From: Bacteroidia bacterium
Lineage (GTDB): Bacteria > Bacteroidota > Bacteroidia > SpSt-205
DNA: 45,051 bases
Reading direction: 5' to 3'
Assembly (NCBI GenBank): GCA_025054525.1
Contig: JANWZJ010000001.1
Location: forward strand, 1 to 45,051
Shown here: piece by piece, positions 1-45,051 of the stretch
How positions within the stretch are numbered: the stretch's first letter is position 1
How the letters are laid out: each line of letters starts with the position of its first letter
Notes under the pieces: generated by a model
The model's database searches: none
What the model saw: the letters and a program-made list of their open reading frames with translations, nothing else
What the model was told of the DNA's origin: nothing
Translations under genes and position numbers: made by a program

Positions 1-2
1 AG

Positions 3-75
3 TGGTGACGGGCGGATTCGAACCGCCGACCCCCAGATTTTCAGTCTGGTGCTCTACCGACTGAGCTACATCACC
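3..75 (-). tRNA. tRNA-Phe (anticodon GAA)
   Basis: Read on the minus strand this folds as a full cloverleaf of 73 nt. The 7-bp acceptor stem (GGTGATG with CGTCACC) has one G-T pair, the D arm contains AGCTCAGTCGGTAGAGC, the anticodon stem CCAGA/TCTGG encloses GAA, and the T arm contains GGTTCGAATCC. The discriminator base is A. The 3' CCA is not encoded (CT follows), so it must be added by the CCA-adding enzyme. It lies 31 bases downstream of the ftsK stop in the same direction, with its own -7 promoter element at 84-91. Confidence 0.97.
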
Positions 76-83
76 AGCCCATG

Positions 84-91
84 CAAATATA
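84..91 (-). promoter_or_regulatory. -7 promoter element of tRNA-Phe
   Basis: Minus-strand TATATTTG matches the Bacteroidota -7 consensus TAnnTTTG. It ends 8 bases before the mature tRNA 5' end. A clear -33 TTTG is not seen; a CTTG lies 18 bases upstream of the element. Confidence 0.6.
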
Positions 92-106
92 CAACGCTTA
101 CCCAAC

Positions 107-2497
107 CTACAAGAGCGCGTGGAGTTGACTCTCGTCTTGGATAAGTACTTCGCGGGGTTTGCTACCGCGAGCCGGCCCCACGATGCCTGCCCGCTCCAGC
201 TGGTCCATAAGCCTTCCCGCCCGATTGAAGCCTATCCCTAACTTCCGCTGCAAAAGTGAAGTAGAACCTTGCCCACTGCGCACTACTAATAAAGCTGCTT
301 CATGAAAAAGTTCATCTCTCTCTTCGGATGCCGCTGCCGTCTCCATTTCTTCTCGCTCTTCCAACGGAGGCTCTGGCAATACATAAGGGGCAGCAGGCGG
401 ACGCATCTTGATGTGATGCACGATTTGTTCCACTTCAGCAGAACTCACATATCCACTTTGCAAGCGAAGAAGTTCGGTCCCCATCGCAAATAGCATATCC
501 CCGCGTCCCATGAGCCGTTCGGCTCCATCTAAGTCCAAAATCACCCGAGAATCTACTCGCGTTACGACTCGGAAAGAAATACGCACGGGGAAGTTAGCTT
601 TGATGAGACCAGTAATCACATTCACGGAGGGGCGCTGCGTAGCCACTATGAGGTGAATTCCCACTGCCCGAGCCAATTGAGCTAACCGACAGATGGGGGT
701 TTCTACTTCTTTGCCGGCAGTCATCATAAGGTCAGCCAGCTCATCTATAATGAGCACGATATACGGCAAAGGCTGATGTCCCTCGGGCACCCGTCCAGAA
801 CGGCAGCGTTGATTGTACTCGGAGATATTGCGCACCCGAACCTCATCTAAAAGCTCATACCGCATCTCCATCTCTCGTACTAAACTTTGTAGGACAGGCA
901 AGGCTTGCCGCACATCCGTAATAATTCGCTCTGGAATCCCTGGAGTCTCCGCTAAATAATGCTGCTCCAGTTCTTGATATAAGCTAAGTTCTACTTTCTT
1001 GGGGTCTATGAGGACAAAGCGTACCTGTTCGGGACCGCAGCGATAAAGAAGGGAAAGAATCATGCAGTTGAGAGCGACGGACTTGCCCTGACCTGTGGCC
1101 CCTGCAATGAGGAGATGCGGCATTTGCGTCAGGTCTCGGACAAAAGCTTCGCCTGTGATAGTTTTCCCCAAGGCTAAGGGAAGCTGCGCAGAACTCTCCA
1201 GATATTCAGGCGATTGAAGGAGCTCCGAAAGCGGTACTAACCGAGGGCGCGAATGGGGTATCTCTATACCGATAGTGCCTTTTCCAGGCATCGGAGCAAT
1301 AATGCGTATTCCTAAAGCAGCCAGACTCAGCGCAATATCATCTTCTAACCCTTTGATGCGACTGATGCGCACGCCCGGAGCAGGCACAAGCTCAAAAAGC
1401 GTAACCGTAGGTCCTACCACTGCCGTGATGCGCTGGAGTTCTACGCCGTATTGCCGAAGAGTGCGGATGATTTGTTCTTTTTGAGCTTCTAACTCCTCTA
1501 GAGAGAGCGGTGGGTCTGAGGTACGCACTGGCGCCAAAAGCGATAAAGGAAAACCTCCTTCTCTTTGCACCACAAAGGGCTCCTCTGGCTTTTTCTCCTC
1601 CATTTGATATGAAAACGAAGGCTCTGGCTGTGAAACTGTATCCGATGGATTCTGGAAGGAATGCTTTATCGGAGCTGGCTCCGAGTACTCTTCCTCAACA
1701 GATAGCTTCCTGCTCTCCCTTTGGTCATCTTGCGAGACGACTAAGTGGTCAGAAGGTTTTATCTCTTCTGCTGGCTTGGCTGGGTGTATATCAGCGATTT
1801 GCCCATGAGGTATGGGGGCATGCTGACCTTGCGAGCCCTTCAGTGAAGCAGAAGAAGGGGCTTCTGAAAGAGGGACTCGGATTACTTCATACCAGGAAGG
1901 CGATGGGCTTTCTTTGGCGGAGAGTTCGGGTTCAGGCTCCACTATAGGAGGGGGCGGGCTGGGAGGGGGGGGAGGCGTCGGCAGAGAAAAACGGAGTCTT
2001 GGAAAAGCGACCCAGCCTATCACGCCTGCCGACACTATCCATAGCAAAAAAAGTCCTACCTCTCCCACATATAAGCGCAGCCATGCTGTGAAACCCGCCC
2101 CCGCACTACCACACCAGAGCAGGTCTTCTACCCAACCCATCTGGACTAACCAGCCCCCGAATGTAGAAAGCAATACCATCAGAAGAAGTCCTCGTCCCAC
2201 CCAAGCCAATCGGATAGGCTTACAGCGTACCCACTGCAGCGCACCATAAATCATCAGGATAGGCAGAACTATTCCCGCCCATCCAAAACCCTTATAGGTG
2301 ATGAAGTGGGCGATGCGTGCACCTATCCAGCCGGTGGGATTATTGAGGGAAACAGCACTGGGAGCACCTTCTAACGCAGGCAAATCCGAGGTATAGCTCA
2401 GGAAGTAGGCTATCACCGCTACTAATACATAAACCCCAACTACCCCCAATCCTGCGCTGAGGAGAAGATACCGCTGTGGGGAGGAAGGCGACTCCAT
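107..2497 (-). CDS. ftsK: DNA translocase FtsK/SpoIIIE family
   Basis: Septal DNA pump that moves chromosome ends and the dif region during division. The 796-residue protein starts with about four membrane helices within residues 10-170, then a Pro-rich linker (a run of Pro near residues 175-187) and an acidic, Pro/Ser/Glu-rich spacer. The RecA-like motor follows: Walker A GATGQGKS at 466-473, a Walker B ending VLIIDELADLM, and the conserved block ATQRPSVNVITGLIKANFP. The C-terminal 60 residues form the winged-helix gamma domain (the stretch around GSTSLLQRKLGIGFNRAGRL) that reads KOPS sites. Length and order are normal for FtsK. It is the last protein gene of the long minus-strand run, 20 bases after the PolX-like gene. 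Confidence 0.96.
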   Translation of the reverse strand: MESPSSPQRYLLLSAGLGVVGVYVLVAVIAYFLSYTSDLPALEGAPSAVSLNNPTGWIGARIAHFITYKGFGWAGIVLPILMIYGALQWVRCKPIRLAWVGRGLLLMVLLSTFGGWLVQMGWVEDLLWCGSAGAGFTAWLRLYVGEVGLFLLWIVSAGVIGWVAFPRLRFSLPTPPPPPSPPPPIVEPEPELSAKESPSPSWYEVIRVPLSEAPSSASLKGSQGQHAPIPHGQIADIHPAKPAEEIKPSDHLVVSQDDQRESRKLSVEEEYSEPAPIKHSFQNPSDTVSQPEPSFSYQMEEKKPEEPFVVQREGGFPLSLLAPVRTSDPPLSLEELEAQKEQIIRTLRQYGVELQRITAVVGPTVTLFELVPAPGVRISRIKGLEDDIALSLAALGIRIIAPMPGKGTIGIEIPHSRPRLVPLSELLQSPEYLESSAQLPLALGKTITGEAFVRDLTQMPHLLIAGATGQGKSVALNCMILSLLYRCGPEQVRFVLIDPKKVELSLYQELEQHYLAETPGIPERIITDVRQALPVLQSLVREMEMRYELLDEVRVRNISEYNQRCRSGRVPEGHQPLPYIVLIIDELADLMMTAGKEVETPICRLAQLARAVGIHLIVATQRPSVNVITGLIKANFPVRISFRVVTRVDSRVILDLDGAERLMGRGDMLFAMGTELLRLQSGYVSSAEVEQIVHHIKMRPPAAPYVLPEPPLEEREEMETAAASEERDELFHEAALLVVRSGQGSTSLLQRKLGIGFNRAGRLMDQLERAGIVGPARGSKPREVLIQDESQLHALL

Positions 2498-2517
2498 CCT
2501 AAGCGAAATTAGCTATC

Positions 2518-4131
2518 TCAGCCAAAGGGAGGTTCCGAGTAGGCATTTAGAAGCAGTGTGGGGGGAAGCAATCCTTTTTGAAGCACGGAAAGCCCTGTGC
2601 GCCAGTACGCTAACTCCTCCACGGCATGCGCATCCGTGGTAAGGATGATAGGTATATTTAGTTCAGCCGCTCTGCGTACCCATCGCCAGTCTATCTCCAT
2701 GCGATAAGGATTAGCGTTGAACTCTATCGCTATGCGCTGCTGGGCACATATGGCTAAGATAACCTCTTCATCTATAGGATAGCCCGGACGACTACGCAAA
2801 AGTCTGCCTGTCCAATGCCCTAAGACCTTGACATAGGGATTACTGAGCGCACGACTAAGGCGCTGCGTCGCCTCAGAGCGCTCCATGTGGAGCTTCTCAT
2901 GAATGGAAGCTACAATAAAATCCAGCTTACGCCAAACTTCCTCCGTATAATCTATTTCGCCAGTGGGTAAAATATCGGCTTCTATGCCTTTGAGTATGTG
3001 AAAGGCTCCTGCATAGGTATGATTGAGGCGGTCTATGGCGTTAGTCTGGTCGGCGAGGCGCTCAGGCGAAAGCCCCCCCGCATAATATGCCCTCTGGCTG
3101 TGATCAGCAATTCCCAGCCATTTCCAGCCCTGACCCCGAGCAGCTTCTACCATTTCTTCCAACGAATCAGCCCCATCAGAATAGGTGGTATGCACATGCA
3201 GAGTGCCTTGTACATGTTGGGGTAGCAGTGGCTTAGGTAAGCGGCCGGCTTCTGCCAGTTCTATAATGTCCTCCCAATCTCGCCAAGCAGGTAAGATATA
3301 AGGTAAGCCTGCTGCCTGAAATAGAACTTCTTCTGTCAATCCACGGATATTTTCGGGGAGACGCTTTCGTACTTTCTCCCAGAATGCAGGTGGGCCTGTG
3401 AGCCTAAGCAGGGCTTCTCCCCACTCCTCCACCCCATACAAATGCACAGGAAGCTCAGGATGCCGAAGCTGGTCTCGTTCTGCTTCGGGTAGCCATCCCT
3501 CTGCTAAGAGAAAGGAAATGCTTTCTATGGGGATGATGCCTTCTATTCTTTCTATTAGGGGAAGGGCGCGACGAAGCTCCCCCACCGCCTCAGCACGAAT
3601 ACCCTGTTCCCGCAAGGAGCCTAAAACTTGCTGCCAGAGCTGCACTGCCTCAGCATATAGAAGCAGGTGTCGCTGCTTCTGATAGATGCGGATTGCCTCT
3701 TCTAAACGCTGTAAGAGCACAGGCCCCCACCCGGATAGCTTATGGAGTTTTCCGCGTTGAAGGGCTTGGTGCAATCCATCCACGGATACCACGCCCACTT
3801 CTCTCCAGAGCTGCTGGATACGACGCGGCCCTAACCCCGGCAATCGTCGCAATTCTAAGAGGCTATCGGGGACCTTCTTGCGCAGCTCTTCTAAAAGAGG
3901 AATGCTTCCCGTAGCCAGAAGCTGATGAAGGGTCTGTTTGAGCCCTTCTCCTATTTTCTCCTTACCTTCTAAGGCTTGGAGTATGGCTTCAGGTGAGTGC
4001 CATACGCTGCGTGGTAAGCGTGTGAGATGCTCTAATAACCTCTGATAGGCTTTCACCCGAAAAGGCTGGCTTTCTACCAGCTCCAAACGCGCAATCAGCT
4101 CCTCTAATAGCGCAAGGGTCGTATCTTGCAT
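2518..4131 (-). CDS. PolX-like protein: HhH, degenerate polymerase core, PHP phosphoesterase
   Basis: The fold order is that of bacterial PolX: helix-hairpin-helix segments at about residues 45-150 (for example LRRLPGLGPRRI), a palm-like region about 160-290, and a C-terminal PHP phosphoesterase about 310-535. The PHP metal ligands are present: H313/H315 (LHVHTTYSDG), D344/H345, E385, H412, H440 and D501/H503. The palm has lost its catalytic acids. Where PolX has DxD after the GS-RR motif, this protein has R196 and E198, and where the third Asp (VDLRV) is expected it has H231. It should therefore be a PHP nuclease or phosphoesterase without polymerase activity (inference). ATG at 4131 overlaps the SDR stop as TGATG; a TTG at 4134 is an alternative start (residue numbers here count from it). 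Confidence 0.85.
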   Translation of the reverse strand: MQDTTLALLEELIARLELVESQPFRVKAYQRLLEHLTRLPRSVWHSPEAILQALEGKEKIGEGLKQTLHQLLATGSIPLLEELRKKVPDSLLELRRLPGLGPRRIQQLWREVGVVSVDGLHQALQRGKLHKLSGWGPVLLQRLEEAIRIYQKQRHLLLYAEAVQLWQQVLGSLREQGIRAEAVGELRRALPLIERIEGIIPIESISFLLAEGWLPEAERDQLRHPELPVHLYGVEEWGEALLRLTGPPAFWEKVRKRLPENIRGLTEEVLFQAAGLPYILPAWRDWEDIIELAEAGRLPKPLLPQHVQGTLHVHTTYSDGADSLEEMVEAARGQGWKWLGIADHSQRAYYAGGLSPERLADQTNAIDRLNHTYAGAFHILKGIEADILPTGEIDYTEEVWRKLDFIVASIHEKLHMERSEATQRLSRALSNPYVKVLGHWTGRLLRSRPGYPIDEEVILAICAQQRIAIEFNANPYRMEIDWRWVRRAAELNIPIILTTDAHAVEELAYWRTGLSVLQKGLLPPTLLLNAYSEPPFG

Positions 4132-4979
4132 CAACGAGCACTCGCTTCCTTCAGGGCTTGGAAGGCTTTCTTGAGGGTTTCACGGTCGGCGACCTGGGCT
4201 AAGTAGTTAAAGGAAGCGCCTTGGAGTCGTTCGGCGCCATCTATGGGGATTACGGCGCCTGTGATATACGGAGCCAAATCGGAGAGCAAGAAAGCGGCTA
4301 AGGCTCCGAGTTCTTCATAGCGCCCGTACCTGCCCATTGGCATGCGCTGCCGATAGAGCTGCTCCATTTGGGCGTCTGGCATGAGCCGAGACCAAGCACC
4401 CTCCGTCGGAAAAGAACCCGGCGCAATCGCATTCACTCGGATACCATACATAGCCCACTCATACGCTAACGACAGCGTCATCGCTTGGACGCCAGCTTTC
4501 GCCGCTGCAGAGGGCATCACAAATGCACATCCTGTATCCGTGTATGTAGTTACGATATTCAGAATGTGTCCAGGAAACTTGTTTTCAATCCAGTAAGCAC
4601 CCGCCCAACGACTCATGTGAAAACTCCCTACCAGGACAATATCCACAATCGCCCGAAATGCCCGAGGTGATAGGGTCTCCGAAGCCGCCAGAAAATTGCC
4701 CGCTGCGTTATTCACTACGGCATCCAGCTTGCCCCAGGTGCGCACTACATGCGAAAGAAACTGGGAGACACTCTCCCAGTCTCGTACATCACACACGAAG
4801 GGCAGTACCTGTGGTCCCGACACTCGGGCCGTTTCTTCTAGTACATGCTGCCGCCGACCACAAATCGCCACCTTCGCCCCACACCGAATGAATGTCTCTG
4901 TCATCGCCCTGCCCAATCCCGTCCCCCCTCCCGTTACGACGATTACCTTATCTGTCAAATCTATCTTCAGCATATTCAA
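4131..4979 (-). CDS. Short-chain dehydrogenase, 2,4-dienoyl-CoA reductase-like
   Basis: NADP(H)-dependent oxidoreductase of the classical SDR fold, 282 residues. The N-terminal Rossmann motif is TGGGTGLG (about 16-23), followed by NNAAGNF and the C-terminal IAPGSFPTEGAWSRL. The pattern resembles mitochondrial 2,4-dienoyl-CoA reductase rather than standard SDRs: the usual YxxxK is replaced by PSAAAKAGV, whose Ser and Lys are spaced as in DECR, and a Tyr is kept in TTYTDTG. The likely role is reduction of dienoyl- or enoyl-CoA intermediates from unsaturated fatty acids. Its 5' end overlaps the DUF1571 stop by 4 bases (ATGA), so it is translationally coupled. The exact substrate is not provable from sequence. 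Confidence 0.85.
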   Translation of the reverse strand: MNMLKIDLTDKVIVVTGGGTGLGRAMTETFIRCGAKVAICGRRQHVLEETARVSGPQVLPFVCDVRDWESVSQFLSHVVRTWGKLDAVVNNAAGNFLAASETLSPRAFRAIVDIVLVGSFHMSRWAGAYWIENKFPGHILNIVTTYTDTGCAFVMPSAAAKAGVQAMTLSLAYEWAMYGIRVNAIAPGSFPTEGAWSRLMPDAQMEQLYRQRMPMGRYGRYEELGALAAFLLSDLAPYITGAVIPIDGAERLQGASFNYLAQVADRETLKKAFQALKEASAR

Positions 4980-5806
4980 AAGCGGTATTCAGGATTATTG
5001 CGAGAGAAGTCCTTATCTGTGAAGGGTGGATCCACCTCCACTCCATAATACTCATACCGCTCATAAACGCCAGCTTCGTCTTCCACCTCCACTACCAGCG
5101 GAATATATCGTTCTGCATCTATGAGTAATCGTATCACCTTCCCATAATCAGAAGGTACTTTGAGTATCTGTCCAGCCTTGAGAGAGATGTTCGGAGATTT
5201 GAGTTGATTGAGTTCCATGATTTTGTACCAACCTACTTTGAGTTTTTCTCCTAATTGGAAAAGATTCTCTCCTTGCTGGGCTGTATAGGTTTCTATGCGA
5301 TAGTTGGGGGGTGAAAGTACGATTTTGTGGCATTTATGCCCGTCCCAAATGAAGGAACCATCATAGCGTACGAGCTGTGTAAGGAGAGAGCGATATTTTT
5401 CTCGGGCAGAAAGTAGCAGTGAGCGCACTAAATCAAATCCCACCGCATGAATGGTCTGATGTTGGTCTTCCAGAACCAGATCGCCATATGGGTCTAAGGT
5501 GAGCGGCAGGTAGGGGAAGGAGTTGGGCTTGACGAGCATGCGCTGACTGCCTGGCTCGGCAGGATAGAGCACTTCTACCCCCTGACGCGGGCTGAACTGA
5601 TAGCCATACACCGCGAAGGGCTGGCGACGCAGCTTGAACCGCATATGTTCGGAGAGAAGTTTGCCCTTGATGCGTTCATATTTACGCAGCTCGTAGCGAA
5701 GAGTGCGCAAAGTACCCGTGCGGTCCAACATGGTATTGAGTATTTGGAGCGCATCAGGGGACTGTGCGCACAGCAGCGAAATACCCAGAACCCACCTAAT
5801 CCCCAT
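4976..5806 (-). CDS. Exported DUF1571-type protein with an inserted LysM domain
   Basis: A 276-residue protein with a short signal peptide (MGIRWVLGISLLCAQ), so it is probably periplasmic or outer-membrane associated. Residues about 20-170 and 220-276 resemble DUF1571, a LolA/LolB-like beta fold that may hold hydrophobic ligands. Between them, at 173-218, sits a LysM-like peptidoglycan-binding module (TYTAQQGENLFQLGEKLKVG to AGQILKVP). The strands resume right after it (YGKVIRLLIDAERYIPLVVE), so the LysM looks inserted into the parent domain rather than appended. It overlaps the ABC ATPase stop by 11 bases. Function is unknown; envelope lipid or lipoprotein handling is an inference. Confidence 0.75.
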   Translation of the reverse strand: MGIRWVLGISLLCAQSPDALQILNTMLDRTGTLRTLRYELRKYERIKGKLLSEHMRFKLRRQPFAVYGYQFSPRQGVEVLYPAEPGSQRMLVKPNSFPYLPLTLDPYGDLVLEDQHQTIHAVGFDLVRSLLLSAREKYRSLLTQLVRYDGSFIWDGHKCHKIVLSPPNYRIETYTAQQGENLFQLGEKLKVGWYKIMELNQLKSPNISLKAGQILKVPSDYGKVIRLLIDAERYIPLVVEVEDEAGVYERYEYYGVEVDPPFTDKDFSRNNPEYRF

Positions 5807-6389
5807 ATGAAGGTAAAGGTAAGGATTTACTTAGCCATGAAGCCTCCTCAGGGTCATTCGTGGCACAGAGAATGAGACACTCGGGTGAGCTACGGAGCGT
5901 AGCTATTTCGGTTCGCACCTTCTCACGATAATGGGTGTCTAAAAAGGTAGTAGGCTCATCCAATAAAATGAGCCCTTCTTCTAACGAGAGCGCCAATCCT
6001 ACTAAGAATCGTTGGCGCATACCCGAAGAAAGAGCATCCAAGCGTTTCTGGGGCGAAAGCTGCCACTTTTCCCAGAAGTTTTTCGGGTCAGTGGGGCATT
6101 TATGTTGCCAGAAACTCTGCGCTATTTCCTGTAGAGAAAGCAATGGGGGGGGGAGCACATGCGGAGACTGCCAAGCTAACCGCATGAGCGGCGGACGCCC
6201 TTCTATACTCCCCTCTGAAGCCGAAAGCGTCCCCGCTATGAGCCCTAATAAACTGCTTTTTCCCGAGCCGTTCGGTCCTACGACAGCATACCCGCCTTCT
6301 CCGCTGCGCAACTCCCCACTCAGCCCGCGAAATATCCATCGCTCTCCATACCTAAGTCCGAGACGATTCAGGCGAAGGACGAGGGGCAT
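5796..6389 (-). CDS. Orphan ABC transporter ATP-binding protein
   Basis: A compact 197-residue ABC ATPase of the size seen in CcmA-like subunits. Walker A is GPNGSGKSS (38-46), the Q-loop Gln is Q73, the signature is LSSGMRQR (120-127) and Walker B is LILLDEP (140-146). The H-loop His is replaced by Asn178 (ATNDP where ATHDP is usual; the codon is AAT). No permease gene lies nearby, so the partner is unknown. The start at 6389 gives a normal ABC N terminus (VLRLNRLGLRYGERW) and overlaps the end of lpxC-fabZ by 38 bases. Weak hydrolysis or a purely structural role is possible; the exported substrate cannot be assigned. Confidence 0.88.
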   Translation of the reverse strand: MPLVLRLNRLGLRYGERWIFRGLSGELRSGEGGYAVVGPNGSGKSSLLGLIAGTLSASEGSIEGRPPLMRLAWQSPHVLPPPLLSLQEIAQSFWQHKCPTDPKNFWEKWQLSPQKRLDALSSGMRQRFLVGLALSLEEGLILLDEPTTFLDTHYREKVRTEIATLRSSPECLILCATNDPEEASWLSKSLPLPSYGD

Positions 6390-7794
6390 GACTCACCTTG
6401 AGAGAACTCTTGGGAACCAGACTGGCTGTAAGTTCTGCTTCACACACCAGTTTGTCTTCTACATAGGCTTTCCCCGCCATTTTGCAAATGCCCCGCTTGA
6501 GCTGAAGCATATCCAGCCTAAAAACAAGCTGATCTCCAGGTACTACCGGCTTTTTGAAGCGCGCACCATCTATGGCTAAAAAATACACCCAGTAATCTTG
6601 AGGATTTTCTACAATATTCAAAAAAAGAATGCCTCCTACTTGCGCCATCGCCTCCAAAATCAAAACCCCCGGCATAATGGGATTATCCTCAAAGTGGCCT
6701 ACAAAGAAAGGTTCATTGATAGTTACATTCTTGATACCGATGATGCTATCCTGACTGAAATGCGTAATCCTGTCTACCAGCAAGAAAGGATAACGATGCG
6801 GAAGAATACGCCGAATAGCATGAATATCAAATACAACGCCGCCTTGGGTGGGGGTCTTCTGGAAGCGTTGAATAATCTGCTTTTTCTGAATGAGTCTATA
6901 TAGCGTTCGGATGAATTCTATATTCGCTGCATGCCCTGGACGCATGGCCACGATCTGCCCCCGGAGGGGCGCCCCTAATAGGGCCAAGTCTCCGATTAAA
7001 TCCAGTAGCTTATGCCGAGCCGGCTCATTCTCAAAACGAAGCGGGGTATTATTCAGGACGCCTTGTTCTACGACTTGTACATCAGGATAATCAAAGAGCG
7101 AGCCTATTCTCCGCAGCTCCTCTGGTGAATAATGCCTATCTACGATAACAATTGCATTTTCCAGCGTTCCCCCCCGAATCAAACCCATTTTATGTAGCTC
7201 CTCCAGCTCATACAACAAGCAGAATGTACGGGCTGGTGCAATTTCGGTAGAGAAATCCTCCCACTTGACCAGCGTAGCGGGCTGAATTCCCAGAACTTGT
7301 GAGTTGTAATCTACGATTACCGTGATGCGAAAACCCTCAAAAGGAAAAGCCGCTATATCTACTCCCCGGTCCTTGTTCTGATAATGAACGGGCTCCTCTA
7401 TGTGGTAATACTGCTGGGGCTCTTTTTGAGCGATCAGGCCTACGCGCTGGATAGCCTCTACGAAAGGAAGTGCACTCCCATCCAAAATAGGTATCTCTGC
7501 TCCCCAGACTACGATTCGGGCGTTGGAGACCCCCATACCCATGAGCGCAGCTAAGAGATGCTCTACCGTGTGAATGCGAACAGTTCCCTTGCCCAGCGTG
7601 GTGGAGCGCATTAGCTCTACCACATAATCCACCCGAGCTGGTATTTCCACGGGTTGGGGAGCATCCATCCGCACAAATACATATCCCGTATTCTCAGGCG
7701 CAGGATGCACCTCAATACGAACATTATCCCCCGTATGAAGCCCTACCCCTTCAAAACCAAAGCTCTCCTTCAGTGTATGTTGCTTCTGAAACAT
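6352..7794 (-). CDS. lpxC/fabZ: Bifunctional LpxC/FabZ: UDP-3-O-acyl-GlcNAc deacetylase and 3-hydroxyacyl-ACP dehydratase
   Basis: A 480-residue fusion typical of Bacteroidota. Residues 1-310 are LpxC, the zinc deacetylase that commits to lipid A. Its zinc ligands are H79 (HTVEHL), H261 and D265, with the catalytic His at H288 (RPGHAANI). Residues about 322-460 are FabZ, with the catalytic His at H333 (LPHRYPFLLVDR) and Glu at E381 in PGVLILEAMAQ. LpxC pulls hydroxyacyl chains into lipid A and FabZ into membrane phospholipid, so fusion co-locates a branch point. The C-terminal 20 residues are Pro/Ser-rich and overlap the ABC gene. lpxD lies immediately upstream (gap of 6 bases). Confidence 0.97.
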   Translation of the reverse strand: MFQKQHTLKESFGFEGVGLHTGDNVRIEVHPAPENTGYVFVRMDAPQPVEIPARVDYVVELMRSTTLGKGTVRIHTVEHLLAALMGMGVSNARIVVWGAEIPILDGSALPFVEAIQRVGLIAQKEPQQYYHIEEPVHYQNKDRGVDIAAFPFEGFRITVIVDYNSQVLGIQPATLVKWEDFSTEIAPARTFCLLYELEELHKMGLIRGGTLENAIVIVDRHYSPEELRRIGSLFDYPDVQVVEQGVLNNTPLRFENEPARHKLLDLIGDLALLGAPLRGQIVAMRPGHAANIEFIRTLYRLIQKKQIIQRFQKTPTQGGVVFDIHAIRRILPHRYPFLLVDRITHFSQDSIIGIKNVTINEPFFVGHFEDNPIMPGVLILEAMAQVGGILFLNIVENPQDYWVYFLAIDGARFKKPVVPGDQLVFRLDMLQLKRGICKMAGKAYVEDKLVCEAELTASLVPKSSLKVSHAPRPSPESSRT

Positions 7795-7800
7795 AAGGTA

Positions 7801-8838
7801 TCAAGATTGCGATAGATATTTTTCTATTTCTCGCAGGCGGGGATAGAGTTCGGGAAGTTTGCGCATGATAGCTTCCATAAGCAGTTGCTGGCGTACTTCT
7901 TGGACGGGCGCGCCCCGCCAAGACTTACCAGGTGCAGTAATAGAACGAGAGATGCCACTCTGGGCCGTGATAGAGGAGCGATCTGCCACATACAAATGGT
8001 CCGCAATTCCGACTTGCCCCCCAATCCGACAATAAGCCCCTACGGTAGTACTGCCCGCTATACCCGTCTGCGCCGCTATAGCGGTGTATTCTCCGATTTG
8101 AACATTATGCCCTACTTGAATCAGATTGTCCAACTTGACCCCCCGAGCTAAACGCGTAACCCCTAAAGTAGCCCTATCTACACAGGTATTAGCACCTACC
8201 TCTACGTCATCCTCTATAATGACGCGCCCTACTTGTGGGATTCTTTCATAGATTCGGTTCTCACCTTGATAGAATCCAAATCCGTCTGCCCCTATCACTG
8301 CTCCTGGATGAATGATACATTCTCGCCCTATGCGTGTATTCGGCATAATAACTGCATGGGGATAAATGATAGTATCTTCTCCTATCTCTACTCCGGCGCC
8401 CAAATACGCAAAAGGATACACCCAGACACGCTTTGCCAGCTTGACTCCTTCGCCGATGTAAGTAAACGCACCAATATAGGTTTCTTCAGGAATCTGAGCA
8501 GATGGATGAATAAAAGCATAAGGCTCTCGCCCCCAGCTCGGCAAAGGAGGTAGCTTATAGCGTCGTACCAAAGAGTAAAAGGCATGATCGGGGCGATTCA
8601 CATAAATCCAAGTGGTATGTGAGGGAAGAGCCCTGCGTGGTGTGAAATTTACAGGGAGTAGAACGGCTCCAGCCTTCGTCTCGTAGAGGTGATTCTCGTA
8701 TTTGGGGTCTGCAAAAAAGGAAAGGTCTTGTTTAGTAGCTGAGTCCAGACTGGCAAAATCCGTGATGATTACTTCGCCATTGCCTTGTACCCTCTGTGCC
8801 TGCACCTCTTGGGCGATTTGGGATGAAGTAAGTCTCAT
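7801..8838 (-). CDS. lpxD: UDP-3-O-acylglucosamine N-acyltransferase LpxD
   Basis: Third step of lipid A synthesis, adding a second 3-hydroxyacyl chain from acyl-ACP. The 345-residue protein has an N-terminal uridine-binding domain (about 1-100), then a left-handed beta helix of hexapeptide repeats (about 105-300) and a C-terminal helix (about 315-345). The signature GADGFGF and the catalytic His in [13 protein letters not shown] are present. Length is normal. It overlaps the ftcD stop by 4 bases (ATGA) and precedes lpxC-fabZ, a common Bacteroidota pairing. Confidence 0.96.
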
Positions 8839-10295
8839 AGGACGCGTAACTTTTTAAATATCTCCTCCTCAAAGAAGCGCCCTTGGAGTTCTATGTCATG
8901 TTTTTCTTCCATGATTCTGTCCTTGGAGCCCAGATAGGGATAATACGCAGCTGCGATTTCCTCCAGGGTATTATGGAAGAGCCGAACCAGCAGTACGACA
9001 GTATCTTTTTGGTCAGCCGAGAGCGTGTCACTGATTTGACGCAGCAGAGCAAATCCTCTCAAAATCTTATTCGCTATGAGGCGAAGGGCTTCTAAATCCA
9101 AAGAGGTTGTGTGTAGTTTGTCCAGCACGGCTTGAAGCAGTTGCATGTATTCTGGGTGGACAAAAGCATGCCGAGCAGGAAGCCCAGCAGATAACCGAGC
9201 TGCGACGCTTAGCGCCATCGCTGCATGAATGCCTACTGCCACTTCAGGTTGAAGGTTCCCCTCAGTTCCCGCAAGCTGCCATAGTATCTCCCTTAGGCTG
9301 ATCTCACAAAAATCTGGACCTTCTTGGGCAGGACCTAAAACCCATTCCGCCAAACGATCATGGGGACGAAACGACTCCAAAAGCAGCGAGCGCACAGCTA
9401 CCCTTACCAGGTCCCGGCGAGTGAGATTATCCGTAGTCTCCCCCGTATGCGAGAGGAAATAGCGTCCTGCCTCCACTAAAGCATATTCAGGAAGAATGCC
9501 CACAATCTCAGCATCCGTGATTTTGACTTTGTACTGGCGAGCGACCTCCTCCACTGTCTCAAAAGCCTTATGCAGCGGTGTCTCTCGGAGATTAGTGATG
9601 TTCATGCTAACCTGGACAAACCCTACCTCTGGCAAAAACCACCCCATCGCCTGCACATGGGGAAGACCACCATTACTCTCACGCACCTGGCGAGCAATCT
9701 TATTGGCTACTTCTTCCGAACGGGAGTTGAGGGTCAGATTGAAGGCAGCAATAAAATCGCGCACACCAATAACGGTGGCTCCTCCCTTAGGATGCGGTAC
9801 TAAAGGTCCGAAATCAGGGGTCCATTCGGGGGTTTTGAGCCGTTCAGCCAGCTTCTCATATCCGCCTTTACGAATAGCGGGCAGCTTCCGACGCTCTGGG
9901 AAGCGAGCCGATTCGGCATAGAGAAAAACAGGCAATTTATGACGATCGGCTATCTCCTGGGCAAATTTTTCTACTTGTGCTTTGAGCCATTCTTTGTCTA
10001 TGCCGCGATAAGGCGTAAAGGGACATACATCTATCGCTCCTATGCGGGGATGGGCACCCTGATGATAGCGCATGTCTATGTACTTAAGCCCCAGCTCATA
10101 AGCTAAACGCGCTGCTTCAAAAACCCCTTCTGGACTCCCTCCGAAGGCAATCACCGAGCGATGCACGGTCGCTCCTCTATCCACGCTCATTAGCTTGACG
10201 CCTCGCACACTAGCAATAGCATTCGCCACCACCTGAATCACCTCCTCGCGTTTGCCCTCACTAAGGTTAAGAGTGCATAAAAGCACGGGATCCAC
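8835..10295 (-). CDS. ftcD: Glutamate formimidoyltransferase with degenerate cyclodeaminase-like C terminus
   Basis: Histidine breakdown: transfers the formimino group of formiminoglutamate to tetrahydrofolate. Residues 1-300 carry the intact formimidoyltransferase domain (LNLSEGKRE at the start; [34 protein letters not shown]). The C terminus (about 325-486) is in the place of the cyclodeaminase but is shorter than usual and lacks the conserved PxPGGGS glycine loop; the equivalent stretch reads [19 protein letters not shown]. Total length is 486 against about 540-560 for two-domain FTCD (family knowledge). GTG at 10295 is the likely start: a -7 promoter element ends 4 bases before it. It heads the run that leads into lpxD and lpxC-fabZ. 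Confidence 0.85.
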
Positions 10296-10299
10296 GCTA

Positions 10300-10307
10300 C
10301 AAACTTA
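10300..10307 (-). promoter_or_regulatory. -7 promoter element of ftcD operon
   Basis: Minus-strand TAAGTTTG matches TAnnTTTG and ends 4 bases before the GTG start of ftcD. It supports that start and marks a new transcription unit between the SpoIIE-type phosphatase gene and ftcD. No -33 TTTG at 19-21 bases was seen. Confidence 0.55.
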
Positions 10308-10312
10308 CAGAA

Positions 10313-11848
10313 TTACACCCGTATTCCCCCTACCAAAATGTCATCAACCTGTGCTAAAGAGCCTCTCCAGCTATCCAGTTCTGTAGCCAAGGCTTCTACT
10401 TGTGCCGAGGCAGAAAGAGAGGAGATTTGATGGAGAAACTGACGAACTCTCTTAGAGGTATATTTTTTACCTTTAGGTCCGCCGAACTGATCCCCAAATC
10501 CATCCGATGAGGCGTATACCCAGGCGCCTCTGGGCAGGTCAAGTTCATGTAAGCGAAAATAGTGTTCGGCAGGAGCAGAAGCCCCGCCTATCCCTTTTCT
10601 GTCTGCTTCTACTTCCTCCAGTTCAGAGCTATCAGGTCGGGCTATCCATAGTGGACGGTTGGCGCCCGCATAGAATATCTTACCCGTAGCTCGTTCATAA
10701 CATACCAGGGCTATTTCCATTCCATCTTGGGACTTAGAGCCGGGCTCGTCCTGGCGCAGAGCCCGCCGCAGTAGCTGATGAGTTTTAGCGAGCACTGCAT
10801 CAGGTAATACAGCCCCTTCGGTAAGCACAGCCTGGGTAAGTACCCCATTACAAATCATCGTCATGAGCGCTCCAGGCACACCATGCCCAGTGCAGTCCGC
10901 TACTGCCCAATATAAACGGTCTTCCGTGCTCAGAAACCAGTAGAAGTCCCCACTTACTACATCCCGTGGGCGCCAGAAAATAAAGCTATCCGGAAAATAC
11001 TGCTGAATCACCGAAGGAGAAGCCACCATACCGCGTTGTATGCGCGCCGCATACTCTAAGCTTTCGTGAATCTCATGATTAGCTCGCTCAAGCAGCTTGT
11101 AAGCCTCTTCTAACTGGCGCCGATTCTGTTCTATGAGGCTTTTTTCATACTCGGCTCGCTCCCGCTCTACGGCAAGGCGCAGGGCGGCGGCTTCTTTTTC
11201 TCGGCGCTGTTCCTCCTCTCGCTTGCGGTCCGTTACATCCCGCAAACTCAATAAGTATCCCTGAATAATAGGGTCCGCATAGAGCGGCTGTCCCGTCCCC
11301 TCAAAATAACGCCAGTAGCCCTCCCTATGCTGTAAGCGCACGGTAAAAAAGGCAGAACTTGCCCGCGCAAATGCTGTCTCTAAAAGAGGACGATCCTCCG
11401 GTGAAGTAATCTCACGAAGGGTCTCTCCTCGGATTTGTTCGGGATTATAGCCTAAGGTTCTCTGCAAAGAAGGGCTGGCGTATTGAATCGCTCCCTGCTT
11501 ATTGAGGATGAGAAAGATGTCCGAAGTGTACTGAACTAAAGCTTTATATCGCCCTTCTACCCTTAGAACTTCGTTTCGGGCTTGAAGCTCCACCACTTGG
11601 CGGTATCGGCGCGTTTCTTGCCAGTAGCGCCACCCTATGAAGCTCCCTCCTACCGTCAAAAGCAGCCATAATAGACTCACTAAAATTCCCCCCCAAGTAG
11701 GAAGACTCAGATAAATCCCCGTGGCTCCCATTATTCCCACTGCTATTCCCCCCCCTACAATAATCCACATAAGCTGCGAGGCGGCGTCAGCAGGGGACTT
11801 TTGCTGGGTGCGCATCGCCTCCAAGACTACTGCCATTCCCCGCGCCAT
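10313..11848 (-). CDS. Membrane PAS-domain SpoIIE/PP2C-type protein phosphatase
   Basis: Putative serine/threonine phosphatase acting on a signalling partner. The 511-residue chain has two membrane helices at about 24-72, a PAS domain at about 100-215 (YTSDIFLILNKQGAIQYASP to LLSLRDVTDRKRE), a coiled-coil stretch to about 270, and a SpoIIE/PP2C domain to the end. The metal-binding Asp signatures are present: RDVVSGDFYWF, AVADCTGHGVPGALM and YASSDGFGDQFGG, plus a final DDILVGGIRV. The layout resembles RsbU/SpoIIE regulators that control anti-sigma factor antagonists, but no such antagonist is in the window. It follows the porP/sprF gene by one base, so it is probably part of the surface/secretion operon. 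Confidence 0.9.
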   Translation of the reverse strand: MARGMAVVLEAMRTQQKSPADAASQLMWIIVGGGIAVGIMGATGIYLSLPTWGGILVSLLWLLLTVGGSFIGWRYWQETRRYRQVVELQARNEVLRVEGRYKALVQYTSDIFLILNKQGAIQYASPSLQRTLGYNPEQIRGETLREITSPEDRPLLETAFARASSAFFTVRLQHREGYWRYFEGTGQPLYADPIIQGYLLSLRDVTDRKREEEQRREKEAAALRLAVERERAEYEKSLIEQNRRQLEEAYKLLERANHEIHESLEYAARIQRGMVASPSVIQQYFPDSFIFWRPRDVVSGDFYWFLSTEDRLYWAVADCTGHGVPGALMTMICNGVLTQAVLTEGAVLPDAVLAKTHQLLRRALRQDEPGSKSQDGMEIALVCYERATGKIFYAGANRPLWIARPDSSELEEVEADRKGIGGASAPAEHYFRLHELDLPRGAWVYASSDGFGDQFGGPKGKKYTSKRVRQFLHQISSLSASAQVEALATELDSWRGSLAQVDDILVGGIRV

Positions 11849-11849
11849 A

Positions 11850-12869
11850 TCAGAAGTTCGGGAATGGATAGACTACCCCTCGCTCCTTATACGAGTAACC
11901 CAACTGATACTGCATCGCGACTTGAATACCTCCGAATGAAGTAGGGGTCGTCGTGCGGCGAGTCAGAAGACTATAAGCTATGCCCAAGGTGAGCCCTTTC
12001 TGCAAGTTGAAGCCTGCCATGAGTGCGTATTGATCCCGCGCTCGCAGGGAAAAGCCTGCCATTACCGAACCCAAGGGCCGCGTGAACCAGTAGCCCCCTT
12101 CATATAATACGAACTCTACCATGCCAGTCCCCCCTATCCAGTTACTCTGATTAGACCGAGCGTAAAGTAGGGAAATGACAAACTGGAAGGGGGTTCGTGT
12201 GTAAATACGAGCGCCTCCATAGCCGCTCCAAAACATGGACAGCCTTTCTGCTCGCTGGACTAGTAGTCCGATAGAAGGACGATTGAGTCGGGAGATGGAG
12301 AAACCTCCGAAAGGCACGACTTCGGGGTTACCAGGCACCTTGAGGGTGCGGTAGTACATGGCGCCGATCGCATAATCCGCATGCCATAGAGTGGCACGCT
12401 CTGTAGCTTCACCAGTGGGCCGCGAGAAACCCCTACCGTCAAACTGATCCTCAAAGAAAATGTCTCCTGGCTCTATGCTCCGATTGACGAAGCCCGCTGC
12501 CACTCCTGCCCGTATATGATTATATCGTAAGCGAGCCCCCAAAGGTACTTCATATGCAAAGCTCAAGATACCCTTTTGCACTCGCCAAGCGCCCGCCACA
12601 TCAGAACAGAAGTAGCCTCCTACCCCCCCGATAAGATTGACAAAAGAAAGGGGCGCTTCTACACCAGCCCATGTGGAGCTTCCACTGAGAAAGCCTGTGG
12701 CAGGGCGAAAGCTATGGGTGAAAAGCGCCCTTCCTTTCCCATCGGTAAGTCCCACAAATGCAGGACTCAGGGCTTGGGGCTGCGACCAAAACCCAATCGG
12801 TAAAATCTCCTGGGCTAGCGCCTCAGCGCACCAAATGCACCACCCCAGTATATACCACCAGACCTTCAT
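11850..12869 (-). CDS. PorP/SprF family type IX secretion outer-membrane protein
   Basis: A 339-residue outer-membrane beta-barrel of the PorP/SprF family. The signal peptide ends at EALAQ and the conserved N-terminal motif LPIGFWSQPQALSPAFVGL matches the family's 'N-P-A-x-G' opening. The barrel strands end YSYKERGVVYPFPNF. SprF-type proteins are known to be needed for secretion or surface attachment of cargo with the type B C-terminal domain, and this gene directly follows such a cargo gene. It overlaps that gene by 47 bases. The chosen start is supported by the signal peptide. Confidence 0.88.
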   Translation of the reverse strand: MKVWWYILGWCIWCAEALAQEILPIGFWSQPQALSPAFVGLTDGKGRALFTHSFRPATGFLSGSSTWAGVEAPLSFVNLIGGVGGYFCSDVAGAWRVQKGILSFAYEVPLGARLRYNHIRAGVAAGFVNRSIEPGDIFFEDQFDGRGFSRPTGEATERATLWHADYAIGAMYYRTLKVPGNPEVVPFGGFSISRLNRPSIGLLVQRAERLSMFWSGYGGARIYTRTPFQFVISLLYARSNQSNWIGGTGMVEFVLYEGGYWFTRPLGSVMAGFSLRARDQYALMAGFNLQKGLTLGIAYSLLTRRTTTPTSFGGIQVAMQYQLGYSYKERGVVYPFPNF

Positions 12870-15800
12870 CCGGTACGCGAATAATAGCTTTGTATGAATA
12901 AGTACCTGGGTCTAAGATTTGCCCATTTTTGGCTTCGCCTCGCCATTCTCGCACATCGTTACCCTCAAAAACCAACTGTCCCCACCGGTCATACACCTCC
13001 AATCGGTAAAACCGGAAGTTCTCCTCTAAAGGCAGCGGGCGAAAGACATCATTCACTCCATCTCCGTTAGGGGAGAAAGCCGTGGGAAGATAAACCTGTC
13101 GCTTGAGCACTTGAATGCAGTTGGTACAGACGAAGAAGTCGGAGCACCCCAAGTCATTCTGCACATAGAGAACTACAGTATAAACCCCCGGCGCACTGTA
13201 AGAGAACCGAGGATTAGGTACGCTGTCTATATCAGGCCTATTAGGATCACCGAAGTTCCACGTGTAGCGCGTCGCTCCCTGACTACGAGAAGTGAAGGAA
13301 ATAGTGGGATTATTCATCGTAGTCAAGCGGGGTGATACCTCAAAGGCTGCTACAGGCGCAGGCAAAACCTCAAACGCTAACTCATCGTATCCACGGCAAC
13401 CCCCACTGACACTATAAATACAGACTGTGTCTGGCCCAATAGGAAGATTGAGAAATTGAACCGACCTACCCATAGCAAGGTAATAGGGATTAGTTGAGTC
13501 GGGCGGACCCGCCTGCCCTGCCCTCTCTAAGCTGGCTCGGAACCAGATCACCGTGTCCCCAGGACGATACGGAAATACCTCCAAGACCAAAGGCACATTA
13601 GCGCAAACCTTATTTGGTCCTTTGATGCGAGGGACTTGATAGTCTTTGACGAATACGCTATCCGTATAAATAGCGCGCCCACAGCTACCTACCACTGTCC
13701 AAGAGATACCTACCTTTCTACCTCTGTCATCATCAAAGGGAATGTAAATAGCCTGAGGAGAGTCATTAGAAGGGTAAAATACCCCACTTCCATTACTCTG
13801 CCAGAAGCCGCGTGTGCCTGAGGTAATCGTACCCATCAGAATAAGAAACTCACCGACGCAGATTGTATCTACAGAGATTGCAAAAGCTCCCTGCGCATCA
13901 GTAGGATTGACATTCAGGAGTAAGCATATGGAGTCCTTAGATTGGTCTCGACACTCTCCTATATCTTCTGGACGGATGACCCAGCATATTTGTACGGTAG
14001 GAGGGTCAGCCGGACTGGGTATATAGGCACCTGTAGGGTCATTAGGAGAGGTGAATTGCCCTCGTCCATTGGGAGTGTACCATACGCCTCGTCCTTCTGC
14101 GCGCAAAGGCACTGTGTCCCCCACACATGCAGGGCTTCTTAGCCCATAAAACTCTCGGGATAGGAATGTAGGCGAAACGAACACAGTTTCGGCAGGACTT
14201 TCTAATCGGCAGGGGCCATAATGGGCTCGCAACCGGTATATTCTCTGGGAGCGCAAGGGCGGTGTGAGATAGGTAAGGGAGCTGGCGCCCACCCCTTCGT
14301 TCAAAGGTACATCTACCCAGTTAGCGCCATCATAGCTCTGCCAGCGCACGCTATCAGGAGAAGACACTACCTGAAGCTCTAAAGTAGAGCGCTGCCCCAA
14401 GCAAATACTGCGCGGATTCGCAGTGGGACGAGGCAGCGTCGTAGGACAAGGAAGCACGCGTATCCACTTATCGGCTGTCCGCTCACAAGAGCCACCCACC
14501 CGATAAGTAAAGCGCAGCGTATCGGTACGAGGCGGATTAGGCGGTTGTGTGAAAGTAATAAGCACACTTGCAGAGCTGCCTAACGATTGAGAAGTTCCCC
14601 CCTGTGGAATATAGGTCCAGCTACCTTGGCTGAAAGATGCTGGAAAAGTATAGGTATAAGTTCCCCCCACATAGACCGTATCTTTTCCTGCGATAGGTAC
14701 ATTCGCCACAGCGGGCAAAACCCTAACCGAATCAGGCGCACTGGGCGCAGCACAACTTCCAAAGTACACAATAGCTCTATAGCTATACAGACCTTGAGCC
14801 AAAGCTGGGGTGATATATGCAAAGTTTCTCTCCCCTGGAATATTCTGCCAGCTACTTCCATCCCAGCGCTGCCACTGAATGCTATCAGGACGAGCGGGTA
14901 GATTGGTCAGCTGAAAGGTGGCTCTCTCCCCTTCACAGAGGGTATCTGGCACACCCGAGACTTGCCCACCCGTGCCGGGACAGGGGCGAACGAATATGAT
15001 TTTTCGGGAGAGTTGCGAACAGAGTGTTGGAGTACTATATACCACAGCTATGGTATCAGCCCGTAGGGAAGGTGAGGGAAGAATCGTTACTGTGACCTGT
15101 GCCACATCCATAGGACTTATTGGGGTGGCGCTGGATGCCCCTTCCTGCCTGTATAACCAGAGAGAAGAAAAACCAGGGGGAAGCGAACTACCTATACCTG
15201 CTAAGTAGTATGAATAGTTACCTGGAAATACACTATCAGGCCCGCCTATTGGATATAATGACATGCGAGGTTGTATCCCAGCAGTGATGAGGGTATCTTT
15301 GAGAACTCGGTGGCAGTTGCACCGAGCAGAGCGCTCTAAGATAGAGAGCCTGTACTGACTGGGAGGCGCAGGTGCGGGGAAGACCACATAAAAAGAATAG
15401 GGTAAACTGGAACCCCCAACAGGGATTAGCTTGGAAGTGCCTGTCGTGATATCCTGCAAGAGCACAGCGAATGCGCTGGAGGGAGGAACGGAAGAAGAAG
15501 TAACCTGAAAGAATAGCTGTGTGCTATCTCCTGCACATATGCGCACACTAGATGGAATGTTGAAGCTAATCTGGGGACGCGTAGGCTCAAGCGGACAAAG
15601 TCGCAGCGTGTCGCGCGAAATCCAATCTATACGCGGTTTGAGGTTCTGGAGACTATGATTGAGAACAGCTGCACTGACCGAGTCCCATTCTAATATACTC
15701 GCTATATCTCCACAAGTACGCAAAGGAGCACGCAGCACTATGATTGTATCATTAGGCTTTACAGTATGACTGTATGATGGGTTAGGATTAGGCAGTCTGC

Positions 15801-16119
15801 TCACTGTTACATTCACGCGTCCTGCACTCACCGACCATAAGATGGGGCGATAGTATGCGTTGTCGTGGAAACGATTCAGATGGATGGCACGCGCAGCATG
15901 CATATTGAGGAGGGCAGTATTGTAGTAAAAGGGGAAGTTGGAGCTTGCGAGGGTTTCTATTACGGCAGGGTCAATTCGGTTAAGTATTACGGAAATATCC
16001 ACCGAGTCGGGACTGCTCCCTGGACTACTGCTAACTACATAGCGCTGGTGGAGTTCTGCTAAAAAGTGTGTGGGCTGTGCGGCTAATAAAAGTGGCAGAA
16101 ATACCAGCTTACGGAGCAT
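12823..16119 (-). CDS. Large type IX-secreted surface protein with Ig/PKD-like modules and type B (CHU_C) C-terminal domain
   Basis: A 1098-residue exported protein. A signal peptide covers about 1-15. The body is a string of Cys-containing Ig- or PKD-like modules: starts near 188, 388, 566, 660, 750 and 835 share a pattern of strand, Cys-x-G, and 'DSVxWQxxDGxxW' (two closest copies at about 411-425 and 588-602). A PKD domain lies at 921-1004 (YTWNFGDPN, PGVYTVVLYV). The end, 1007-1098, is the gliding motility-associated C-terminal domain (LPTAFSPNGDGVNDVF, EVYDRWGQLVF, PGTYSYKAI), the type B secretion signal. It is probably an adhesin or surface filament. The downstream PorP/SprF protein is its likely secretion partner. 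The ligand is unknown. Confidence 0.9.
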   Translation of the reverse strand: MLRKLVFLPLLLAAQPTHFLAELHQRYVVSSSPGSSPDSVDISVILNRIDPAVIETLASSNFPFYYNTALLNMHAARAIHLNRFHDNAYYRPILWSVSAGRVNVTVSRLPNPNPSYSHTVKPNDTIIVLRAPLRTCGDIASILEWDSVSAAVLNHSLQNLKPRIDWISRDTLRLCPLEPTRPQISFNIPSSVRICAGDSTQLFFQVTSSSVPPSSAFAVLLQDITTGTSKLIPVGGSSLPYSFYVVFPAPAPPSQYRLSILERSARCNCHRVLKDTLITAGIQPRMSLYPIGGPDSVFPGNYSYYLAGIGSSLPPGFSSLWLYRQEGASSATPISPMDVAQVTVTILPSPSLRADTIAVVYSTPTLCSQLSRKIIFVRPCPGTGGQVSGVPDTLCEGERATFQLTNLPARPDSIQWQRWDGSSWQNIPGERNFAYITPALAQGLYSYRAIVYFGSCAAPSAPDSVRVLPAVANVPIAGKDTVYVGGTYTYTFPASFSQGSWTYIPQGGTSQSLGSSASVLITFTQPPNPPRTDTLRFTYRVGGSCERTADKWIRVLPCPTTLPRPTANPRSICLGQRSTLELQVVSSPDSVRWQSYDGANWVDVPLNEGVGASSLTYLTPPLRSQRIYRLRAHYGPCRLESPAETVFVSPTFLSREFYGLRSPACVGDTVPLRAEGRGVWYTPNGRGQFTSPNDPTGAYIPSPADPPTVQICWVIRPEDIGECRDQSKDSICLLLNVNPTDAQGAFAISVDTICVGEFLILMGTITSGTRGFWQSNGSGVFYPSNDSPQAIYIPFDDDRGRKVGISWTVVGSCGRAIYTDSVFVKDYQVPRIKGPNKVCANVPLVLEVFPYRPGDTVIWFRASLERAGQAGPPDSTNPYYLAMGRSVQFLNLPIGPDTVCIYSVSGGCRGYDELAFEVLPAPVAAFEVSPRLTTMNNPTISFTSRSQGATRYTWNFGDPNRPDIDSVPNPRFSYSAPGVYTVVLYVQNDLGCSDFFVCTNCIQVLKRQVYLPTAFSPNGDGVNDVFRPLPLEENFRFYRLEVYDRWGQLVFEGNDVREWRGEAKNGQILDPGTYSYKAIIRVPDEGLVVYTGVVHLVR

Positions 16120-17113
16120 ACAGCAAGGGGAGAGTGAGAGATTCGGCTTCGCTCAGGAGGCGTATATAATATGAGCCGGCAGGAAGGGCAGGTAATGTGA
16201 GGCGATGAGCCTGCTGAGCCACCGCTTCCCAGCGATAGGAAAAAACCTCTTTACCCGTAGCATCATAGAGCACAAAAGAAGCAGAGGTTGTCGTGGGGGA
16301 TTCTATCCATAGCTCGCTGTGAGCCGGCTGCGGATAAATGCGCCATCCGCTTTGAGTGTAGGCATGCAGGGCTGTAGTACGCCATAGTACGGAATCAGTA
16401 CGAGCGGCTGAGCCACATACATGCCGTACTTCTGCATAATACGCGCCTGAGAGCAAGGGTTCATGCGAAAGACCTTCTCCTACACGCACGCCGTCGCGGT
16501 ACCACAGCACTTGAAGATTCTCAGGGCGAAACTCGCCAGGTAGTTCTATTCCCAAAGAACTGCCCTGCCTTCCTATACGAGCAGGGGTAACTAAAGGACA
16601 GAGAAAAAGAGTCTGGGTCACCTCATAGACAAAGCGATCTTTAGAAGGGACCCGAGGTAGGAGAACAATTTCACCTGATTCCATGCCCCAGCGCAGGCGC
16701 AGCGTGTCTCCAAACTGCAAAATCGGCATACGCCATGCCCCAATCCGTTCCCAAGTGCCAGTGAAAGGAATCCCTCTCTCCACTTGAGTAGGCATCAGAT
16801 TGAAGCTCACACGAAGATCATTTGCATTTTCAGGAGCATAGGTCAAATAGAGTGCTTGATAATCGGGTGTGAAAAGGGCGTCTCGCATACCGCGCTGGGT
16901 GATTTCGGGGGCTTGCCATGCCAGCGCTTGGCGGGGAGACAGGAAGAGGACGAAGTTCGCAGCGATGGGAACTTGTGCTTGGGTGCCTCGCCACCAGAAA
17001 TCCACCTCAACAAAGTCTCCGCGCACCCGCGCTTGCGCACGCAGGCTATCCTGTGCCCCCAAAAGAAGCGGATACCAAACAAGCCAGATTATTTGCACCC
17101 AAGAGCACTTCAT
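16109..17113 (-). CDS. Secreted protein with type A type IX secretion C-terminal tail
   Basis: A 334-residue protein with a signal peptide (ending LLLGAQ) and a C-terminal sorting domain at about 262-334 (WRIYPQPAHSELWIES, YDATGKEVFSY, LPALPAGSYYIRLLSE), the Por-secretion tail that directs export by the type IX system. The middle is beta-rich and I do not recognise it; the segment RIGRQGSSLGIELPGEFRPE to VLWYRDGVRVGEGLS looks like an Ig-like fold. It is the first gene of the operon and overlaps the CHU_C gene by 11 bases. A -7 element lies 9 bases before the start codon. Confidence 0.85.
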   Translation of the reverse strand: MKCSWVQIIWLVWYPLLLGAQDSLRAQARVRGDFVEVDFWWRGTQAQVPIAANFVLFLSPRQALAWQAPEITQRGMRDALFTPDYQALYLTYAPENANDLRVSFNLMPTQVERGIPFTGTWERIGAWRMPILQFGDTLRLRWGMESGEIVLLPRVPSKDRFVYEVTQTLFLCPLVTPARIGRQGSSLGIELPGEFRPENLQVLWYRDGVRVGEGLSHEPLLSGAYYAEVRHVCGSAARTDSVLWRTTALHAYTQSGWRIYPQPAHSELWIESPTTTSASFVLYDATGKEVFSYRWEAVAQQAHRLTLPALPAGSYYIRLLSEAESLTLPLLYAP

Positions 17114-17122
17114 AGCTCACTC

Positions 17123-17130
17123 CAAAGATA
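17123..17130 (-). promoter_or_regulatory. -7 promoter element of the type IX surface-protein operon
   Basis: Minus-strand TATCTTTG matches TAnnTTTG and ends 9 bases before the ATG at 17113. No clear -33 TTTG was seen. Confidence 0.55.
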
Positions 17131-17145
17131 TGCAGCTTTTTTCAC

Positions 17146-17167
17146 AGAGAATGCCCAGCATTTCTCT
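17146..17167 (-). terminator. Hairpin after the glycosyltransferase gene
   Basis: Arms AGAGAATGC and GCATTTCTCT pair over nine base pairs with one bulged base and a CCA loop. It lies in the 95-base gap downstream of the glycosyltransferase stop (17209) and just upstream of the next promoter. No T-run follows on the minus strand, so it is at best a non-canonical terminator; it could equally stabilise the mRNA 3' end. The remainder of the gap shows nothing else I can assign. Confidence 0.35.
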
Positions 17168-17208
17168 AAGTGGGTTTAGGAAAGTTCCGAGTGGTAGAAT
17201 AACATAAC

Positions 17209-18075
17209 TTAGGTGGAAAGAAGCTGATAGTTGCGAAACTCCCCTGGTCGCCACCCGGTCCTTTTCTCAATCCAGTGCAGAAAACGCTCAGACCAGGGCA
17301 GAGAAACAGAAGCAGGGTCATACTCAAATCGCCAGTGCGTACGCTGAATGCGGTTTTGCATGACGGCTGGATGCGTACCTGTAAAACGCTCCAGCAGCTC
17401 ATCGGTCCTATACGAGAAAGTTTGGGCGGTGTGCCGGACTATCCAGGCATCATCATGCCAATAGTAATGCAAACGGCGAATTTTTTCCTGCTGTTTCTCA
17501 GGCGGACGAACCCAGCCATAATGAAAGACGCGTGCATCTACCAGTTGGGCCCGAATTTTACGCCCATAGCGGCGAAAGCCTTGTGCATCACGATACGAGT
17601 GAATTCCCTCCCACGGACGAATAATCCGAACCTCTCGGCGATACCATTTGCGAGAGACTGCTATCCACTCATAGTCGCCATAAAAGTGTAAATAGCGCAG
17701 TACAATCCCTTCTACTTGGGAATCGCTCCCATACCGCTGCGTGGCTTCCCGAAGCTTGGGATAATCCTCCTCGTGAAGCACTTCATCCGCCTGGAGGTAC
17801 AAAAGCCAGTCTGCAGGGGGCAGTTGGCGCATGAGCTTATTCGTTTCTCGGGCTAAGACCTCACCGCCTCTACGATGGTGCAAATCCCACTCAGAACGCA
17901 GCACCACTAAACGCGAATCCTGCCACGCACGAAGAGCCTCATACGTCTCATCTTCACTTTGACCTACCGAGACATAAAAAGCATCACATATCGGCAAAGC
18001 CGAGGCAATCGCCTCTCGGAAGGGGTAGTCCATGAGAATACCATTGCGCAAAATCATAAAGCCCACGACGCGCAT
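17209..18075 (-). CDS. Glycosyltransferase, family 2-like (GT-A fold)
   Basis: A 288-residue cytoplasmic protein with a GT2-like opening (RVVGFMILRNG, then VSVGQSEDETYEALRAW) and the metal-binding motif LLYLQADEVLHEED (LQADE as the DxD equivalent). A conserved HYGWVRPP motif follows. The C terminus is Trp/Tyr-rich and hydrophilic with no membrane helix. It probably adds a sugar to a cell-surface glycan, but the acceptor is unknown. The start lies one base after the STAND gene stop, so the two are likely co-transcribed from the promoter at 22602-22609. Confidence 0.8.
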   Translation of the reverse strand: MRVVGFMILRNGILMDYPFREAIASALPICDAFYVSVGQSEDETYEALRAWQDSRLVVLRSEWDLHHRRGGEVLARETNKLMRQLPPADWLLYLQADEVLHEEDYPKLREATQRYGSDSQVEGIVLRYLHFYGDYEWIAVSRKWYRREVRIIRPWEGIHSYRDAQGFRRYGRKIRAQLVDARVFHYGWVRPPEKQQEKIRRLHYYWHDDAWIVRHTAQTFSYRTDELLERFTGTHPAVMQNRIQRTHWRFEYDPASVSLPWSERFLHWIEKRTGWRPGEFRNYQLLST

Positions 18076-18076
18076 C

Positions 18077-21000
18077 CTACTCCTCGTAATAAGTAATGAT
18101 GATGCTATCGCCTGCTCGGATGTTATCGTTTTCTAAGCGATTGAGCTGACGCAGTTGGTCTGTTGAAACTTTATACTGAGCGGCAATATCCGATAGGGTT
18201 TCGCCAGGACGCACAATATGAAGGCGCGCACGAGGAACTTTCCGCTTGGCGATAACTTCCTCACTGATACGAGGATCCTCTAAGAAGAACTTTCTGCGTT
18301 GGGCGGAGTTTAGGTCAGGAATGTTCTTCTCTTGAGCCAAGTTGATGAGTTGTTGCGCTTTAGGCAGAAGGGGATACAAAAGTACAGTGCCTTTTTCCCC
18401 AGGAACTGCTAAATAAGTACCCTCTGGATGAAAAGCAGGACGAAACTGAATATGCAAGGGGAAAGAGTATTCCGTGAGACGAAGGAAGGAGCTACCACTC
18501 CAGAGTATGGCTTTTTGATCCGTAGCGATGGAAAGGATGTGTTCGCCGGTGGGGCTCCACTGAATTGCATAAGGGATGCCTTTATGTCCTGGAAGTGTAT
18601 GAGTGCGAATACCTTCGGGCAGCTTCCACAGGTAGAGCATGGAATCAGCGCCTGCTGTGATGAGCCGATTGCCCGACGGATGAAAGGCAGCAGCTTTGAC
18701 AGGGGCATTATGCCCTTTGAGACGAGTAATGAGCTTGCCCTCCCAGTTCCATAAGGAGGAGGTGCCATCTTCACTGAGAGCCAAGATGTACCGCTCATCT
18801 GGGGAGAGTAAGAGCTGCGTAATGGCACCCACATGGGCAGAAAGCCGCTTCGGAGAAGCCCCCTCTTTCCATGACCACAGATACAAAAGACCACCGCGAG
18901 TGGCTACCGCAGCTTTTCTTCCATCCTGAGTAAGGACACCCCATAATACCTCTTCATCTAAGCTTAGTGAGTGGATGAGTTCGCCAGCGAGACCATTCCA
19001 GAGCTTGCAGGTACGATCCAGAGAAGTAGTCAAGATGATACTCCCATCCGCAGAAAGGGCTATGTGCGTAAGGTTATCTTGGTGTCCGACGAGTTGAGCC
19101 ACACTGACACCGCTCCGCAAGTCCCATAGGCGTACCGAGAAATCCTCTGAGAGCGAGGCTAAATACTTGAGGTCCTGCGTGAAATAAACTTTCTCCACGA
19201 TATGCGTATGACCCCGAAGCACTTCTTGCGAAGCACCCGTAGTGGGATTCCAGATGCGAATCGTTTTGTCCCAGCTTGCGGTAGCGAGCTTAGAGCCATC
19301 GGGACTGAATACTGCGTAGATGACCCGATTCTTGTGTCCTATGAGTTTTCGGGGGGGTTTGGGATAGAGATGAGCGTGTAGCGCGAAGTAGAGCGCTGCT
19401 TCGGCTTCGGGCACGTAAGGGCGCTCACCAGGGGCTCCAATCTGCCGAGGAAGCGCTTCCAACGCTAAGCGAACCCCTATCTCGGGATGTCCTTTGCGAG
19501 TTTGGTCTTCTGAGAGAGAAGCTAAGAAAAGCGATTGCAGCACTAAAGCCTTATTGCGCTGCTGAAGCGCAAGGGCTGTCTGATATTCGGCTTGATTGCG
19601 CTCATACTCTGCATTTATGCGAGCCGATTCGGCTACCCGAGTCTGATTTTCAGCGATGCGCTGCTGCTGCAGAGCACGCTCTCTTTCCCGCTCAGCAATC
19701 TGACGCTGATCCTCAGCGATACGACGCTGTCTCTCGGCATTATTGCGCTCCGCTTCGGCGATACGCAAGGCATTTTCCGCTAACATCTTTTGATGCAGGG
19801 CTAAGAGTCGCTCCTTTTCTGCAATCATCCGCTGGCGAAGGGCTTCCTGCGCATTTGCTTCGGCTTTCATGCGCTGCTCTTGGGCGATTCGGGCTTGCAG
19901 GCGCGCTTCTTCGGCATTCTTCTCAGCTAATGCCCGCTGTATTTGCGCATAATACAAGGCTACCAAACTCAGCAGAAAGAGCAGCGTAATCACAAAAAGT
20001 GCCAACAACAGAAGCCGTCGGTTGCGCTCTATGCGAGCTTTGCTTCGGGCCAAATAAAGCTCTATCGCATCCCGCAGCGCTATGGCTTGGGTGATAGGTT
20101 CTACATTAGGCACAAGCTCATCGGGGGGAAGATTTCGCCGTATCCAGGCAGGATTGGGACGCGTGGGATAATACCACTCAGAAAAGTACTGATAGGAGCC
20201 CCCCGAGAGTAAGAGCCGAGGTGAGCGATCCTGTTCCAACCAGCGCTGCACCTGGAACTTAAGCTCGCGGAAGATACGCACGCTTTGGGCTTCTTGTTCA
20301 GCCCAGCGAATGAGCCGTTCCCAGTTCCGAATCAGAGCTTCATGGGAGACGGTGAGGGTATCATTAGGACTGAGCGTGTGGTCTTGACCTTCAGCCAGAG
20401 CGGGCTGGAGAAAGCTCACTTGGGTATCTCGGAAGAGAGCCGCTACCTTAGCTACGAAATCAGTGGATACCCCTGGCAGCCCCAAAATATCGGTGAGTTG
20501 CTGCAGAGTCAGCCGAGCACGCACAGCGCGCCCCTCATCTATTCGGGTAAGAGGTACGAAAATACCCCGTGCTATTTGCTGTAGTTGCTCCAGAGGAACC
20601 CGCTCCCCATATCGCTTTTCATAATACTCATCTAAATGCTCATATAAAGTCTCTGCATGAAAGTTGAGAACATTTCGCAGGTGAGCATGTTGATAGAGTT
20701 CTTGTTCAGTGGGAGACCTTTTCTGAAGATACTGCTCAAATAAGGTTCTTTCTTTTTCGGGCAGGCGACTCACATGAAGTCCCCCCACCATCGCATAATG
20801 GACTAAATCCATCGGCTCCTGCTGTGCGCTGGCTACATGCCAAATGCGATGCAGGGCATGCTGCAGCACAGGAAGCTGGTCTATTCCATCGCCTATGTCG
20901 TTGAGCAAGCGCTGAGTAAGCCTCGGGGTGATTCGGTCTCCATTTAGTTCAGCGGGTTTCTCAATCACGGCTTGGAACTCTTCCCGAGTGAGCCGCGGTA

Positions 21001-22594
21001 CGAAATACGTACTCTCTCCTATCAGCTCGGCAAACCCATGGAAAGCCACACACTGCCCGATAAAGTCAGAGCGCATCGTAAAGATGACCCATATAGGCAG
21101 ATTTTCTCTTCGGGCGATGCGTATGGTCTCGGAAAGAACATTCACGGTTATCTGAGCCAAAGGAGAGGCGATACCCCCTGAGTAGTTCTCTTCATTCGTG
21201 AAAAATTCCTCAAACTGGTCTACCAGGATGAGGAGGTTCTGTCCTTCTCGGAGGCGGGCGATTTTGTCAGCTTCGGATAGAATCTCAAAGGCAGGAGAAG
21301 TAGGGTCTATATAGATGTGGGACTGTTTGTACAAATCTACCAGCGCCGAGAAACCATAGGACAGTTTCGTTTCTACATCGGGGATATTGCTGTGGCCAAT
21401 AGCGGAAGCAAGGGCAGTAGCGAGGTTAGTGAGGGGCTGTTTTTCAGGACGGAAAGCGGCGATAGCCCAAGAGGGATACGCAGCTGGCATGAGATTAGCC
21501 CGCAGCGCTGGCAAAACCCCCGCAAAGACTAAAGAAGATTTCCCATCTCCCGATGCCCCGCTGACCATAACGAACTTCCGCTCCTCCAGTAGTTCTAAGA
21601 TTTTGCGGATATGCTTCTCCCTGCCGTGAAAGAAGATAGCTTCCCCCTCCTCAAATGGACGCAGCCCGATATAAGGGCAACTTCGTTTCGTTTCGCTCCA
21701 TATCGCTGAGCGCCGCGCCTCCGCTAAGCTCTTCTCTATGCAGGCTTGGAGGGCAGGCGGCTCTACCAGCTCCAAACGTACATTCGGCACCTGCAAGGAC
21801 AAATACCGATTACGCAGGGGATCAGGAAAGCCTACTAAATAGATAGGCGTGGCTTGCGAGAGTCCCCCAGCCGCTTTCCAAAGCTGCTGAGTAAGCGCTA
21901 ATGCCCAATCCCCCGCATAATGAAAAAATACTACCAAAAGCTGACTCTGCTGATAGAGGCGAAGGGACTCGGCTACATCTTCATCCGCCTTTTCAGGGCG
22001 GAATGCTAAACTTTGGAGCTTATACTTCTTAGAGAGGTTTTCAATCACTGAGAAGCAGCTCTCTGAGTCGCGCACGTTGTGGATAAAGGCGATGTCATAC
22101 TGCTTGATGATTTGGCGGGCTTCTACAGCCCCAGCTAAGAAGGATTTGACTTCGCCTATCATGAGGGGCATAGCGGGGGTGCGCGTGAGCATGACTCGCT
22201 CGGTAAGCGTATTCTCTACGAAGGTGAGCAGCTCTCGTGCTTCTAACTCATAGACGACGCTCTCATCGCGAGGCGCCCAAACAATCAAGCGGAAAGACGG
22301 GGAGACTTGCTGAAGCAGGATTTCATACTGCCTCTGTAGCAGTAAAGAACCATCAGGTAGCACAGGTCCTTTATCCACGCCTAAAATAAGAAAAGCAGCA
22401 TCGTGCTTCTTGCCTATTTCAGCGAGTGCATTCAGTTCTACCTGCTCTGGAACTTCTACGGAATACCCTGCATTTTTGAGCATAATGCCCAAAACTTCTC
22501 GGTGGATGCGGTCACCCTCGGCAACCACACCCACCCAGATGGAAAAGGGACGAATAGATTCGGCAACCGATATGGTGGTAGCAGGAGCCTCCAT
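18077..22594 (-). CDS. Trans-envelope STAND NTPase: TIR-like pair, nSTAND1, membrane helix, coiled coil, WD40, LysM
   Basis: A 1505-residue signalling protein. Two Rossmann/TIR-like domains (about 18-155 and 166-290) resemble the N-terminal modules often found before nSTAND1. The nSTAND1 NTPase follows from 306 (CPYIGLRPFEEGEAIFFHGRE), with Walker A GASGDGKSS (346-354) and Walker B LLILVDQFEEFF (454-465). One membrane helix at 861-882 is preceded by a strongly basic stretch (ARSKARIERNRR), which predicts N-in/C-out. Then comes a Glu/Arg/Gln/Ala coiled coil (883-1015), seven clear WD40 repeats plus a degenerate eighth (1082-1408) and a C-terminal LysM (1457-1501). By that topology the NTPase is cytoplasmic while the coiled coil, WD40 and LysM are periplasmic, with LysM on peptidoglycan. 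STAND proteins act as ligand-triggered oligomeric switches; ligand and output here are unknown. The start is backed by a -7 element 7 bases upstream. Confidence 0.9.
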   Translation of the reverse strand: MEAPATTISVAESIRPFSIWVGVVAEGDRIHREVLGIMLKNAGYSVEVPEQVELNALAEIGKKHDAAFLILGVDKGPVLPDGSLLLQRQYEILLQQVSPSFRLIVWAPRDESVVYELEARELLTFVENTLTERVMLTRTPAMPLMIGEVKSFLAGAVEARQIIKQYDIAFIHNVRDSESCFSVIENLSKKYKLQSLAFRPEKADEDVAESLRLYQQSQLLVVFFHYAGDWALALTQQLWKAAGGLSQATPIYLVGFPDPLRNRYLSLQVPNVRLELVEPPALQACIEKSLAEARRSAIWSETKRSCPYIGLRPFEEGEAIFFHGREKHIRKILELLEERKFVMVSGASGDGKSSLVFAGVLPALRANLMPAAYPSWAIAAFRPEKQPLTNLATALASAIGHSNIPDVETKLSYGFSALVDLYKQSHIYIDPTSPAFEILSEADKIARLREGQNLLILVDQFEEFFTNEENYSGGIASPLAQITVNVLSETIRIARRENLPIWVIFTMRSDFIGQCVAFHGFAELIGESTYFVPRLTREEFQAVIEKPAELNGDRITPRLTQRLLNDIGDGIDQLPVLQHALHRIWHVASAQQEPMDLVHYAMVGGLHVSRLPEKERTLFEQYLQKRSPTEQELYQHAHLRNVLNFHAETLYEHLDEYYEKRYGERVPLEQLQQIARGIFVPLTRIDEGRAVRARLTLQQLTDILGLPGVSTDFVAKVAALFRDTQVSFLQPALAEGQDHTLSPNDTLTVSHEALIRNWERLIRWAEQEAQSVRIFRELKFQVQRWLEQDRSPRLLLSGGSYQYFSEWYYPTRPNPAWIRRNLPPDELVPNVEPITQAIALRDAIELYLARSKARIERNRRLLLLALFVITLLFLLSLVALYYAQIQRALAEKNAEEARLQARIAQEQRMKAEANAQEALRQRMIAEKERLLALHQKMLAENALRIAEAERNNAERQRRIAEDQRQIAERERERALQQQRIAENQTRVAESARINAEYERNQAEYQTALALQQRNKALVLQSLFLASLSEDQTRKGHPEIGVRLALEALPRQIGAPGERPYVPEAEAALYFALHAHLYPKPPRKLIGHKNRVIYAVFSPDGSKLATASWDKTIRIWNPTTGASQEVLRGHTHIVEKVYFTQDLKYLASLSEDFSVRLWDLRSGVSVAQLVGHQDNLTHIALSADGSIILTTSLDRTCKLWNGLAGELIHSLSLDEEVLWGVLTQDGRKAAVATRGGLLYLWSWKEGASPKRLSAHVGAITQLLLSPDERYILALSEDGTSSLWNWEGKLITRLKGHNAPVKAAAFHPSGNRLITAGADSMLYLWKLPEGIRTHTLPGHKGIPYAIQWSPTGEHILSIATDQKAILWSGSSFLRLTEYSFPLHIQFRPAFHPEGTYLAVPGEKGTVLLYPLLPKAQQLINLAQEKNIPDLNSAQRRKFFLEDPRISEEVIAKRKVPRARLHIVRPGETLSDIAAQYKVSTDQLRQLNRLENDNIRAGDSIIITYYEE

Positions 22595-22601
22595 ATTAGA
22601 A

Positions 22602-22609
22602 CAAAGATA
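22602..22609 (-). promoter_or_regulatory. -7 promoter element of the STAND gene
   Basis: Minus-strand TATCTTTG matches TAnnTTTG and ends 7 bases before the STAND start codon. It lies directly against a perfect hairpin (22610-22626) after the TonB receptor gene. Confidence 0.55.
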
Positions 22610-22626
22610 AGAAGGAGTATCCTTCT
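22610..22626 (-). terminator. Perfect 7-bp hairpin between TonB receptor and STAND genes
   Basis: AGAAGGA and TCCTTCT pair perfectly around a 3-base loop. The hairpin begins inside the TonB-receptor stop codon (TAG) and is followed on the minus strand by T-rich TATCTTTGTT, which is also the STAND -7 element. It may act as a short intrinsic terminator or attenuator. The stem is short and A/G-rich, so the call is tentative. Confidence 0.4.
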
Positions 22627-25324
22627 ACCAGATAAGGCTAAGCCCTACATTCCATGTACGCCCAAATCCATAAAAGAAAGTGGAGGTGGCCCGATCATGA
22701 TTGCGCCCGTCTAAAGCCGTCATGATATAGCGAGAGTCTAAGAGGTTATGGATATTACCAAAGATACGGGCACGCGTATCAGAAGAAAGCGCAAACTCAT
22801 ACCCTGCAGCCAAATCTACCAGCGTATAGGCTGGCAAGCGCCAAGGTTGGGCGCGGTCATTAGGATTCGTGCGCTGCTGCGGGTCAAACGTGGCCCAGAA
22901 GCGATCATAGTAGAAGGCATTGAGCGTGAAGTAAAGCGAAGGAGTCGGAGACACGCGTAAGATACCACCGATTTGGGTTTGAGGGGCACTGCCTACGCGC
23001 AGGTCCTTAATATAAAGTTCTATCGTATCTACAATCACCTGATTGATATCGCGCACTACGCCGAAGACATCATTTTTCCAGCGCCAGTCGCCGATAGCCC
23101 CGATAGCCGCTACTCTCAGCCAAGATAAGGGCTGCACGCCTACTTCCCACTCTATCCCTCTATGCACAGCAGATAACCCATTGAGGCGAACTTGGGTCTG
23201 ACTGCCATCCGGCAGCGTAATCGTCGGGGACATAAGCACTTTATCTCTCCACTCCGTCCAGTATCCAGCTATTTGGGTGGAGAAAATACTGCTCTGCCAG
23301 CGCAGACCTACTTCGCCTTGGAGGACTTTTTCTACATCAAAATTCTGGGCGAGGTCATTCCCGAAGCGGTCATTAATAAATACGAATTGGAAGAAAGGCG
23401 GACGCGTGAAATAACCACCGCTAGCGTAGAGCATACTTGCTTCGGTAATGCGCAGCCCTACACCTCCTTTGACTGTGTAGGAGAAGATATTGACCACTTT
23501 AGAGCGCAGGGGGCGTTCTTCAGGTTTGTAGCGGAAGTTCTCTTGGCGCTGATAACCGGTATTAGCCGCCGCTACTACTAGGGCAGCGGTGATAGGCCCT
23601 TGTTGATATTTCACTTCGGAGAAGCTACCCAGCCAAGTGATGTAGGAATCATAGTCATAATTCACCCGATCTCGCAGCCGCGTAATGCGTGCATTACGGA
23701 TAGTCAAAGTAGTATCTGATAGGCGCACGCGAATTGTTTGCCCTTGGCGCCAGTTGTCCGTATCAATCCAGAAGTCTGCTCCGAAAAGGTTCGTAATCTC
23801 CCGATAATGGTAGGCTACATAATAGCGCAAATCTACGCCTGCGTTAATCTCCACAGGCCCGAGCGTGAGATTAGTAGTGGAGACGAGCCCGTACCAATCG
23901 TGGGAGTTGACAGAGTTGCGATGGATGAGGTTAGCGGCAAAGCCTACCATTCGGCTGCCATCGGGCATTAGGAGCGTATCGGCTCGGCTAAGGTTATCGC
24001 TGCGAACCCGTTCCCAATCTATAAGTCCGTCGCGGCGCCGAGGCAGAGAGTAAGTGCGCCGTCGGCGGTCTAACTCAGGGGCAGTAGCTAAAATACCCGA
24101 ACCTCCACCGCGTCCAAAGGACACATAAGCCGAGGTAAGCAGGCTAAACTTTTCAGAGACAGTCCAAAAGTGGCTCAAACTAATCAAGGGCTTATGGTAG
24201 AAGTTGCGCAGGTTGCTGTAGAGCTGTCCGTCAAAATAGCCGTAGTCATAGTTGAAGAAATAGCCTCTCTTGAGCGTGTCTATGTCGCGAGCAGATAGGT
24301 AGGTATTACGCTGATAGTGCCACTGGGGTGCGCCAAAGCCTTGGAGCAGCAAGCGATGCCGCGTGCCGAGTGTTTTAGAGATAGCCACGAAATAAAACCA
24401 GGAGCTAAAGTCCGTGCCTTTGATGTAGCCTGGGCCTACGGCACGATTGCCGGAGAGAGTAACAGCCCAGCCTTTAGGACTAAGCCCAGAGTGATAAGTA
24501 AGACTGAGTCGCGCAGAGTATATATTAGAGGCTTCACTGGTGAGGATGAAGCGCCGTTCTGACTGAGGGGAAATCGTACGCAGATTGAGCGTACCTCCTA
24601 CGGATGGCAGCACTACACGTGCGTTGCCCAGTCCTTTCTGCACTTGGGCTTCTTCCATCACATCCATGAGCCCGACCCAGTTAGACCAATAGACCCGAGA
24701 GTTCTCCATATCATTCACTGGTACGCCATTAATCTGAACGGCTATATTCTCCTGCTCAAAGCCTCGGATATTGATACGAGAGTCCCCCCATCCTCCCCCT
24801 TCCCGAGAAGCATAGACGGAAGGCGAAAATCGCAGCGCCTCCGTCATCTCTTGCGAGCCCCGCAGCTCTAAGACCTGCTTCCCCTCTAATCGGGTAAAGT
24901 TGATGGGAGTTACTATCGTGTTCGCTGATGAAGAAAGAATCAGCACCTCCTTCATAGAAACCCCCAGCGGAGCAAGCGCTATAGTTTGGGAGTTCTCTAA
25001 CTCTTGGAGCGTAAAGATTCTTTCCTCATATCCTACATACGAGATGATTACTTTGGGTTCGTTGGGCAGCTCAGAAGGCAAGAGCGTCATAGAAAAGCTC
25101 CCGTCTATACGGGTGAGCGTACCCTTCCCTGTGCCTGCTAGTTGGACAGAAGCACCTATAAGCGGCTCTCCTGTTTCTTTATCTTGGACCTGCCCTTGAA
25201 TCTGAATATACTGCTCGGTACGAACGACAACAGGCGCTTTCTGAGTCTGGAAAATACCCCGCACGGTGCGCTCTTCTTGCGCCCACAGCAGGCATAGCCC
25301 AGCTATTATTCCTAACTGCCTCAT
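22625..25324 (-). CDS. TonB-dependent outer-membrane receptor with carboxypeptidase-like N-terminal domain
   Basis: About 900 residues. Signal peptide (MRQLGIIAGLCLLWAQ), then a carboxypeptidase-regulatory-like beta domain at about 43-120 (GQVQDKETGEPLIGASVQL), a plug at about 135-260 (INIRGFEQENIAVQINGVPV) and a 22-strand-type barrel to the C-terminal WNVGLSLIW. It takes up a large ligand across the outer membrane with TonB energy. No SusD partner is adjacent, so a SusC-type glycan system is not supported. The barrel resembles siderophore/FecA-like receptors, but the ligand is unassigned. ATG at 25324 is preferred; GTG at 25330 is in frame but lies only 2 bases from the -7 element. Confidence 0.92.
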   Translation of the reverse strand: MRQLGIIAGLCLLWAQEERTVRGIFQTQKAPVVVRTEQYIQIQGQVQDKETGEPLIGASVQLAGTGKGTLTRIDGSFSMTLLPSELPNEPKVIISYVGYEERIFTLQELENSQTIALAPLGVSMKEVLILSSSANTIVTPINFTRLEGKQVLELRGSQEMTEALRFSPSVYASREGGGWGDSRINIRGFEQENIAVQINGVPVNDMENSRVYWSNWVGLMDVMEEAQVQKGLGNARVVLPSVGGTLNLRTISPQSERRFILTSEASNIYSARLSLTYHSGLSPKGWAVTLSGNRAVGPGYIKGTDFSSWFYFVAISKTLGTRHRLLLQGFGAPQWHYQRNTYLSARDIDTLKRGYFFNYDYGYFDGQLYSNLRNFYHKPLISLSHFWTVSEKFSLLTSAYVSFGRGGGSGILATAPELDRRRRTYSLPRRRDGLIDWERVRSDNLSRADTLLMPDGSRMVGFAANLIHRNSVNSHDWYGLVSTTNLTLGPVEINAGVDLRYYVAYHYREITNLFGADFWIDTDNWRQGQTIRVRLSDTTLTIRNARITRLRDRVNYDYDSYITWLGSFSEVKYQQGPITAALVVAAANTGYQRQENFRYKPEERPLRSKVVNIFSYTVKGGVGLRITEASMLYASGGYFTRPPFFQFVFINDRFGNDLAQNFDVEKVLQGEVGLRWQSSIFSTQIAGYWTEWRDKVLMSPTITLPDGSQTQVRLNGLSAVHRGIEWEVGVQPLSWLRVAAIGAIGDWRWKNDVFGVVRDINQVIVDTIELYIKDLRVGSAPQTQIGGILRVSPTPSLYFTLNAFYYDRFWATFDPQQRTNPNDRAQPWRLPAYTLVDLAAGYEFALSSDTRARIFGNIHNLLDSRYIMTALDGRNHDRATSTFFYGFGRTWNVGLSLIW

Positions 25325-25332
25325 AATCACTA

Positions 25333-25340
25333 CAAATGTA
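25333..25340 (-). promoter_or_regulatory. -7 promoter element of the TonB receptor gene
   Basis: Minus-strand TACATTTG matches TAnnTTTG, ending 8 bases before the ATG at 25324. It is one of a divergent pair with the element at 25358-25365. Confidence 0.55.
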
Positions 25341-25357
25341 CATAATAGAATTTGAAG

Positions 25358-25365
25358 TAAGTTTG
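25358..25365 (+). promoter_or_regulatory. -7 promoter element of the exported hypothetical gene
   Basis: TAAGTTTG matches TAnnTTTG and ends 4 bases before the ATG at 25370. Two TTTGAAGTA direct copies (from 25351 and 25362) make the exact site a little ambiguous. Confidence 0.5.
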
Positions 25366-25369
25366 AAGT

Positions 25370-26752
25370 ATGTGGAAAGTGTGGGTATTTGTGGGGAGCT
25401 TGTGGGCACAGAAGATTCTCAGTCGGAGTCTTATAGAGGTGCAGGGCTACCCTATAGATAAGGTAGGATTACCGCAAAGCCCTGCATATGCTGGGCGAGG
25501 GCGCTTCGCCTACATAGAATACTGGGCGAAAGATAAACCGCGCCCCGGCTGGTATGTGGAGTGTCTCAACTTAGGCTTCTACACTCAGTGGTCTTACTTC
25601 ATAGATGTCCCCGAAGCAGGCCAAGGCAAACCCTTGCGTCTCTTACCACTCAAGGATGGGTTCGTTCTGGTCTCCTATGAAGCCGACCCGCTCAATAAAG
25701 GCGCTGTCCAAGAAGTAGGACGCTTTTTAGATGCCAAGGGACAGTCTCTTTTCGCCAAATGGACTGCCCTCTCTGTATATGACCGCCCCGTAGCCGAAGC
25801 TATTAGCCGCTTCTCTATCAGCTTGGATAGCACCCATCTTCTATGGTATGCTTATCTGCCAGGGAAAAAAGGCGGCGCCGAGAGGGCTTGGTATGCTTTG
25901 TGGAGCGGCAGCGGAAGGAAGGTTTTCGCTTCGCAGGACTGGTATGTACGAGGGGCTGTTTTACATGCAGTGGCTGACGCTCGCCTCAATCTCTGGACCC
26001 TTCAGCAGCCCGCTCAAGGACTGCCCGAACTGGTCTATTATGATCTCAAAGCACGCACCCAACGCATTTGGACCTTACAGCCCGATACTATCTTACGACG
26101 CCCATGGCTCCTCGTTACACCCAAAGCCATCTATGTAGGAGGACTGGTAAGTGGAACGAAATCTATACCCCATGAAGCAGGCAACATAGGTAGCTGGGCA
26201 ATAGGCAAACTTTCACTTCCCTTCTCGGATACCTCTCAGATAAGATGGAGTAGAGTTCCTTTTCCCGATAGTTGGAGCGCTTCGTACAAAGAGCCCACTA
26301 ACTTCATCGTAGGAGATGCCTTTCTGTACCAAGATAGCGCTCTCTATGTGATATGGGAGGATCGGCGGGCACGGGGGGGCACCTTTGCTGCGCACGATAT
26401 ATGGGTGTGCCGCTGGCAGGAAGGAGACACGCTATCGTTAGCTTGGAGCTACCGCATAGAAAAGCGCCAGCGCGAAGCATTACCCGAGGCTGTCTCCTAC
26501 CTCTACGGTGTCAGTGAAACCTTCCTAAACATCGCTTTCCTTACGGAACACACCCGCTCTGGCAAACTCCAAGCCCACCTCATTAATCATGCTACAGGAC
26601 AGGCGGTCGTCCAAGATATAGCCGATAACTCAGCAGGCGACCTACTTCTGCTGCCAGGGCGTTCGGCTCGCCTTAGTCCCCGCGATATAGTATGCTTTGC
26701 CTTAGCCCCGGGCGGAAAAAATGGCTACCAGATTTACATTCTAAGACTCTGA
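25370..26752 (+). CDS. Exported hypothetical protein, possibly beta-propeller
   Basis: A 460-residue protein that I do not recognise. The N terminus (MWKVWVFVGSLWAQ) looks like a short signal peptide ending at a WAQ site, like several other exported proteins here. The body is rich in Trp, Tyr and alternating hydrophobic residues with repeated 'strand - turn - W' blocks (for example LLWYAYLPG, RAWYALWSGSG, LNLWTLQQP, LYVIWEDRRARGG, DIWVCRWQEGD), suggesting a beta-propeller. No secretion tail, lipobox or catalytic motif is seen. It is divergent from the TonB receptor with overlapping promoter space and lies 4 bases upstream of tatC, so tatC may depend on its promoter. Confidence 0.7.
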   Translation: MWKVWVFVGSLWAQKILSRSLIEVQGYPIDKVGLPQSPAYAGRGRFAYIEYWAKDKPRPGWYVECLNLGFYTQWSYFIDVPEAGQGKPLRLLPLKDGFVLVSYEADPLNKGAVQEVGRFLDAKGQSLFAKWTALSVYDRPVAEAISRFSISLDSTHLLWYAYLPGKKGGAERAWYALWSGSGRKVFASQDWYVRGAVLHAVADARLNLWTLQQPAQGLPELVYYDLKARTQRIWTLQPDTILRRPWLLVTPKAIYVGGLVSGTKSIPHEAGNIGSWAIGKLSLPFSDTSQIRWSRVPFPDSWSASYKEPTNFIVGDAFLYQDSALYVIWEDRRARGGTFAAHDIWVCRWQEGDTLSLAWSYRIEKRQREALPEAVSYLYGVSETFLNIAFLTEHTRSGKLQAHLINHATGQAVVQDIADNSAGDLLLLPGRSARLSPRDIVCFALAPGGKNGYQIYILRL

Positions 26753-26756
26753 CTCT

Positions 26757-27557
26757 ATGCCGCTGGACCAGCCCAGAGAAATGCCCTTATGGGATCACCT
26801 GGAAGAACTCAGAGGTCATTTATGGCGTAGCGTCTTGGTTATAGGACTGCTGGCGGGTGTAGCTTTCTGGAAGATTCAGTGGATAGTGAGCAAGGTCATA
26901 TTGGCTCCGCTGGGCCAAGCGTTTCCTACTTATCAGTGGCTCTGTCGGTGGGCACAATGTCCTACCCTCCCCCCCATGCGCTTCCAAGCTGTCCATCCGT
27001 CTGAGCAATTCGTCAAAGCGATGATCTTGGCATTAGCTGCAGGATTAGTAGTAGGCTTCCCTTACCTAATATGGGAGCTCTGGCGCTTTATCAAGCCCGG
27101 TCTCTATCGTCACGAGCAAGCTGCACTCAAAGGGATTACCTTCTACATATCGCTGCTTTTTATCACTGGTGTGGCATTTGCATACTTTATCTTAGTGCCA
27201 TTCATGATGTACTTTTTTGCATCATTTCAAGTGTCGCCCGAGGTAGAGAACTTCTGGCGAATTGGAGATGTGATTGCTCTGATTGTGCAAGTGTGTTTAG
27301 TGGTGGGGTTGGTATTCCAGCTTCCTGTACTGTTGTGGGGTTTGAGCCAGGCGGGGATTATCTCTGCGCATGCCTTACGCAAGGGGCGGCGCTATGCTAT
27401 CGCAGCAGCAGTGATTTTGGGAGGGGTACTCACGCCTTCACCCGATGTGCTGAGCCAACTGCTCTTAGCCGTGCCCCTGTGGGGACTCTATGAGCTAAGC
27501 ATCGGTATCGTGGCTATTTCCGAGCGGCGTCGTAAAGCCTTCCTATCCATGCGCTGA
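26757..27557 (+). CDS. tatC: Sec-independent protein translocase subunit TatC
   Basis: Receptor core of the twin-arginine translocase, binding the RR signal peptide and exporting folded proteins. The 266-residue chain has the N-terminal recognition motif (MPLWDHLEELRGHLWRS) and six membrane helices. The conserved Phe/Pro-rich loop (VGFPYLIWELWRFIKPGLY, EQAALK) is present. TatA/TatB genes are not in the window. The C terminus (SERRRKAFLSMR) is cytoplasmic and basic. Its last 15 bases overlap the convergent GT9 gene. Confidence 0.97.
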   Translation: MPLDQPREMPLWDHLEELRGHLWRSVLVIGLLAGVAFWKIQWIVSKVILAPLGQAFPTYQWLCRWAQCPTLPPMRFQAVHPSEQFVKAMILALAAGLVVGFPYLIWELWRFIKPGLYRHEQAALKGITFYISLLFITGVAFAYFILVPFMMYFFASFQVSPEVENFWRIGDVIALIVQVCLVVGLVFQLPVLLWGLSQAGIISAHALRKGRRYAIAAAVILGGVLTPSPDVLSQLLLAVPLWGLYELSIGIVAISERRRKAFLSMR

Positions 27558-28772
27558 CTGCAGCGGCGCTCCAAGCGTAGCACTCAGCCAGTCTACAATC
27601 TCCTCTTCTATGGCGCCACTCTCCAAAAGGCGTATGCAGGGAAAAGCATCTTTCTTAGAAAACTGGTGATAACAGAGCCAGTTGCACCCAAAACAGGGCA
27701 TAGGATGCACTAAAACTTTCACACGGAACGGGGCTTTCTCTGGGTAAGGAATGAATCGCCCCCAGTGTCCTCCTCCAGCGAGAATAAGCGTAGGTACGTT
27801 TGCTGTGGCGGCGATATGGGCTAATCCCGTCTCAGGAGCTATCACAAAAGAGGCATGCATCACACGAGCCGCCGCCTCCACCAGGGATAACCTGCCTATC
27901 AGTGGCTCTATTGGCACGTTTCTGAGTTGATCTACCAAGGCTTGCGCCAAGGCTTGTTCTGACTGCGTGCCAATCAGTTGAATGGGAAGATAGGTTCTCT
28001 CATGCAGAGTTCGGATAAGTCGCACCATCAGAGAAAATGGCATGCGTCGGGCAGATAGCTGAGCTCCAAGGACAATAGCGATATAGAAATGCCCGTTAGA
28101 ATAGAAAGGCAGCAGCCGCTCGCGCATACGAGCGTAGATAGTGAAGTCCAATCTGCCCAATCCCATCTCGTTGAGCCATTGTTGGTAGCGTAGCCACTCA
28201 TGGATAGAGAGCTCTTGGTTCAGGGGATAGACCTCTTGATAAACCCATTTGTCTAATAGGGGAAGGTAGCAGGGCTCTCCAGTGAGTTTATCGCGTTTGC
28301 GCGTGATGCGCCGAGCAGCCGGAATAGCCCACGCCAAAAGGTCCTCTACGATTAGCCTGCGTCCAGCCGTAGGTTGCCACAAAGTTTCTATGGGGGGGAA
28401 AGTCTGCCTTAATATTTTCAGTGCTCTGCGGCGATAAGAGAAGGAATGTCTAAGCCTTACGGGTGAGAGCGATAGGACCCTGTCAAAGAGCTTTGTATAT
28501 TCAGCGAGGTCGGCCCAAGCTTCATTGGCTATCAGGACGAAGTAATGATACGGGTAAGCCTGTCGGAGGGCCGATATGAAGGGCAGCGTGAGCCAAAAAT
28601 CCCCTATCCCATCCATGCGGATAAAGGCCATGGAAGGCATAGGAGAAGAAGGCGTGGGAGGCTTTCTGAGCAAAAGAAAGCCGTCTGCCAATCCTGCGAG
28701 GGTGCGCACATGGAGACGCGCCTTCCATCCTACCCAATGCCACAAGCGCGCCGCAGAAAATGGCATGATCAC
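27543..28772 (-). CDS. Glycosyltransferase family 9 (heptosyltransferase-like)
   Basis: A 409-residue GT-B protein. The N-terminal motif AFIRMDGIGDFWLTLPFI is the GT9 signature, and the C-terminal half has the nucleotide-sugar site around VIAPETGLAHIAATANVPTL and LILAGGGHWGRFIPYP. A Cys-rich tail (PCFGCNWLCYH) is common in Bacteroidota members. GT9 enzymes usually add heptose or related sugars to LPS inner core or O-glycans; the substrate is not determinable. GTG at 28772 overlaps the hppD stop (GTGA); ATG at 28766 is an equally good start. It is the third gene of the hmgA-hppD transcript, an odd partner for tyrosine degradation. Confidence 0.85.
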   Translation of the reverse strand: MIMPFSAARLWHWVGWKARLHVRTLAGLADGFLLLRKPPTPSSPMPSMAFIRMDGIGDFWLTLPFISALRQAYPYHYFVLIANEAWADLAEYTKLFDRVLSLSPVRLRHSFSYRRRALKILRQTFPPIETLWQPTAGRRLIVEDLLAWAIPAARRITRKRDKLTGEPCYLPLLDKWVYQEVYPLNQELSIHEWLRYQQWLNEMGLGRLDFTIYARMRERLLPFYSNGHFYIAIVLGAQLSARRMPFSLMVRLIRTLHERTYLPIQLIGTQSEQALAQALVDQLRNVPIEPLIGRLSLVEAAARVMHASFVIAPETGLAHIAATANVPTLILAGGGHWGRFIPYPEKAPFRVKVLVHPMPCFGCNWLCYHQFSKKDAFPCIRLLESGAIEEEIVDWLSATLGAPLQSAHG

Positions 28773-29899
28773 AGGTTGCCTCTTCGCACCTGCTCTCGTT
28801 CTATGGCTTCAAACAGGGCTTTGAAGTTACCTTTGCCAAAGGACTTTGCGCCTTTCCGCTGTATAATTTCGTAGAACAGGGTAGGACGATCCTGCACGGG
28901 TTTAGTGAATATTTGGAGGAGATACCCTTCGTCGTCCCTATCTACCAAAATACCTAACTCCGCCAATACTTCCACTGGCTCGTCTATTGAGCCCACCCTA
29001 TCCAGTAGCGTGTCGTAGTAAGCCTTAGGGGTTTCCAGGAACTCTACCCCGCGCCGACGAAGCTCGCGCACCGTGGCAATAATATCCCCAGTCGCTATGG
29101 CTATGTGCTGCACACCCTGCCCATGGTAATACTCCAAATACTCCTCTATCTGGGATTTGCGGCGACCCTTCGCAGGCTCATTAATGGGGAACTTGATATA
29201 GCCATTCCCATTCGCCATGACTTTACTCATCAAAGCAGAGTATTCGGTAGATATATCCTTGTCATCAAAGGAGACAAGCTGTTTGAAGCCCATTACATCC
29301 CGATAGAAAGCAACGAATTGATTCATTTCACCGAGATAGACATTTCCTACGCAGTGGTCTACGTATTTGAAGCCGACGGGTTCGCTTTTGCCATAGCCGT
29401 CCCAACTTACAAAGCCAGGTAGAAAAGGACCTCGGTAGTTTTTACGCTCTACAAATAAATGCACGGTATCGCCATAAGTATGAATACCCGAGAGAACTAC
29501 TTCACCATGTTCGTCAGAAAGCCGGGTAGGTGGTAAGAAGCTCTTGCCTCCGCGCCGGGTCGTCTCTTCGTAGGCTCGGGTAGCGTCCTCCACACTGAGA
29601 GCTAACACCCGAACCCCATCCCCATGCCGATAAATGTGATCCGCGATGAAGTTCCCCGGATGGTAGGGCGTGGTAAATACAAGGGTAACTTTGCCTTGAC
29701 GCAGGACATAACTGGCTGCCTCTCGGTAGCCCGTCTCCAAGCCCCTGTAAGCCAGCGGCTGAAAGCCAAATGCATGCTGATAATAATAAGCCGCTTGCCT
29801 AGCGTTGCCTACATAAAACTCAATATGGTCAGTACCCAAAATCGGTAGAAAATCCACCGCTTCTGCGGTGGTAGAGAGAATTTCCGTAGTTATGCTCAT
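28769..29899 (-). CDS. hppD: 4-hydroxyphenylpyruvate dioxygenase
   Basis: Second step of tyrosine degradation: oxidises 4-hydroxyphenylpyruvate to homogentisate with Fe(II) and O2. The 376-residue protein has two VOC repeats. The N-terminal repeat carries HIEFYVGNARQAAYYY; the C-terminal one carries the iron ligands in DHCVGNVYLGEM, GVQHIAIATGDI and LFYEIIQRKGAKSFGKGNF. The C-terminal gate helix FKALFEAIEREQ is present. It is 2 bases from the hmgA stop, so the pathway pair is co-transcribed. Confidence 0.97.
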   Translation of the reverse strand: MSITTEILSTTAEAVDFLPILGTDHIEFYVGNARQAAYYYQHAFGFQPLAYRGLETGYREAASYVLRQGKVTLVFTTPYHPGNFIADHIYRHGDGVRVLALSVEDATRAYEETTRRGGKSFLPPTRLSDEHGEVVLSGIHTYGDTVHLFVERKNYRGPFLPGFVSWDGYGKSEPVGFKYVDHCVGNVYLGEMNQFVAFYRDVMGFKQLVSFDDKDISTEYSALMSKVMANGNGYIKFPINEPAKGRRKSQIEEYLEYYHGQGVQHIAIATGDIIATVRELRRRGVEFLETPKAYYDTLLDRVGSIDEPVEVLAELGILVDRDDEGYLLQIFTKPVQDRPTLFYEIIQRKGAKSFGKGNFKALFEAIEREQVRRGNL

Positions 29900-29901
29900 A
29901 A

Positions 29902-31080
29902 TCAGGTAGTTTTTTCGGTTTCGGGAATCCAGGTAGTGTAATACTCAGGCATTTCAATCGCTAAGGCTTCGGGGGTAATCTGCAGCGGGCGGAAGGTATC
30001 TACCATAACCGCCAACTCCTTAGTTTCTTTAGCGCCGATGCTGCGCTCCACCGCCCCAGGATGCGGACCGTGCGGTATGCCCATCGGGTGCAACGTAATC
30101 ATCCCTCGTTCTACATGCTTACGACTCATGAACTCCCCTTCTACATAGTAGAGAATCTCGTCTGAGTCCACGTTGCTGTGATTGTATGGAGCGGGAATCG
30201 CCAAGGGATGATAATCATACATTCTGGGCACGAAGGAGCAGACGACGAACTGGCGAGCTTCAAAGTTCTGATGCACGGGGGGCGGCTGATGTACCCTCCC
30301 TGTGATTGGTTCAAAGTCGTGGATGGAAAAGGCATACGGATACAAGCATCCATCCCACCCCACATAATCAAAAGGATGGGTATCGTAGATGTAGGTGAAA
30401 AGTTCGCCTCGTTTCTTGATCTTGATAATGAATTCGCCCGTCTCATAATGAGTCTCCAAATCTATGGGCGGACGAATATCTCTCTCATAAAAAGGTGAAT
30501 GTTCCATAAGCTGTCCGTAGTCATTCATATAGCGCCGAGGGAACCGAATCGCCCCACAATAAGACTCTACGATGAAGAGGCGATTCTCAGAGGTATTGAA
30601 GTGGATTTGGTAGATAGTGCCGCGGGGAATATGAAGGTAATCCCCTGGCTGAAAGGGAATCTTACCGAAAGCGGTGCGTAGTTCGCCGCGCCCCTCATGG
30701 ACGAAGATGAGCTCATCGGCGGAAGCATTTTTGAAGAAGTAGTCCGAGAAACCCTGCGTAGGCGCTGCTAATGAGAGATGCACATCCTCGTTGAAGAGTA
30801 CTACGACTCGGCTTTCTAAGTAATCCGAATGCGGCTGAATGCGAAAGCCCCGAAAGGCTCTGTGCTGCATGTTATTAGCGATGGCGGCGCGAGGACGCAG
30901 GTCCTTTGTATCAGGCAAAATAGCTTTCACCCGAGTAGGCGGATAGACATGATAAACTAAGGCATACAAGTCAGAGAATCCCTCCGTGCTAATCAGCTCT
31001 TCGGCTAAGAGTTTGCCATTTGTTCGGAATTGGATATGTCGTTTAGGAGGGACTTGTCCTGCGCGTACGTAGTATGGCAT
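29902..31080 (-). CDS. hmgA: Homogentisate 1,2-dioxygenase
   Basis: Opens the ring of homogentisate to maleylacetoacetate. The product is 392 residues from ATG 31080. The cupin active-site region includes HPMGIPHGPHPGAVE and a Glu/His set in PAPYNHSNVDSDEILYYVEG; the upstream cupin strand DELIFVHEGRGELRTAFG is also typical. A longer reading frame from 31116 adds 12 residues (LRTKENCYICV), but 31080 gives the family's normal opening (MPYYVRAGQVPPKRHIQF) and sits 4 bases after a strong promoter. With hppD it supplies two steps; maleylacetoacetate isomerase and fumarylacetoacetase are not in the window. Confidence 0.96.
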   Translation of the reverse strand: MPYYVRAGQVPPKRHIQFRTNGKLLAEELISTEGFSDLYALVYHVYPPTRVKAILPDTKDLRPRAAIANNMQHRAFRGFRIQPHSDYLESRVVVLFNEDVHLSLAAPTQGFSDYFFKNASADELIFVHEGRGELRTAFGKIPFQPGDYLHIPRGTIYQIHFNTSENRLFIVESYCGAIRFPRRYMNDYGQLMEHSPFYERDIRPPIDLETHYETGEFIIKIKKRGELFTYIYDTHPFDYVGWDGCLYPYAFSIHDFEPITGRVHQPPPVHQNFEARQFVVCSFVPRMYDYHPLAIPAPYNHSNVDSDEILYYVEGEFMSRKHVERGMITLHPMGIPHGPHPGAVERSIGAKETKELAVMVDTFRPLQITPEALAIEMPEYYTTWIPETEKTT

Positions 31081-31084
31081 GACG

Positions 31085-31117
31085 CAAATATAGCAATTTT
31101 CCTTGGTGCGAAGCAAA
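31085..31117 (-). promoter_or_regulatory. Complete -33/-7 promoter of hmgA-hppD operon
   Basis: On the minus strand TTTG (31114-31117) is followed after 21 bases by TATATTTG (31085-31092). This matches the Bacteroidota consensus TTTG-N19-21-TAnnTTTG exactly. The -7 element ends 4 bases before the hmgA ATG. The trmB start codon (31103) lies within the spacer. Confidence 0.75.
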
Positions 31118-31759
31118 CGAGAAAAACGTCAGCGCTATCAGGAAAGCCCGTACGCCCTATGGGGAAATCGCATACCCATGGCAAGCACTTGGAGAAAGTC
31201 CTTAGGACATCCTGAGACAGTGCCCCTTCTCTTAGAGATTGGATGCGGGAAGGGGGAGTTCTCGGTATTTATAGCAGAGAAACGCCCCGAATGGCTAATA
31301 ATAGGCATGGACCGAAAGGCAGAGCGCCTCCAAACCGCAGTGCTTCGGGCGGAAACCCATCGCCTGCCCAATCTATACTTCTGGCATGGGGACGCGCAGA
31401 CGCTACACTCGGCTTTCGCTCAGGGAGAAGTGCAGGAGATTTGGCTGAACTATCCCGACCCATATCCCAAAGCCCGCCACGCCAAACATCGCTTGATACA
31501 TCCACGGTTTATCTGGCAATATGAGTGGATTCTGAGTGAAGGAGGGCTCTTGCATATTCGTACCGATGATGAAGGCTTATACTATTATGCGCAGGAACAG
31601 CTTCACGCCGCAAGTTGGTCCGTTGAACAAGCAGTACCTCTTTTATTGGATAGAGCTGAAGAAAGCCTGGGTGTAAAAACAGAGTTCTATCTAAAGCGAG
31701 GAGGGGTAGTGCGCTATCTCTGTGCTAAGCGCCCTGTTCGGAGGCTTCTGGAATGTTAG
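31103..31759 (+). CDS. trmB: tRNA (guanine-N7-)-methyltransferase TrmB
   Basis: Methylates G46 of tRNAs using SAM. The 218-residue protein has motif I LLEIGCGKGEFSVFIAEK, then GMDRKAERLQTAV, and the family signature WLNYPDPYPKARHAKHRL with the following IHPRFIWQYEWIL. The start is TTG at 31103, which gives the basic N terminus (VRSKREKRQRYQ) expected before the SAM fold. No separate promoter was recognised in the 22-base gap to hmgA. Its last 35 bases overlap the convergent stress-protein gene. Confidence 0.93.
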   Translation: MVRSKREKRQRYQESPYALWGNRIPMASTWRKSLGHPETVPLLLEIGCGKGEFSVFIAEKRPEWLIIGMDRKAERLQTAVLRAETHRLPNLYFWHGDAQTLHSAFAQGEVQEIWLNYPDPYPKARHAKHRLIHPRFIWQYEWILSEGGLLHIRTDDEGLYYYAQEQLHAASWSVEQAVPLLLDRAEESLGVKTEFYLKRGGVVRYLCAKRPVRRLLEC

Positions 31760-32576
31760 TAGGTTCCTCTTCTACGAGGGGGGGTAGGAAGAGCCAACCC
31801 GCTTGCCGGATAAACATGGAGGGCGATAAACTTTTCATTCCTTCGACAATAGGGTCAGGATCAGTAAAAAGTGCTATGACATCCGCCTCATACCGCTGCG
31901 CTAACTGAAGAAGAAGTTCTACGAGGTTATTTTTTTCCCACACTACTGGAATATAGGAGGAGGGACGAAACTGCTTTTGAATCTTTTTGTGGTAGGATTG
32001 TAAGGATTTTTCTATTTTGAGAATGGGAAGTCCTACGACCTCGGACTTAGCTTTTTGAATCACTCGGCGGAGGAAGCTCATACCCACAGGCGACTCATAG
32101 TTCTCCTCATAAGCAATCAGAATGCGTCGCCAGTGAATAGCACTTTCAGGAAAGGCTACCAGCATAGGGACAGGTGAATGATAGATGAAGTGCTTGGTAT
32201 GAAAACCCAAGGCGCCTTCGGTTTGCTCGCTCTCCCCCTTAGCTCCTAAGGCTAAAAGAGCATAGTTACCCGTACACAGGTGGCTGGAGAGCCCTTCGGT
32301 GAGAAACTCTCGTTGAGCGTAGATGCGAATACCTCTGCGTTCTTGGGGGGTAATCTCCTTGAAAATAAAATCCCGAAGTTCTTTTTGGGCGTTACGCTCG
32401 GCGCGTTCCTCCAGCTCTTCTATGACATGTGCCGAAAGAAACGGCATCCCGCGAGGAAGTTGATACGCATGATATACGACGAGACTGTCTCGGGTATTTC
32501 GGCGCAGGCGGATTAGCGCTTGTAAGGCAGCCAGCGACGCTGACCCGAAATCTACGCTTGTAAGGAGCTTACCCAT
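31725..32576 (-). CDS. Tandem universal stress protein (UspA family)
   Basis: A 283-residue cytoplasmic protein of two Usp domains. The first (about 1-143) opens LLTSVDFGSASLAALQAL and ends with LLALGAKGESEQTEGALGFHTKHFIYHSPVPMLVAF, close to the Usp nucleotide-binding pattern, though the closing Gly-Ser is changed to Gly-Phe. The second (about 150-270) is degenerate and lacks the glycine loop. It probably supports stress tolerance through nucleotide binding. A -7 element lies 5 bases before its ATG, divergent from the DUF349-like gene. Confidence 0.82.
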   Translation of the reverse strand: MGKLLTSVDFGSASLAALQALIRLRRNTRDSLVVYHAYQLPRGMPFLSAHVIEELEERAERNAQKELRDFIFKEITPQERRGIRIYAQREFLTEGLSSHLCTGNYALLALGAKGESEQTEGALGFHTKHFIYHSPVPMLVAFPESAIHWRRILIAYEENYESPVGMSFLRRVIQKAKSEVVGLPILKIEKSLQSYHKKIQKQFRPSSYIPVVWEKNNLVELLLQLAQRYEADVIALFTDPDPIVEGMKSLSPSMFIRQAGWLFLPPLVEEEPTNIPEASEQGA

Positions 32577-32581
32577 CTCTG

Positions 32582-32589
32582 CAAATATA
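32582..32589 (-). promoter_or_regulatory. -7 promoter element of the Usp gene
   Basis: Minus-strand TATATTTG matches TAnnTTTG and ends 5 bases before the ATG at 32576. It is paired divergently with the element at 32604-32611 within a 44-base gap. Confidence 0.55.
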
Positions 32590-32603
32590 TGCGGTTTTCC
32601 TTG

Positions 32604-32611
32604 TACCTTTG
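32604..32611 (+). promoter_or_regulatory. -7 promoter element of the DUF349-like gene
   Basis: TACCTTTG matches TAnnTTTG and ends 9 bases before ATG 32621. It overlaps an in-frame TTG (32609), which is therefore an unlikely start. Confidence 0.5.
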
Positions 32612-32620
32612 CGATGCTCT

Positions 32621-34495
32621 ATGGTAGAGTCCCAGACGCCCGAAGGAATGCAACAGCAGGTTTCTTTAGATGAAGACCTGCGCAGCACCCTGTCTGAGAT
32701 TATCAACTTATCCCGAAGCCCCGAAAGCCTGCGCGCATGGATTAATGAAAAAAGACCACAACTTCAAGAAGTTACTATTTTATTAGAGTACTTGGCGCAG
32801 TATCCCTACACCCGCAAATATAACGCTGTTGTACAAGCTTTTCGCCGATATGTAAGCCAAAAGCTATCCGAATGGCGATCCTCCTTGGAGAAAACTTCGC
32901 CCCGTGATATAGAACTCTGGGATAAACTTCAGAAGCGCTTTGATGACGTAGTGCTCAAGCTGGAGGGCATGCGCCAGCAGTATGAGTCCAAGTGCAAAGA
33001 AAACGCTGAAAAAGCCCGCGCCCTCCTTCAGGAACTAAAAGAAATCGTTCATGGAGAGCAGTTAGATAAAGAGAGGCGCGTGCGCACGATAGCGAAAGAA
33101 TGGCGCGAGCTACGAGAAGAACTATTGCCCTCAGATGAAAAGGAACTCAAGCCTTCTTTTTACGGCTACATAAAGCAGTTCCGAGAGCTCTACGCTCGTT
33201 ATCGGGACTTCATAGAAGCCGAGCACAACCAGATTCTCAAGCAGCGTGAGCAGCTTCTTCAGGAGATTCAAAAGCTGTTTCCGCCGGATGGGGCTCAGAC
33301 TGGGACAGAGTTTTGGCAGCAGCACCGGGATAAACTCGCCCTTCTGCAGCAAGAATGGCAATCCCTGCCCCGTGTGTATGGCAAAGCAGAGCTTGAGATG
33401 CTACGGCAATACCGAGCACTGGTCAATCGCTTCAAGGAACTGTATAGCCTGTTCCGTTCCCAGACTTATCAGCGCATCCAGAAAAATCCCATTCTTCAAG
33501 AGACCTATCGCCGCAAGCGACAGATCGTAGAGACGCTGCGTCCTTTAGTGACGCAGCAGTTCCGCTCGCTGGAAGAATGGAAGCAAACCCAGCAGCAAGT
33601 GCGAAGCTACATCAAAGAATGGCGCACCCTCACCGAGAAGTCCTTGACACAAGATGACTCACGCGAAGTGCGTCGCTTCTATGCCCCGCTCAATCAGCAG
33701 TTTAGCGAGCTTTTAGATACTTTTCATGAGAAATCGGAAGGGTTTAGCCAAGAGTATCGCCGCAAACAAATCCAGCGTCTCACCGAAACGGGCAGAAAGC
33801 TTATTCAGGAAGTACAGCAGCTTCTGTCCAGAGACCTTACAGAAGCTATCAAACGCTATCGTGCGCAAGCCACTCCTTGGCGACACCGAGCCAAGCGCTT
33901 CCTCCGAGAAGCCCCGATTGCCGAAATCCATAGCGAACTACACCAACTCTGGAGCCGTCTCAAGCTCCAATATCAAGCCTATTTAGAGAAACTCAAAGAA
34001 AACTTAGAGAAGCGTATATACCTGCTCAATCAACTGGATGAGCTTGGGGAGAATGCTTCTGCGGATAAGCTACAAGAGTTTATCCAGAAGCTCATAGAAT
34101 ATGAACGGGCTGGGGAAGTAGCCTCCGCTCAGAAAGAAAGGCTTCAGATTCGGCAAAATCAGGCTATTCAGCGATTCCTCAAGAAAGCAGGCATAGACGA
34201 AGCTACGTTTCAAGATACATGGCTTTCTATGCAGATCGCACAGCAATCGCCCCAGCAAGTACGCAAGAGCGTAGAGTCCCTAAAAGCCCAACTCAATCGG
34301 TATCGGCAAGACCTGCAAGGCTACCAAAATACGATGTCCCTTCTTTCACGCAGCAAGGGGAGCGAAGCCCTTCGCCAAGAGCTGGAGCAGAAGATTCAAA
34401 ATACACAGGCTCAAATTGCCCGCACCCAGGAGATGCTCAAGCGCCTGCAACAGCGTCTCTCTTCGGCGAATGCCCCCTCTTCCTCATCCACCTAA
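32621..34495 (+). CDS. DUF349-like coiled-coil protein
   Basis: A 624-residue, highly charged, almost wholly helical cytoplasmic protein. About five repeats of 70-100 residues share the DUF349 pattern: a helix ending in 'EWRxL' followed by a charged loop and 'FYxxxxQFxELxxxF' (EWRELREELLPSDEKELKPS, EWRTLTEKSLTQDDSREVRR, KPSFYGYIKQFRELYARYRDF, RRFYAPLNQQFSELLDTFHE). No enzymatic motif is visible. Family members are common in Bacteroidota, but their function is not established. ATG 32621 is chosen over the TTG at 32609 because the promoter overlaps the latter. The SpoU methyltransferase gene begins within its last 26 bases. Confidence 0.75.
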   Translation: MVESQTPEGMQQQVSLDEDLRSTLSEIINLSRSPESLRAWINEKRPQLQEVTILLEYLAQYPYTRKYNAVVQAFRRYVSQKLSEWRSSLEKTSPRDIELWDKLQKRFDDVVLKLEGMRQQYESKCKENAEKARALLQELKEIVHGEQLDKERRVRTIAKEWRELREELLPSDEKELKPSFYGYIKQFRELYARYRDFIEAEHNQILKQREQLLQEIQKLFPPDGAQTGTEFWQQHRDKLALLQQEWQSLPRVYGKAELEMLRQYRALVNRFKELYSLFRSQTYQRIQKNPILQETYRRKRQIVETLRPLVTQQFRSLEEWKQTQQQVRSYIKEWRTLTEKSLTQDDSREVRRFYAPLNQQFSELLDTFHEKSEGFSQEYRRKQIQRLTETGRKLIQEVQQLLSRDLTEAIKRYRAQATPWRHRAKRFLREAPIAEIHSELHQLWSRLKLQYQAYLEKLKENLEKRIYLLNQLDELGENASADKLQEFIQKLIEYERAGEVASAQKERLQIRQNQAIQRFLKKAGIDEATFQDTWLSMQIAQQSPQQVRKSVESLKAQLNRYRQDLQGYQNTMSLLSRSKGSEALRQELEQKIQNTQAQIARTQEMLKRLQQRLSSANAPSSSST

Positions 34496-35234
34496 GTTTT
34501 ACGCAGAACTCCATCACAGCGCCCATCGCAAAGCCACAGGCTTATATTTAGCCGTAGGAAAAAAGCTCCTGATAGAGGCAACCAATAGCCTTCCTGGCGA
34601 AGCCTTCCACGCCATCCTGTATCGGGAAGGAGAAAATCTTTCTTTTCTTCCCGCCCATCTTTTGGGAAAAACCTACCCGTTGCCTGCGTGGCAGATAGAG
34701 CGGATTAGCGGACAGGAGACTCCGGAGGGACTCATAGCGGTACTCCATCAGCCTAAGCTCTCTTTATGGCAGTCTTCCCCGCCGCCTGCGGTACTGGGTG
34801 AAAGACTACAAGACCCCGGGAATGTAGGTACTCTATTGCGTACGATGGAGTGGCTAGGCTACGATACACTCTGGCTAAGCGAAGATAGCGTAGACCCCTT
34901 CCACCCCAAAGTGGTACGTGCGAGTATGGGGAGCCTTTTTCGTGCGCATGTGGCGCGCGTATCGGCTTGGGAGGAGCTACTCCGCTCCTATGAAGGCAGA
35001 ACCGTGGTGGCTGACCTTCAGGGCATTCCAGCCTGGCAAGTTCCCTGGCGCCAATATGATAGCCTATATGTAGGAAGCGAGTCTCACGGCGTTCGCCTTG
35101 CGCCTCCGCAGTGGATACGAACGACCATTCCTCCTGCCTCTACTACTCATGCCGAGTCCCTAAATGCGGCTATCGCCGCTGCCTTACTTCTCTACACACG
35201 ACGAGAAGCTATCGCTGGTAGGCTACATACTTAG
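34470..35234 (+). CDS. TrmH/SpoU-family RNA 2'-O-methyltransferase
   Basis: SAM-dependent ribose methyltransferase with a trefoil-knot fold. The N-terminal part (about 1-90) is a substrate-binding domain. The knot contains motif 1 LQDPGNVGTLLRTMEWLG, motif 2 SLYVGSESHGVRL and motif 3 IPPASTTHAESLNAAIAAALLL. The target (rRNA or tRNA) cannot be decided. ATG 34470 gives a normal N terminus; the longer frame from 34416 adds 18 residues that overlap the upstream gene further. The last 26 bases overlap the convergent pdhB. Confidence 0.9.
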   Translation: MPPLPHPPKFYAELHHSAHRKATGLYLAVGKKLLIEATNSLPGEAFHAILYREGENLSFLPAHLLGKTYPLPAWQIERISGQETPEGLIAVLHQPKLSLWQSSPPPAVLGERLQDPGNVGTLLRTMEWLGYDTLWLSEDSVDPFHPKVVRASMGSLFRAHVARVSAWEELLRSYEGRTVVADLQGIPAWQVPWRQYDSLYVGSESHGVRLAPPQWIRTTIPPASTTHAESLNAAIAAALLLYTRREAIAGRLHT

Positions 35235-36192
35235 CGGCTTCGACGATTTCTTTGACCTTGGGCAGGTAAGCCTCTACCAGCGTAGGAGCATACCCCATCG
35301 GTGCATCCGCCCCCGTAATCCGTACAATAGGCGCATCTAAATAATCAAAAGCCCGCCGCTGTACCATAAATGCCACTTCTGCTGCTATGCCGCCCAGCGG
35401 CCAAGACTCCTCTACAATAATCATGCGGTTTGTGCGTTGCACCGAACGAATAACCGTGTCATAATCTATAGGACGCAAGCTGCGCAAGTCTATCATCTCC
35501 ACAGAGATACCCTCTTTTTCCAGGGCTTGCGCTGCTTCTAAAGCGACATGTACCATCTTACCGAAGCTCACTACGGTTACATCCGTACCCGGCTTCTTAA
35601 TCTCCGCTTGGCCGATGGGAATGAGAAAATCTTCATCCTCTGGCACTTCTCCTTTCATTCCGTACATCAGCTCGGACTCCATGACGATGACGGGGTCGTC
35701 GTCCCGAATAGCACTTTTGAGAAGCCCTTTGGCATCGCGAGGGGTGCTGGGGGAGACTACCTTGAGCCCAGGAACATTCGCATACCAGTTCTCAAAGCAC
35801 TGGGAATGCTGCTGGGCGAGCTGACCCGCCGAACCACTTGGTCCCCGAAAAACAATCGGCACCGAAAACTGCCCTCCACTCATGTGCAGTATTTTGGCAG
35901 CATGATTGACGACCTGGTCAATCGCTAAGAGCGCAAAGTTGAAGGTCATGAACTCAATCACAGGACGCAAGCCTACCATGGCTGCACCCACTCCTATCGC
36001 CGCAAAGCCTAACTCAGAGATAGGCGTATCTACGACGCGCTGCGGACCAAATTCTGCTAACAATCCCTCACTGACCTTATAGGCGCCATTATATTCGCCG
36101 ACTTCTTCGCCCATGAGGAAAACCCGCAGGTCTCGCCGCATCTCTTCCCGCAAAGCCGCCCGCAGCGCTTCCCGAAATTGCATAACTGCCAT
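35209..36192 (-). CDS. pdhB: Pyruvate dehydrogenase E1 component, beta subunit
   Basis: Thiamine-diphosphate-dependent transketolase-like subunit that with the alpha subunit decarboxylates pyruvate for acetyl-CoA. The product is 327 residues. Typical motifs: MGEEVGEYNGAYKVSEGL, DTPISELGFAAIGVGAAM, EFMTFNFALLAIDQVVNHAAK and the C-terminal transketolase domain (DVTVVSFGKMVHVALEAAQ, ESWPLGGIAAEV). ATG 36192 (or 36183) is preferred to the longer frame from 36249, whose extra 19 residues overlap comF. The alpha-subunit gene is not in the window, so pdhB is unlinked here. A -7 element lies 4 bases before the start. Confidence 0.95.
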   Translation of the reverse strand: MAVMQFREALRAALREEMRRDLRVFLMGEEVGEYNGAYKVSEGLLAEFGPQRVVDTPISELGFAAIGVGAAMVGLRPVIEFMTFNFALLAIDQVVNHAAKILHMSGGQFSVPIVFRGPSGSAGQLAQQHSQCFENWYANVPGLKVVSPSTPRDAKGLLKSAIRDDDPVIVMESELMYGMKGEVPEDEDFLIPIGQAEIKKPGTDVTVVSFGKMVHVALEAAQALEKEGISVEMIDLRSLRPIDYDTVIRSVQRTNRMIIVEESWPLGGIAAEVAFMVQRRAFDYLDAPIVRITGADAPMGYAPTLVEAYLPKVKEIVEAAKYVAYQR

Positions 36193-36196
36193 GAGA

Positions 36197-36204
36197 CAAA
36201 GATA
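36197..36204 (-). promoter_or_regulatory. -7 promoter element of pdhB
   Basis: Minus-strand TATCTTTG matches TAnnTTTG and ends 4 bases before ATG 36192. It lies just past the comF-like stop, so pdhB can be expressed independently of the miaB operon. Confidence 0.55.
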
Positions 36205-36212
36205 AGCAAACC

Positions 36213-36884
36213 TTAGCGGCGCTGGGTGATACCCACCGTACAAACCCAAACCTGCCTTTCGTGGGGCAGCCCCTGCAGCGCTGCCACTAAAGTAGCCCCC
36301 GTAGTAAGCACATCATCTACGACCACCACAGGAAAAGGAGGCACTTTCACCCATTCAAACTCTGTTTGAAGAGAGGTCCAGCGCTGTGTGCGAGTTTTGG
36401 TAAGCTGGGAAGCTCCACCTGACCGCCGCCAATACCCTTTGAGCACAGGTATTTGCCACACCTCACTAAATCCTTTGGCAACCCACTCCGCCTGATTATA
36501 GCCGCGCTGGCGCAAACGCTGAGCCGAGATGGGTACCGCCAAAATCCCTTGGATTGCCCTGAGCGGAATTTCCGTTTCTTGTTGCACGACATGCGCCAGT
36601 AGCCGAGCGGCCCGATAGAGCAAATGGGGATTTCCTCGGTATTTAGCGGCTTGTACCCATGCTCGTAGAGGGCTCCCAGCCACGTACCAAAATCCCGATA
36701 TCACCCCCTGCAATCCAGGCAGATGGGGCGCCAAGCGAAAATAGCCTTCATTCTGAGTAGGAGCTTTCCAGAAAAGCGTCTGCGGTAGCCTAAGCAGACA
36801 TCCAACGCATACATCCCCTTCGCCCCGTAGCAACGGCGCTCCACAAGAAAAGCAATAGTCGGGAAATATCCATCCCCGTATCAA
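36213..36884 (-). CDS. ComF-family phosphoribosyltransferase-like protein
   Basis: A 223-residue ComF/GntX-family protein. The N-terminal zinc ribbon uses C11, C14, C26 and C29 (YCFSCG, DVCVGCL). The phosphoribosyltransferase domain includes RLRQRGYNQAEWVAKGFS and the PRPP motif VVVVDDVLTTGATL. Homologues take part in natural transformation. It overlaps the upstream repeat-rich gene by 4 bases. No other competence gene is nearby, so a DNA-uptake role is only suggested. Confidence 0.92.
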   Translation of the reverse strand: MIRGWIFPDYCFSCGAPLLRGEGDVCVGCLLRLPQTLFWKAPTQNEGYFRLAPHLPGLQGVISGFWYVAGSPLRAWVQAAKYRGNPHLLYRAARLLAHVVQQETEIPLRAIQGILAVPISAQRLRQRGYNQAEWVAKGFSEVWQIPVLKGYWRRSGGASQLTKTRTQRWTSLQTEFEWVKVPPFPVVVVDDVLTTGATLVAALQGLPHERQVWVCTVGITQRR

Positions 36885-39382
36885 GGCATTTCTCCCGATT
36901 GAATGCGAGCGATTTGCTGGCGATAATAGTCTGCTTTTTCTGGATTCTTAGCGCTAAGGGCTTCATACACCTGAATGGCACGCGGTAAATCCCCTTGGCT
37001 CCAATACAGCTTCGCCATCGTCTCCGTATAAATCCGCGGCGTGGCAGGTGCACTTTCACGTACAGGTGCGCTGAGTTCTGGCACTTCTTGCTCCATCGTT
37101 ACCGAACTACTGCGGGGAAAACTGTGTAGCTTCTCTATGACTTTATCTATAAGGCTCACTGCAGGTGGAGCTACGGGTACATGCGGACGAATAGAACGCT
37201 CATCCAAGAGCTTCTTTATGAACTGGCGACGAATATTTCCTAACTCTTGGGAGAAAGTAGCGGGCTTAGCTGAGGCGATGGAAGTATCTACTTTGAGCTC
37301 TTTTAGAAAAGATTGCCAACTCTCGGGAAACCCAGGCAGAGCAGCCACCGTAGGGGGTTCTTCTGGCATGGGTAGATGCACACTATCGGACTCTTGGGCT
37401 TCCAGTGGGACTAAGGGGCGCAGAGGCGATTCACTGATGAGCACCTCTACCGAAAGCCCAGATGCGGTCTCTGCTGGAGCCGTAGAGGGGGTGGGCAGAG
37501 GCTCAGCGGGGGCTTTTGGAGTTTCTTCCTGAGGGAGAATACGACTGCGTTCAGCCTGCAGCGAAACCATCGTCTCTTCTAAGGAGACATATCGGCCTAA
37601 CAAGCCCCCTGATGGAGGCTCTTCGGCGGGAGAGGAAGCCATCTGCTCGGAAGAAGAAACCGATGTAGATAAAGAGCGCATCGTCTCCTCTAAGGGAACA
37701 TACTTTCGGAGCAGTCCGCCAGCGGATGACTCCGTCTGGGAAGTGGCAGAGATAGAGGGCTCTGCTGCCTGAGCTTCTGTGGGCTTATCTTCTTTTTCAG
37801 CCGCTAAGTGTATAGGGCTCTCTACTTCTTCTAAGGGAACGTAGGCGCGGTGGAGTCCTGCTACGGGCGGCTCTGCCGGAGGAGCAGGAGGGGTCTCTGG
37901 AATAGCACCATATTCCCCTGCACTCAGATGCACCGAAGCCATCGTATGCTCCAGCGGGATATACCGCCGATGCAATCCTCGTGTGGACTCAGCGCTAACC
38001 GACCCCAGCTCTACAGCCGTGTCTGGTATAGCAGCTACCTTCTCTTCCGACAGCGAGTGGGATGAACGTTCTTCCTCCACAGAAAAGGCGGCTTCCCTTG
38101 CCGCTTGAGTGACTGGCTGAGCTTGCGCAGCCTCAAGGGATACAGCGGGTATCTCGGGAGATGCAGGAGATTTCTCAGACTCGACTTTCTCTCGGCCTTT
38201 GCCAGGCAACAGCTCAAACTGCAGCAGCATCCGTATAACTGAAGGAGGCAGAGGAGGTTCGCCTCCTCTTTCTTTGAGTAGAGCGGTCACTTCAGACTCT
38301 AGTGGAAACCCAGCAGTGGCTTGTACTTTCTCTTTATCACTTTCAGGAAGAGGGGACGGGGCTTTCTCTACTTTGTGCTCCACCGGATGAGAAGCTACTG
38401 CTGGTGTAGTTACAGCGGGGGAAATCTCAGCCGGGGCATTCGTGATACTCTCCAGTTCAACTCCACTGCCCATGAAACCCCCGGTTGGCTCTGTACTTTC
38501 TGATGCAGGCACACTCTCAGGCTCGGCTATAGGAATGCTCTCAGCCGCCTGAAAAGCAGAGGGCAAGTCTTTCGGTACCGAAGAAGCCTCCGAAGGCTCT
38601 TCGCTCGGGAAAGAGGGATGCGCTGCTTCTGCCGCCGTAGGGAGAATAGGAACTTCTATGGTCTCTTCTGGAACTGCTATTTCCGTGGCGGGAGCAAGCT
38701 CTTCTGAGAGGGCAGGGGCATGGGAGGCTTCTTTGTTAGGCTCGGAGCCGGTGGAAAAGTATTCAGCGGGAAGGCTCTGGGGAGTAGGAAGAACAGAAGC
38801 TGCTGCGGTCTCTTCTAAAACTGGCACCCCTGTAGCAATAGCAGATGCTTCTGAAGGGGGAGAAACGAGGGGGCCTTCTACTTTCGGTTCGGGACGAGTC
38901 AAGGAATACTCATCTGCTATGATCCGCTGGCGAAACTGGGCTATAATTTTCTCGGAGAGTCCTCTGTATAAGACTCGGCGTGCGGCTATCCAGCCTTGGA
39001 GGGGAGGCCAAAAAGCGGAGGAGAAAGGCATAGCCTCTGGGCCAGAGTCATCAGCGGGCGCTTCTTCTTCCCGAGAAGGTGCGGGCGAGGGGGTTTGAGT
39101 TTCGCGGCCCGTCGCCCCCAGACGAGGTGGCGGCGCGACCCGTGGACGCATCTTCTCTTCTAAGAAGAAAGCATAATGCTGCCGAGAAGGAGCGTACAGA
39201 GACCCTAAAAACCGATGCTGTGCTGCATGCTCATCTCTCAAATGCGTGGCTAACTTCGCCAGCATCATCCGACCTAATGAAAAATACGGATACTTTTCTA
39301 ATACGGATTCTACGAGCTTTCTATTTTCGGGAGTAAGCTCTGTACCCGCTTTCATTCGCAGATACAAATCTGCCCACTTCAT
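36881..39382 (-). CDS. Repeat-rich protein with folded N terminus and C-terminal TPR
   Basis: An 833-residue protein with a folded N-terminal region (about 1-80, WADLYLRMKAGTELTPENRK, then YPYFSLGRMMLAKLATHL), a very long Pro/Glu/Ala/Ser-rich, probably disordered middle, and a C-terminal TPR-like helix pair (about 785-825, ETMAKLYWSQGDLPRAIQVY). The same N- and C-terminal ends occur in Bacteroidota proteins placed after lptE-like genes. The middle contains five copies of a motif close to GLxRxYVPLEETMxS (468-670). It has no signal peptide or membrane helix. Function unknown; a scaffold is the simplest inference. Confidence 0.75.
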   Translation of the reverse strand: MKWADLYLRMKAGTELTPENRKLVESVLEKYPYFSLGRMMLAKLATHLRDEHAAQHRFLGSLYAPSRQHYAFFLEEKMRPRVAPPPRLGATGRETQTPSPAPSREEEAPADDSGPEAMPFSSAFWPPLQGWIAARRVLYRGLSEKIIAQFRQRIIADEYSLTRPEPKVEGPLVSPPSEASAIATGVPVLEETAAASVLPTPQSLPAEYFSTGSEPNKEASHAPALSEELAPATEIAVPEETIEVPILPTAAEAAHPSFPSEEPSEASSVPKDLPSAFQAAESIPIAEPESVPASESTEPTGGFMGSGVELESITNAPAEISPAVTTPAVASHPVEHKVEKAPSPLPESDKEKVQATAGFPLESEVTALLKERGGEPPLPPSVIRMLLQFELLPGKGREKVESEKSPASPEIPAVSLEAAQAQPVTQAAREAAFSVEEERSSHSLSEEKVAAIPDTAVELGSVSAESTRGLHRRYIPLEHTMASVHLSAGEYGAIPETPPAPPAEPPVAGLHRAYVPLEEVESPIHLAAEKEDKPTEAQAAEPSISATSQTESSAGGLLRKYVPLEETMRSLSTSVSSSEQMASSPAEEPPSGGLLGRYVSLEETMVSLQAERSRILPQEETPKAPAEPLPTPSTAPAETASGLSVEVLISESPLRPLVPLEAQESDSVHLPMPEEPPTVAALPGFPESWQSFLKELKVDTSIASAKPATFSQELGNIRRQFIKKLLDERSIRPHVPVAPPAVSLIDKVIEKLHSFPRSSSVTMEQEVPELSAPVRESAPATPRIYTETMAKLYWSQGDLPRAIQVYEALSAKNPEKADYYRQQIARIQSGEMP
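37373..37981 (-). repeat. Five protein-level repeats around RYVPLEETM
   Basis: In the 833-residue protein, copies occur near residues 468-485 (GLHRRYIPLEHTMASVHL), 508-526 (GLHRAYVPLEEVESPIHL), 555-571 (GGLLRKYVPLEETMRSL), 592-608 (GGLLGRYVSLEETMVSL) and 652-670 (SPLRPLVPLEAQESDSVHL). Spacing is about 36-60 residues with unconserved Pro/Glu/Ala-rich spacers. The motif, not the spacer, is conserved, which suggests a repeated short binding site. Confidence 0.8.
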
Positions 39383-39384
39383 AT

Positions 39385-39888
39385 CTACCAGTTGGAAAGG
39401 GTTTTATTTACAATATCCTGTGCAATGCGGTCAGAAATATCACTAACGAGGGCTTCCTGTACTTGGCTCAGGGGCTGTGCCGCAGGGAAATCCGAGAAGT
39501 TCATAAATGTCTGTTCCCAGCGCAGTTCTGGAAAGGCTTCGCTCATGCACCGCACCTCTACAGTGATACTGAGACGATTCTGGGCTGCTTGCTGGCTACC
39601 TTGGATAGCCACAGGAGCCACTTTGAAGTCTATGATTCTTCCATAGAGCGTCAAATCCGATTTGCCTGTGCTCAAAATAAGGGAGGATTGAGTGACAAAC
39701 TTTTGCCGAACAGCCTCAGTAAGCGTTTGTACTAAGGTTGGCACCACCAAAGTAGCCTCATTCGTGAAGGGCATTATCGTTATAGTGCGTACTTGAGGGG
39801 GCAGCGCCCCACTGCGAAAAGAATATACACATCCACTTAGTCCCATGCCTCCTATAGCCAGCAGAAGTCTATAGGTCGTGGAGTGCAT
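39385..39888 (-). CDS. LptE-like LPS-assembly lipoprotein
   Basis: A 167-residue lipoprotein with lipobox LSGC at about residues 18-21. The remainder matches the LptE-like family: YSFRSGALPPQVRTITIMPF, then LVVPTLVQTLTEAVRQKF, LTLYGRIIDFKVAPVAIQG and NRLSITVEVRC. LptE plugs and assists LptD in moving LPS to the outer surface. The gene lies in the conserved order after the sigma-54 activator and overlaps it by 20 bases. Assignment to lptE is by family pattern and context. Confidence 0.85.
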   Translation of the reverse strand: MHSTTYRLLLAIGGMGLSGCVYSFRSGALPPQVRTITIMPFTNEATLVVPTLVQTLTEAVRQKFVTQSSLILSTGKSDLTLYGRIIDFKVAPVAIQGSQQAAQNRLSITVEVRCMSEAFPELRWEQTFMNFSDFPAAQPLSQVQEALVSDISDRIAQDIVNKTLSNW

Positions 39889-41083
39889 ACTGTTCTATTT
39901 TGCGATATAAGGTGCGTTCTGAAATGCCCAGGGCTTGAGCTGCGCGTTTGCGATTACCGTGATGACGGCGTAGGGCTTCTTCTATGAGTCGCCTTTCATT
40001 ACTCTCCAGCGAAAGGTCCTGAGGCCCTTCAGCCGATGCCAGTGGGGGAGACGGAGTAGAAGAATCAACAGGCAGGCCCATCGTTAGCGAAGCCTTAGGC
40101 ATTCGGAAGAGGTACTGTCCTATTTCCCGCAGCATTTGCTGGATAACTGTCATATTGTACTGGATATGATGCAAGTCTGCCTCCAACCGCGCCAAATACT
40201 CATATAACCCTCCATCCTGAGGGTTACTTGGCTCTCCAGCCCGATGCGGCTTATGAAGCACGGGGAGTAGTTCTTCGTGGCGACGGGGGAAACATGCTCG
40301 GAGGGTTTCAGCACTAAGCACTTCGCCTGGATGAAAGAGCATAATCCGCTCTACGAAATGCCGCAGTTCCCGCACATTACCTGGCCATGGATACTCGTAC
40401 AAAAGGGCAACCGCTTCAGGGGTGAGTTCTACGGATTCTATACCCAGCTCTCGCCGGAACTCATCCGCGAAGAACTCAAAAAGAAGCTCTATATCTCTAC
40501 CACGCTCGCGCAGCGGAGGAATATGGAGCGTTACGGTGTTGAGTCGGTAGAAAAGGTCTTCGCGGAACTTGCCCTGCTGAATAAGCTGAACGAGATTACG
40601 ATTCGTAGCGGCGATAATGCGTACGTTGGCTTTTTGGACTTTACTGCTGCCTACTCGGATAAACTCCCCCGTTTCCAGCACCCGAAGCAGTCGGGCTTGG
40701 GTATTGAGTGGCATTTCGCCGATTTCGTCTAAGAAGAGAGTACCGCCATCCGCTACCTCAAAGTATCCTTTACGACTCTCATAAGCCGAAGTGAAAGCAC
40801 CCCGCTCATGTCCAAAGAGCTCGGAGTCCATCGTGCCCTCAGGAATAGCCCCACAGTTGATAGCCAAGAAGACTTTATCGCGTCGCCGACTGAGCTGATG
40901 GATCATGTGGGCGAAAATCTCTTTTCCTGTGCCGTTTTCTCCTAAAATGAGCACAGGTACATCGGTAGGGGCGACCCGCATGGCGATTTCTACGGCTTTG
41001 AGTAGGGCGGGAGCTTCCCCTATCAGCCGAAACCGACGAGCTACTTCTCGGGGCGAGTCAGGCGGCACCCAGCGCATAGCCAA
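39869..41083 (-). CDS. Sigma-54-dependent transcriptional activator, AAA+ and Fis HTH
   Basis: A 404-residue bacterial enhancer-binding protein with no N-terminal receiver domain. The AAA+ domain starts almost at once: Walker A GENGTGKE (48-55), Walker B GGTLFLDE (113-120), and the sigma-54 contact loop GAFTSA at 95-100, a Gly-to-Ser change from GAFTGA (codon TCG). The C terminus (about 365-404) is a Fis-type HTH, ALRRHHGNRKRAAQALGI. It works with the sigma-54 RNA polymerase; its targets are unknown. The place between miaB and lptE is common in Bacteroidota. It overlaps miaB by 26 bases. Confidence 0.92.
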   Translation of the reverse strand: MAMRWVPPDSPREVARRFRLIGEAPALLKAVEIAMRVAPTDVPVLILGENGTGKEIFAHMIHQLSRRRDKVFLAINCGAIPEGTMDSELFGHERGAFTSAYESRKGYFEVADGGTLFLDEIGEMPLNTQARLLRVLETGEFIRVGSSKVQKANVRIIAATNRNLVQLIQQGKFREDLFYRLNTVTLHIPPLRERGRDIELLFEFFADEFRRELGIESVELTPEAVALLYEYPWPGNVRELRHFVERIMLFHPGEVLSAETLRACFPRRHEELLPVLHKPHRAGEPSNPQDGGLYEYLARLEADLHHIQYNMTVIQQMLREIGQYLFRMPKASLTMGLPVDSSTPSPPLASAEGPQDLSLESNERRLIEEALRRHHGNRKRAAQALGISERTLYRKIEQYALHDL

Positions 41084-42437
41084 TCAGTGTAACCGCAGAG
41101 ACTTCGGTAATATGCACTCGTACCTTATCCCCAGGTTCATACCGACGAGAAGCATCCCGCACTACTACAGGCAGCCCGCTAAAAGTCCGCCCCGCCATAT
41201 CCTCAGGATTACGACGCGCTGCCTTCTCTAAAAGCACTTCATATACTTTACCGATGCGAAGCTGATGATTCTCTAAGCCGATACGCTGGGCTAATGCAAT
41301 CACTTGTTCTAATCGCGCTTGCTTCACCGATGAAGGCACATCATCTTTATAGCGGCGAGCCGCCAAAGTGCCAGGCCGCTCCGAATACATAAACTGAAAC
41401 ACCGAGTCCCAACGCACTTCTTCCATGAGCCGAAGTGTGTCTTGAAACTCCTCTTCACTCTCCCCACAGAAGCCTACGATAATATCTGTACTTAGTACCG
41501 CGTCTGATAAGTAAGTTCGGATGGCAGCTATTCGTTCTTTGTACCAAGCGGCAGTGTAGCCCCGATTCATGCGCTCTAAGACGCTATCACTACCTGATTG
41601 CACCGGCAGATGAATATAAGGACTTAGGTTAGGATAAGCAGCGATAGTTTTCAACACTTCGTCCTTCATATCCTTGGGATGCGAAGTGGCAAAGCGAATC
41701 CATACTTCGGGTACTGCCTCGGCTACCCGCTGAAGCAGTTCGGCAAAGAGCACCCCATTATCGTTATATGAATCTACATTTTGACCGAGGAGGGTGATTT
41801 CTTTGTAGCCTTGGTCGGCCAGCGTGCGGGCTTCTTCTACGATGGACTGCCAAGGTCGGCTGCGTTCCCGCCCCCTTGTGAAAGGCACGATACAAAAAGA
41901 GCACATGTTATTACAGCCCCGCATGATAGAGATATAGGCGCTTACTTTATGGGGAGAAAGGCGAAGCGGAGCCACATCGGCATAAGTCTCCTCTCGGGAA
42001 AGCAGGGTATGAATCGCTTTATGTCCTTCTTCTACCTGCCGAATCAGCTGGGGCAAATGCCGATAAGAGTCAGGGCCTGCCACCAGGTCCACTACGGGAG
42101 CTTCTTCCATGAGTTTTTTGCGCAGGCGCTCCGCCATGCACCCCAGTACACCCACTATCAAGTGACTTCGTTTATGTTTGAGGGATTGGAAGTATTTTAG
42201 CCTTTGCCAGATTTTCTCTTCAGCGTGCTCACGGATAGCGCAGGTGTTCAGGAGAACCAGGTCTGCCTCCGCCGGATCCGCGGTGAAACCATAGCCCGTA
42301 CTCTGCAAAATGCCCGCTACCAGTTCGCTGTCTGCAAAGTTCATTTGGCATCCGTAGGTCTCTATGTAAGCCTTATAGGGCGCTGGCTGAAGCGGCAAGT
42401 ACCGCTGCCCAAATACCCGCTCATGGGCAAGTGCCAT
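41058..42437 (-). CDS. miaB: tRNA-2-methylthio-N6-dimethylallyladenosine synthase MiaB
   Basis: Radical-SAM methylthiotransferase that modifies A37 of tRNAs reading U-starting codons. The 459-residue protein has the N-terminal UPF0004 domain with cluster ligands C30, C66 and C100 (TYGCQMN, NTCAIREHAEEK, GCMAERL), the radical-SAM cluster C175, C179 and C182 (RGCNNMCSFCIVPFTRGRE), and a C-terminal TRAM domain (about 395-455). The length is normal. A -7 element lies 7 bases before the ATG, so miaB probably heads the operon with the sigma-54 activator, lptE-like, repeat protein and comF genes. Confidence 0.97.
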   Translation of the reverse strand: MALAHERVFGQRYLPLQPAPYKAYIETYGCQMNFADSELVAGILQSTGYGFTADPAEADLVLLNTCAIREHAEEKIWQRLKYFQSLKHKRSHLIVGVLGCMAERLRKKLMEEAPVVDLVAGPDSYRHLPQLIRQVEEGHKAIHTLLSREETYADVAPLRLSPHKVSAYISIMRGCNNMCSFCIVPFTRGRERSRPWQSIVEEARTLADQGYKEITLLGQNVDSYNDNGVLFAELLQRVAEAVPEVWIRFATSHPKDMKDEVLKTIAAYPNLSPYIHLPVQSGSDSVLERMNRGYTAAWYKERIAAIRTYLSDAVLSTDIIVGFCGESEEEFQDTLRLMEEVRWDSVFQFMYSERPGTLAARRYKDDVPSSVKQARLEQVIALAQRIGLENHQLRIGKVYEVLLEKAARRNPEDMAGRTFSGLPVVVRDASRRYEPGDKVRVHITEVSAVTLIGYALGAA

Positions 42438-42444
42438 ATTTTCA

Positions 42445-42452
42445 CAAAGTTA
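42445..42452 (-). promoter_or_regulatory. -7 promoter element of the miaB operon
   Basis: Minus-strand TAACTTTG matches TAnnTTTG and ends 7 bases before the miaB ATG. The divergent DUF4294 gene begins at 42465. Confidence 0.55.
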
Positions 42453-42464
42453 GGTAAAAATTGC

Positions 42465-43052
42465 ATGCTACTGAGCTTAGGACTGGCCCAACAACCTACC
42501 CGGCTCCTTTTAGGACCTGACAGTATCCCCATCCATCTCCATCCTCCAGTAGAGATTGTAGCACCAGCCCCTTCGCCCGAACAGATGGCCGCTATTCGCA
42601 AGCAGTGGGCCAACTTCCAGCGCCTGCGCTATAACGTCCATCTTGTTTATCCCTTAGCCAGAGAAGCCGCTCGTATCGTCCGAGAAGTGGATAATGAACG
42701 CCAGCGATTAGGCGAGAAAAGCCGAGATTTCCGCCGCTACCGGAAAGCCCTTCGCAAAGAGCTATTTGATAAGTACGAAAATATGCTCAAGGAACTCACG
42801 GTTACTCAGGGGATAATCCTCATCAAGCTAATCCATCGGGAAACAGGCATAGATGCTTACTCTCTCGTCAAAGATTATCAGGGAGGCATACAAGCTCGGT
42901 TTTGGCAGACGATGGCCCAGCTTTACGGTTCGGACCTAAAACTCACGTATGACCCCCAGAAAGAGCCTCTGATTGAAGCGATTATTGCAGAGATTGAGAC
43001 GGGGCGAAGTGCAGACTGGGTGATCCAGCAGTATGAAGTGCCGACAGAATGA
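42465..43052 (+). CDS. DUF4294 family protein
   Basis: A 195-residue protein with a short hydrophobic start (MLLSLGLAQ), probably a minimal signal peptide. The conserved Bacteroidota DUF4294 features are here: an acidic/hydrophobic N-terminal strand, the run NVHLVYPLAREAARIVREVD, and the block LTVTQGIILIKLIHRETG. Function is not known. ATG 42465 is chosen because a longer open frame from 42204 runs antisense through miaB and adds no family sequence. The last 71 bases overlap the convergent alpha/beta-hydrolase gene. Confidence 0.85.
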   Translation: MLLSLGLAQQPTRLLLGPDSIPIHLHPPVEIVAPAPSPEQMAAIRKQWANFQRLRYNVHLVYPLAREAARIVREVDNERQRLGEKSRDFRRYRKALRKELFDKYENMLKELTVTQGIILIKLIHRETGIDAYSLVKDYQGGIQARFWQTMAQLYGSDLKLTYDPQKEPLIEAIIAEIETGRSADWVIQQYEVPTE

Positions 43053-43809
43053 AACGATGCACATCCCGCACAAACGGACGCCGATGCGTGAAAATAAGTA
43101 CATGCGTAGCATTTGGATAGATTACTGAGTGAGCGCCGGGTATTCTTTCGGCAAGGAGTTGGGCATGATGGACGGGTACTATCAAGTCAGAGGAACCCGC
43201 TAAAACTAAGACGGGCTTCTTAATTCGGCTCAGAAAGGGGCGCCCATCAAAGCGGAATATCTCCTCCGCATCCGCTAACAGTACCTCTAATCGCACACGC
43301 TGCAAAGACTTTTTGTACCACTCCAAGAGCTCAGGAGGAAAGGATTCTGTGCCAAAAGCCTGAGGATAAATGAGGTTAGCCACGGTAGCGGGTGGGAACA
43401 TCCGCAGCGCATAAGGTAAGGCTCGCCCTTGCCACCGCTCCAGCGCTGTGAGCGGCTTATACGCAAAAGTCGCAGCCAAAATCAGACCCGCTACTTTTTC
43501 TGAGTAATGCCGTTCTACAAGTTGAGCTAATACGCCTCCCATTGAGTAGCCCAATACCCAAGCTGGTTCGCTCGGAGTGTAATAGTGAATTAGCTCTACG
43601 ATGTCTTCTATTCGTTGCCGGAAGGTATAAGGTCCGGGCCAGTTCCACGCAGCTCCATAGCCTCGCAAGTCCGGAATGATAAGGCGATAATGCTGAGCCA
43701 ATACCCCTTCCACGGGGGCAAACATTCCCCCATCTACCGTATAGCCATGCAGGAGCACCAGCCAAGGTCCTCGTACCCCTAGACGCTTATGCGGCAGAAG
43801 GTTCTTCAT
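42982..43809 (-). CDS. Alpha/beta hydrolase
   Basis: About 275 residues of an alpha/beta-hydrolase fold. It has the oxyanion HGYTVDGGMF, the nucleophile elbow GYSMGG (Ser), an acid region LAGSSDLIVP and a catalytic His in PNATHVLIFTHR. Substrate is unknown; many relatives are esterases or MhpC-like C-C hydrolases. ATG 43809 is preferred: the frame extends to 43899, but the extra 30 residues lie over terC and look non-conserved. A -7 element lies 12 bases before this start. It overlaps the terC end by 23 bases. Confidence 0.88.
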   Translation of the reverse strand: MKNLLPHKRLGVRGPWLVLLHGYTVDGGMFAPVEGVLAQHYRLIIPDLRGYGAAWNWPGPYTFRQRIEDIVELIHYYTPSEPAWVLGYSMGGVLAQLVERHYSEKVAGLILAATFAYKPLTALERWQGRALPYALRMFPPATVANLIYPQAFGTESFPPELLEWYKKSLQRVRLEVLLADAEEIFRFDGRPFLSRIKKPVLVLAGSSDLIVPVHHAQLLAERIPGAHSVIYPNATHVLIFTHRRPFVRDVHRFILSALHTAGSPSLHFAPSQSLQ

Positions 43810-44722
43810 CTTTACGCGGCACAAATATAGAAAGTAAAATGCTTCCTGCCAGCATAAAGATAATAAAGAGGAGCGAAAGCTCAGGGGGGACATGCACACC
43901 GAAAAGTCCTTGGAACATTTTGAGTCCTATGCCCACGAGGACAATAGATATGCCATATTCCAAAGCCCAGAAGCGTTCTATCACCGCCGCCAGCAGAAAA
44001 AACATAGACCGAAGTCCCATCACTGCTAAAATGTTGGAGCTAAAGAGTACTCCTTCATTTTGGGTAATCGCAAAGGCAGCGGGAATTGAGTCCACAGCAA
44101 AGATAAGGTCGGTAATCTCAATCATAAGCAAGGCTAAAGCCAATAGCGTAAAGAATCGCCTTCCCTGTCGTACAATCACGAACTTCCCCTCATGTGGCAG
44201 GGTTGTAATTCGCAGGTATCTCGTCATAAGCCTAAGGATAGGGCTTTTGCCCAGGTCGTGCTCTTCATCTTTATTGCTTATGAGGTTTTTCAGCCCAGCC
44301 CAGACCAAAAATGCTCCAAAGAGATATAGAAGCCAGTGAAAGTGCTTTATCAAGAATATGCCAGCAAAGATAAATATACCTCGCATGACCATCGCTCCAA
44401 CGACACCCCAGAAGAGTACTTTATGATAGTGGGACTGTTCTATAGAGAAGTACCGAAAAATAAGCAAAATCACGAAGATATTATCCATGGAGAGCGCATA
44501 CTCCATAGTGTAAGCAGAGTAGTATTCTATCGCAGCTTCCCAACCGTTCTGGAGATATACATAGACACCGAAGGAAAGTGCGATTATGACGATGATGAGG
44601 GATTGCCAGAGAGCCTGCCGAAACGTAATCGCGCGAGGTTGCCGTTGAAAGATACCTAAATCAAAGAAAAGATATATGATGACCAGAATGACAAATACAA
44701 GTAGAACTGGATAGTTATCCAT
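43787..44722 (-). CDS. TerC family integral membrane protein
   Basis: A 311-residue inner-membrane protein of the TerC/Alx family with about eight to nine helices. The conserved acidic motifs are here: EYALSMDNIFVILLIF and ITDLIFAVDSIPAAFAIT. Family members are tied to tellurite resistance and to manganese or other metal export (Alx/MeeY). No other tellurite gene is near. The start overlaps the stop of the PAP2 phosphatase by 8 bases and the C terminus (VPRKDEEPSAA) overlaps the hydrolase start region. Confidence 0.92.
   Translation of the reverse strand: MDNYPVLLVFVILVIIYLFFDLGIFQRQPRAITFRQALWQSLIIVIIALSFGVYVYLQNGWEAAIEYYSAYTMEYALSMDNIFVILLIFRYFSIEQSHYHKVLFWGVVGAMVMRGIFIFAGIFLIKHFHWLLYLFGAFLVWAGLKNLISNKDEEHDLGKSPILRLMTRYLRITTLPHEGKFVIVRQGRRFFTLLALALLMIEITDLIFAVDSIPAAFAITQNEGVLFSSNILAVMGLRSMFFLLAAVIERFWALEYGISIVLVGIGLKMFQGLFGVHVPPELSLLFIIFMLAGSILLSIFVPRKDEEPSAA
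43822..43829 (-). promoter_or_regulatory. -7 promoter element of the alpha/beta hydrolase gene
   Basis: Minus-strand TATATTTG matches TAnnTTTG and ends 12 bases before ATG 43809. It lies inside the last codons of terC, so it supports the shorter hydrolase start. Confidence 0.5.
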
Positions 44723-45051
44723 GCGTAGCGAGGGTTAGACGGGGTACGAGCAATCCTATGGCATAGCCGATAGCCCATCCTGCGATTATGTCGCTTGGGT
44801 AATGCACGCCCATGTAAATGCGTGTGTAGCTATGTAGGAGCACCCAAGGAACCCCTAAAGCATAAACCCAAGGATGCCGAAAGTAGTAGGTATAAGCGGT
44901 AAATGTAGCTGCGCTATTGGCTGCGTGACTGGAAGGGAAACTATAGAGTCCTCCTCGGTATTCCTGTATGAGGCGAAGCTGACTTTGTAGATGCGGTTCG
45001 TGGGAAGGGCGAAGGCGTTGTATCCATGGCTTGAGGAGTTTGCCTGTAAGG
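44715..45051 (-). CDS. PAP2-family membrane phosphatase (5' end outside window)
   Basis: Only the last 111 residues are in the window, open to its edge. The three acid-phosphatase motifs are in order: KPWIQRLRP (motif 1, K-x6-RP), SFPSSHAAN (PSxH) and SYTRIYMGVHYPSDIIAGW (the SR-x5-H-x3-D class). The end is a membrane helix (AIGYAIGLLVPRL). It probably dephosphorylates a lipid pyrophosphate or phosphatidic acid at the membrane. The stop overlaps the terC start by 8 bases. The N terminus and full length cannot be judged. Confidence 0.92.
   Translation of the reverse strand, partial: LTGKLLKPWIQRLRPSHEPHLQSQLRLIQEYRGGLYSFPSSHAANSAATFTAYTYYFRHPWVYALGVPWVLLHSYTRIYMGVHYPSDIIAGWAIGYAIGLLVPRLTLATHG

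Follow-up and report, generated by a model that had tools for sequence, protein, structure and literature searches.

A likely genus-level operon joining two type IX secretion cargos, a PorP/SprF-family protein and a PAS-SpoIIE phosphatase

The locus, from an uncultured Bacteroidota lineage, raises the question why a gene for a PAS-SpoIIE phosphatase stands directly behind genes for two cargos of the type IX secretion system (T9SS) and a PorP/SprF-family protein. The four genes lie on the minus strand over 10313–17113 of the window, the whole stretch of 45 051 nucleotides that was analysed (table 1). They had been described as overlapping or abutting, and the ORF calls bear this out: the two cargo genes overlap by 11 nt, the type B cargo and PorP genes by 47 nt, and a 1-nt gap separates the PorP and phosphatase genes.

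Table 1. Positions of the operon genes and associated features in the window.
Feature	Position	Strand	Length	Basis or remark
Type A T9SS cargo gene	16109-17113	-	334 aa	ORF call and family matches
Type B T9SS cargo gene	12823-16119	-	1098 aa	ORF call and family matches
PorP/SprF-family gene	11850-12869	-	339 aa	ORF call and family matches
PAS-SpoIIE phosphatase gene	10313-11848	-	511 aa	ORF call and family matches
-7 promoter-like element TATCTTTG, Bacteroidota type	17130-17123	-		9 nt upstream of the first start codon (ATG)
TAAGTTTG element before ftcD	10300-10307	-		Kept in 9/9 junctions examined
Predicted cohesin-fold domain, type A cargo residues 20-173	16595-17056	-		Fold comparison
Out-of-frame overlap, type B cargo/PorP	12823-12869	-	47 nt	Junction comparison
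CHU_C sorting domain of type B cargo	about 12889-13089	-		Profile match

Of 31 window genes picked by hand, 7 have the motif TAnnTTTG within the 30 nt upstream, where its overall frequency predicts 0.25; the motif is therefore meaningful in the source genome. It occurs ahead of the first operon gene in 9/11 genomes inspected, the exceptions being G010 and G011. Inspection by eye revealed no −33 element near TATCTTTG, and a sigma-70 scan, which does not model the Bacteroidota-type promoter, gave 7 matches against 7.8 expected, the chance level. The claim of a single promoter in front of the genes agrees with these data: TATCTTTG precedes the first gene, and no promoter-like element was present within 300 nt upstream of the SpoIIE gene in any of the 10 genomes scanned, so that a promoter of the phosphatase's own, named beforehand as refuting, is missing over this distance. 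At the other end, TAAGTTTG stands immediately upstream of ftcD in 9/9 junctions examined (eight and that of G010), which sets ftcD apart from the four genes; a longer operon into ftcD and lpxD was set aside on the same ground, although some read-through may occur. TAAGTTTG carries G at a position where, according to PMC6847099, F. johnsoniae promoters almost never have G. Judged by these elements, the four genes are likely to be one transcription unit and the operon real, with TAAGTTTG likely to be its border and outside it.

All four genes were found in the same order and on the same strand of a single contig in 8/10 relatives of the same genus, the phosphatase gene of G005 being cut by a contig end and the type B gene of G007 being frame-broken. 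The remaining two genomes are split by contig ends; G009 fits across two contigs and G001 partly. PorP matches at 63–74% were obtained in 9/10 same-genus genomes, and SpoIIE protein identity across the genus is 60–71%. The genes downstream of the phosphatase (ftcD-lpxD-lpxC/fabZ) are also kept wherever the contig extends that far, and gene order just upstream of the operon differs in the window. Full-length SpoIIE orthologs of the more distant genomes G012 and G059 lie among other genes, away from PorP, and each is followed by a SUKH-like gene. In other families, CHU_C was found within three genes of 50/57 PorP genes and SpoIIE within three genes of 2/57; these PorP genes came from 54 loci chosen by similarity to the PorP of the window from a longer match list rather than from all matches, and the PorP profile found no gene in 3/54 loci (L176, L192 and L196). 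Gene picking dropped any ORF overlapping a longer ORF by more than 30%, by which the PorP of G009 was lost from the neighbourhood listing. The pairing of PorP/SprF with CHU_C, put forward as known in the preliminary description, was thus recovered as general, and a general SpoIIE–PorP partnership was not found at class level (2/57). Conservation of the whole order held within the genus and failed outside it, where only the cargo–PorP pair was seen; by gene neighbourhoods, the phosphatase appears to belong to the operon in this genus only.

The type B cargo matches, at its C-terminus, CHU_C (53.2 bits, cut-off 27) and TIGR04131 (36.3, cut-off 35), and has in addition a PKD domain and a weak Ig_7 match. 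Its neighbour matches PorP_SprF PF11751 (51.2 bits, cut-off 22.3), with TIGR03519 at 85.4 just under the cut-off of 90.55. PorP/SprF proteins are described as shuttle and anchor for type B cargo in other species (PMC12618676 and PMC9143113), and by analogy the protein of the operon may be shuttle and anchor of its type B cargo. The arrangement resembles SprB-SprF of F. johnsoniae and PG1035-PorP of P. gingivalis in that a CHU_C cargo is followed by PorP/SprF on the same strand; it differs in the 47-nt out-of-frame overlap, in the preceding gene for a cohesin-fold type A cargo and the PAS-SpoIIE phosphatase gene behind, and in having no PorE-like gene among the four. Elsewhere in the source genome, GldL, GldM, GldN and a GldK-like FGE-domain gene adjoin another PorP.

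The end of the CHU_C sorting signal of the cargo also encodes, out of frame, the larger part of the PorP signal peptide, an overlap that is absent from the earlier reading of the operon. The ATG at the 47-nt overlap was present in 9/9 junctions compared, the longest PorP frame of G006 and G007 beginning further upstream than this shared ATG, and none of 32 other cargo–PorP pairs overlapped by more than 4 nt. In eight genes, third codon positions were identical at 0.55 inside the overlap versus 0.34–0.43 outside; a codon-use test for the shared PorP start gave p of about 0.026, a weak result from eight related genes.

The type A cargo, with Por_Secre_tail at 28.2 bits (cut-off 27) and TIGR04183 at 27.6 (cut-off 23), consists of a signal peptide (by eye), a domain of predicted cohesin fold, an Ig-like domain and a type A sorting domain; PF18962 matched 9/9 type A orthologs (E up to 1). 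The best of five AlphaFold2 models had a mean pLDDT of 82.4, the other four 63–72. In the fold comparison the first 34 rows were all cohesin or cellulosome-scaffoldin entries (Z 10.6–12.3), the best aligning 136/142 residues at 2.9 Å, from which the N-terminal domain is predicted to have a cohesin fold. Pfam Cohesin (PF00963) matched in 0/13 genomes at E 0.001 and in 0/9 type A orthologs at E 1; the domain is therefore named cohesin-fold and not a member of the Cohesin family. Profile comparison of the N-terminal domain of the type B cargo with the cohesin-fold domain gave a probability of 20% (E 0.0011).

A dockerin-like gene was found in 9/60 relatives searched, all nine in the same family, and in each of the nine it lies directly before the type A gene. 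It is absent from the window and G010; in G008, where the contig begins within the type A gene, none was found. Of the 9 dockerin-like orthologs, 7 matched PF00404 (dockerin type I) at an E of 1 or less, the lowest being 3e-5; in the genome search the G001 copy was above the cut-off, and the operon copies of G002–G007 were not reported at E 0.001. The AlphaFold2 model of the dockerin-like protein (mean pLDDT 55) was too poor to use, and PDB sequence searches with this protein and with the type A cargo gave nothing useful. Neither the cohesin fold nor the dockerin-like gene of the relatives figured in the earlier reading. The idea that a longer type B cargo accompanies loss of the dockerin-like gene was given up, since the window and G010 carry their inserts at different places; nor are the two sisters in the gene trees of PorP and the type A cargo, each of which has a single well-supported inner branch out of eight. 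Like the cohesin–dockerin pairs of cellulosomes, the locus has a protein that carries a secretion signal and a domain predicted to fold as a cohesin and, in nine relatives, a dockerin-like gene directly upstream; by contrast, secretion is signalled by a T9SS domain, the search for an enzyme domain in the type A cargo gave none, Pfam Cohesin gives no match, the window has no dockerin-like gene and the two proteins are a putative binding pair.

The PP2C-type phosphatase (SpoIIE 64.4 bits, cut-off 25; PAS_4 49, cut-off 23.1) has two N-terminal membrane segments (by eye) and a SiaA-like catalytic half. The motifs GDFY, ADCTGHG, DGM[DE], [ST]DG..DQF and DDI are kept in 12/12 aligned orthologs, G005, whose contig ends inside the gene, being left out of the alignment; the acidic metal-site motifs of SpoIIE/PP2C phosphatases are thus conserved. 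With the NCBIfam SiaA model NF038263 the protein scored 194.8 bits, below the equivalog cut-off of 700; by this score it may work like SiaA and is not a member of the SiaA family. The SiaABCD partner-switch pathway of Pseudomonas aeruginosa is alike in its PP2C-type phosphatase with membrane segments and catalytic half of this kind, and SiaB- and SiaC-family genes are present in the source genome; it differs in that the operon has no siaB or siaC, the family matches lying elsewhere, and that the operon phosphatase has a PAS domain. The source genome has 4 SiaC-family, 3 SiaB-like (DUF6272), 3 STAS and 19 SpoIIE matches, and since 19 phosphatases stand against few candidate targets, the target is a guess. 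A Ser/Thr kinase partner was considered and rejected. G006 has a kinase gene close to the operon, as do, judged by eye, G001 and G009; the genes tested at that place in G005 and G010, however, encode TPR/OmpA proteins, and the window has no kinase there. No published tie was found in a literature search for 'SpoIIE' together with 'type IX secretion'.

The reading preferred here, which we give about an even chance as a whole, is one T9SS surface-display operon with a phosphatase acting on a signalling branch. The type B cargo would be exported and then retained at the cell surface by the PorP/SprF-like product of the next gene, the translation of the two probably being coupled because the PorP start and most of the signal peptide lie inside the sorting signal of the cargo. 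The type A cargo would leave by the PorV route, exposing the cohesin-fold domain, which in nine relatives would be paired with the dockerin-like, probably secreted protein of the preceding gene. The phosphatase would most likely dephosphorylate a switch protein of SiaC or STAS type whose gene lies elsewhere, and surface-protein production would thereby also raise the activity of the signalling branch (cf. SiaA in Pseudomonas aggregation). A fuller version is a T9SS docking system in which a cohesin-fold type A protein pairs with the secreted dockerin-like protein of the gene before it, a shuttle with its signal peptide encoded within the export signal of a large type B adhesin anchors that adhesin alongside, and a SiaA-like phosphatase from the same transcript lets assembly of the complex feed a partner-switch decision such as aggregation; this version is speculative and rather unlikely.

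A serious alternative, somewhat short of an even chance, is that the phosphatase is a passenger. Its gene would have come to stand between those for PorP and ftcD in the common ancestor of the genus, and would be co-transcribed while the enzyme neither acts on the surface proteins nor is tuned to them. The orthologs of G012 and G059 outside any PorP context, the rarity of SpoIIE near other PorP genes and the equal retention of the downstream housekeeping genes all fit, and with 19 SpoIIE matches in 1.8 Mb such a neighbour could plausibly arise by chance. The same first three observations leave unsupported the suggested tie between a signal and surface-protein output; a phosphatase inside the operon is an operon product and need not control it. 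Against a mere passenger, the order is kept at the SpoIIE divergence given above, whereas the order just upstream of the operon differs in the window, and the phosphatase has no promoter-like element of its own in any of the 10 genomes scanned, so that its level probably follows the cargo genes.

An action of the phosphatase on the T9SS as such, for instance by way of PorX/SigP, which would let the capacity for secretion keep pace with cargo expression, is improbable. In P. gingivalis, T9SS genes are under the control of PorX (PMC4800418). As in PorX/PorY/SigP control, the source genome has a PorX (637 bits, cut-off 300), here 37 nt head-to-head from a GAF-bearing SpoIIE phosphatase, and by coordinates PglZ and SpoIIE matches lie at most about 2.5 kb apart on one contig in 7/9 genus genomes, the source genome included; however, that phosphatase differs from the one in the operon and is at another locus, and PorX, as a response regulator, receives its phosphate from its histidine kinase. 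PP2C enzymes are not known to remove a phosphate of this kind. Least probable is separate transcription of the phosphatase from a promoter inside the PorP gene, where TACCTTTG at 12547-12540 is an exact TAnnTTTG match but lies within coding region, about 700 nt ahead of the phosphatase start, beyond the 300 nt found empty in all 10 genomes, and such internal matches vary in number and place across the 8 genomes scanned.

Read as a surface-display operon, the locus is a testable case of a phosphatase bound to cargo expression, and it contains a type B cargo–PorP/SprF shuttle pairing of a kind worked out only recently. In the 47-nt overlap the cargo's export signal and its carrier's signal peptide share their bases, which would force the joint evolution, and probably the joint translation, of the two. 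Binding between the cohesin-fold protein and its dockerin-like neighbour, if it takes place, would show that docked complexes can be built by the T9SS, outside cellulosomes.

Open reading frames and family matches placed a type A T9SS cargo gene, a type B (CHU_C) T9SS cargo gene, a PorP/SprF gene and a PAS-SpoIIE phosphatase gene, in that order of reading, on one strand of the window, and bore out the coordinates, strand and family calls of the preliminary description. The two cargo genes overlapped by 11 nt and the type B and PorP genes by 47 nt, and PorP was separated from the phosphatase gene by 1 nt. The genome (1.8 Mb, 116 contigs, 92% complete) was compared with 60 relatives, of which G001–G010 belong to the same genus; public-record names among the relatives were the Bacteroidia MAGs KatS3mg025, KatS3mg026, SKYB7, SKYB87 and SKW103.

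Coordinates of the features discussed (L numbers, stretches read from contigs of the window's genome or of relatives)
Feature	Position	Strand	Remark
-7 element TATCTTTG	window 17130-17123	minus	9 nt before first ATG of unit
Four-gene unit	window 17113-10313	minus	type A cargo to phosphatase
nSTAND NTPase, WD40-repeat and C-terminal LysM protein	window 18077-22594		1505 aa
TPR-repeat gene, G005	L043:7668-9497		weak OmpA match
TPR-repeat gene, G010	L048:654-2441		weak OmpA match
PorP/SprF gene, then FGE-sulfatase-domain gene	L052:9210-11430		own contig C61
SUKH-family genes after phosphatase orthologs	L163:558-1025; L164:7619-8110		Pfam in G012, by eye in G059
PorX	L240:1442-3019	minus	own contig C20
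GAF-like SpoIIE phosphatase	L240:3057-4805	plus	own contig C20

The -7 element of Bacteroidota promoters is TAnnTTTG (PMC6847099). This motif stood at most 30 nt upstream of 7 genes in a hand-picked set of 31 from the window, where its overall frequency would predict 0.25. Of 11 genomes inspected, 9 had a copy before the first gene of the unit (exceptions G010 and G011). In line with the single promoter of the preliminary description, the 300 nt preceding the phosphatase gene contained no TAnnTTTG in 10 of 10 genomes. TAAGTTTG was found directly before ftcD, the next gene, at all nine junctions examined (own genome, G001–G004, G006, G008, G009 and G010; those of G005 and G007 stop short of ftcD at a contig end). 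Given the motif in front, its absence before the phosphatase gene and TAAGTTTG before ftcD, the four genes plausibly form one unit bordered at 10307. Two points speak against it: inspection by eye revealed no -33 element, and the fourth base of TAAGTTTG is a G, which F. johnsoniae promoters almost never use there (PMC6847099). A sigma-70 scan was uninformative for a Bacteroidota-type promoter here. An operon of all four genes is likely.

Upstream of the unit, the window has a glycosyltransferase, preceded by the nSTAND/WD40/LysM protein, which was not found beside the unit in the relatives' stretches read. Four relatives (L042, L043, L044 and L048) have a divergent BD-FAE-type esterase in place of the glycosyltransferase; that of G005 gave a weak type A sorting-domain match (24.4 bits, cut-off 27). 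The TPR-repeat genes of G005 and G010 are the next genes past the esterase; PorE-like proteins too unite TPR- and OmpA-type domains.

In nine of nine genomes (own, G002–G008 and G010) the type B gene contained a PorP-frame ATG at precisely 47 nt from its end, and in G006 and G007 the PorP frame also extended further upstream. The PorP signal peptide is thus mostly encoded inside the CHU_C coding sequence, its first 15 codons overlapping the last codons of the sorting domain in a different frame. No alternative in-frame ATG, GTG or TTG was found in the first 35 PorP codons of the own genome, G005 or G008. Among 32 other same-strand cargo–PorP pairs (G012 and G059 included), scored with ATG starts, spacing was −4 to 778 nt and none overlapped by more than 4 nt. 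Third positions of cargo codons were conserved at 0.55 inside the overlap versus 0.34–0.43 in four neighbouring stretches (eight genes), and protein conservation in the same comparison was 0.72 versus 0.50–0.82. The cargo codon giving the AT of the shared ATG was GAT or TAT in all eight genes (p about 0.026 from codon use alone, uncorrected for relatedness).

PorP-family matches at E 0.001 were obtained in 49 of the 60 relatives, close ones (63–74% identity) in nine of the ten same-genus genomes, and matches at 37% in G012, of the same order, and G059, of another family. The gene order proved conserved on one contig in eight of the ten (G002–G008 and G010), with the phosphatase cut by a contig end in G005 and the type B gene frame-broken in G007. 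The break in G007 (KatS3mg026; L036/L045) lies before the CHU_C domain and is a sequencing error or a real loss. The unit genes of G009 are split over two contig ends; in G001 the phosphatase precedes ftcD on one contig, a second contig has a dockerin-like gene next to a fragment of the type A gene, and the only PorP found was a distant one. The conserved block runs on through ftcD, lpxD, lpxC/fabZ, an ABC protein, DUF1571/LysM and SDR, and therefore conserved order alone is no proof that the genes act together. The type B cargo and PorP remain together in G012 and G059, but the full-length phosphatase orthologs there (43–44%) are found on different contigs, behind a MazG-like gene in G012 and a pyruvate-dehydrogenase-like gene in G059 (by eye, from translations); a SUKH-family gene follows each ortholog. 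In 54 PorP neighbourhoods from other families, 50 of 57 PorP genes had CHU_C no more than three genes away, and 2 of 57 had SpoIIE at such a distance, one directly adjacent (L171, G036). Pairing of cargo and PorP is thus a general feature, whereas the phosphatase seems to have been added in this lineage. On own contig C61 a PorP/SprF gene is followed by a gene with an FGE-sulfatase domain, which is also present in the GldK-like gene that comes after the core PorP on contig C23.

Directly upstream of the type A gene, nine genomes (G001–G007, G009 and G011, the last of another genus) carry a gene of ~180 aa with a dockerin-like end (e.g. ADFNGDGRVDxxD), which, in the eight genomes where both ends are visible, overlaps the type A gene by 4 nt (seven genomes) or 8 nt (G004). 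Seven of the nine copies gave a Dockerin_1 match with E no higher than 1, the lowest being 3e-5; most fell under the curated cut-off. At E 0.001 no such gene was found in the window, G010 or G008, whose contig begins inside the type A gene. Since G010 groups with G002, G003 and G005 in the type A tree, apart from the window, the gene may have been lost twice. One other protein of the own genome has a dockerin end.

AlphaFold2 prediction for the window type A cargo with four relatives gave a mean pLDDT of 82 for the best model and 63–72 for the other four of five. In the predicted model, residues 20–173 resembled cohesins: the first 34 of 50 matches shown were cohesin or cellulosome-scaffoldin entries (Z 10.6–12.3; best match, 136 of 142 residues at 2.9 Å), and the best non-cohesin match to this domain reached Z 8.9. 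With Foldseek, cohesins were among the top matches, interspersed with other beta-sandwich proteins. Residues 253–333 of the model matched a DUF3244 protein (Z 10.4) and the mirolase T9SS C-terminal domain (Z 8.8). By sequence, Pfam Cohesin gave no match in 13 genomes, nor in nine type A orthologs.

At its N-terminus the phosphatase has, as judged by eye, two membrane segments and a short loop; PAS, a charged region of helical appearance and a PP2C-type domain follow, and the motifs of the last were kept in 12 of 12 aligned orthologs. The SiaA model matched its catalytic half at 194.8 bits, where the equivalog cut-off is 700. The balance between SiaA and SiaB sets SiaC phosphorylation in P. aeruginosa and so controls biofilm formation (PMC7647112). 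The own genome gave 19 SpoIIE, 4 SiaC-family, 3 SiaB-like and 3 STAS matches, so that in 1.8 Mb the SpoIIE phosphatases far outnumber the known switch proteins of the SiaC and SiaB type. At one locus a PAS/GAF-SpoIIE gene stands in line with two SiaB-like and two SiaC-family genes, with a STAS gene ~3 kb on. Given the SiaA-like half and these genes, the phosphatase of the unit most likely feeds one SiaB/SiaC/STAS-type switch; which one is a guess. On contig C20, the response regulator of the T9SS, PorX (637 bits against a cut-off of 300), and a GAF-like SpoIIE phosphatase stand head-to-head, 37 nt apart. PglZ and SpoIIE matches lay within ~2.5 kb on one contig in seven of nine genus genomes searched (coordinates; detail from own and G006).

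The known cargo-shuttle operon takes a new form here. The phosphatase may act in a signal connected with the surface proteins, as the preliminary description suggests, and this is somewhat more likely than that it is a passenger in the unit.

Follow-up and report, generated by a model that had tools for sequence, protein, structure and literature searches.

A predicted membrane-spanning STAND NTPase with a WD40 propeller and a terminal LysM domain, conserved in an order of Bacteroidia: a putative wall-tethered receptor for envelope state

INTRODUCTION

PASTA-containing Ser/Thr kinases, such as PrkC and PknB, carry a wall-binding part outside the cell and an NTP-using signalling module inside it, joined by one transmembrane helix. 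Ser/Thr kinases with a transmembrane helix and a C-terminal WD40 domain, the latter predicted to be periplasmic, have been described in Planctomycetota (PMC11032199). In the type IX secretion system of Bacteroidota, PorE combines a periplasmic WD40 domain with a peptidoglycan-binding OmpA domain (PMC7192894). The STAND proteins of conflict systems follow an Apaf-1-like plan, with an effector or adaptor followed by the STAND module and a sensor made of WD40 repeats (PMC8195603, PMC7159879), and STAND switches have been studied mainly as cytoplasmic immune sensors.

Here we analyzed a gene encoding a STAND NTPase that appears to bring these elements together, located in a 45,051-nucleotide stretch of DNA (the window) within contig 28 of a 1.8-Mb draft genome. 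The closest named relatives are metagenome-assembled genomes labelled Bacteroidia bacterium (SKYB, SKW and KatS3mg series), which we take to be hot-spring material. The combination of nSTAND1, transmembrane helix and WD40 is already known, and the initial annotation had called a LysM domain on such a plan unusual; in agreement with this, literature searches for STAND together with LysM returned no paper describing the architecture, although this is a weak absence as they covered open-access text only. The form studied here, ending in LysM, having the N-terminal pair fused and being core to an order, is thus not found in the literature searched.

RESULTS

Gene and domain plan

The gene occupies positions 18077..22594 of the minus strand, with an ATG start at 22594 and a stop codon at 18077-18079, and encodes 1505 amino acids as judged from the open reading frame, its translation and Pfam. 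From the N- to the C-terminus, the protein comprises a Rossmann/TIR-like pair, an nSTAND1 NTPase, a transmembrane helix, a coiled coil, a WD40 propeller and a LysM domain. The NTPase (residues 307-792, 20219..21676, minus strand) matched Pfam PF20703 over its length with an E value of 1.4e-72 and has both Walker motifs intact, as expected for a member of the nSTAND1 family. Walker A (GASGDGKSS, residues 346-354, 21533..21559, minus strand) and Walker B (LLILVDQFEEFF, residues 454-465, 21200..21235, minus strand) lie exactly where the initial annotation had placed them; among 11 homologs, the former is mostly invariant and the core of the latter invariant. Ligand-driven, ATP-dependent oligomerisation of this module would be in line with its family membership.

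The nSTAND1, WD40 and LysM matches each exceeded their Pfam cut-offs, and an AlphaFold2 model built from 15 homologs (mean pLDDT 85) displayed a single long helix that is briefly interrupted, a 31-strand propeller and a beta-alpha-alpha-beta LysM fold. Together with hydropathy, these analyses confirmed the plan first read from the sequence, having nSTAND1, a single transmembrane helix, the coil, WD40 repeats and LysM at the positions originally given. A chimera or assembly artefact could be ruled out, with the identical plan being found in each ortholog having an intact end.

The N-terminal pair

Alignment, AlphaFold2 and Foldseek delineated an N-terminal pair of alpha/beta domains at residues 15-300 (21695..22552, minus strand), modelled as two domains within the first 300 residues at a pLDDT of 87. 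Foldseek searches with the whole pair gave mostly meaningless whole-chain matches (rmsd >10), and only single-domain matches were therefore used. The best of these in the PDB was the plant TIR domain 4c6t (probability 1.00, TMt 0.59), with response-regulator (receiver) and flavodoxin folds ranking just below. Pfam gave no match for the pair in the query protein at E<0.1, and one homolog weakly matched DUF4062 (6.5e-5) and TIR_2 (0.0015). In an alignment of 23 homologs, W230, K240 and G243-G244 were kept, and the catalytic glutamate of TIR domains was conserved neither after the invariant W230 nor within the first domain's QY helix. No canonical TIR_2 domain was found anywhere in the genome itself. 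From these models the pair is best called TIR-like, consisting of two Rossmann-like domains, although it could be another Rossmannoid fold, and the alignment suggests that it is probably non-catalytic. Among the elements originally proposed, the TIR-like pair is the least secure.

Membrane helix, coiled coil and topology

By hydropathy and conservation, a transmembrane helix was located at residues 861-882 (19949..20014, minus strand), directly preceded by the basic stretch IERNRR. Its segment 861-879 is an uncharged run of 19 residues with a mean Kyte-Doolittle hydropathy of 3.08, a level of 3.0 being reached by 1/1000 shuffles of the protein, and the 15-residue flanks contain six Lys/Arg before it and two after. 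A membrane helix was found at the same place in 111/113 distinct homologs. Lys/Arg counts in the 15 residues flanking it averaged 4.9 towards the NTPase and 2.9 beyond the helix, the NTPase side being higher in 89 of these 111, equal in 10 and lower in 12. In nearly all homologs, the helix lies about 555-565 residues past the CPYxGLR motif. The single transmembrane segment and positive-inside bias of a bitopic receptor are thus seen here by hydropathy and charge only, the Cys counts before and after the helix being too low to weigh for topology.

Following the helix is a coiled coil of 138 residues (883-1020; 19535..19948, minus strand), recognized by heptad count, length comparison and the AlphaFold2 helix. 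Twenty alanines of its 138 residues fall in a single heptad register, and it would span about 20 nm if fully helical and straight. The only length difference seen, with 145 residues in L027/L127, amounts to one whole heptad, as expected for a load-bearing coil.

Seven proteins of the genome contain LysM, with nine matches between them. Of the six other than the STAND protein, five start with a signal-peptide-like stretch, as judged by eye, and the sixth has the order PP2C-TM-LysM-LysM, so that wherever it can be judged LysM is extracytoplasmic in this organism. With the conserved transmembrane helix, the basic NTPase side and these signs of export, the LysM domain and the propeller are most likely periplasmic. 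The topology initially proposed, with the NTPase inside and the propeller and LysM outside, is thereby supported by inference, as is the idea of a wall-tethered sensor that was built upon it.

Some further LysM proteins may be mentioned. At locus L138 (contig C33 of the same genome, approximately 12.9-14.2 kb), a protein having a PP2C domain, a transmembrane helix at 267-285 and two C-terminal LysM domains adjoins a Ser/Thr kinase with its own transmembrane helix, resembling PASTA-type wall signalling with LysM in the place of PASTA; across the genus, frames of comparable length that carry two LysM domains side by side recur. The window itself also encodes, at 4976-5806, a protein with DUF1571 and LysM and a signal-peptide-like start.

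WD40 propeller and LysM domain

The WD40 propeller covers residues 1079-1410 (18365..19360, minus strand) according to Pfam, AlphaFold2 and Foldseek. Six WD40 stretches were matched by Pfam and the 31 modelled strands close a propeller, as tandem repeats of this kind should. In Foldseek the domain best fitted eight-bladed structures (TMt 0.89 to Tako8), and the model thus suggests that the propeller probably has eight blades. It is followed by a tail, identified by alignment, that links it to LysM (residues 1411-1456; 18227..18364, minus strand) and that spans 46 to 90 residues among LysM-bearing homologs.

The LysM domain itself (residues 1457-1501; 18092..18226, minus strand) was recognized by Pfam, a genome scan, phmmer and the AlphaFold2 fold. 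Pfam matched residues 1459-1501 with an E value of 2.9e-13 and 50.0 bits, against a curated cut-off of 20.9, and phmmer found homology to solved structures, including those of LytE and of a cell-wall-binding endopeptidase. A chance match was ruled out by the Pfam score, the phmmer hits to solved LysM domains and the beta-alpha-alpha-beta fold, and recurrence of the domain in 14/16 C-termini of the fused family likewise shows that it is more than chance. The profile searches have accordingly identified a genuine LysM at the C-terminus, as had been claimed. From its sequence the domain would be expected to bind peptidoglycan, with a single LysM often being a weak binder.

Distribution and single origin of the fused form

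The gene was found in 11/11 genomes of the genus and in 13/13 genomes of the order, at one locus in each, with one incomplete genome of the order having it in two pieces at contig ends. Pfam identified LysM in the STAND frame of 10/11 genus genomes; in the remaining one, a contig end truncates the frame. Within the class, 44/395 genomes gave a match at E<1e-60, and full fused length outside the order was seen in only six of these 395 genomes. Four of the six proteins end in LysM (L127, L126/L029, L128 and L129) and span three other families, while the fused proteins L030 and L031 are without LysM, which shows that this domain is not indispensable to the scheme. The L027/L127, L029/L126, L128 and L129 proteins have kept LysM at approximately 40% identity and with differing linker lengths. 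No further full fusion was found at E<1e-200 in a phylum sample of 396 genomes. The plan, whose wider occurrence the initial annotation had left to a search across genomes, hence recurs throughout the order and in four genomes beyond it.

In a tree of the nSTAND1 domain, from which L031 was left out, all fused proteins formed one clade (support 100/99) that excluded the split ones; the history of LysM on this tree needs two changes, such as one gain and one loss. These comparisons of sequences indicate that the fusion arose once and that two lineages lack LysM. L027 is a contig filed under Ignavibacterium, yet its gene closely matches that of the Bacteroidia genome G240 (L127) both in plan and in placement in the tree, and the record may be misbinned or mislabelled.

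Split relatives and neighbouring genes

In other Bacteroidota, the TIR-like pair is encoded as a separate gene directly before an nSTAND1-TM gene, and some of these pair genes also bear a true TIR_2 or guanylate cyclase domain. Within the subgroup of split relatives having WD40 (L130, L133, L135, L057, L062 and L079), the downstream gene products resemble outer-membrane proteins, two of them having SPOR, and the loci also encode Kelch/PKD or lipoprotein-like proteins and, in most cases, a SpoIIE phosphatase. These neighbours tie the module to the envelope. The peptidoglycan-binding domain is LysM, on the STAND protein itself, in one branch, and SPOR, on a neighbouring protein, at two loci of another. 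Judged by gene content, the module of which the fused protein is part recurs alongside envelope genes and signalling enzymes.

Other arrangements were also seen. Five loci (L034, L035, L050, L054 and L092) have a three-gene operon in which TIR_2 or guanylate cyclase fused to the TIR-like pair comes first and two proteins of the nSTAND1-TM type come next; for the earlier of these two, tested in L050, Pfam gave no domain on the far side. At L075 (633-13540), GldK/L/M/N-like genes, recognized by eye, lie immediately before a gene for the TIR-like pair, after which an nSTAND1-TM protein and a SpoIIE phosphatase are encoded, a possible link of the split module to gliding or type IX secretion.

Within the order, no conserved operon partner was seen and the neighbouring genes are not conserved, so that no partner is indicated. 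The genome itself gave 19 SpoIIE-type phosphatase matches, one of them inside the window (10313-11848, minus strand); any of these could act downstream, with nothing linking them to the STAND protein.

DISCUSSION

The best reading of these results is that the gene encodes a core envelope-surveillance protein of its order and not a mobile defence gene. In functional terms, we consider it reasonably probable that the protein is a housekeeping STAND receptor, tethered to peptidoglycan, that senses the state of the envelope, crossing the inner membrane once and signalling via its TIR-like pair. The domains, their order and conservation, the single origin of the fusion and the one copy per genome were established by computation; beyond this domain anatomy, we infer the topology, wall binding, oligomerisation and signal. 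The nSTAND1 ATPase and the TIR-like pair would then reside in the cytoplasm, with the approximately 20-nm Ala-heptad coil carrying the propeller into the periplasm, between membrane and wall, and LysM fixing it to the peptidoglycan. Wall changes, or binding of a ligand by the propeller, would shift the way in which the coils cluster or their register, freeing the STAND module from its ADP-locked form so that it binds ATP and oligomerises; the TIR-like pairs would thereby be gathered into a platform on which an effector could act.

A more specific version, unlikely though worth stating, is a molecular ruler in which the coil, having a fixed length and being held by LysM, gauges the distance or tension between membrane and wall, with the STAND switch reporting to the cytoplasm; if true, an immune-type oligomerising NTPase would serve as a constitutive housekeeping sensor of envelope integrity. 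That the protein should be wholly cytoplasmic, with the hydrophobic segment buried or peripheral and LysM binding a ligand inside the cell, for example a recycled muropeptide, is very improbable: STAND proteins with WD40 frequently reside in the cytoplasm, where some LysM-bearing proteins are active as well, but the uncharged and strongly hydrophobic segment is kept as a membrane helix in nearly all homologs and the other LysM proteins of the genome all look exported or membrane-spanning. The conserved length of the coil, with its heptad-wise indel, would also suit a structural tether or scaffold. In that case the coil, propeller and LysM would fasten the inner membrane to the peptidoglycan, or would set an envelope machine in place, and the role of the ATPase would lie in assembly instead of signalling; PorE offers a precedent of WD40 and peptidoglycan binding used as a secretion anchor (PMC7192894). 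However, the nSTAND1 motifs, Walker A and Walker B among them, hardly vary, and a cyclase or phosphatase is encoded in related operons, which favours signalling and makes such a tether improbable.

A receptor for anti-phage or other defence, in which the propeller and LysM would sense attack on the wall from the periplasm and abortive death would be set off by the STAND/TIR-like part, draws on the frequency of TIR-bearing STAND NTPases in conflict systems (PMC8195603, PMC7159879), on the true TIR_2 or nucleotide cyclase domains carried by relatives of the N-terminal gene, and on distant nSTAND1 homologs located on plasmids and in three phage records, showing that the wider family has mobile members. 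We nonetheless find this of low probability. With PADLOC and the 13 genomes of the order, neither a match to a known model, a patchy distribution nor a defence neighbourhood was found, the PADLOC matches of the gene being driven solely by WD40 and coil. In addition, the catalytic glutamate is not conserved in the pair and the genome lacks canonical TIR_2, and the sensor is not hypervariable: within the genus, identity was 70% for WD40, 71% for LysM, 68% for the N-terminal pair and 82% for nSTAND1, and sensor parts about as conserved as the N-terminal pair do not look like those of an immune sensor that diversifies fast. A defence-island gene was likewise not supported, and neither was phage attack, initially suggested as a natural trigger, the gene being core and single-copy, its neighbourhoods varied and the tested neighbours without a PADLOC match.

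Should the reading as an envelope receptor be true, STAND machinery would also serve envelope housekeeping and take signals through a membrane, and the family described here, being defined and vertically kept, could be used for asking how a transmembrane coil gates a STAND module.

Among the known systems close to it are the nSTAND1-TM-WD40 proteins of Bacteroidota (PF20703 with PF00400), with which the protein shares the NTPase followed by a membrane helix at a set distance and, as in the L130-type relatives, WD40 on the far side. The split relatives have the pair in a separate gene with no LysM seen, whereas here the pair is fused and LysM terminal. The PASTA kinases have a similar working plan, with domains that differ on both sides of the membrane and are not homologous. 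With the Planctomycetota kinases the protein shares a cytoplasmic enzyme, a single transmembrane helix and a predicted periplasmic WD40 domain, whereas these have a kinase in place of the STAND switch, and LysM is not among the features noted for them (PMC11032199). PorE shares the periplasmic WD40 propeller and C-terminal peptidoglycan binder but is an outer-membrane lipoprotein having an OmpA-type binder, without NTPase or inner-membrane helix (PMC7192894). The STAND conflict systems, finally, have the same domain order and are described mainly as accessory (PMC8195603, PMC7159879), whereas the protein studied here is predicted to span the membrane and is core to its order.
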